Positions 1 to 33,605 of a stretch of 33,605 nucleotides of DNA are shown one piece after another. The stretch comes from a virus. The number at the start of each line of letters is the position of its first letter. Within the stretch, counting starts at the first letter, position 1. The stretch spans positions 1 through 33,605 of the IMG/VR virus record IMGVR_UViG_3300008450_000219; one strand, given 5' to 3'. Below the pieces are notes generated by a model, which saw only the letters and a list, made by a program, of their open reading frames with translations, ran no database searches and had not been told where the DNA came from. The translations under genes and the position numbers were made by a program.

Positions 1-1051
1 CCGGTGGTGCCTTCAGCGCCCTGCGAATGGCCGTGTTGCCACGGCTTGGTAGGTTCTGTAAGTTGAGTTTGTCGCCGCCACTGAAGCGCCCAGTGTGGGC
101 ACCGTAGTAGTTCAGCATGATGGGCAGTCGGCCACGTGACTGCACCCCGATCAGTGCCGCAGTGCGTGTCTCCTCCAGTGTGGATTTAACCCCAAGGCGG
201 GCGGCCACTACACCCTGCACACGTTCATCAGGATGTTCCAGCAAGTCAGTCATGCCCTTGTCGGTCTTGGCAAATGCCCACGATTCCTTGCCTGTCTTGA
301 GACTGGTCTTGGTGGGTGGCTCGATGCCGAGGTTCTTGAGGTACTTGGCAAAGATGTCGTTGCTCATCAGCATCTTAGTTAGCGCCTCCTCGCTCACCCC
401 CGTGAGGCCGAGGTCAGAGATCAGAGTGCGCTTGCGGGTGCGCACTTCTTCAAGGTGCTTCTCCAGCAGCGGCACGTCGAGTTCAATCACAGGGTCGGTG
501 TACATCCGCAGCGTCTGATCAATCACCAACAACTCGCTGGATGGGAAGCCGACCTTGAGCTTGTTCCACAGGGCATACGTCAAGTCCACATCGTTAATGC
601 AGTACTGTCCGTACTGAGCGAGGTCAGCCTCAGTGAAGTCAGCCTTGTGCTTACCCAGTGCAGCCACGACCTCATCGCCCTTCTTGCCCAGCCCGTAGTA
701 GGACACCAGCTTGGCGAGTGATCCACCCACCGTGATGTTGTGCAGTGGTCGGGCCATGCTCAGAGTGTCCAGCCACAGCTTCGGGTTGATACCGAAATGC
801 CATGCGAGGATAGCCCCATCGAACGCTGTGTTGTGGCACAGGATAGCCCGCTTGCTGTAGTCCAGTGACTGGAGGAACTTGCCGGGGTTGTCGCCGGAGT
901 ACCAGTCAGTTGGGTAGTCGTTGACCTTGACACCCACACCGATGATCTCGAACCTCGGATCACGGATGTACGCCTCGGTGGTCATCTTCGACAAGCTGAA
1001 CTGCTGGTCGTAGTAGGTTTCAAAGTCGATGGTTACGATGTCCATTGCCAT
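1..1051 (-). CDS. Family A DNA polymerase, N-terminal part (cut by window edge)
   Basis: This is the first 350 residues of a phage replicative DNA polymerase with a proofreading 3'-5' exonuclease followed by the start of the polymerase domain. The sequence shows an Exo I motif DFET (D9, E11), an Exo II-like stretch HNTAFD, an Exo III-like YCINDVD, and near the edge TGRFSGGDKLNLQNLP, the conserved segment just before motif A of Pol I-type enzymes. No stop occurs in the frame up to position 1, so the palm, fingers and C-terminus lie outside the window. The start ATG at 1049-1051 shares one base with the upstream gene's stop codon, which suggests translational coupling. Family assignment is secure; the exact phage subfamily is not visible. 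Confidence 0.93.
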   Translation of the reverse strand, partial: MAMDIVTIDFETYYDQQFSLSKMTTEAYIRDPRFEIIGVGVKVNDYPTDWYSGDNPGKFLQSLDYSKRAILCHNTAFDGAILAWHFGINPKLWLDTLSMARPLHNITVGGSLAKLVSYYGLGKKGDEVVAALGKHKADFTEADLAQYGQYCINDVDLTYALWNKLKVGFPSSELLVIDQTLRMYTDPVIELDVPLLEKHLEEVRTRKRTLISDLGLTGVSEEALTKMLMSNDIFAKYLKNLGIEPPTKTSLKTGKESWAFAKTDKGMTDLLEHPDERVQGVVAARLGVKSTLEETRTAALIGVQSRGRLPIMLNYYGAHTGRFSGGDKLNLQNLPSRGNTAIRRALKAPP

Positions 1052-1479
1052 CAGTCTTGCTCCTGCAATACTTCGAGGAGTTTCTGCATGTAGTGTTGAC
1101 CCTTTGCCACCTCCATTGGGGACTCATCCTTGCTACCCATGCGCATCAGATACTTCAGTGCGCCGCCTCGGTAGTAGCCAATGCGTTGGTCACGGGGCCA
1201 TGTGTCCACGACATCCCACGGTTGCACACCCATCGCTTTGTAGTGGTCGCCCCCTACCTGCCTGTCCTTGGCTTGCTCCACAACAACTTGTGGTTCGTCG
1301 ATCTGTGGGCCGAGCATCTCCGCAGCGTTGCGTTCTTGGTACTCGTGCATCGCTTGCTTACGCAGCATGTACACAGTGGGCATCGCTGCGTTGAACTTCT
1401 CAGACACGACACGTGGTGTTGCCAGTGGATGCTTGAGAAACCAGTTGATGATCTGCTGCTTCTTGGTAGTCTTGCTCAT
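1051..1479 (-). CDS. DUF3310 family protein with N-terminal helix-turn-helix-like segment
   Basis: This 142-residue protein has a C-terminal half with the DUF3310 signature VGGDHYKAMGVQPWDVV, followed by a YYRGGALKYLMR stretch. The family is common in phages and includes the C-terminal part of T7 gene 1.7, which has been linked to nucleotide metabolism; a kinase role here is only an analogy. The N-terminal 45 residues (QQIINWFLKHPLATPRVVSE) read like a small winged or helix-turn-helix segment, which may bind DNA. It lies directly upstream of the DNA polymerase and is coupled to it by a one-base overlap, consistent with a replication-support role. Confidence 0.82.
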   Translation of the reverse strand: MSKTTKKQQIINWFLKHPLATPRVVSEKFNAAMPTVYMLRKQAMHEYQERNAAEMLGPQIDEPQVVVEQAKDRQVGGDHYKAMGVQPWDVVDTWPRDQRIGYYRGGALKYLMRMGSKDESPMEVAKGQHYMQKLLEVLQEQD

Positions 1480-1500
1480 AGTAGTGCTTCCTCTTGGTTG

Positions 1501-1746
1501 TTAATCGTTACGTTCTTGGTGGCGTTTCGACGGCCCCACTTCTTCAACTCGTTCGGGCTTACCGTCCCAAAGGGCCAGCTTGGATACGGCAAGGATGCGT
1601 TCCAGTGCGTCTTTGAATCCATCTCGCTCTGCGGTGGTGAAGTTAAGCTCTCGTTCGAGTCTTTCATTTCGTGCTCTCATCAGTCTGTTTTCTTGTTCCA
1701 GTTCAGCAACTATCGGGTCGAGGGCTTGCTGTTGTTTGTCAGTCAT
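1501..1746 (-). CDS. Small coiled-coil protein of unknown function
   Basis: An 81-residue protein whose first 55 residues are a near-continuous charged heptad pattern (AELEQENRLMRARNERLERE), typical of a coiled coil, so it probably forms oligomers. No enzymatic motif is seen. The start is well supported by the Shine-Dalgarno sequence GAAGGAG seven bases before the ATG. It overlaps the zinc-ribbon gene upstream by eight bases. A different frame running 1476-1667 was set aside because it lacks a ribosome site and a protein-like composition. Confidence 0.7.
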   Translation of the reverse strand: MTDKQQQALDPIVAELEQENRLMRARNERLERELNFTTAERDGFKDALERILAVSKLALWDGKPERVEEVGPSKRHQERND

Positions 1747-1903
1747 CGTGTTTCTCCTTCTTTAGTTTGATTACACGCACAACTTGTTCCATCGTCACAA
1801 ACCGATGCGTGTTAGCACACTCATACCTGCGGTACGTTGCGTTGTTGGGACGGCTGCGGGTTTCCTTAACCATTACCCATGTGTTGCATACAGGACATCT
1901 CAT
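1739..1903 (-). CDS. 54-residue zinc-ribbon protein, NrdR-like N-terminus
   Basis: A short gene with a clear zinc-binding pattern: CPVC at residues 3-6, then C29 and H33, inside a stretch YRRYECANTHRFVTMEQ. This order (CPxC, basic turn, RRxEC, RF-T-E) resembles the zinc ribbon at the start of the NrdR repressor, here without any ATP-cone domain. It probably binds nucleic acid, but its target is unknown. The start ATG overlaps the stop of the gene upstream (ATGA), and the end runs into the start of the coiled-coil gene, so it is embedded in the operon with no room for another gene. Confidence 0.72.
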   Translation of the reverse strand: MRCPVCNTWVMVKETRSRPNNATYRRYECANTHRFVTMEQVVRVIKLKKEKHDD

Positions 1904-2271
1904 ATAAACACCCCGAACTTATGTCGGAGTGCCTTGCTTTGTTCGCGGCATACCACGTTCACGGCGTCCATTGCACCTTCCACCGTGGGTTGCTTGCGTG
2001 GACTGAGAAACGTAACCTCAGCGGTCTTCACGAATCCAGCAAGTAACTCAGGTGGGAACTGATTGTCTTTGATACAAGTGTACAGCAGCGTAACCCATCG
2101 TTCATGCTCCCATGAGGGTGCATCCCATACCTGTTTACCCTTACGTTCTGCTGCAACTTGTTCACAGATAGTCTGTAGTACTCCGAGCTTGGCCCGCACC
2201 TTGATACCGTACTTGAAACGGCGCAAGGCACGGAGCCACTCTCGACGTTTGTCATCGTCGATACGGGGCAT
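1900..2271 (-). CDS. Hypothetical phage protein, 123 residues
   Basis: I do not recognise this protein. It is basic at its N-terminus (DDKRREWLRALRRFKYGIKV), contains a Trp-rich middle (WDAPSWEHERWVTLLYTC), and looks soluble and helical, with no membrane segment. It is packed between neighbours: one base after the preceding stop, and a four-base ATGA overlap with the following zinc-ribbon gene. Operon position and protein-like composition support it as real; a DNA-binding role would be a guess. Confidence 0.7.
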   Translation of the reverse strand: MPRIDDDKRREWLRALRRFKYGIKVRAKLGVLQTICEQVAAERKGKQVWDAPSWEHERWVTLLYTCIKDNQFPPELLAGFVKTAEVTFLSPRKQPTVEGAMDAVNVVCREQSKALRHKFGVFI

Positions 2272-2272
2272 A

Positions 2273-2902
2273 TCAAAGGCCGAACTTGGCAGCGGTACTC
2301 AGGGCAGTGAGCTTGCCAAGGTCTACATCAAGCACCACTTCCTTCTTGTCACGCTCTTTGATCTCGCGGTGCTTGTCCTTGACATCATCGGGCACCAACT
2401 CCCACAGGGCGGGCCATGCCTTCAGGGCCGGAGCCAATGTGCTGTACGCATTGCATACCTTGTAGACCATCTGCACAAACTCAGCCTGTCGTTGTTGGGC
2501 TGCGGCAACACGCTGGTTGTATGCCACTACCTCCGCACGGAACTCATCCCAGACAAGCTGGTCTTTGAGGATGATGCCGTCGCTCCAGCCACGATCCTTC
2601 GTGGCAATGTCAGAGGCGGGAAACGTGTTGGGCCACGGCACAGGCGGGTTGAAGGTAAACCGCATGTCGCACCTGACTTCACCCACTTTCTCAATGAGCA
2701 TCTGATCCACCGTCTTCAACCATCCAGCAGGAACTTGCGAGATGATTGGCTTGACTTCAAGGAACAACGTGTCGTAGATGCGCTGGCCCCATGAGTTGTC
2801 GGGCTTGGTTTCCTCGGCTTTGGTGACGGCAGGTGCCATCTTGTCACGGGCGTTCTTACCGATGCGGTCGATAAGTTCTTTACTGAAACGTACTGTAGCG
2901 AT
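2273..2902 (-). CDS. Conserved phage protein, probably initiated at a rare ATC codon
   Basis: The frame encodes about 209 residues if begun at ATC (2900-2902), or 188 if begun at the first ATG (2839). The ATC is preferred because a strong Shine-Dalgarno AAGGAG (2909-2914) lies exactly six bases before it, only ten bases after the preceding gene's stop is cleared, and the predicted start reads [M]ATVRFSKELIDRIGKNAR, a natural-looking N-terminus. The downstream ATG has no ribosome site. The protein has a Pro/Trp-rich middle (FNPPVPWPNTFPASD) and a helical C-terminus (DVKDKHREIKERDKKEV). The function is unknown, and no catalytic motif is recognised. Confidence 0.72.
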   Translation of the reverse strand: MATVRFSKELIDRIGKNARDKMAPAVTKAEETKPDNSWGQRIYDTLFLEVKPIISQVPAGWLKTVDQMLIEKVGEVRCDMRFTFNPPVPWPNTFPASDIATKDRGWSDGIILKDQLVWDEFRAEVVAYNQRVAAAQQRQAEFVQMVYKVCNAYSTLAPALKAWPALWELVPDDVKDKHREIKERDKKEVVLDVDLGKLTALSTAAKFGL

Positions 2903-2912
2903 GTGGTTCTCC

Positions 2913-3152
2913 TTATTGAATGGGGTGTTCGGGAACTGTCATGCGAGACATGATCTCGCCCAACTGCCATGTCACTGCTGCAATGAACTCGTCCGTTGAC
3001 AAGTCAGACCTCGCGCCGGACAGTGCAAGCAGCGTAAGTAGAGCGTTGACAGTCACACTGAACTCTCGGGTATCACTACCCATAGCAGTGTTGATCTGGG
3101 TTACAAGTGCCATCACCTTGGCGTGGTATTCAGCGGATTCTGTACTCATCAT
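2913..3152 (-). CDS. Small acidic hypothetical protein, 79 residues
   Basis: A small, probably all-helical soluble protein of unknown function. It begins with two methionines (ATGATG) so the first residue is ambiguous by one. It overlaps the stop of the upstream peptidase/VWA gene by four bases, so it is translated as part of that operon. No domain is recognised. Its position immediately after the ATPase-DUF3150-VWA block makes it a candidate accessory subunit, which is inference from location only. Confidence 0.65.
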   Translation of the reverse strand: MMSTESAEYHAKVMALVTQINTAMGSDTREFSVTVNALLTLLALSGARSDLSTDEFIAAVTWQLGEIMSRMTVPEHPIQ

Positions 3153-4261
3153 TCCATCTCCACAATCTCACCGAAGGGTGCTTTGCCGGGGTCTGTCGTG
3201 ACCCACAGCACTGGTGCATCGGGCTGATCTCCGAAGCTGTTGCAGCACAGGTCAGTCAGGAACACGATGGCTACGGGGTTGATCGCAAGTTCAGTGATCT
3301 TGGCAAAGACTGGTGCGAAGTCGGTGCCGCCACCGCCGTGGGGCTTGATGTCCAGATCATCGTGGGGTTCGTAACTCTCCACGTGGCTGACCTCACTGTC
3401 GAAGTACAACACGTGGATACGCTCAGGCATCAGGTCTTCCTTGACCCGCTTGATCTCGGCAGCGAACTGGTTGACTGTCCTCTGGTCGATGGAGCCGGAG
3501 CAGTCCACAGCGAAGCACACCTCACCCATCTGCTCACCGCTGACACTGGGCAGGTACAGTCCTTGTGCAATGAAGCGGCGATTGAACCGAGCAAAGGATC
3601 GCTGGTCAGTGCGGGCTTTGACGAGGAACTTTTGCAGCACCTCACGCCAGTCCACCTTGGGTTGCAGCACATCATCCACAAGACGTTGCATGTTGGCAGA
3701 CATCTTGCCCATCATCTTGGCTGCTTGCGCTGCTTGGGCTACCTTCACCTTCCACTCAGCTTGCTGCTGCGCTTGGTCGGCAGGGCTACCGTCACCGTCC
3801 TCGCAGTCATCGAGTGGGTCTTGCTCGTGGTCTTCCGGCAGGATGTTGTAGATACCCTCACTGGTGCCGTGCCCAGCGTTGTAGATCGCATCGTTGTGCA
3901 GTCCCATCTTGGGCATCTTGCCGATGCTTTCATCGGTCAACAGCTTGTTGATCACGTAGTCCGCAGCTTGGTTCCAGCGCCGTGGGGTACGCTCACCACG
4001 CCGGAAGTTGTGTTCCAGCATGGGATGGAAGCACTCGTGGGCTACGAGGAACTTGACTTCCTCATCGGTCAGCTTGTCCACGAACTCGGGGTTGAACTTG
4101 ATCCGCTTGCCGTTGGTTGCCGCAGTGGGGATGCTCTCGTCAAACTCGAAGGGCATACCCAGCGCAATGGTACCCACGAAGGGATGCTCCAAGATCAGGG
4201 ATGTCTTGGCCTTAGCCAACTTGGTAGTCAGCCGTTTCATATCCAGTGTTGCAGTTGTCAT
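3149..4261 (-). CDS. Zinc-peptidase-like plus VWA-domain protein
   Basis: A 370-residue two-part protein. Residues 60-90 hold a zinc-peptidase motif HECFH (H75, E76, H79). Residues 235-360 form a von Willebrand A-like domain with a complete metal-binding MIDAS pattern: DCSGS (D243, S245, S247), T313 in GGGGTDF, and D337 in FLTD. An acidic, glutamine-rich linker (about 140-170) separates them. This architecture matches phage and bacterial putative metallopeptidases of the DUF2201/VWA-like type. The start ATG at 4259-4261 is chosen because AAGGAG sits just before it; the frame remains open further upstream but overlaps the neighbouring gene. It is encoded with a MoxR ATPase, the usual partner of VWA proteins. 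Confidence 0.85.
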   Translation of the reverse strand: MTTATLDMKRLTTKLAKAKTSLILEHPFVGTIALGMPFEFDESIPTAATNGKRIKFNPEFVDKLTDEEVKFLVAHECFHPMLEHNFRRGERTPRRWNQAADYVINKLLTDESIGKMPKMGLHNDAIYNAGHGTSEGIYNILPEDHEQDPLDDCEDGDGSPADQAQQQAEWKVKVAQAAQAAKMMGKMSANMQRLVDDVLQPKVDWREVLQKFLVKARTDQRSFARFNRRFIAQGLYLPSVSGEQMGEVCFAVDCSGSIDQRTVNQFAAEIKRVKEDLMPERIHVLYFDSEVSHVESYEPHDDLDIKPHGGGGTDFAPVFAKITELAINPVAIVFLTDLCCNSFGDQPDAPVLWVTTDPGKAPFGEIVEME

Positions 4262-4271
4262 CAGTCTCTCC

Positions 4272-5120
4272 TTACAGTTGTCCCATGAACGCACCCATTG
4301 CATCCATGATTTTCTTAGCCTCAGCAGCAGTGTCCTGCCTGAGATCGGGGTCGTTACGCAGAGCTTCAGGATGCTTGAGCAAGGTTGCCTCAACTTGTTG
4401 GCGCATGGCTTCCAAGTGAGGGTCATCGCTGAAGTTAAGTCTCGGCAGCAGGGCACAGATTTCCCGAGTGTTCTCCAGCATGGAGTCCCGGAAGATCGCC
4501 TTGGGATCGGCCAGCTTCTCAGCCATGTGCTTCACCCTGTCGTACAGTCGCTGCCACACATCCTTCAACGCGGCCTGCTCTGCATCCTTCACACGCCGCT
4601 CAACATCTTGCTGGATGCGTGTCAGTTCTTCACTGCCGATGCTTACCCGGAAGTCCGAACTCGGCACTGGGAACACAGCCATATCCATGTGGAACTTGTG
4701 CCGCAACTCAAGCACTGGCGGGTAGTCCGAGTGGTCGTAGAGACTACCAAGAATCCGTTGAGCGTCAAGTTTGAGGCTGTCGTAGTTGTCGATGAAGTCC
4801 TGCACCAGACTGTTCCACTCGCTGCGTTCCTTGCGGAAGTCAGACATGAAGGACAGGTAGTTGGCAGTGGGCAGCATCATGGTGCCGTCCATACCCCAAG
4901 GCAGGGTGTTGTCGTAGTACTTGGTACGGATGTGGGTTGTCTTCTTGTGGATGTTATCCAGCAAGTCAGACATGGGGAGCAGCGCCTTGTTAAAGCGCCC
5001 AGCAGCCGCAGTCGTGCCGTGGCTGGTGATCACCTCCTTGGTCGCCTTCTTGTCATACTTGCGGGCTGTCCACTGGGACACGTTCAGTTGCACCAACAGT
5101 GCTCGGTCGTTGAGATTCAT
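4272..5120 (-). CDS. DUF3150-like protein, middle member of the ATPase/VWA block
   Basis: A 282-residue protein, mostly helical, beginning MNLNDRALLVQLNVSQWTARK and continuing with long charged helices (RIQQDVERRVKDAEQAAL). The N-terminal pattern and its place between a MoxR ATPase and a VWA protein fit the DUF3150 family, which has no known biochemical activity. A GAGGAA ribosome site supports the start. It ends ten bases before the next gene's start. It may serve as an adaptor or substrate for the ATPase; that is inference from gene order. Confidence 0.72.
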   Translation of the reverse strand: MNLNDRALLVQLNVSQWTARKYDKKATKEVITSHGTTAAAGRFNKALLPMSDLLDNIHKKTTHIRTKYYDNTLPWGMDGTMMLPTANYLSFMSDFRKERSEWNSLVQDFIDNYDSLKLDAQRILGSLYDHSDYPPVLELRHKFHMDMAVFPVPSSDFRVSIGSEELTRIQQDVERRVKDAEQAALKDVWQRLYDRVKHMAEKLADPKAIFRDSMLENTREICALLPRLNFSDDPHLEAMRQQVEATLLKHPEALRNDPDLRQDTAAEAKKIMDAMGAFMGQL

Positions 5121-5167
5121 TTGATTCCTCTAAAGATGTTGTTGGATGTGTGTTTGTATTTCGCAGA

Positions 5168-5188
5168 GATACGTCCCCGTGACGTATC
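5168..5188. other. Perfect 8-bp inverted repeat between the ATPase and DUF3150-like genes
   Basis: GATACGTC, a five-base spacer, then GACGTATC. It lies in the only sizeable gap (82 bases) of this part of the leftward operon. No T-run follows on the - strand, so it is not a standard terminator; it may be an mRNA hairpin that changes stability between cistrons or a protein-binding dyad. Confidence 0.6.
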
Positions 5189-5202
5189 CCCGCTCCACTC
5201 TG

Positions 5203-6189
5203 TCAGAACAGCACGTCTTGGTGGTTGATTGACCACTTGGTGAAGGCTTGGGTGTTAGCCAAGTCAGGGTTGCGCCGTGCTGCATAGCTCACTGTCAGCA
5301 CACTGAACTCGGGGGGCATACGTTCGCTGTACTGGCAGACCCTCTCGAAGTTGGACTCAGTGGCCCGCTGTGCAATGGCACCAGACAAGGCATACAGAGT
5401 GGCAGGGTCTTTGGGAACGTCAGCAGTCTGGGGGTTGAGTAGGATGGCATCAGGGTTGGGCAACTTGCGGAAGATACGAACGAAGCCAACGAACTCGGCT
5501 GCTGCACCCTCACCAACTGCACCTTTGAAGCACTCGAACTCAGCCTCGGATGGCACTGTACCCAGCACATCGGACACACCGTCAACCCAAGCACGGGGAG
5601 TGGCGTTCTGGTCACGCTGTGGATCGAAGTCATGCAACAGACCGGGACGGAAGCGGATGAAGCTGATCACCTCGGGCTTGACACCGTGGTTGATGGCCCA
5701 TGAAGTCCAGTCGTCAAGGTGTGTCTCCAACTCCAGCACTGTCTCACGGTTACGCAGATGACTCAGCACTCGGTTGGCACCAGCACGGTCAGCTTGCCTG
5801 TTACCAGTGGACACCACCATCCAGCCATCAGGCATCGGTGTGCCATGCAGTGTCCGGGCTTGGCAGATGTTGGCAAGAACCTTTTGCAGATCAGGGCCAG
5901 CTTGGTTGCGGTCATCGAACAGCAGGATGCCTTGCTCTGGGGACTTGCCCTTGACAGGGAACCAGTCAGGCAAGCGGTAGTTCAGCTTGTCAGTGTTGTC
6001 TGGGAACAGAATACCGAAGTCCTCCACAAGCATGGTTGGCATGTGACGTTCGATGCAGGGGATGTCAAGTTCCTGTGCCGCCTCGTGGACGATGGTTGTC
6101 TTGCCACCACCGGGGGCACCCTCAATGGACAGGGTACGGGTGATAGGGAACAGGGACTTGATGGTTTCTTTCAGCAGTGTGGCTCGCAT
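5203..6189 (-). CDS. MoxR-type AAA+ ATPase
   Basis: A 328-residue AAA+ ATPase. It has a Walker A motif GAPGGGKTT (24-32), a Walker B-like ILLFDD (88-93), a sensor-1 stretch VVSTGN (N130) and a following arginine-rich LSHLRNRE that could hold the arginine finger. The overall order is that of the MoxR family, ATPases that remodel protein complexes together with VWA partners. The second acid of Walker B is Asp rather than the usual Glu. It is the first gene of the ATPase/DUF3150/VWA block and has a GAGAGGA ribosome site. The partner protein presumably gives specificity, and the cellular target is unknown. Confidence 0.88.
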   Translation of the reverse strand: MRATLLKETIKSLFPITRTLSIEGAPGGGKTTIVHEAAQELDIPCIERHMPTMLVEDFGILFPDNTDKLNYRLPDWFPVKGKSPEQGILLFDDRNQAGPDLQKVLANICQARTLHGTPMPDGWMVVSTGNRQADRAGANRVLSHLRNRETVLELETHLDDWTSWAINHGVKPEVISFIRFRPGLLHDFDPQRDQNATPRAWVDGVSDVLGTVPSEAEFECFKGAVGEGAAAEFVGFVRIFRKLPNPDAILLNPQTADVPKDPATLYALSGAIAQRATESNFERVCQYSERMPPEFSVLTVSYAARRNPDLANTQAFTKWSINHQDVLF

Positions 6190-6410
6190 TTGATTTTCCT
6201 CTCGGATTTAGGTTGATGGTCAGGGCCTGTGGATACAACAAAAATGGGTGGGGTTGCCCCCGTGTTGAGTTCGTTTCTCTGTCGCTTTGCACTCTCCTTG
6301 TCGTTGAAATAGATGATCCGGCCAGTGGAGTCACGCACTGGTGCCCCACGTTTGCCGTACCGCAGCATGTAAAGCCGCAGGTTATCGGATGAATACACAC
6401 TCGTTAACAT
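6171..6410 (-). CDS. Small basic hypothetical protein, 79 residues
   Basis: I do not recognise this protein. Its core reads LRLYMLRYGKRGAPVRDSTG, then IIYFNDKESAKRQRNE: a short beta-rich basic segment followed by a charged helix. The start at 6410 is preferred because AAGGGGG lies six bases before it; a longer GTG start at 6446 would overlap the previous gene by 65 bases and has no ribosome site. Its last 19 bases overlap the start of the ATPase gene and contain that gene's ribosome site, so the two are coupled. Confidence 0.6.
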   Translation of the reverse strand: MLTSVYSSDNLRLYMLRYGKRGAPVRDSTGRIIYFNDKESAKRQRNELNTGATPPIFVVSTGPDHQPKSERKIKCEPHC

Positions 6411-6594
6411 TCTGTACCCCCTTGGCGTCGATGTAAGTTTCACCACAGCCAGCCATCCATTCGATCAGAAACACAGCCATCAGTACACCGATGACTGTCG
6501 CCGAGATGACATAGGATACCCACCGTGCAACACATAGCCACAAGGGGTCATTGGCAGAGCGGCCAGCGGGCCGGATGCGTTCAGGTTCGTTCAT
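6382..6594 (-). CDS. Small single-pass membrane protein, 70 residues
   Basis: The protein has a short polar N-terminus and one hydrophobic span at about residues 22-50 (VARWVSYVISATVIGVLMAV), then a polar tail with two cysteines. The ribosome site CGGAGGAA supports the start, which overlaps the upstream NinX-like gene by four bases. Early phage genes of this type often act on the host membrane, but no specific role can be read here. Confidence 0.65.
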   Translation of the reverse strand: MNEPERIRPAGRSANDPLWLCVARWVSYVISATVIGVLMAVFLIEWMAGCGETYIDAKGVQNVNECVFIR

Positions 6595-6995
6595 TTGAGT
6601 TCCTCCGGTAAGTCAATGTTGTCACCCAGCTTGCTGGCAACGTAGCACCGCATGGCTGCGATCAAGGCAGTGGGGCCGGTGTATTCGTATGGTTCGCCTT
6701 CCAGTGTGGTGTAGGCTGTCCATGTGCCCGTGTACTCATCAGGCGTTAGCTGGATGGCTTCCTCCTCAATGATCGGGCCGCCATGTTGCCATTTGGTTGA
6801 TGGGTCGTACTCGGCTTTGTAGTACACATCAGGGCATGGGTTTAACCGCACGATAGGGGTGCCGTCTGTCCAATACTTCATGTCGAGCACTACGGAAGGC
6901 ACCATCTTCCCGAAGTAATCACGGGGGTCAAGCAACCCTTCGGCCTTTGCCACCGCCCAATCAAGGGCGTGTCCTGTCAGTTCAGATGTTTTCAT
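6591..6995 (-). CDS. NinX-like protein (DUF2591 type)
   Basis: The start MKTSELTGHALDWAVAKAEG is characteristic of the phage NinX/DUF2591 family, named from P22 and found in the nin region of many phages. The family has no established biochemical function. The 134-residue length is typical. A second conserved-looking part lies near the end (TGPTALIAAMRCYVASKLGD). The start at 6995 is chosen over a longer version because it overlaps the previous stop in an ATGA arrangement and matches the family start. Confidence 0.8.
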   Translation of the reverse strand: MKTSELTGHALDWAVAKAEGLLDPRDYFGKMVPSVVLDMKYWTDGTPIVRLNPCPDVYYKAEYDPSTKWQHGGPIIEEEAIQLTPDEYTGTWTAYTTLEGEPYEYTGPTALIAAMRCYVASKLGDNIDLPEELK

Positions 6996-7441
6996 TCTTG
7001 CTCTCCATGCGTGTCTTGCCAAATTGCTTCGGCCTGTTGCTCAACCTCTTCCAGTGCCTCATCAAATCGCTTTCGATATTCAGAGGGTGTTTCCTCCAAC
7101 TGCTTTGATTCAATTTCAATTTCATCAGTGTCGTAATCAGCGCCCTCAACGATGCTCCCAACAGTAAAAGACACGGCCAACTGACCTCGCTCGTCCATTG
7201 CTTGCCAAGTTCTCAAATCGTCCAAGTCATCGCCGCTAATGGTTTTGCGAACCATCTGTTCATGGTAGTCGTCAAAGCAAGTGCCCGACACTTCTAAATA
7301 TTCAATGGTTATGCTCAGGTACGCGCCGCAATCGGTGTATTTGTACACTTGTCGATACAACTCGGCGGGGCCATCTGCATCAGGAAATGCTTCTGCAAAA
7401 TAGCGATTGCTTTGATCTTCTGCGTCTGGATAATCTCTCAT
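6992..7441 (-). CDS. Acidic hypothetical protein, 149 residues
   Basis: A strongly acidic protein (clusters such as ISGDDLDDLRTWQAMDE and DYDTDEIEIESKQ) ending in a charged helix, KRFDEALEEVEQQAEAIW. No family is recognised. Highly acidic early phage proteins can mimic DNA or sequester basic host factors, but nothing specific supports that here. The start has an AGAGGACA ribosome site located inside the end of the previous gene, with a four-base overlap. Confidence 0.66.
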   Translation of the reverse strand: MRDYPDAEDQSNRYFAEAFPDADGPAELYRQVYKYTDCGAYLSITIEYLEVSGTCFDDYHEQMVRKTISGDDLDDLRTWQAMDERGQLAVSFTVGSIVEGADYDTDEIEIESKQLEETPSEYRKRFDEALEEVEQQAEAIWQDTHGEQE

Positions 7442-12145: not shown

Positions 12146-12172
12146 CATCCCCGTAACCCAAGGTGCTATAGT
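12142..12172 (+). promoter_or_regulatory. Promoter for the terminase genes
   Basis: TTGACA (12142-12147), a 19-base spacer, and TATAGT (12167-12172) preceded by TGC, an extended -10. The -35 overlaps the stop of the preceding gene. A start of transcription six to seven bases after the -10 would fall on the ATG at 12179, giving an mRNA with no leader. Confidence 0.6.
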
Positions 12173-12178
12173 GCGCTC

Positions 12179-12658
12179 ATGGACAACCTACCCCTGAACC
12201 ACACCAAGTGGAACGACCGTCTGGCCTTCGACGTAGCCCTGACCCTTGAGGGCAGTGGTGAGACGTTGCAGGAGGTGATCACACGGCACAACATCTCGGC
12301 CAACGACATCCTCACCTTCAACGCCGACCCGGTGTTTCTCAAGAAGGTGGAGGGCTACCGCAACGAGGTTCGAGAAAAGGGCCTCACGTTCAAGCTCAAG
12401 GCCCGCGCCCAAGCCGAGGAGTTGCTGACAACCTCGTGGCTCCTCATCCATGACCCAGCCGTGTCCCCCGCAGTCAAGGCCGACCTGATCAAGTCCACCG
12501 TGAAGTGGGCTGGGCTGGAGCCAAGAGACGCTGGCCCGCAAGACAATGGCACTGGTGGTGTGAAGATCACCATCAACCTTGGCAGCGACCCCCGCGACGC
12601 CCGTACCATTGAAGCAACCACCGTGGACGTACAAGATGCAACTGCCATCGAGAATTGA
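12179..12658 (+). CDS. terS: Terminase small subunit
   Basis: A 159-residue protein directly upstream of the large terminase. The N-terminal part has a DNA-binding-like pattern (LEGSGETLQEVITRHNISAN), a long central helix follows (FKLKARAQAEELLTTSW), and a Gly/Thr-rich C-terminus ends it, all in keeping with small terminases that recognise the phage DNA and pass it to the motor. Assignment is by gene order and pattern rather than a unique motif. No ribosome site is found within reach of the ATG, and the promoter lies so close that translation is probably leaderless. Confidence 0.82.
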   Translation: MDNLPLNHTKWNDRLAFDVALTLEGSGETLQEVITRHNISANDILTFNADPVFLKKVEGYRNEVREKGLTFKLKARAQAEELLTTSWLLIHDPAVSPAVKADLIKSTVKWAGLEPRDAGPQDNGTGGVKITINLGSDPRDARTIEATTVDVQDATAIEN

Positions 12659-12848
12659 AGACCTGTTCACCCAAAACTTCAACGGCTTTCGATCCGTGAA
12701 GGTGCGCACAGCCACCGAGGCTGTCATCGTGGAGAACGAACTCAGCCGACAAAGCAAGTCGTTCCAGACCAAGATCACACGCAGCAAGAAGCACGGGCGC
12801 GAGTTCGTCATCTTGCTGGTCAGCCCAGAGGCCACACATGGCGCTTGA
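12636..12848 (+). CDS. Small gene overlapping both terminase genes, 70 residues
   Basis: It begins MQLPSRIEDLFTQNFNGFRS, 23 bases before the end of the small terminase gene, and ends 11 bases inside the large terminase gene. The protein is basic (QTKITRSKKHGREF) with a beta-like end (EFVILLVSPEA). The 179 bases between the terminase genes would otherwise be empty, which supports it as real. No strong ribosome site is seen, so coupling with terS is likely. It may be an accessory packaging factor; no family is recognised. Confidence 0.62.
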   Translation: MQLPSRIEDLFTQNFNGFRSVKVRTATEAVIVENELSRQSKSFQTKITRSKKHGREFVILLVSPEATHGA

Positions 12849-14226
12849 CATCGACTACACGCCGCCGCCCACGGGCAAGAAGTTCATGGCCTCGGACGCC
12901 AAAATGCGCGTCCTCATGGGGCCAGTGGGTTCGGGCAAGTCCGTTACCTCCAGCTTCGAGATCGTGCGCAGGGCGTCCATGCAGATACCCAACGCGCAGG
13001 GCATACGCAAAACCCGAGCGGCCATCGTGCGGGAAACCGCCCGTCAGTTGCAGGACACGACGATCAAGACGTTCCTCGACTGGTTCCCACCGGGTGTGTG
13101 CGGGCAGTACATGCGCACCACCAAAACGTACTTCTTCAAGGTGGGCGACGTGGAGTGCGAGATTATGTTCCGGGCGCTGGACGACGCCGACGACGTGGCT
13201 AACCTGAACTCACTGGAATTGACATTCGCGTGGTTCAACGAGTGCCGAGACATCCACCCAGACATCGTGGACGCCATGTCCAAACGTATTGGACGTTTCC
13301 CGAGCGCAAAGGACGGCGGGCCGACGTGGCACGGGATGTGGGGCGACACCAACCCGCCCACGATGGACACGTGGTGGTACTACCAGATGGAGGGGCTTGA
13401 CCCCAAAGATGGTGTGTCATCCAACAACAACGGGTGGGATGTGTTCAAGCAGCCTTCGGGCCGCAGCGTCTACGCCGAGAACGTGGAGAACCTGCCGGAC
13501 GGCTACTACGACACCCAAGGCCGCTCCGAGGAGTACGTCCGTGTCTACATTGACGGTGAGTATGGGCTGTCATCAGCCGGTATGCCGGTGTACAAATACT
13601 TCCGGCCTGACTACCACATGGGCAAAGAGCGCCTGCGTGCCATCATCAACGGCGTGCGGCCCATCGTCATTGGCATGGACTTAGGGTTAACCCCAGCAGC
13701 CGTGCTTGGACAGCAAGACCCGCGAGGACGCGCACTGATACTTGACGAGTGTGTCTCGTTCGACATGGGGGTGCAACGGTTCATCCGCACCCTGCTCAAG
13801 CCGTTACTTTACGAACGGTTCCCCGGTGCCCCAGTGCTGATCGTCGTTGACCCGGCAGGTGTGCAGCGGGCGCAGACTGACGAACGCTCGGCGGTGGACA
13901 TTATCAAAGCCGAGGGGATGAAAGTCATCCCGGCCAAGACCAACAACGTGTCGGCCCGCATCAACGCTGTGGACGAGTACCTCATGCGGCAGGTGGACGG
14001 CGACCCGGCGTTCGTGGTTGACCCGCGCTGCACCAAACTCAAAGCGGCCATGATGGGGGGCTACCGGTTCAAACCCAAGGGCGACGGCGACATCGACAAG
14101 AACAAGCACTCGCACGTGGCCGAAGCCCTCCAGTACCTCATGCTGCACATTGGTAACGCCAGCGAGGGGCACACGCTCCAGCAGCGGCGCGACATCAAAA
14201 GAACTTCCGCTTTGGGCTGGACGTGA
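12838..14226 (+). CDS. terL: Terminase large subunit
   Basis: The 462-residue ATP-driven packaging motor with a nuclease domain. The ATPase part shows Walker A GPVGSGKS (28-35) and a Walker B region LTFAWFNE (about 128-135), where Asn precedes the catalytic Glu, as in many terminases of this kind. The C-terminal nuclease shows GMDLG (D281), VVDPAG (D338) and the late motif HSHVAEALQYL (about 424-434). Length is normal for a phage without extra domains. It works with the small subunit and the portal to fill the head. A strong terminator follows. Confidence 0.95.
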   Translation: MALDIDYTPPPTGKKFMASDAKMRVLMGPVGSGKSVTSSFEIVRRASMQIPNAQGIRKTRAAIVRETARQLQDTTIKTFLDWFPPGVCGQYMRTTKTYFFKVGDVECEIMFRALDDADDVANLNSLELTFAWFNECRDIHPDIVDAMSKRIGRFPSAKDGGPTWHGMWGDTNPPTMDTWWYYQMEGLDPKDGVSSNNNGWDVFKQPSGRSVYAENVENLPDGYYDTQGRSEEYVRVYIDGEYGLSSAGMPVYKYFRPDYHMGKERLRAIINGVRPIVIGMDLGLTPAAVLGQQDPRGRALILDECVSFDMGVQRFIRTLLKPLLYERFPGAPVLIVVDPAGVQRAQTDERSAVDIIKAEGMKVIPAKTNNVSARINAVDEYLMRQVDGDPAFVVDPRCTKLKAAMMGGYRFKPKGDGDIDKNKHSHVAEALQYLMLHIGNASEGHTLQQRRDIKRTSALGWT

Positions 14227-14279
14227 TATGATTGCAGCACTGCTTCGCAGTTGTCACCTCTCCCCTTCTTCAAGGGTTT

Positions 14280-14317
14280 CCCCCGGTTGCGCAAGCACCG
14301 GGGGTTTCTTTTTATTT
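14280..14317 (+). terminator. Rho-independent terminator after terL
   Basis: CCCCCGGT/ACCGGGGG (8 bp) with a nine-base loop, followed by TTTCTTTTTATTT. It closes the terminase transcript 54 bases after the stop codon. Confidence 0.92.
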
Positions 14318-14344
14318 GACCACGTGTATACTTCGTGGTAGAAC
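14316..14344 (+). promoter_or_regulatory. Promoter candidate for the head genes
   Basis: TTGACC (14316-14321), a 17-base spacer and TAGAAC (14339-14344), starting right at the end of the terminator's T-run. The spacer holds the dyad CCACG-N9-CGTGG (14320-14338), a possible operator that would block RNA polymerase. Confidence 0.5.
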
Positions 14345-14369
14345 CCTGCGTAGCAGGTAAGGAGTGACC

Positions 14370-14621
14370 ATGAAATGCAGCCAAGCAAAGCCGTTCACAA
14401 TAACGTCCACCAACGCGAAGATGGGTGGCGCGGCCATCAAGTCTTACGAGAAGGGCGGCATCGTTGTAAAACTGGTTGAGGAAAGCGACAATGGCAACGA
14501 GGTATACACCGCCAAAATGGGGCAACCTCCACAAAACCCGGACATGATGACTTCACTGACTCCGGCGCAGCGCAAGGCTGCGGAAGCTCGCATGAAGGCA
14601 TCGCAGAGCAAGAAGAAATAA
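14370..14621 (+). CDS. Small hypothetical protein before the portal, 83 residues
   Basis: A lysine-rich protein ending RKAAEARMKASQSKKK, with an N-terminal half FTITSTNAKMGGAAIKSYEKG. It is the first gene after the new promoter and has AAGGAG five bases before the ATG. The start at 14370 is preferred over a GTG six bases upstream that would place the start on top of the ribosome site. Basic tails of this type are common in minor virion proteins; the function is unknown. Confidence 0.68.
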   Translation: MKCSQAKPFTITSTNAKMGGAAIKSYEKGGIVVKLVEESDNGNEVYTAKMGQPPQNPDMMTSLTPAQRKAAEARMKASQSKKK

Positions 14622-14622
14622 T

Positions 14623-16689
14623 ATGGCTGGACTGACATTCCTGCGGGTCGTATCGAACTCTGAACTTGCTCGGCAAGAGCAAGAAGTTTCAGACCGCGCT
14701 CTGCAAGAGCGTCAGAATCAACCCGTCATTCTTGGCTTGGCCGGGTATCTGAGGCAATGTTGGGATGTCGCCCAGATGGCGAAGAAGCCCATCGAGTACA
14801 TCATGCTGCGTGCGCTGCGTCAGCGCAACGGCCAGTACGACGCAGACAAGCTGCAACAGATTCGAGGACAGGGCGGCTCTGAGATTTACATGATGATCAC
14901 CGAAGTCAAGTGCCGCGCTGCGGAGTCTTGGCTGCGGGACATCCTGCTCGACAATGGCTCCCCACCGTGGGATTTGCAGGCCACCCCTATCCCCGACCTC
15001 AACCCATCGCAGACCAAGGACGTGCAGGCGATCTTCGCCGAGCGCGTGATCAAGATGGTCGAGGAGTTTGGCAAAGCTCCGAACCAAGAGGAAATGGCTG
15101 AAATCCGCGAGATGGTCAGCCAAGACTACCGCTTCACTATCTTGCAACAAGCGCAGCTTCGCGCGGACAGGATGAAGATCAAGATTCAAGACCAGTTCGC
15201 CCAAGGCGGCTGGGAGGCTTCGTTCAACGACTTCATCACCGATCTTGTGACGTTCCCTGCGGCGTTCATCAAAGGGCCGGTTGTGCGTCGCCAGCGGGCG
15301 CTGGGTTGGAAAACCAACGCGATGGGCCAGACTGTGGTCGAACCCATCGAACGCCTTGGGCCAGAGTACGAGCGGGTTGATCCCTTCTACATCTACCCCG
15401 AGCCGGGGATCAGCAACATCAACGAGGGCTACCTGTTCGAGTACCACCCATTGAGCCGGATGCAACTGTCCGATCTCATTGGCGTTCCGGGTTACGACGA
15501 GGATGCCATCCGCAAGGTGCTGGAGATTGGCAACGGCCAGTCGTGGATCAATGAAGACGTGGAACTCCAAAAGGACGAGGAGGAGCGCAAGTACTACTCG
15601 TACATGAAGCCAACTACCGAGTTCGATGCTCTGGAGTTCTGGGGCAAAGTGAGCGGAAAGATGCTGCGCGAGTGGGGGCTGACCGAGGAGGAAGTCCCCG
15701 ACGACGCCCGCGAGTACGACGCCAACGTCTGGATGGTGGGCAACTACGTCATCAAAGCGGTGCTCAACTATGACCCGCTGGGCGAGAAGCCCTACGCCAA
15801 GACTTCGTTCATCAAGTGCCCCGGAGCGTTCTGGGGCAAGGCGATCCCCGAGATCATCGAAGACTTACAGGGCGTGTGCAACGCCGCTGCCCGTGCGCTG
15901 GTTAACAACATGGGCATTTCCAGCGGCCCGCAGGTCGAGGTCAACGTGGAGCGCCTGCCGCCCAACGAGGACATCACCCAGTTGACGCCTTGGAAAATCT
16001 GGCAGACCATCAATGATCCTGTGGGTTCGAGCGCCCCGGCCATCCGGTTCACGCAGCCTGACTCACGGGCAAACGAACTCATGGGTGTATACGAGAAGTT
16101 CAGCCGCTTGGCGGACGATCACTCGGGCATCCCAGCCTACGTGTACGGCGATCTGAATGTGCAGGGTGCGGGGCGCACTTCGTCTGGCCTGTCCATGCTT
16201 ATGGGCGCGGCGGGCAAAGGCATCCGCCAAGTCGTGATGCACATCGACACAGATGTTGTGAAGCCCATCGTGCTGCGCCAGTTTGTGTACAACATGCGCT
16301 ATGATGAGGATGAGTCCATCAAGGGCGACGTTGAAGTTCTTGCCAAAGGCGCGATTAACCTCGCAGTCAAGGAGACTGTCAACATTCGCCGTATCGAGTT
16401 TCTCAATGCAACCGCCAACCCGATTGATCTTGAGATCATCGGCAAGGAGGGACGTGCCAGTATCCTTCGGGAGATCGCAAAAGGGTTGCAAATGTCCGTG
16501 GAGGACGTTGTTCCGTCTCGGGAGAAGGAAGGGTATACCGGTCGTATCACCGCACGGGCTGCGATGGCCGCTGCACAGCAGCAGGCGCAGCAACCCCAAG
16601 GTGGCGCACCACAAGGCCCTGACGGCTCTCCCAAAGGCGGGATGGAAGCCAACACGGTACAAAGTCGTGCAAGTGGGATGGCAGCATGA
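14623..16689 (+). CDS. Portal protein
   Basis: A 688-residue protein in the standard place between terminase and scaffold/capsid. Large portals of 600-750 residues are usual for short-tailed phages. Portal-like features include the long helical start, WLRDILLDNGSPPW, EFGKAPNQEEMAEIREM, the central PFYIYPEPGISNINEG, and a C-terminal Gln/Pro/Gly-rich tail (AAAQQQAQQPQGGAPQG). The portal forms the twelve-fold ring through which DNA enters and leaves the head and on which the tail is built. The function is assigned from size, order and pattern; the N-terminal start follows the previous stop by one base. Confidence 0.88.
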   Translation: MAGLTFLRVVSNSELARQEQEVSDRALQERQNQPVILGLAGYLRQCWDVAQMAKKPIEYIMLRALRQRNGQYDADKLQQIRGQGGSEIYMMITEVKCRAAESWLRDILLDNGSPPWDLQATPIPDLNPSQTKDVQAIFAERVIKMVEEFGKAPNQEEMAEIREMVSQDYRFTILQQAQLRADRMKIKIQDQFAQGGWEASFNDFITDLVTFPAAFIKGPVVRRQRALGWKTNAMGQTVVEPIERLGPEYERVDPFYIYPEPGISNINEGYLFEYHPLSRMQLSDLIGVPGYDEDAIRKVLEIGNGQSWINEDVELQKDEEERKYYSYMKPTTEFDALEFWGKVSGKMLREWGLTEEEVPDDAREYDANVWMVGNYVIKAVLNYDPLGEKPYAKTSFIKCPGAFWGKAIPEIIEDLQGVCNAAARALVNNMGISSGPQVEVNVERLPPNEDITQLTPWKIWQTINDPVGSSAPAIRFTQPDSRANELMGVYEKFSRLADDHSGIPAYVYGDLNVQGAGRTSSGLSMLMGAAGKGIRQVVMHIDTDVVKPIVLRQFVYNMRYDEDESIKGDVEVLAKGAINLAVKETVNIRRIEFLNATANPIDLEIIGKEGRASILREIAKGLQMSVEDVVPSREKEGYTGRITARAAMAAAQQQAQQPQGGAPQGPDGSPKGGMEANTVQSRASGMAA

Positions 16690-16901
16690 TCAAGCCTGAG
16701 TCACACATCATCAAAGGACTGGCGCAAGCTGTCCGGCAACACCCAGAACTTCTGGCGTGGATGGAGGGTGTGCTCGCGCATGAACTGAAGCGTCTCCCTT
16801 ATGCGGTTGACAATCCGGCAGTGTTTCAGGGGCGCTGCCAGATGATGGTTGAACTCATTGAGTTCGCACAACAATCCCCTGCCATAGCGGCAAAGTTATG
16901 A
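16686..16901 (+). CDS. Small hypothetical protein after the portal, 71 residues
   Basis: A compact, probably helical protein (SHIIKGLAQAVRQHPELLAW) whose ATG overlaps the portal stop (ATGA). Small genes here are common in podovirus-type genomes and may assist portal or scaffold assembly. No family name can be given. Confidence 0.66.
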   Translation: MIKPESHIIKGLAQAVRQHPELLAWMEGVLAHELKRLPYAVDNPAVFQGRCQMMVELIEFAQQSPAIAAKL

Positions 16902-16945
16902 TGTAACTCGCCGTCTAATCACGCACACCAATAGGAGCGTTCAAC

Positions 16946-17983
16946 ATGGCCCTTCCAGAGCAAATTCGCAAACAGACCGAGGCAGTTCAGGAGTTGTACA
17001 AGCAACTTAACACGGACGACAACACAGGCTCAGGAACTACTCCTGCCGCCGATGGCACCGTCACGCCCGTTGAGAACAATGGCAACCAGAATTACGCCGA
17101 CGAGAACGCTGCCACGAATAATGCCGCTCCGGCACCCGCAGATGAGCAGAAAACGGGTGCTGACAATGTGCCGGATGAAACTGTTACCCAGAAGTATCGA
17201 ACACTTCAGGGTATGTACAACGCCGAAGTTCCCCGTCTGCACCAGCAGAATCGGGAAATGCAGCAGCGAGTCCAACAAATGGAACAGTTGCTTGCTTCGA
17301 TGACTGCCGTAAACCCCCAAGCTGCTGCACCAGCAGCCGAGCGTCTGGTCACTGACCAAGATGTTCAGGAGTACGGTGAGTCGATTGACATGATGCGCAA
17401 AGTGACCCGCGAGGAACTCGGGGCTGTCGCCCAGCGCATTGCAACACTCGAAGCAACGCTGCGTCAGATGCAGGTAAATGTGGTGCCACAGGTGCAAGCC
17501 GTGGCCCAACGCCAGCAGATGAGCGCAGAGCAAGCGTTCTGGGCAGACCTGTCTACGAATGTCCCGAACTTCCGCCAGATCAACGACAACGCCGACTTCC
17601 AGTCATGGTTGTTGGAGTTTGATCCGATGACTGGGGTGACTCGGCAGACGTTTCTCGATGATGCCCAGCGGTCGTTAGACTCTCGGCGTGTCGTCAGTTT
17701 TTTCCGCACTTGGCTAGAGTCCACTGGACAAGCCGCCGTTGCTCAATCCACTGGGAACTCTCCTAGCTCTGAGTTGGAAAAGCAGGTTTCCCCCGGTCGC
17801 TCACGCAGCACCGGAACCCCTGCGACTACCAACCAAGGTAAGACCTACAGCCCTGCTGACATCCAGAAATTCTTCAACGATGTCCGTTCTGGGAAGTACA
17901 AAGGCCGAGAGCAAGATCGTTCCCGAATCGAACGCGATATTTTTGCTGCCCAGCGAGAAAATCGCATTGTCACAAATGCCTGA
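16946..17983 (+). CDS. Scaffold-like head assembly protein
   Basis: A 345-residue protein immediately before the capsid gene. It starts with a helix (LPEQIRKQTEAVQELYKQLN), continues with a low-complexity Asn/Ala/Thr/Asp/Pro region (35-85), then a clear coiled coil (VPRLHQQNREMQQRVQQMEQ), a globular middle and a basic, Ser/Gly-rich C-terminus (SGKYKGREQDRSRIERD). Coiled coil plus basic C-terminal segment is the classic scaffold layout, where the basic end binds the coat protein. AGGAG precedes the ATG. Confidence 0.78.
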   Translation: MALPEQIRKQTEAVQELYKQLNTDDNTGSGTTPAADGTVTPVENNGNQNYADENAATNNAAPAPADEQKTGADNVPDETVTQKYRTLQGMYNAEVPRLHQQNREMQQRVQQMEQLLASMTAVNPQAAAPAAERLVTDQDVQEYGESIDMMRKVTREELGAVAQRIATLEATLRQMQVNVVPQVQAVAQRQQMSAEQAFWADLSTNVPNFRQINDNADFQSWLLEFDPMTGVTRQTFLDDAQRSLDSRRVVSFFRTWLESTGQAAVAQSTGNSPSSELEKQVSPGRSRSTGTPATTNQGKTYSPADIQKFFNDVRSGKYKGREQDRSRIERDIFAAQRENRIVTNA

Positions 17984-17999
17984 TTAGAGGAGTTACATC

Positions 18000-18923
18000 A
18001 TGTCTTATCCCGTTTCCCCCGGTCGTCCGAACTACAGCGGCAACTTCATCCCCGAAATTTGGTCGGGCAAACTGATCGAGAACTTCTACGACGCCACCGT
18101 GCTCGCAGCAATCTCGAACACCGACTACGAAGGTGAAATCCGCCAGTACGGCGACACCGTGAACATCCGCACTACACCGGAAATCACCATCCGCGACTAC
18201 GTGAAGGGCCAAACCCTGACCGTAGAGAACCCTGACAAACCCAAACTCCAGTTGGTCATCGACAAGGGCGAGTACTTCGCTTGCGTTGAGGACGACGTGG
18301 ACAAGGTTCAGTCGGACATCAACCTGATGGACACTTGGACGAAAGACGCTTCCGAGCGTATGAAGATCAAGATCGACCAGCGCGTGTTGACTGACATCTT
18401 GCCCGGTATCGGTGCCTTCAACAAGGGCGCTACCGCTGGTGAGCAGTCTGGTTCGTTCAACCTTGGCACATCCGGCTCTCCGCTGACTGTGACCAAGGAC
18501 GGCGCATCGAGCACCACTTCTGTTGTTGACCTGCTGGTTGACCTCGGCACCGTGCTGGATGAAGCCAACGCCCCCGAAGGCGACCGCTTCGTGGTTATCC
18601 CCGCCAAGATGGCTGGTTTGATCAAGAAGTCCGAACTGAAGGACGCTTCGCTGACTGGCGACAGCATGTCCATCGTACGTAACGGTCGTCTGGGTATGGT
18701 GGATCGCTTCACCATCTACGTCAGCCACAACCTGAACGTGTCTTCGGGCAAGTACAGCATCATCGCTGGTCACAAGATGGGCTTCACGTTTGCATCGCAG
18801 ATGACAAACATGGAAACCATCCGCTCCGAGTCTACCTTCGGCAACATCGTCCGTGGCCTTCAGGTCTACGGTTACAAGGTTGTCAAGGGTGAAGCTTTGG
18901 CTCAGGCTGTTATCCAGTTCTGA
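18000..18923 (+). CDS. Major capsid protein
   Basis: The 307-residue coat protein, in the expected place after the scaffold. Recognisable parts are the N-terminal FIPEIWSGKLIENFYDATVL, a beta-hairpin region YGDTVNIRTTPEITIRDYVK, DLLVDLGTVLDEANAPEGDR, the VVIPAKMAGLIKKS segment, and the C-terminal TFGNIVRGLQVYGYKVVK. These fit HK97-fold phage coat proteins. GAGGAG lies ten bases before the ATG. A hairpin directly after the stop may tune expression of the most abundant protein. Confidence 0.9.
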   Translation: MSYPVSPGRPNYSGNFIPEIWSGKLIENFYDATVLAAISNTDYEGEIRQYGDTVNIRTTPEITIRDYVKGQTLTVENPDKPKLQLVIDKGEYFACVEDDVDKVQSDINLMDTWTKDASERMKIKIDQRVLTDILPGIGAFNKGATAGEQSGSFNLGTSGSPLTVTKDGASSTTSVVDLLVDLGTVLDEANAPEGDRFVVIPAKMAGLIKKSELKDASLTGDSMSIVRNGRLGMVDRFTIYVSHNLNVSSGKYSIIAGHKMGFTFASQMTNMETIRSESTFGNIVRGLQVYGYKVVKGEALAQAVIQF

Positions 18924-18928
18924 TGAAC

Positions 18929-18942
18929 GGGGCTTCGGCCCC
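18929..18942 (+). other. GGGGC-TTCG-GCCCC hairpin after the capsid gene
   Basis: A five-base-pair GC stem with a stable TTCG loop begins six bases after the stop codon. There is no T-run, so it is a weak terminator at best, or an mRNA-stabilising 3' end or processing point. A close copy follows the next gene. Confidence 0.65.
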
Positions 18943-18972
18943 TTCCTCCCTAAACACTGAAAGGAAATTGAA

Positions 18973-19431
18973 ATGGCTACTTATACCGATTCTCTGGGGT
19001 TCAATAAAGGCACCGCCTCTTTCCCCGCTAACGTGACCGAAATCTCGAAATTCGAGGTGAAGGTTGATCTGGCTGCAATCATTGCTGCACGTACTGCTGC
19101 TGGTGCTACCGCATTGGCTGCTACTGATGTGTTGGAAGTGATTCCATTGCCCGCTGGCTCTGTTGTCCTGTCCGCAGGATGCCAAGTTATCGAAGCTGAA
19201 ACGACCAATACCACTGGTACCTACAGCCTTGGTTACGGTGGCGCGACCACGGCGTACACCAACGCTTTGGCAAACAACGCACTGGCTTACGGCATTACCA
19301 ACTTGGCGAACCCGACCGTGTTTGCCTCGGCTGACACCATTGACCTCCTGTTCAATACCGCAGTTGGTACGAACGGCGTGGTGAATGTGTTTGCCATCGT
19401 TGCGAACGTGTCGTCTACCAACGCCGCCTAA
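18973..19431 (+). CDS. Structural protein, probable head decoration protein
   Basis: A 152-residue Ala/Thr/Asn-rich, beta-type protein (VDLAAIIAARTAAGATALAA, then AETTNTTGTYSLGYGGATTA) directly after the capsid gene. Composition, place and strong ribosome site (AAAGGA) fit an abundant surface protein of the head, but a tail role cannot be excluded. No named family is recognised. Confidence 0.65.
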   Translation: MATYTDSLGFNKGTASFPANVTEISKFEVKVDLAAIIAARTAAGATALAATDVLEVIPLPAGSVVLSAGCQVIEAETTNTTGTYSLGYGGATTAYTNALANNALAYGITNLANPTVFASADTIDLLFNTAVGTNGVVNVFAIVANVSSTNAA

Positions 19432-19439
19432 ACCTCGTG

Positions 19440-19453
19440 GGGGCTTCGGCCCC
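19440..19453 (+). other. Second GGGGC-TTCG-GCCCC hairpin
   Basis: The same 14 bases as the hairpin after the capsid gene, here nine bases after the stop of the decoration-like gene, again without a T-run. Confidence 0.65.
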
Positions 19454-19474
19454 TGCTTCTAAAAGGAGAACATC

Positions 19475-19783
19475 ATGGGTGTTTATCGTGGTATTACGCA
19501 AGACAATGTAACGATCAACGGCGGTACGCTGTACAACGTCGCATTGTCTGGTGCAACTGGTACTCTCACTGGTAACGTAGACGCGACGGCTGGGTATATC
19601 CAGCTTCGCACCGCAACTGCTACGCAGATCGGCGCTATCGGCGATTCTGTCAACACGGCGGGTAAAGCCGCTGGAACTATCGTGTTCGACACGACCAACA
19701 GCCGCTTGATGGTTGCAACGGGTGCCAACGCTAACTCGACTTGGGTTCGAGCCGACGGTTCCAACGCAGTTACTCCGGCGTGA
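19475..19783 (+). CDS. Short fibre-like structural protein, 102 residues
   Basis: The C-terminal 55 residues (GAIGDSVNTAGKAAGTIVFD and TTNSRLMVATGANANSTWVR) are closely related to the end of the next protein. The N-terminal half has repetitive Gly/Thr strands. This type of module is common in phage fibres and head-attached structures and seems to build a short trimer-like stem or cap. AAAAGGAG precedes the ATG. Confidence 0.66.
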   Translation: MGVYRGITQDNVTINGGTLYNVALSGATGTLTGNVDATAGYIQLRTATATQIGAIGDSVNTAGKAAGTIVFDTTNSRLMVATGANANSTWVRADGSNAVTPA

Positions 19784-19795
19784 TGTAAACTGATA

Positions 19796-19812
19796 GGGGG
19801 CCTAGTGCCCCC
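19796..19812 (+). other. GGGGGC-CTAGT-GCCCCC hairpin
   Basis: A six-base-pair GC stem with a CTAGT loop in the gap between two fibre-like genes. No T-run follows. It is the third GC hairpin in the 0.9 kb after the capsid gene, with a different sequence from the first two. Confidence 0.6.
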
Positions 19813-19831
19813 TGTCTGATAGGAGAGACGA

Positions 19832-20509
19832 ATGACCGCAAAACGGATACCGGCACTCACCGTCATCACTGGTGCAAACACTGCCAATGACGACAACCTC
19901 GTCATCTTTGACACCAGTGAGAACGTGACTAAACGCATCTTGCGCTCCCAACTTGCAGCAGGCTTGGTAGGCGATTTGCCGTATACCCCTTCGGGCAGCA
20001 TTGCGGCAACAACAATCCCTACGGCTATCGCAGAGTTAGACACTGAGACTGCTAAACTTGCTGGGACACAGACGTTTACTGGGGCAAAAACTTTTCGTAT
20101 AGCAAACGCTGTCCGTTCAGAAGTCGCCGCGACACAGGACGCAGTAGTCCTAGCTGGTCGAGCGGGCGGCACTGGGAGTTATGCGGTAACCCTGACCCCG
20201 ACCACGTTGTCTGCCAACCGGACGATCACGCTACCCAACGGGGACGTTACGCTGACGGCTGGTACGTCTGCGGTACTCGCTACGGCGCAAACATTCACTG
20301 CACAACAGACGTTGACCAGCGGGCTTGTATTGCAGTCCGTGACCGCAGCGTCAATCGCAGCTATCGCCAATACTATCAACACAACCAACAAGGTTGCTGG
20401 TAAAGTTGTATTTGACACGACCAACAACCGCCTCATGGTGGCAAGCGGGGCTACTGCTGCCTCCCCGTGGTATGTTGCGGATGGTTCTGCCTCTGTCACG
20501 CCAGCATAA
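19832..20509 (+). CDS. Fibre-like structural protein, 225 residues
   Basis: The N-terminal 90 residues look like a phage attachment domain (KRIPALTVITGANTANDDNL, then TQTFTGAKTF). A middle stretch RTITLPNGDVTLTAGT is common in phage fibres, and the C-terminal module (ANTINTTNKVAGKVVFDTTN) is shared with the preceding gene. It is probably a short fibre, on the head or tail. AGGAG precedes the ATG. Confidence 0.7.
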   Translation: MTAKRIPALTVITGANTANDDNLVIFDTSENVTKRILRSQLAAGLVGDLPYTPSGSIAATTIPTAIAELDTETAKLAGTQTFTGAKTFRIANAVRSEVAATQDAVVLAGRAGGTGSYAVTLTPTTLSANRTITLPNGDVTLTAGTSAVLATAQTFTAQQTLTSGLVLQSVTAASIAAIANTINTTNKVAGKVVFDTTNNRLMVASGATAASPWYVADGSASVTPA

Positions 20510-20518
20510 GGATTTCCC

Positions 20519-21625
20519 ATGCCAACCAACTTAACTGGTACCACTATTGCCAGCACGTTTGATCAACTACTGCATGTAGACGACGGCCCAACGGCGACTG
20601 AGAAAACGGTCTACAGCGGGACAGGTGTCGCCACGGCGTTAAGTGTGGGTACAGAGTCCGCTTCCGTGGACAACATCAAACTTGATGGTAACACCATCAG
20701 CACCACGAATACCAACGGCGATCTGACACTCGCGCCCAACGGCACAGGTTCTGTTGCTATCGCCAAAGCTGCTATTACGGGCGGCGCAATCTCCGGGATT
20801 ACCGATCTAGCTATTGCCGACGGCGGCACTGGCGCGTCTACTGCGGTTGATGCACGTGCAAATCTTGGCCTTGCAAGTATGGCGACTCAAGCAGCAAGTG
20901 CTGTGTCTATTACGGGCGGTGCGATTTCGGGTGTATCGTTCTCGGGTTCGTTCACCGGCGTCACCTCCATCGAGTCGGGCACGTTTGCAACCAGCGCAGC
21001 AGCAGCCGGGGTGAACCTCAACGGCAACACGTTGGCCGCTGACGGCACTGACACGAACATCGACATCAACATCACGCCCAAGGGTACGGGTGAGGTAAAC
21101 GTCACGAACATTGACATTCTCAGCGGCAAGGTACCGTTCAATACTATTACGAACCGAGCCTACGCTGCGTTCTCGGACATCACCGACCAGACGGGCAGCG
21201 TAACTGTTCCAGCCGCCGTGAAGTTTGGTACGACCGAGGTCACTGGTGCAGGTATCACGATGGTGACAGACGGCACCAACCTCACGCGCTTGACGTTTGC
21301 TGCGGCGGGCACATATGCTGTGACGCCCAACCTCCAGTTCACCAATACAGATACAGTTGACCACACGGCGACTATCTGGTTTGCGCTAAACGGTACGAAC
21401 ATCACTCGTTCGGCTACCAAGATGTCGATACCAAAAGCCGCTGACGGCGGGAGTGCTTTCTTCCAGATCGTGTTCTACGTGACTGTGACCGCAGGGCAGT
21501 ACGTCCAAGTGTATTGGCTTCCGAGCAACACTGCTGTGACGCTCGACCATACGGCAGCGGTCACCGGCCCACCCGCGATCCCGGCAATCCCGTCCGCAAT
21601 CGTCTCCGCTGAAAGGATCGCGTAA
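20519..21625 (+). CDS. Fibre-like structural protein with jelly-roll-like C-terminus
   Basis: A 368-residue protein. Its first 190 residues are repetitive, with two copies each of an ITGGAISG motif and of an N-DLTLAPNGTGSV / N-DINITPKGTGEV motif, the usual look of a fibre stem. The last 150 residues (AFSDITDQTGSVTVPAAVKF through SIPKAADGGSAFFQIVFYVT) read like a TNF/C1q-type jelly-roll, often the receptor-binding or trimer-forming knob. It is probably a head or tail fibre. The genomic place, near the capsid rather than the tail genes, mildly favours a head fibre. Confidence 0.7.
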   Translation: MPTNLTGTTIASTFDQLLHVDDGPTATEKTVYSGTGVATALSVGTESASVDNIKLDGNTISTTNTNGDLTLAPNGTGSVAIAKAAITGGAISGITDLAIADGGTGASTAVDARANLGLASMATQAASAVSITGGAISGVSFSGSFTGVTSIESGTFATSAAAAGVNLNGNTLAADGTDTNIDINITPKGTGEVNVTNIDILSGKVPFNTITNRAYAAFSDITDQTGSVTVPAAVKFGTTEVTGAGITMVTDGTNLTRLTFAAAGTYAVTPNLQFTNTDTVDHTATIWFALNGTNITRSATKMSIPKAADGGSAFFQIVFYVTVTAGQYVQVYWLPSNTAVTLDHTAAVTGPPAIPAIPSAIVSAERIA

Positions 21626-21879
21626 TGGCAAAGACACCAGCATGGCAGCGCAAGGAAGGCAAAGACCCCAAAGGCGGTTTGAACGCCAAGGGGCGTGCGT
21701 CCTACAACAAAGCCAATCCGGGTAAACCCGGACTGAAGGCTCCGCAACCGCAAGGTGGCCCACGCAAGGATTCGTTCTGCGCTCGGATGGAGGGTATGAA
21801 AAAGAAACTCACCTCCGAGAAGACAGCCAACGATCCCAATAGCCGGATCAACAAAAGCCTGCGGGCGTGGAACTGCTGA
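21625..21879 (+). CDS. Lysine-rich small protein, DUF6321-like
   Basis: An 84-residue, strongly basic protein with the ending SFCARMEGMKKKLTSEKTAN, then DPNSRINKSLRAWNC, and the start MAKTPAWQRKEGKDPKGGLN. I recognise this as a family widespread in aquatic phages, of unknown role and catalogued as DUF6321 as far as I can recall. Its start shares one base with the stop of the previous gene. It may bind DNA or act in the head. Confidence 0.74.
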   Translation: MAKTPAWQRKEGKDPKGGLNAKGRASYNKANPGKPGLKAPQPQGGPRKDSFCARMEGMKKKLTSEKTANDPNSRINKSLRAWNC

Positions 21880-21880
21880 C

Positions 21881-22069
21881 ATGGCTACCAAACCCAAGTC
21901 CACGGTCAACGCCGCTGGCAACTACACGAAGCCTGAGTTGCGCAAACGCATTGTGTCGCAGGTCAAAGCTGCTGCGGTGCAGGGCACTGGCGCAGGCCAA
22001 TGGAGCGCACGCAAAGCGCAACTTGTTGCCAAGAAGTACAAGGCCGCTGGTGGCGGGTACAGGGACTGA
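21881..22069 (+). CDS. Lysine-rich small protein, DUF5872-like
   Basis: A 62-residue basic protein with the ending GQWSARKAQLVAKKYKAAGG and the start MATKPKSTVNAAGNYTKPEL. The pattern is familiar from phage and some large-virus small basic proteins, and I believe it corresponds to DUF5872. The function is unknown. It starts one base after the previous stop. Confidence 0.72.
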   Translation: MATKPKSTVNAAGNYTKPELRKRIVSQVKAAAVQGTGAGQWSARKAQLVAKKYKAAGGGYRD

Positions 22070-22070
22070 T

Positions 22071-22304
22071 ATGAAAGCCCCACAAAAAAGCCTTAAAGAC
22101 TGGGGCGATCAAAAATGGAGAACCAAAAGTGGTAAAAAATCTTCTGACACAGGTGAGCGATACCTTCCTGAAGCTGCAATTAAAAGTCTTAGCCCTGCTG
22201 AGTACGCTGCAACAACACGTGCAAAACGCATGGGCAAAGCTGCGGGGAAACAATTCGTAGCCCAGCCAAAATCTATTGCAAAGAAAACTGCAAAGTACCG
22301 ATAG
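22071..22304 (+). CDS. Third lysine-rich small protein, 77 residues
   Basis: A basic protein with the conserved-looking core YLPEAAIKSLSPAEYAATTR, then AKRMGKAAGKQFVAQPKSIA. Similar cores occur in small proteins of cyanophages and other aquatic phages without known role. The start at 22071 lies one base after the previous stop. With its two neighbours it forms a run of three tightly linked basic proteins. Confidence 0.7.
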   Translation: MKAPQKSLKDWGDQKWRTKSGKKSSDTGERYLPEAAIKSLSPAEYAATTRAKRMGKAAGKQFVAQPKSIAKKTAKYR

Positions 22305-22328
22305 TCAACCACCAAAAGGAAAACTTAA

Positions 22329-22616
22329 ATGAGCAAGATGTACATCCGAGTTAAACGCGACGGTTTTATTTATGACTACAACCCCATCATGGCGAAAAAC
22401 CCTGAGTGCGAGGTTGTGCCCGAAGAAGTCGCGTACCCCGAGCGGTTCATCCCGCCTGCCGCTGCGCAGCGTATCGAGGACGCCGCCGAAGTGGTAAAGG
22501 TTACTGGGCGCAAAAAGAAAGCTGCACTCGACTTGTCAACTGCTGACATTCCAGAGGCTCCAGCGTATACTCCTCCAGAATTGGCTGAGGAAGCCTCACG
22601 AGGATTGCCTGCATGA
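22329..22616 (+). CDS. Small structural-type hypothetical protein, 95 residues
   Basis: The protein has a beta-like start (MYIRVKRDGFIYDYNPIMAK), a Glu/Pro/Ala-rich rest, and a basic patch GRKKKA. AAAGGA precedes the ATG and the end overlaps the adaptor gene (ATGA). Its place suggests a minor head or connector component. No family is recognised. Confidence 0.66.
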   Translation: MSKMYIRVKRDGFIYDYNPIMAKNPECEVVPEEVAYPERFIPPAAAQRIEDAAEVVKVTGRKKKAALDLSTADIPEAPAYTPPELAEEASRGLPA

Positions 22617-23257
22617 CACCCAACGAAGTCATCACTGAAGCGCGTCGTCTGATCCAAGACACCAAAGCGCCGTACCGCTACAGCGATGCGGTGATGCTTG
22701 GCTTTGTCAACCAGACACTCAAACGCATGGTGGTGCTTCGCCCCGATTTGTTCGCCGTCATAGGGACATTCCCTATGTCTGTGGGTACCGTCTTACAGAG
22801 TTGCCCTGCGGACTCTACTCGATTGATCGAAATCTTCCAAGTCCAAGGTGGAAGCGCGGTTACTGAAGTTACCCGTCGGGTGCTTGATCAAACGTCTCCG
22901 TCGTGGGTGAGCGAAGCGGCTGGCACACCAGTGAACTTCATGCGGCATGTGCGCAATCCCAACCGATTTTTTGTATCTCCTCCACCTGCGTCGGGTGTTG
23001 TCCTCGTCGGGGAGTACGCGCAGACGCCACCAGATTACACGATTGACCAAGAGATTACGTACCCCACGGATGCCTACTTCCCGGTCGTTGTGGACGGCAC
23101 CGTGTTCTTGGCTGAGTCCATTGACAATGAGCATGTCAACTCGAACCGCGCCAAGTTGTTCCAAGATGCCTTTGTTCAGGCATTGGGAGTGGGGCTACAG
23201 TCCCGCACCGTCACTGACACAGAGGAAAGCGGGCTTGACCCGAGACAGGTGATCTGA
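22613..23257 (+). CDS. Head-tail adaptor protein, DUF6682-like
   Basis: A 214-residue protein with an all-helical start (NEVITEARRLIQDTKAPYRY, then SDAVMLGFVNQTLKRMVVLR) and a beta-rich rest (FFVSPPPASGVVLVGEYAQT). This helical-then-beta order, a place after the head genes and this length fit phage adaptors that sit under the portal; I associate it with the DUF6682 family. It overlaps the previous gene by four bases and the next by one. Confidence 0.74.
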   Translation: MTPNEVITEARRLIQDTKAPYRYSDAVMLGFVNQTLKRMVVLRPDLFAVIGTFPMSVGTVLQSCPADSTRLIEIFQVQGGSAVTEVTRRVLDQTSPSWVSEAAGTPVNFMRHVRNPNRFFVSPPPASGVVLVGEYAQTPPDYTIDQEITYPTDAYFPVVVDGTVFLAESIDNEHVNSNRAKLFQDAFVQALGVGLQSRTVTDTEESGLDPRQVI

Positions 23258-24033
23258 TGGCTGATCGTACCTTTGCATCCCTTGTACCCCGGATTAACCC
23301 TAGTGTGCCGGGGTGCCCGCAGTCTACCATCGTTCAGTACATCCGGGACGCTGCGATTCGTGCGTGCGAACGCACGCTGTATTGGCGATATGCGGTACCA
23401 CTGTTCAACTTGTTGCCCGGTGTTCACGAGTACAACTACTCGAAGCCAGCCAACACGGATGTCCACGCGCTGTTCGATGCAATAGTCAACGACCGCTCGT
23501 TGGAAAAACTGACCTTGGATAAGGCGCTTGAGTTGTACCCCAAGTGGGTCGATCTCTACAGTGGGCAAGACCCCTCAGTAGTTTGGAGCCTGACACCGCC
23601 GATCTCGACGTTCAACGCACCTGAGTTCAACGAGACGCAGTTCAACGCGAACAGTGCCTACGTGTTGCCAGACTCGATTGTCGCGGACGGAAGCACGCCA
23701 CGGTCAATCTGCCAAGTCACGCCAGATAAATACATCATCTTGCCACTGCCTGATGCGACCGTAGCGTACCGGATGCGCATGTTCGTCGCCCTTAAACCCA
23801 AGCGGTCAGCCACAGGGATGGATGAAGTCATCATGGACGAGCTTGAAGAAGTTCTCATGCACGGCGCACTCCAACATCTTTTGGTATTGCCGGACACAAA
23901 TTGGTCAGATCGGGAACTCGCGGCGTACCATGCCAAACAGTTTACATACCAAGTTGCTGAACGACGTGCCCGAGCCAATCTTGGTAATATGCGCGGCACC
24001 ATGCGTGCGCGGATGCAACCCTTCGGAGCTTGA
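23257..24033 (+). CDS. Connector or tail tubular protein A-like protein
   Basis: A 258-residue protein with an adaptor-like N-terminus (STIVQYIRDAAIRACERTLY, then WRYAVPLFNLLPGVHEYNY) and a C-terminal helical region (YHAKQFTYQVAERRARANLG). The pattern resembles podovirus gatekeeper proteins such as T7 gp11, and it appears to be a distant relative of the preceding adaptor in layout. The exact ring position in the particle is not determined. It starts on the last base of the previous stop. Confidence 0.66.
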   Translation: MADRTFASLVPRINPSVPGCPQSTIVQYIRDAAIRACERTLYWRYAVPLFNLLPGVHEYNYSKPANTDVHALFDAIVNDRSLEKLTLDKALELYPKWVDLYSGQDPSVVWSLTPPISTFNAPEFNETQFNANSAYVLPDSIVADGSTPRSICQVTPDKYIILPLPDATVAYRMRMFVALKPKRSATGMDEVIMDELEEVLMHGALQHLLVLPDTNWSDRELAAYHAKQFTYQVAERRARANLGNMRGTMRARMQPFGA

Positions 24034-24034
24034 T

Positions 24035-24355
24035 ATGGCAGCCCAACTTACAAACAACGCATCTTCGCTTATCCCCGCTGGGGTAAGCAGCATTGCAACG
24101 ACACTGGTAGTAACTACAGGAGACGGCGCGAAATTCCCGATCTTATCTGCTGGCGACAACTTCTATCTTACCTTAGTCGATGTCAACAGCAACTATGAGA
24201 TCGTTAGAGTCACGGCGAGAACGGACGACACCATGACGATTGTGCGGGGGCAGATTGGGACATTGGCGATTCCGTTTCCAGCCAACAGCCGCGCAGAACT
24301 TCGCCTGACTGTCGAAAATGTGATTATTGCCGCTGGCGACTACCTACTGTTGTAA
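24035..24355 (+). CDS. Stand-alone copy of the tail-spike N-terminal domain
   Basis: A 106-residue protein that aligns along its whole length with the first hundred residues of the following spike: NNA-S, FP-L-GD-FY-TL, E-VRV-AR-DTMTI-RGQ-GT and the final A--R-E-R--V. It is therefore the attachment domain without the catalytic or binding part. It may be a cap or second subunit on the tail, or a truncated duplicate retained in the genome. It starts one base after the previous stop. Confidence 0.75.
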   Translation: MAAQLTNNASSLIPAGVSSIATTLVVTTGDGAKFPILSAGDNFYLTLVDVNSNYEIVRVTARTDDTMTIVRGQIGTLAIPFPANSRAELRLTVENVIIAAGDYLLL

Positions 24356-24365
24356 GGATACGACA

Positions 24366-26156
24366 ATGACAGTCAAACTAAAAAACAATGCCGCAAGCAC
24401 AATAACTACCACGATCAGCGCGTCTGATGTGGGGATAGTGGTTGCTTCGGGTACAGGAGCGCTTTTCCCTACGCTCGCGGTGGGTGACTACTTTTACGCC
24501 ACGCTGATCAGCACTGGTGGTACCCAAGAGGTTGTCAGAGTTTCCGCGCGGGTGAGTGATACGATGACCATTGCCCGTGGGCAAGACGGCACTACGGCGC
24601 AGTCGTTCGCAGCGGGGTCACGCATCGAGATGCGCGTCAACGTCGCTGCCATCGAGGACTACGTTTCCAGTGCAGCAGGGGCGATCTTCCCCGACAACTT
24701 CTCCTTGTACAGCGTCAAAGACTTCGGGGCTATAGGCAATGGCATCGTCAATGACAGCGACGCCATCAACGCAGGGCTAGATTTTGTCAAAGTCAACGGC
24801 GGCACATTGGTGTTCCCTGACGGCGTGTATCTGTGTAAAAGCCTTCGACTAGACGGCAACACGAAGTACTACTCTGTTGTCGGGGGCGGCAAGGAACGTG
24901 TCACGTTTAAACATCTTGACGGTAATGGAACCATGTTCAACGACGCTGGCCCCGGCACAATCGGATACACCATCCAAGGGTTTACCCTAAATATGCAACA
25001 CAGTGTGTATTTGCATCCTAGTGCAAATCATGGTTTTGCGATCAAGCAGCGTAGTAACGTAATACTTCGGGACATCCACGTCACTGATTTTTACAACGCC
25101 GCAGCGTTGATATACGACCCTGACATGCTTGGGATTTACGGTAGCAACACCATCGTTGATTGCTCCTGTGATGGTCTTGGCGTTGGTGGTAATGGTTTTC
25201 TGTTCTCAAACATGGATTACTGCTCGTATCTGCGGGTACACGCAAAAGGCGTCATTGATCGTGGCGACGATGATGGGCCGGGGCTTGCAGTGCAGTTTAA
25301 GAACAACTGCCGCTGGGGGACTGCGACTGACATTATCGGGGAAGACTCTCGGACTGCATTTGGATTAGCTGGGGATAACGCAGGACTTTTACCCGGCCCG
25401 TCGTTTATTACAGCTACCAATATTCGGTCTATCAACTGCGACAATCCACTGCGGATGGGCAACGGATCGGTACACAACACAGTCACTAATTTCTATACAG
25501 ACCACCCGGTTACAAGTAATACAGACATAATCCGTATTACTGCTAATTCTATCGGGAACTCAATTATAAACGTCAACATAAAAAATGTTGCCGCATCAAA
25601 ACGTGCGGTCTACTTTGACGACGGATCAAACGATAACAATGTCCATATTGCGGTATTAGACACCGCTATGGATAGCGCACCTGTTGTTGTATTCAATGAC
25701 ACGTGCCAGTACAACAATGTGCGGTTATCCCGTGCTTTAAACCCTAGACTCCGGGCAACATTCGGAGTGTCCCGCATGGCTGACTTCGCAACTCCAAGCG
25801 ACAACAACAGCTTTACGTATGATAACTATCCATACTGGGATAACTTCACCATTGCGAGTGGGGTCATCGCCCTCGAAAATGCGCTCGCGGAGCAGACCGT
25901 GATTGTCGACACCGAGGGGGGCGCAGCGACTGACGATTTGGATACAATCACGACCCACTATCAGCAAGAAGGCCAGAGGATTATCGTCCGCACAAACAAC
26001 GGCTCTCGCGACGTTACAGTGAGGCATCTCGTAGGTAATATCTCGCTGGCGGGTGGAGTCAACTTCACGCTGGCGGTCAACCGTTCCATGCTGCAACTTA
26101 TCTGGAATACAGATTTGTCGCGCTGGGAAGAAGCATTTCGTGTCACCAATGTCTAG
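24366..26156 (+). CDS. Tail spike with beta-helix (pectate-lyase-like) domain
   Basis: A 596-residue protein. Residues 1-105 form the attachment domain shared with the previous gene. From about 118 the pectate-lyase-3-like pattern begins: LYSVKDFGAIGNGIVNDSDA, then GGTLVFPDGVYLCKSLRLDG. The middle is a long run of Asn/Val/Ile-rich strands typical of a right-handed beta-helix, and the last 90 residues (from SGVIALENALAEQTVIVDTE) form a separate C-terminal unit. Such spikes bind and often cleave surface sugars of the host. The start at 24366 is supported by AAGGA nine bases upstream. Confidence 0.85.
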   Translation: MTVKLKNNAASTITTTISASDVGIVVASGTGALFPTLAVGDYFYATLISTGGTQEVVRVSARVSDTMTIARGQDGTTAQSFAAGSRIEMRVNVAAIEDYVSSAAGAIFPDNFSLYSVKDFGAIGNGIVNDSDAINAGLDFVKVNGGTLVFPDGVYLCKSLRLDGNTKYYSVVGGGKERVTFKHLDGNGTMFNDAGPGTIGYTIQGFTLNMQHSVYLHPSANHGFAIKQRSNVILRDIHVTDFYNAAALIYDPDMLGIYGSNTIVDCSCDGLGVGGNGFLFSNMDYCSYLRVHAKGVIDRGDDDGPGLAVQFKNNCRWGTATDIIGEDSRTAFGLAGDNAGLLPGPSFITATNIRSINCDNPLRMGNGSVHNTVTNFYTDHPVTSNTDIIRITANSIGNSIINVNIKNVAASKRAVYFDDGSNDNNVHIAVLDTAMDSAPVVVFNDTCQYNNVRLSRALNPRLRATFGVSRMADFATPSDNNSFTYDNYPYWDNFTIASGVIALENALAEQTVIVDTEGGAATDDLDTITTHYQQEGQRIIVRTNNGSRDVTVRHLVGNISLAGGVNFTLAVNRSMLQLIWNTDLSRWEEAFRVTNV

Positions 26157-26165
26157 GGAACTGAC

Positions 26166-26357
26166 GTGATCAAAATCGACTTTGAAATAAACGGCTTCCG
26201 CGATGCGCTGCATCTTGCAGACGACCACGGTCTGACCGACGCCGAGATTAAGGCGTTGCAGCAGACTCGGTACGACAAGTGGCGCGACTTTGTTGATAAT
26301 CCGCCTGTATCGGACGATGTAGGCGAGCCTGTTGTAGACACACCTGCTGAGGAGTAA
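26166..26357 (+). CDS. Small protein after the tail spike, GTG start, 63 residues
   Basis: Starts MIKIDFEINGFRDALHLADD and contains LTDAEIKALQQTRYDKWRDF, a pattern seen in small phage proteins next to fibre genes. It begins at GTG nine bases after the spike's stop and ends two bases before the adhesin gene. It could help fold or attach the fibre, though this is inferred from place. The acidic Pro/Val-rich tail (GEPVVDTPAEE) is probably flexible. Confidence 0.66.
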   Translation: MIKIDFEINGFRDALHLADDHGLTDAEIKALQQTRYDKWRDFVDNPPVSDDVGEPVVDTPAEE

Positions 26358-26359
26358 GC

Positions 26360-27958
26360 ATGGCAGCACGATTTTGGGTAACAGGCGGCACCGGCAACTG
26401 GAACAGCACAACCAACTGGTCTGCGACCTCTGGCGGGGCTTCTGGTGCGTCCGTGCCCGGTTCTGCCGACACTGCTGCGCTTGATGCCAACTCAGGCGCA
26501 GGCACAGTTACGCTCGACATCAGCCCAGACATTCAAACCCTGACCTGCACAGGCTTCACAGGTGCGCTTGCTTTTGGTACCAACACGATTTCGCTAAACA
26601 GCACAGGCACAATTTTCACTGGCGCTACGACCATGACGGTGACAGGTACGCCACAGATTATTTGCACTAACTCAAGCGCTACTAGCCGAGTAATCAGCCC
26701 TCAAATAGTTACTGAGGTGAATAGTATTTCGTTCAGGATTACTGCTGGTACTGGAACATTTACAAATACTGCCAGCCACGTTGTTCGTGATTTGGATTTT
26801 ACAGACGGCACCAATCCAACCGGGTATGCTGGCGCATTTGGTGCAAACAACGTAACTATTTATGGAAATTTAACAGCGTCCACCGGGATGACTCAAACTG
26901 CCGGAACAGGCACAATTACTTTTGCCGCCACATCAGGCACAAAGACAATCAACACCGCTGGCGTGGCATTTGAGCGTCCATTCACTTTCAATGGTGTAGG
27001 TGGCACTTGGCAACTTCAAGCCGCATTGACTTCTGGCGCAACTCGCGCCTGCACTTTGACCAACGGCACGTTAGATTTTAATGGCTATACCGCCACGTTT
27101 GGCAACTTTTCTTCCAGCAATTCCAACGTTCGTGCATTGGCGTTTGGGGCGGCGGGCAAATTAGTTCTTACGGGGATAGGCACCATTACCGCTTACACCA
27201 CATCAACTGCGACCAACTTAACTTTAACCGGTTCGCGGCGGGTTGAAATTACCGGCGCTGCGATTGCTGGTGGTACAAGATCAATCACTGGTGGATTATT
27301 ATCGACGGGCGGCGGTTCTGCGGCAAATGCAGTGGATTTTTTTATAAGCGCCGGTGCTGATTCAATCAACTTAGGTACAGCGAACCGTGCGTATAGAACG
27401 ATTGACTTTACCGGGTTTTCTGGAAGTACAGCCGTCAACGTAGCTCCTCAGCTTTACGGCTCGTTGGTCTTATCTTCCACCATGACAGTATCTAGTGGCG
27501 CAAACATTTGGGTATTTGCGGCAACCGATGCACAGACAATTACAACCAATGGCGTGACATTAGATTCCAACATTACTTTTGATGGTGTTGGTGGAACGTG
27601 GGCCATGCAGGATGCACTCACGTTGGGGTCTACTCGTACATTGACTATGACCAACGGCACGCTGCAACTTAAAAGCGGCGCAACGTCTACAGTCGGTGCA
27701 TTTGCTACGTCAGGTACCACGCTGAAGTATCTTCAGTCCACGACGCCGGGGTCGCAAGCCACACTGTCGCAGTCAAGCGGTACAGTCAGCAGCAGTTATC
27801 TGTCGATCCGAGACATCAACGCCACGGGTGGCGCTGTGTGGCGAGCCTATACGACCAATCAGAACGTGAACGCCGGGAACAACACCGGTTGGGATTTTAT
27901 CCAGCAGATTGGCCGATACATCTATACTCGCCGGAAAAACAAACGAATTCTTTATTAA
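26360..27958 (+). CDS. Repeat-containing adhesin, beta-helix type
   Basis: A 532-residue Gly/Thr/Ser/Asn-rich protein. The start RFWVTGGTGNWNSTTNWSA, followed by a PGSADTAALD segment, is familiar from bacterial and phage adhesin-like proteins. Two internal repeats of roughly 100 residues are visible (about 140-245 and 345-445), sharing TFNGVGGTW / TFDGVGGTW, the R-TLTNGTL block and others. The C-terminus is short and basic (YTRRKNKRILY). It is probably a second host-binding fibre. GAGGAG precedes the ATG. Confidence 0.75.
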   Translation: MAARFWVTGGTGNWNSTTNWSATSGGASGASVPGSADTAALDANSGAGTVTLDISPDIQTLTCTGFTGALAFGTNTISLNSTGTIFTGATTMTVTGTPQIICTNSSATSRVISPQIVTEVNSISFRITAGTGTFTNTASHVVRDLDFTDGTNPTGYAGAFGANNVTIYGNLTASTGMTQTAGTGTITFAATSGTKTINTAGVAFERPFTFNGVGGTWQLQAALTSGATRACTLTNGTLDFNGYTATFGNFSSSNSNVRALAFGAAGKLVLTGIGTITAYTTSTATNLTLTGSRRVEITGAAIAGGTRSITGGLLSTGGGSAANAVDFFISAGADSINLGTANRAYRTIDFTGFSGSTAVNVAPQLYGSLVLSSTMTVSSGANIWVFAATDAQTITTNGVTLDSNITFDGVGGTWAMQDALTLGSTRTLTMTNGTLQLKSGATSTVGAFATSGTTLKYLQSTTPGSQATLSQSSGTVSSSYLSIRDINATGGAVWRAYTTNQNVNAGNNTGWDFIQQIGRYIYTRRKNKRILY

Positions 27959-27967
27959 GGAGTAACC

Positions 27968-28306
27968 ATGCCAGCAGCAGCACTTCCATTCAGCCCTCTG
28001 GGCCTCACGGTGTCCTTCACCGCCGCCGCTACCGCACCTACCGCAGCACAAGCTGTGTCTTCAGCACCAACGACACGCCCAGCGTATCAGTACCGTGTTG
28101 TAAACGCAGGCTCAGAAACTGTGCTGCTCGGCGTTGGTGCGACTGATGCTGCCGCGCAAGCCGCAGCAGTTTCGATTGCCGCAGGCGCGATCCCACTTCT
28201 GTCTGGTGCAGTTGAAGTCTTTGGCTTTCCCGCTGGGTCGTACTTCACTGGTGATACTGCCTCCGGTACATCGGTGGTGTACGTCACTCCGGGCGAAGGA
28301 ATGTAA
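27968..28306 (+). CDS. Small Ala-rich structural-type protein, 112 residues
   Basis: An Ala/Thr/Val-rich protein (VSFTAAATAPTAAQAVSSAP, YRVVNAGSETVLLGVGATDA) with a beta-sandwich feel, ending VYVTPGEGM. It is likely a small virion protein near the tail fibres. AAGGAG precedes the ATG by six bases. No family is recognised. Confidence 0.66.
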   Translation: MPAAALPFSPLGLTVSFTAAATAPTAAQAVSSAPTTRPAYQYRVVNAGSETVLLGVGATDAAAQAAAVSIAAGAIPLLSGAVEVFGFPAGSYFTGDTASGTSVVYVTPGEGM

Positions 28307-28307
28307 T

Positions 28308-28487
28308 ATGGCGACGGCAAACGAAATCGAGAACAAACTGATAACGCACGAAGCAATTTGTGCGGAGCGGTACAGCACGTTCATCGCTCGTGTCGACCGT
28401 TTGGAGAAACTGCTTATCAAAGCAGCGGGCACCCTCATCGTAGGGATGGCGGGTGTCATTATTGCAATCGTAACCAAAGGAGTTTGA
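28308..28487 (+). CDS. Small single-span membrane protein, holin-like or accessory lysis protein
   Basis: A 59-residue protein: charged start MATANEIENKLITHEAICAE, a short amphipathic helix (VDRLEKLLIKAAG) and one membrane span (TLIVGMAGVIIAIVTKGV). The THEAICAERY block followed by a C-terminal span is a layout seen in small phage membrane proteins of the XhlA/holin-like kind. It lies about 1.2 kb before the 3TM-type holin, so it may be an accessory lysis protein. It starts one base after the previous stop. Confidence 0.68.
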   Translation: MATANEIENKLITHEAICAERYSTFIARVDRLEKLLIKAAGTLIVGMAGVIIAIVTKGV

Positions 28488-28489
28488 TC

Positions 28490-28642
28490 ATGCCCGGAAT
28501 GATGATGAAAGACAAAAAGCCCGCCGCCAAACCGATGGCTTACAAAAAAGGCGGTATGGTCTTCAAGCCATGTGCTGCGTGCCCCAATGCTGCCAAGTGC
28601 AAAGCAATGGGCAAGTGCATGTTGAAGTCCAAAGCCAAGTAA
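28490..28642 (+). CDS. Cys- and Lys-rich micropeptide, 50 residues
   Basis: Four cysteines at 28, 31, 37 and 43 in CAACPNAAKCKAMGKC, in a basic protein with a Met-rich start. This could bind a metal ion or form disulphides. It has a ribosome site (AAAGGAG) and sits inside the lysis-region operon. Similar small basic peptides are seen in aquatic phages. No function is known. Confidence 0.64.
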   Translation: MPGMMMKDKKPAAKPMAYKKGGMVFKPCAACPNAAKCKAMGKCMLKSKAK

Positions 28643-28664
28643 ACCTATGGACTAGGGAGACTTG

Positions 28665-29114
28665 ATGCTCGCCGAAATCGCCGCTGCAAACGCAGCGTTT
28701 GCTGTCATCAAGGCTGCCCTAGCAAACGGTAAGGAACTGTCTGACCTTGGCTCACGGGTCTTTGATTACTTCGACAATAAAGCCAAGATTCAGCAGCACG
28801 TTGCTAAAAAGGGCGGCGGCTCCGACCTTGAGGAGTTCATGGCGCTTGAGCGCCTGAGACAACAAGAGGAAGAATTGCGTGAGCGAATGGTGTACGCCGG
28901 TCGTCCGGGTATGTGGGATGATTGGGTAAAGTTTCAAGCCCAAGCAGCGCGGAGAAGGCGCGAGGCACAAGAAGCAGCGGCTCGGGCCAAAGCGCAGCGT
29001 GCCGCAAAAATCGAGCAGATGGTTGAGTACATCGTCCTCGGCATTGCGTCTTTGATTTTAACTGCGCTTTTGGTGTACGGTATTGTGGTCTACACGATGT
29101 ATATACGACAATGA
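28665..29114 (+). CDS. Coiled-coil protein with C-terminal membrane span, 149 residues
   Basis: Starts MLAEIAAANAAFAVIKAALA, then a long charged coiled coil (FMALERLRQQEEELRERMVY and QAARRRREAQEAAARAKAQR) and one membrane span at the end (IVLGIASLILTALLVYGIVV). I recognise this pattern from cyanophages and other aquatic phages; it has no assigned function. Location beside the holin suggests a lysis or envelope role. ATG at 28665 is preferred over the TTG one codon earlier because GGGAG is spaced better. Confidence 0.7.
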   Translation: MLAEIAAANAAFAVIKAALANGKELSDLGSRVFDYFDNKAKIQQHVAKKGGGSDLEEFMALERLRQQEEELRERMVYAGRPGMWDDWVKFQAQAARRRREAQEAAARAKAQRAAKIEQMVEYIVLGIASLILTALLVYGIVVYTMYIRQ

Positions 29115-29728
29115 GCGACGACAAGTTAAACGCCAACTCGACACTCGACAAAATACTCGGGTATGTGGATTCGCCGTTCAAGCTTTTTGCCATCATACTG
29201 ATGGGCATCATCGCGTTTACTGGGTACTTTCTGTGGCAGAACCAAGAGTTCATGCGCGATGCCTACAAAGAGTCCAAGAAGCTCCCGGAAATAAACACGG
29301 GCAGGGCAGACGACGCCAGCGCCATGTTGTTCAAGAAAACCGGTGCAACCGTGGTGGCCGTGTTCAAAGTCAATCCTCTGTTCAACAGCCGGGTTCTTTA
29401 CAAGGCTTACACAAAGGATGGGCGGGACAAAAGCATAGAAGATATTGATGTCGGGTTGTTCAGCCAAAACACAGCCAACAACGCCGATGTGATTAAGTTG
29501 ATGACCAACGAGACACCATGTTCCGAGTATCGGTACGCGCAGTCAGAGGTTGGCCTGTGGTACATCGAGAAGGGTGTGACCTTTACTTGCCGGGTCAGCG
29601 TGCCGCCAGACTCACATCGGTTTGTTGGGCAGATCACGGTGGGCTGGGCAGAGCCGCCACAAGACATCCAGCAAGTAAAATTCATGCTGGACATCGCTTC
29701 AGCTATGCTAACCAAAAGGGGTAATTAA
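29111..29728 (+). CDS. Membrane-anchored protein with periplasmic domain, 205 residues
   Basis: One membrane span near residues 22-42 (SPFKLFAIILMGIIAFTGYF), then a folded part of about 150 residues with two cysteines (TNETPCSEYRYAQSEVGLWY and VTFTCRVSVPPDSHRFVGQI) that could form a disulphide outside the membrane. This layout suits a spanin-like or envelope-acting protein, but no lipobox or known spanin motif is seen. It overlaps the previous gene by four bases. Confidence 0.68.
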   Translation: MSDDKLNANSTLDKILGYVDSPFKLFAIILMGIIAFTGYFLWQNQEFMRDAYKESKKLPEINTGRADDASAMLFKKTGATVVAVFKVNPLFNSRVLYKAYTKDGRDKSIEDIDVGLFSQNTANNADVIKLMTNETPCSEYRYAQSEVGLWYIEKGVTFTCRVSVPPDSHRFVGQITVGWAEPPQDIQQVKFMLDIASAMLTKRGN

Positions 29729-29729
29729 C

Positions 29730-30140
29730 ATGTTCCCACTCGCAGCACTACTTGATGTCGGCGGCAAGCTAATTGACAAACTTGTACCCGACCCAGAAGC
29801 CAAAGCCAAGGCTCAAATGGAACTTGCCAAGATGGCGCAAGACGGTGAGTTGGCAAAGATGGCAAACGATACCAAGTTGTTTGAGACAGAGCAGAACAAC
29901 CTGACTGATCGCCTCAAAGCCGACATGGGTAGCGACTCTTGGCTGTCCAAGAACATCCGGCCCATGACGCTTATTTTTATTTTGGTGGCGTATTCGACGT
30001 TCGCCATGATGAGCGCGTTTGACCTTGAGACAAACCAAGCCTACGTTGAGTTACTGGGGCAGTGGGGTATGTTGATCATGTCGTTCTACTTCGGCGGACG
30101 CACCCTTGAGAAAATCATGGATATGAAAGCCAAAAAATGA
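29730..30140 (+). CDS. Holin, 3TM-type
   Basis: A 136-residue protein with a soluble start (GGKLIDKLVPDPEAKAKAQM), a central helix, and hydrophobic spans around 74-92 and 103-117 (MTLIFILVAYSTFAMMSAF, LLGQWGMLIMSFYFGGRTLE). The WLSKNIRP lead-in and the FYFGGRTLEKI ending match the phage Holin_3TMs family. Holins form the membrane lesion that starts lysis at a set time. It overlaps the endolysin gene by four bases, which couples their translation. AAGGGG precedes the ATG. Confidence 0.84.
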   Translation: MFPLAALLDVGGKLIDKLVPDPEAKAKAQMELAKMAQDGELAKMANDTKLFETEQNNLTDRLKADMGSDSWLSKNIRPMTLIFILVAYSTFAMMSAFDLETNQAYVELLGQWGMLIMSFYFGGRTLEKIMDMKAKK

Positions 30141-30601
30141 ACTTAGCTCCAAACTTTACGCTGTCTGAGTTGATCAAAAGCGAAACCGCGCTGCGGCACG
30201 ACATGGATAACACGCCAACGCAAGAGGTTATCGGGTGCCTTCAAGCGTTAGCCATGCACGTATTGCAACCGGTGCGGGATCACTACGCCAAGGGGGTCAA
30301 AGTTAACTCCGGCTTCCGGCATCCAGAGGTCAACGCCAAGGTTGGCGGCTCAAAAACCAGTGATCACTGCCGGGGGATGGCTGCGGACATCGAGATTCCG
30401 GGGGTGCCAAACCACGAACTGGCGCATTGGATTCAGGAAAATTTAAGCTTTACACAAGTGATACTGGAGTTCTATACTCCCGGTATCCCGGACAGCGGCT
30501 GGGTGCATGTGTCCTACGACCCCGGCAACCTGAAGAAACAGTCGCTCACGGCTACCAAACAAGACGGCAAGACCGTCTACCTTCAAGGATTGGTTGCGTA
30601 A
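30137..30601 (+). CDS. Endolysin, peptidase M15 type
   Basis: A 154-residue zinc peptidase of the M15A (D-Ala-D-Ala carboxypeptidase-like) class. The three zinc ligands are visible: H77 in SDHCRG, D84 in MAADIEI, and H124 in GWVHVSY, with the family motif SGFRHPEVN just before (58-66). The N-terminus (FTLSELIKSETALRHDMDNT) is the usual short segment of the family. It cuts peptide bridges in peptidoglycan. There is no signal peptide, so it depends on the holin encoded directly upstream. Confidence 0.92.
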   Translation: MNLAPNFTLSELIKSETALRHDMDNTPTQEVIGCLQALAMHVLQPVRDHYAKGVKVNSGFRHPEVNAKVGGSKTSDHCRGMAADIEIPGVPNHELAHWIQENLSFTQVILEFYTPGIPDSGWVHVSYDPGNLKKQSLTATKQDGKTVYLQGLVA

Positions 30602-33040
30602 ATGGCAGGCATAAAAATCGCAGGATTCCTTGGGACGGCCCCAAAGATTTCGCCTGAGTTGCTGCCCAACACGGCGGGGCAGATTGCGGCCAACTGCAAA
30701 CTGTATTCTGGCGATCTGATCCCATACCCTGAGCCTGTTGTTGTGGATAACACCGGTCGCACGGGTGTGATCAAAACATTGTTTGCTCTGCGTGACCCGG
30801 ACACCGACGAGAAGAAGTGGCTGACGTGGCTTACCGACGTGGACATCGCTGTTGCCTCCAAGACCGATAAGGACGAGCAGCGGTTCTATTACTCGGGCGA
30901 CGGCGCTCCCAAAGTCAGCAACTACGAACTGGCAACAACGGGGGCTACGCCCTACCCGGTTGCGGCGTATGACCTTGGTCTGCCGCTGCCCACCACAACG
31001 GCGACAACTTCCGCAGCCACGTTCACGACCCAGACAACGGCCAGCTTCTTCCGGGATGCTGGCAACATAGCGACCATCACGACTGGTTCAGCACACGGAT
31101 TAAAGTCGGGGAGCCTCATCACTGTTTCAGCGTTCACGTTCCTCTCCGGTACGTACAACCAAGTTGCGTCCACCACGATCACTGTGACGATCACGGCGCA
31201 CGGACTATCCAATGGCGCAGTGGTGTCGCTGGACTTTCTGTCTGGCAGTGCTACGGATGGCACCTACACTGTCAGTAATGTCGCCGCCAACACGTTTGAC
31301 GTTATCGCATCGGCAGTAGCAACTACCAGTGGAAGCGTCAACCTGAGTCTGGCGAGCTTCAACGCAACCAATGTTGAATGTACCGTGACGGGCACGACCA
31401 CGTTCACCTACTTCAGCCCCGGCTTTCAGATCGGCACCTCTGGTACGCCCATCGCCTTTACGACTGGCAAGGTTGATCTTGGCGGACAGACGCAGGCTCG
31501 TTCCTATGTCTACACGTGGTACACCCCTTGGGAGGAGGAGTCAATCGCCTCCAAGCCGTCCACTGACTTGTTCATCAAGGAGGGGCAGATCGTCACGGTG
31601 TCGAACCTCCCCACAGCCAAGCCGACGGGGAACAACTTTGTACGTGGCATACGGCTCTACCGCACGCTGGCGGCTGCGTCGGGTACGGAGTACTATCTAC
31701 TCTCGACGTTGTGGTTCCCCACAGGGTTGGCTTCGGTACAGCGCACCACCAATGTCTCGCGTGTTGCGCTGCTGTATCCGCACAACTTATCGGTTGATGA
31801 CCGCTTCAAAATCAGCGGTTGCACCGTGGCGTCTTTTAACATCACAGACGGCATCGTCACGGATGTGATTGACGACTACACGTTTGAATACGCGCAAGCT
31901 GCTGTCGATGTTGCCAACACATTAGTGGCCGCAGGCACATTGTTCCATGACGTGTCTGAGAACCCGCCCACAACGACCGCACGGTACTGGGGTGACGGCG
32001 GTGTGTACACATTCACTGATGACTTTGACTCCCGTGACCTGTTCGACATTCTTGCCACGGATAACTACGACCCGCCGCCCGAGGACTTGCAGGGGCTGAC
32101 GGCTATTCAGAACAACATCCTTGTCGGTTTTGTTGGTAACACGTTGTATTTCTCTGAGCCGGGTGCGCCGCACGCATGGCCTGCTGCGTATGCAGTCACT
32201 CTTGAATACAACGTCGTAGGCATTGCAACAATCAGTGGTTCCGCGCTGGTAACAACGGACTCATACCCGTATATTGTTTCGGGTTCTGACCCAGCTAACG
32301 GGATGTCCCGGTCGCGTATTGACGCCAACTTCCCATGTTTAAATAAGAACAGCATAGTCTCGATGGGTTACGGTATTGTGTACTCCACGCACGATGGGTT
32401 GGCGGTCTACTCCCCCAGCAGTGGCGCGGCGATCATTACTAGGCTGCTATACAACAATGACACATGGCAGTCCAGCATTGATCCTGCGACAGTGGTGGCC
32501 GAGTACTACGGGGACAACTACTTTGCCTCGCACTCAACCGGAGCGTTTGTGTTTGAGCAGGACGCAAAAGTCGGTGGGTTTTTCGTCAACCTCGACTACA
32601 GCTTCTCAGCGTCGCACTACGACGCAATCGACGGTATTGTTTATTACGTAAACGGGTTGTTGGGTGATATTTATGAGTGGGATAACCTTGAACAACCAAA
32701 CGTCACCCAAGAGTGGAAGTCCAAGGTGCTCGTCACAAAAGACATGATCAACCTTGGTGCTGCGCGTGTTATTGCCGACTACGCAACGCCGACCATTATT
32801 TGGGATGCGGCCACAACTCGGTGGGACTTGGAAACCGAAATATGGGACGCATCAAGCGTTGTGATATTCCGCATGTGGGTGGATAAGCAACTGATCTTCG
32901 AGACGACTGTCGATGATACCAACGGATTTCGCCTGCCGTCTGGGTACCGCACCGATACGTTTGAGATTGGTGTCGAAGGCGATATTCGAGTTCGCGCTAT
33001 TCATTTGGCCGAAACCATGTTGGGACTGAGGGAGGTCTAA
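30602..33040 (+). CDS. Large tail protein, nozzle-like (tail tubular protein B type)
   Basis: An 812-residue virion protein. Its start (GIKIAGFLGTAPKISPELLP, then NTAGQIAANCKLYSGDLIPY) resembles podovirus nozzle proteins that begin by listing 'data' strands and then fold as a beta-propeller-like tube, as in T7 gp12. Residues about 155-275 and 385-432 contain small HGL/HNL-type beta domains, one of which seems to be inserted into another. The C-terminal part (WDAATTRWDLETEIWDASSV and FEIGVEGDIRVRAIHLAETM) is typical of this family. Its start directly follows the endolysin stop. The functional name is by pattern and is moderately sure. Confidence 0.68.
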   Translation: MAGIKIAGFLGTAPKISPELLPNTAGQIAANCKLYSGDLIPYPEPVVVDNTGRTGVIKTLFALRDPDTDEKKWLTWLTDVDIAVASKTDKDEQRFYYSGDGAPKVSNYELATTGATPYPVAAYDLGLPLPTTTATTSAATFTTQTTASFFRDAGNIATITTGSAHGLKSGSLITVSAFTFLSGTYNQVASTTITVTITAHGLSNGAVVSLDFLSGSATDGTYTVSNVAANTFDVIASAVATTSGSVNLSLASFNATNVECTVTGTTTFTYFSPGFQIGTSGTPIAFTTGKVDLGGQTQARSYVYTWYTPWEEESIASKPSTDLFIKEGQIVTVSNLPTAKPTGNNFVRGIRLYRTLAAASGTEYYLLSTLWFPTGLASVQRTTNVSRVALLYPHNLSVDDRFKISGCTVASFNITDGIVTDVIDDYTFEYAQAAVDVANTLVAAGTLFHDVSENPPTTTARYWGDGGVYTFTDDFDSRDLFDILATDNYDPPPEDLQGLTAIQNNILVGFVGNTLYFSEPGAPHAWPAAYAVTLEYNVVGIATISGSALVTTDSYPYIVSGSDPANGMSRSRIDANFPCLNKNSIVSMGYGIVYSTHDGLAVYSPSSGAAIITRLLYNNDTWQSSIDPATVVAEYYGDNYFASHSTGAFVFEQDAKVGGFFVNLDYSFSASHYDAIDGIVYYVNGLLGDIYEWDNLEQPNVTQEWKSKVLVTKDMINLGAARVIADYATPTIIWDAATTRWDLETEIWDASSVVIFRMWVDKQLIFETTVDDTNGFRLPSGYRTDTFEIGVEGDIRVRAIHLAETMLGLREV

Positions 33041-33396
33041 TGGCATCACGTGGCGCACGCTTCACAGCGATACCATCAATCCCCCAAGGGGGGTTGAACG
33101 ATTGGCAGTTTAATACCCTGACTGCCATGAAAGAAAACATCGAGTTGCTGATTGGTGCTCGGGGCACAGACAACTCGGTTAGTGCTGTCGTCAAGGGTCA
33201 AATTACGGTACCCAATCCAACGACGCAAAACATGACTCGCGTGACCGCACAGGGCACCGGATATACAATAGGCGCAGCGACCGTGCCAAGCCTTGACGAT
33301 TATGGTAAGTTGGTGTCTGATGTTCAACAACTTGCAAACGACGTAGCCAGCTTACGAGCAACGGTAAACACGTTGGTCAACCAACTGAAAGGATAA
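33040..33396 (+). CDS. Small virion-type protein, 118 residues
   Basis: An N-terminal region with Pro/Gly turns (FTAIPSIPQGGLNDWQFNTL), a beta-type middle and a C-terminal coiled coil (DVQQLANDVASLRATVNTLV). The mix suits a minor tail or tail-tip component. GGAGG precedes the ATG and it shares one base with the previous stop. Confidence 0.66.
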   Translation: MASRGARFTAIPSIPQGGLNDWQFNTLTAMKENIELLIGARGTDNSVSAVVKGQITVPNPTTQNMTRVTAQGTGYTIGAATVPSLDDYGKLVSDVQQLANDVASLRATVNTLVNQLKG

Positions 33397-33398
33397 AC

Positions 33399-33605
33399 AT
33401 GCAGAACCCCTATAACATGTCGATGCCAGATATTCCTCCGGCGCTTGCAAGCATCTTAAATGTTGGTAGTGCGAGCGCTCCTACGTCGGGCACGCCCCGA
33501 GCGGCTGGGTTATCCGGCGGCATGAACAGCGCATCAACTTTTGCGCCTTCGTATCAGCAAGGTGGCATGATCGGCCCCGGCGGTATGCCCGATATGGGTG
33601 GTATG
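33399..33605 (+). CDS. Gly/Met/Pro/Ser-rich protein, cut by the window end
   Basis: Sixty-nine residues are visible (MQNPYNMSMPDIPPALASIL at the start, then a stretch rich in Gly, Met, Pro and Ser: QQGGMIGPGGMPDMGGM). The frame is open to the last base. AAAGGA precedes the ATG. Flexible starts like this occur in large internal virion or tail proteins, but only the beginning is here, so no role is assigned. Confidence 0.62.
   Translation, partial: MQNPYNMSMPDIPPALASILNVGSASAPTSGTPRAAGLSGGMNSASTFAPSYQQGGMIGPGGMPDMGGM

Follow-up and report, generated by a model that had tools for sequence, protein, structure and literature searches.

A private ATC in the start-codon position of an Nmad5-like phage gene

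Introduction

Within the 33,605-nucleotide virus contig considered here (IMG/VR record IMGVR_UViG_3300008450_000219, analysed over its whole length and called the window below), a minus-strand reading frame has a Shine–Dalgarno site that is followed by an ATC. Where does translation of this gene begin, and what is the ATC: a start codon that evolution has maintained, a recent change in one lineage, or a wrong letter in a metagenome contig? We consider it very probable that the gene is Nmad5-like and starts at 2902-2900, that its ancestral start codon was ATG, and that the ATC is a private derived change lying within a recombined tract. The case shows how homologues can both fix a start site and reveal an odd codon at that site to be unconserved. 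If the base is real, micro-recombination would have introduced a natural start-codon knock-down into a core phage gene, and the allele would offer a case in which to test what Nmad5 is needed for.

The initiation site

Features of the locus are collected in Table 1. Read on the minus strand, the sequence across the site is TTCAATAAGGAGAACCACATCGCTACAGTACGTTTCAGT, in which AAGGAG (2914-2909) leads through the spacer AACCAC (2908-2903) to ATC (2902-2900), the frame ending at a stop at 2275-2273; the earlier note's account of an AAGGAG exactly six bases before an in-frame ATC matches the letters. Upstream of the ATC the frame remains open for only 12 codons, bounded by a TGA at 2941-2939 (221 codons from stop to stop), and these 12 codons contain no ATG, GTG, TTG, CTG, ATT or ATA; an in-frame start upstream of the ATC was therefore rejected. 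In the other direction, no ATG, GTG, TTG or CTG occurs in frame until the ATG at 2839, which lies 63 bases 3' of the ATC and, as the earlier note had also said, has no AAGGAG-like site before it.

Table 1. Coordinates of features at and around the initiation site
Feature	Position	Strand	Remarks
Nmad5-like gene, 209 codons	2273..2902	-	27 relatives aligned at codon 1; PF18757 matches in 18 of 27 members; viral fold matches
ATC in initiation codon position	2900..2902	-	ATG in all relatives; private to the contig
AAGGAG Shine–Dalgarno site	2909..2914	-	6 bases 5' of the ATC; conserved in close relatives
First ATG in frame (Met22), sole remaining canonical start	2837..2839	-	No Shine–Dalgarno site; the MATVRFSKELIDRI segment would be lost
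Patch of 53 bp containing the ATC	2882..2934	-	About 16 differences, including a 4-base gap, from 99% identical relatives
Upstream 79-aa gene, intact	2913..3152	-	TAA at 2915-2913
DUF2201 metallopeptidase-like / VWA-like protein	3149..4261	-	Constant neighbour
AAA ATPase	5203..6189	-	Usual neighbour

By itself, the combination of AAGGAG, suitable spacing and ATC is not beyond chance: the window has 17 AAGGAG sites on its two strands, for which about 1.3 ATC are expected and 2 are seen at a spacing of 5-9, and at a spacing of 4-9 there are 3 instances vs 1 in a reversed control. The site at 2902-2900 is lifted above chance because that very codon is the start in 27 of 27 relatives.

In scans of IMG/VR, the first residue of the relatives aligns exactly to the ATC codon. 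The start codon is ATG in every one of the 27 relatives that cover the region (30-99% protein identity), and it is followed by A-T and then V or I, giving an N-terminus of M-A-T-V/I that is kept down to 30% protein identity. The same codon was found in a smaller comparison (7 of 7 relatives), in a pattern scan with the third base left free (ATG in all of 11 contigs) and in one that allowed any base at all three positions of the start codon (ATG in 20 of 20 other viral contigs), and relatives that are 98-99% identical use it as well. Because ATG is present in all relatives and contigs scanned, the ATC is private to the window contig. The window is the sole contig with ATC among those compared, from which records very near to it may be missing, so a sister contig with ATC is possible. 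Among 50,697 phage records, tblastn and blastn searches returned no relative of the gene or the region, and an upstream motif scan of bacterial genome contigs gave no match.

Judged from these alignments, the initiation site of the gene is exactly 2902-2900. The earlier note had placed the start at the ATC, and the homologues bear this out: they carry the MATVRFSKEL segment, they begin at that codon rather than at a downstream canonical one, and where the window has ATC they have ATG. Homologues that instead begin at the ATG at 2839, which would have spoken against this placement, do not occur among the relatives. Downstream of the ATC the protein is intact, 98-99% identical to that of close relatives, as befits a change derived from ATG in a 209-aa frame that is otherwise whole.

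Identity of the gene product

The protein of the window has no significant Pfam or PHROG match, and a fold search of solved structures in the PDB gave no match. Its putative family membership comes by way of relatives: 18 of 27 family members match the Pfam family Nmad5 (PF18757) at E values up to 1, and a full-length relative (L032), 43% identical to the window protein, reaches 31.6 bits against a curated cut-off of 27, over profile positions 2-187. An AlphaFold model of the window protein (pLDDT 86) has as its best fold matches in BFVD unnamed phage proteins (E 8e-14 and 5e-8); BFVD proteins named 'nucleotide modification associated domain' match weakly (E 2e-3 to 4e-2, TM about 0.4-0.46). 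The likeness to Nmad5, as exemplified by nmad5 of Dhillonvirus SMS22/SMA8, consists of the profile matches of relatives and the viral fold matches, and the difference is that the window protein itself falls below the cut-off. We call the gene product Nmad5-like, after a family linked to DNA modification; such a role for the window protein is putative. A ribbon-helix-helix assignment for MATVRFSKEL was unsupported; the predicted structure consists of long helices around a small sheet.

In the relatives examined, the gene order is AAA ATPase, a 282-aa protein, DUF2201/VWA, mostly the 79-aa gene, the Nmad5-like gene and a 123-aa protein, and in most of them DUF3310 and polymerase complete it.

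A mosaic patch around the start codon

What kind of event could have changed the start codon? Over 22.5 kb, the window is 99.86% identical to its closest relative (G004); with three other contigs it shares 99.1-99.5% identity over 2.8-5.1 kb. Within 2882-2934, it differs from the three contigs covering that stretch at 12 bases plus a 4-base gap, whereas the flanks are 99.1-99.9% identical to the relatives. The patch resembles a more divergent lineage, of the L015/L004/L006 type, and reads ACCCCATTCAATAAGGAGAACCACAT-GCTACAGTACGTTTCAG as in L015/L016; among the private differences within it are the ATC and, at codon 7, a synonymous AGT. A search with TTCCCGAACACCCCATTCAATAAGG for the exact donor of the patch did not find one. 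A second patch, of 75 bp at 26381-26455, has 18 differences, mostly synonymous; there, a 532-aa gene begins, and the two contigs compared are otherwise 99.86% identical. It shows that the process recurs, so short-tract recombination is usual in these phages. A short tract from a divergent relative has probably been acquired by recombination, with the third base of the start codon differing there, ATG having become ATC.

A further segment, at 5121-5206, is intergenic, lies upstream of the 282-aa gene, cannot be aligned to the near-identical contigs G002 and G004, and is flanked by clustered differences at 5211-5230; from the sequence comparison, it is probably another exchanged segment.

Competing interpretations

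The ATC is, from the comparison of sequences, a private one-letter change rather than an established unusual start codon: it is either a variant that is weakened or an error in the base. Could translation simply begin at the first canonical start in frame, the ATG at 2839, to give a 188-aa protein? Such a start would have no Shine–Dalgarno site, would shorten the protein by 21 residues, among them the ATVRFSKELIDRI segment of close relatives, would cut a predicted helix at 8-31 and is used by no homologue; contradicted by the homologues, it was rejected, and we regard it as the least credible of the readings weighed here. Another proposal is a genuine AUC start that is maintained and holds expression down by design, in the manner of the AUU of infC; the earlier note preferred a natural ATC start and compared it with the ATT of infC. 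The AUU of infC, the gene for IF3, is a conserved regulatory feature, and the likeness to it is a near-cognate AUN start behind a strong Shine–Dalgarno site; the ATC in the window, in contrast, is private, and its relatives use ATG. The strong Shine–Dalgarno site, its good spacing and the lack of another start codon speak for a maintained AUC, and low expression might be useful given that nmad5 of another phage is apparently toxic (PMC11846954). However, AUC works very poorly in E. coli (PMC9680021), and conservation is lacking, every relative down to the 98-99% identical ones having ATG; with the ATC absent from all relatives, a regulatory AUC start that has evolved is unlikely, and the parallel with infC finds no support. 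We consider a maintained AUC highly improbable, and favour instead the other option raised in the earlier note, that one base of an ATG changed in this isolate or its assembly, since all relatives have ATG.

Is the C at 2900, then, the true base? Opinion here is finely balanced: we lean slightly toward a real variant, and an error of sequencing or consensus in the metagenome contig, with the phage itself having a normal ATG, is only a little short of an even chance. An error would account for the ATC being present in the window contig only, and the site falls where the contig switches strain types, the hardest spot for consensus building. Real changes are rare in start codons, on which purifying selection acts, and this counts against the base being real; the presence of the gene in largely fixed order in every relative examined suggests that losing it would be costly, which somewhat favours a base error. 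Against an error, the contig is otherwise accurate: outside the two patches, the changes private to the window (sites covered by at least two relatives, all of which it differs from) comprise 11 synonymous and 2 nonsynonymous ones, with no frameshift in the compared regions. Its error rate therefore appears low, because random errors would be mostly nonsynonymous. Moreover, a typical sequencing read is longer than the patch, and spanning reads should exist; for that reason the patch would reflect real molecules and not a false join. As the window is the one contig with ATC, a base error and a rare allele would look alike.

If the base is real, a loss or reduction of function might have been tolerated or even favoured, on the view that Nmad5 is conditionally dispensable and can be sensed by a host defence (Tmn). 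In Dhillonvirus SMS22, deletion of nmad5 was possible, and a missense change in the gene gave escape from Tmn immunity; in Dhillonvirus phages nmad5 also proved uncloneable, with apparent toxicity (PMC11846954). These results make a weakened allele plausible in some hosts, by extension from a distant relative, and a gene that is otherwise intact fits a very recent event. Yet deleting nmad5 did not by itself abolish Tmn sensitivity (PMC11846954), and the relation of the window protein to the Dhillonvirus Nmad5 is distant; we rate this account as unlikely. Improbable, in our estimate, is a real lineage that has gained an AUC-initiated Nmad5-like gene through the recombination tract and in which a protein level that is lowered, though not to nothing, is advantageous in an AUC-tolerant host; the advantage, if this were true, could be reduced toxicity or escape from a host sensor.

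Expected effect on expression

What would the preferred reading, a private change from ATG, mean for the protein? If the base is wrong, the gene would be ordinary. If it is real, the gene would be a recent, strongly weakened allele. Ribosomes should still arrive, since the Shine–Dalgarno site is intact and overlaps the stop codon of the 79-aa gene (TAAGGAG); that TAA, at 2915-2913, stands 10 bases before the ATC, which makes translational coupling possible. Ribosomes would thus dock at the AAGGAG, perhaps aided by coupling, and there fMet-tRNA would pair poorly with AUC. In E. coli, AUC, AUU, AUA and CUG have 0.1-0.3% of AUG activity with one leader, all six non-AUG codons have 0.04-3% with another, and the near-cognate codons AUU, AUA, CUG and AUC reach 5-20% in two Clostridium species (PMC9680021); in an in vitro study, IF3 is reported to keep out weak pairs at the third base (PMC10158994). 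For an E. coli-like host, we infer an output of roughly 0.1-1% of the normal amount of protein, which would be full-length and start with Met. The literature on AUC or ATC start codons that we found concerns mostly mitochondrial genes. A parallel is a point variant of rpoS in E. coli O104:H4, in which ATG -> ATA lowers the protein up to 5-fold (PMC12864459): it is likewise a single third-base change of a start codon in a gene that is otherwise intact. The rpoS variant was verified in the strain with protein measurements, whereas the ATC is known from one metagenome contig alone.

Other regions of the window

Three nonsynonymous differences from G004 fall together at 9615-9623, in codons 15-17 of a 99-aa gene, on a background that is otherwise synonymous. 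Beyond it, 9666-11875 is a long gene-poor stretch that separates the early module, on the minus strand, from the late module, on the plus strand; it contains direct and inverted repeats and is a candidate control or origin region. At 10517-11104, a 50-bp repeat occurs in three copies, with a strong hairpin CCCGGAGCCTGTCACGCTCCGGG beside an A-run (a T-run on the minus strand), each copy lying downstream of or between small minus-strand ORFs; judged by these motifs, the repeats look like repeated intrinsic terminators.

Follow-up and report, generated by a model that had tools for sequence, protein, structure and literature searches.

A conserved AAA+ ATPase, DUF3150-like and zincin-VWA gene triad shared by phages and plasmids, and the protein-remodelling machine that it may encode

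What would a phage do with a MoxR/midasin-type AAA+ ATPase, a DUF3150-like protein and a VWA protein fused to a putative zinc peptidase, all encoded side by side? The question is raised by the virus contig IMGVR_UViG_3300008450_000219, whose whole length of 33.6 kb (33,605 nucleotides, hereafter the window) we analysed. The triad lies on the minus strand and is transcribed in the order ATPase (positions 5203-6189, 328 aa), DUF3150-like middle gene (4272-5120, 282 aa) and zincin-VWA gene (3149-4261, 370 aa), followed by several small genes and then a family-A DNA polymerase gene cut at the contig end, which keeps its N-terminal exonuclease part (2-1051, minus strand; PF01612, 4.6e-7). The exonuclease domain of this polymerase is found in the window and the DNA_pol_A domain in a relative from the same cluster (L209). 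The plus strand, opposite the triad, carries the structural genes (terminase, portal, major head protein, tail fibre). A first-pass annotation of the bare sequence had described three open reading frames co-directional with a DNA polymerase, and this layout holds; its VWA reading frame, opened at GTG 4456, starts too early, since homologues align to ATG 4261, the likely start. Each of the three genes is preceded by a good Shine-Dalgarno sequence (AGAGGAAA, AGAGGAAT and GTAAGGAGAG). A DNA-level search of phage records gave no match.

Judged by its sequence, the first protein is a MoxR/midasin-type (MoxR/dynein-related) AAA+ ATPase. It matches phrog_1297 at 1.7e-69, and midasin is its best solved relative in profile comparison (1.3e-23); against Pfam AAA_5 it reaches 17 bits (cut-off 22), whereas its relatives from MinM2 and Simplicispira score above the cut-off. 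The Walker A motif reads G24-x-P-G-G-G-K30, which moves the Walker A lysine from K31, as first numbered, to K30. Walker B is D92-D93 and not the D-E of distant relatives, and sensor-1 is N130, while the candidate arginine finger R148 and the candidate sensor-2 residue R199 were both assigned from alignment alone. Across 133 ATPases, K30, N130, R148 and R199 are kept in every one, and D92 is invariant or nearly so.

The zincin-VWA protein is matched by both halves of DUF2201 (PF13203 at 2.8e-46, 158.8 bits; PF09967 at 1.5e-28, 99.9 bits). The HExxH motif and complete MIDAS site claimed for it are both confirmed: counted from ATG 4261, the peptidase motif is H75, E76 and H79, as originally numbered, with a further histidine at H84, and the MIDAS comprises D253-x-S255-x-S257, T313 and D337, so that of the residues proposed for mutation H75 and E76 stand, while D243 should be D253, the first MIDAS aspartate. 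D101 sits 26 residues past H75, and N105 four beyond D101, a spacing near that seen where thermolysin-like peptidases have their third-ligand helix; because of its distance from H75, D101 is a candidate third zinc ligand. With HExxH and this downstream acidic candidate, the protein carries the sequence features of a gluzincin-like metallopeptidase. The model of the protein (pLDDT 89.9) has a VWA fold in its C-terminal part (Z up to 12.7 over ~130-150 residues), and towards the N-terminus it is similar to selecase 4qhf (prob 0.96, with an E of only 0.055). H75, H79, H84, D101, D253, S255, S257, T313 and D337 are kept in 136 of 136 VWA proteins and E76 in 135, the exception being an E76G change (HGxxH, in L253) by which catalysis may have become dispensable in that relative. 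We lean, if slightly, towards a real, active peptidase. The name 'HNH endonuclease' carried by phrog_1314 was rejected, as Pfam, searched up to E 1, shows no HNH domain in the protein, which is a DUF2201 zincin-VWA.

The middle protein had been called DUF3150-like and placed between the ATPase and the VWA protein. Its position, fold and profile bear this out, whereas against Pfam DUF3150 itself (PF11348) it is missed, at 12.1 bits for a gathering cut-off of 24.9. Aligned by hhalign, the middle-protein profile matches that of canonical DUF3150 with Prob 95 and E 2e-8 (wrong-partner controls, Prob 0.2-0.3), and the best viral fold match, over the whole length, is a 'DUF3150 domain-containing protein' (TM 0.88, E 6e-20). 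Profile comparison and fold therefore support a DUF3150-related protein, which we name 'DUF3150-like'. Its AF2 model (pLDDT 88.7) has an N-terminal alpha/beta part (residues ~1-157) and a C-terminal helical bundle (~158-282). None of the solved structures in the PDB stood out as a fold match: helical-bundle matches mainly cover residues 158-282, and the N-terminal part is barely covered. We propose that it serves as an adaptor or third subunit. A MoxR-vWA-VMAP ternary conflict system was also considered and rejected, because the middle protein, compared with Pfam at E up to 1, shows no VMAP match, and its fold matches DUF3150.

Are the three genes neighbours by chance? A search of viral contigs with the middle protein returned 95 relatives, and in 80 viral loci the ATPase and VWA genes were present in the same order, save for seven loci that end at a contig edge. 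Wider searches brought the collection to 144 distinct loci, mainly on viral contigs and some bacterial, each of which has all three genes unless cut by a contig end; gene order varies among them, several being rearranged (e.g. ATPase-VWA-DUF or DUF-ATPase-VWA). In the 25 distant viral loci, where DUF identity to the window is below 50%, the triad is the sole gene set common to most. The residue counts given above include proteins as distant as 26-30% identity to the window. The identities of the three proteins show a rank correlation that is high overall and weak for distant pairs, read here with no neutral baseline. The first-pass annotation had named two findings that would speak against a joint machine, rare co-occurrence of the genes and free variation of the peptidase and MIDAS residues. 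Neither was seen: the three genes stay together across the 144 loci, and the residues are near-invariant across 136 sequences with identities as low as 30%. As HExxH, D101 and the MIDAS are invariant in those sequences but for the one E76G, the triad is a real, strongly conserved module, beyond chance, and the three genes very probably make up one functional unit.

In midasin and other MoxR-VWA pairs, a MoxR-type ATPase and a MIDAS-bearing VWA domain grip and remodel a client. Midasin (Rea1), RavA-ViaA and CbbQ-CbbO all pair such an ATPase with a MIDAS VWA domain, as the window does, but to our knowledge none joins a HExxH zincin to its VWA domain or has a DUF3150 partner. The conserved three-gene module and the intact peptidase and MIDAS sites support the MoxR-VWA-like logic first ascribed to this locus. 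On this model the ATPase would form an ATP-driven ring, and the VWA domain would dock through its MIDAS metal on an acidic residue belonging to either the ring or the client, by analogy with midasin; the DUF3150-like protein would be a dedicated adaptor joining ring, VWA protein and client, which would be unfolded or opened and probably clipped by the attached M48/selecase-like zincin. The machine would most likely act while the mobile element's DNA is being replicated, recombined or maintained, and not only when virions are built. Gene linkage, invariant active sites, folds and the recurrence of the architecture on plasmids are what the data show; complex formation, proteolysis, target and timing are inferred. 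Taken whole, the explanation stands in our estimate evenly balanced between right and wrong.

The plasmid loci bear directly on what such a machine could be for. Relatives of the middle gene were found on Burkholderiales, Rhodovastum and Variovorax plasmids; neighbours were examined on four, and the same triad was present on the Burkholderiales and Rhodovastum plasmids. On Burkholderiales PRTRC plasmids (e.g. pRK1-1 and pBcn842-1), as in the cyanophage MinM2, the three families of the window recur in the same order at 27-41% identity, with the middle gene usually labelled hypothetical. Two further records match the middle gene. On the PRTRC plasmids the triad sits in a maintenance/transfer setting beside the ParB-ThiF cassette: in a comparison of match lists, 41 plasmid records have the middle gene and 34 of these also carry the PRTRC ThiF gene, and on the two plasmids examined in full the triad lies ~6 kb downstream of it, a distance that is larger in some records. 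With 352 plasmid records matching PRTRC ThiF, the triad is missing from most PRTRC plasmids. Its presence on plasmids widens the question past phage take-over of the host, and the occurrence of the triad in many unrelated phages and plasmids suggests one shared machine that would reshape or cut a protein while the element's DNA is copied.

Among phages, the ATPase/zincin-VWA pair is already known. N4 gp24/gp25 (phrog_1297/phrog_1314) belong to the same families with the same active-site residues and lie near replication genes; they are core genes of N4-like phages and are middle-expressed (PMC4193335). The active-site residues are also kept in N4 gp25/gp24, phage G, PA5oct, CRP-7, phiFa and two Acinetobacter phages, and matching phage records number 537 for the VWA protein and 697 for the ATPase. 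In jumbo phages a MoxR plus metallopeptidase-vWA pair was described in 2021 and proposed to be a virion-assembly machine, with the MoxR-VWA proteins of archaeal ATV, which act in tail assembly, cited as precedent (PMC7824862). Under that proposal the AAA+ and VWA proteins would act as a chaperone that builds the head or tail and the zincin would process structural proteins. The ATPase of PA5oct carries an 'ESI-MS/MS' note, as do structural proteins in the same record, which may indicate virion association, and in RPP1 the virion genes adjoin the gp24/gp25 homologues (PMC4193335). We nevertheless consider this virion-assembly reading unlikely: the module is also present on plasmids, which make no virion, the window triad shares its strand with the polymerase and is opposite the structural genes, and the N4 copies are middle genes. 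For the same reasons, and because genes for DNA polymerase, helicase, primase, SNF2 or DnaB are found close to the triad in several unrelated viral backgrounds, with recombinase genes likewise counted among such neighbours, a role of the proposed remodelling machine in the DNA phase, rather than in virion assembly only, is modestly favoured, although gene neighbourhood speaks to function only indirectly.

A second alternative is counter-defence or host take-over, in which the machine would disassemble or cut a host complex that attacks foreign DNA. Such a role would account for presence in both phages and conjugative plasmids, and it agrees with the spread of the triad over phages and plasmids in a variety of hosts and with the co-occurrence of the PRTRC ThiF gene. 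The pair is, however, a stable core component of N4-like phages, and its slow-changing active sites are unlike those of typical fast-evolving anti-defence genes; the three window proteins also had no match to defence models, in a library that covers defence and not counter-defence. We regard this reading, too, as improbable.

How much of the preferred remodelling machine is new? MoxR-VWA chaperone pairs are known, as is the phage ATPase plus peptidase-VWA pair, so the claim that the system is not described fails for the pair (N4 gp24/gp25, jumbo phages) and appears to hold for the third partner. What may be new is the DUF3150 family as a regular partner of the AAA+/peptidase-VWA pair across phages and plasmids. 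In the literature searched, with subscription journals and preprints outside its scope, a constant DUF3150-like third partner was not found described, and no paper names DUF3150. The third protein is not a universal partner of the pair, since in N4-type phages no DUF3150-like gene could be detected in its neighbourhood: the search around the pair turned up none in N4, phage G, PA5oct, CRP-7, phiFa, nACB1 or Ab2712. If the partnership holds, one experiment with a laboratory phage or plasmid could be enough to assign a function to a gene set found widely in mobile DNA, whose members are now labelled 'hypothetical' or, wrongly, 'HNH endonuclease'.

Canonical DUF3150 has a comparable setting of its own. 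In proteobacterial genomes it lies between CobS-like AAA+ and CobT-like HExxH-VWA proteins; among seven proteobacterial loci, a CobS-like ATPase was found within ~11 kb in six, a CobT-like VWA protein in six and both in five. By tblastn, canonical DUF3150 is present on 1,168 plasmid records, of which 978 are typed conjugative, and on the four plasmids whose neighbours were examined, one of them IncC, the AAA+, canonical DUF3150 and VWA genes were grouped in every case, with ssb-bet-exo adjoining on two (the IncC plasmid and a Vibrio plasmid). This CobS-like/DUF3150 (PF11348)/CobT-like module of IncC-type and other plasmids thus brings together an AAA+ ATPase, DUF3150 and a HExxH-VWA protein, like the window. 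Searches of the IncC/SXT and CobS/CobT literature returned nothing on module function. Tentatively, and at somewhat less than an even chance, DUF3150-family proteins may be the hallmark of a general machine of mobile DNA with three parts (AAA+ ring, DUF3150 adaptor and zincin-VWA), found in two sequence flavours in phages and conjugative plasmids including IncC, that unfolds and cuts one particular protein of the host or the element during DNA replication or recombination. Metal or cofactor insertion in the manner of CobNST and MoxR activators, with ring and VWA protein remodelling a metalloenzyme of the phage or plasmid and the zincin fold serving only as a scaffold, draws on the CobT-like protein and the CobS-like ATPase of the plasmid flavour (TIGR01650 at 3.6e-30, far below its cut-off), but it is very unlikely, as the loci share no dedicated metalloenzyme partner and a bare scaffold would not need the HExxH found in 135 of 136 homologues.

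The two flavours differ in family, CbbQ/CobS plus CobT in one and phrog_1297 plus DUF2201 in the window. A control search with CobT (PF06213) yielded no canonical CobT locus for comparison. In the CobT-like VWA proteins a helix of the E-D-x-R-x-E type comes after an N-terminal HExxH, and there is a MIDAS, whose DxSxS is present in 8 of 8 proteins examined, as in the window; these proteins are longer than the window protein and have E, not D, in the likely third-ligand helix. Compared directly by profile, the zincin-VWA proteins of one flavour match those of the other weakly (Prob 51 over the HExxH segment and 33 over the VWA part), and the two may share an ancestor.

The window's gene triad encodes a MoxR/midasin-type AAA+ ATPase (5203-6189), a DUF3150-like protein (4272-5120) and a zincin-VWA protein (3149-4261) on the minus strand. 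Its three proteins share 99.6-100% identity with their counterparts on L002 and L003, contigs that each come from a different metagenome than the window does. Contig L161 (7.4 kb), which was assigned to the bin of an uncultured actinobacterium, has its own triad with a DUF3150-like gene 79% identical to the window's; as it may be a phage contig inside a MAG, it gives no safe host clue.

The gap between the DUF3150-like and VWA genes is approximately 400 bases longer in loci L005, L007 and L011 than in the window, possibly reflecting an inserted small gene. Among loci L085, L086 and L162-L173, a conserved protein of ~510-545 aa is encoded directly upstream of the triad in 11/12 Burkholderiales genome loci; its L086 copy had no NCBIfam match.

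Elsewhere in the window we identified a P22 NinX homologue (6591-7022; PF10765, 1.9e-21), a portal and an adaptor like their phage SU10 counterparts (14623-16689 and 22613-23257; PF23899 and PF24175, respectively) and an internal virion protein (30602-33040; phrog_511). The SU10-like portal and adaptor together with the internal virion protein give the window a podovirus-like gene layout.

The zincin-VWA protein is named 'HNH endonuclease' or 'homing endonuclease' by phrog_1314 and in many phage records. Since no HNH domain was found in the window's protein, this label looks wrong, and it looks widespread. In the VWA protein of locus L253 (9937-11262), HGxxH replaces the zinc-peptidase motif HExxH, the rest of the triad being intact.
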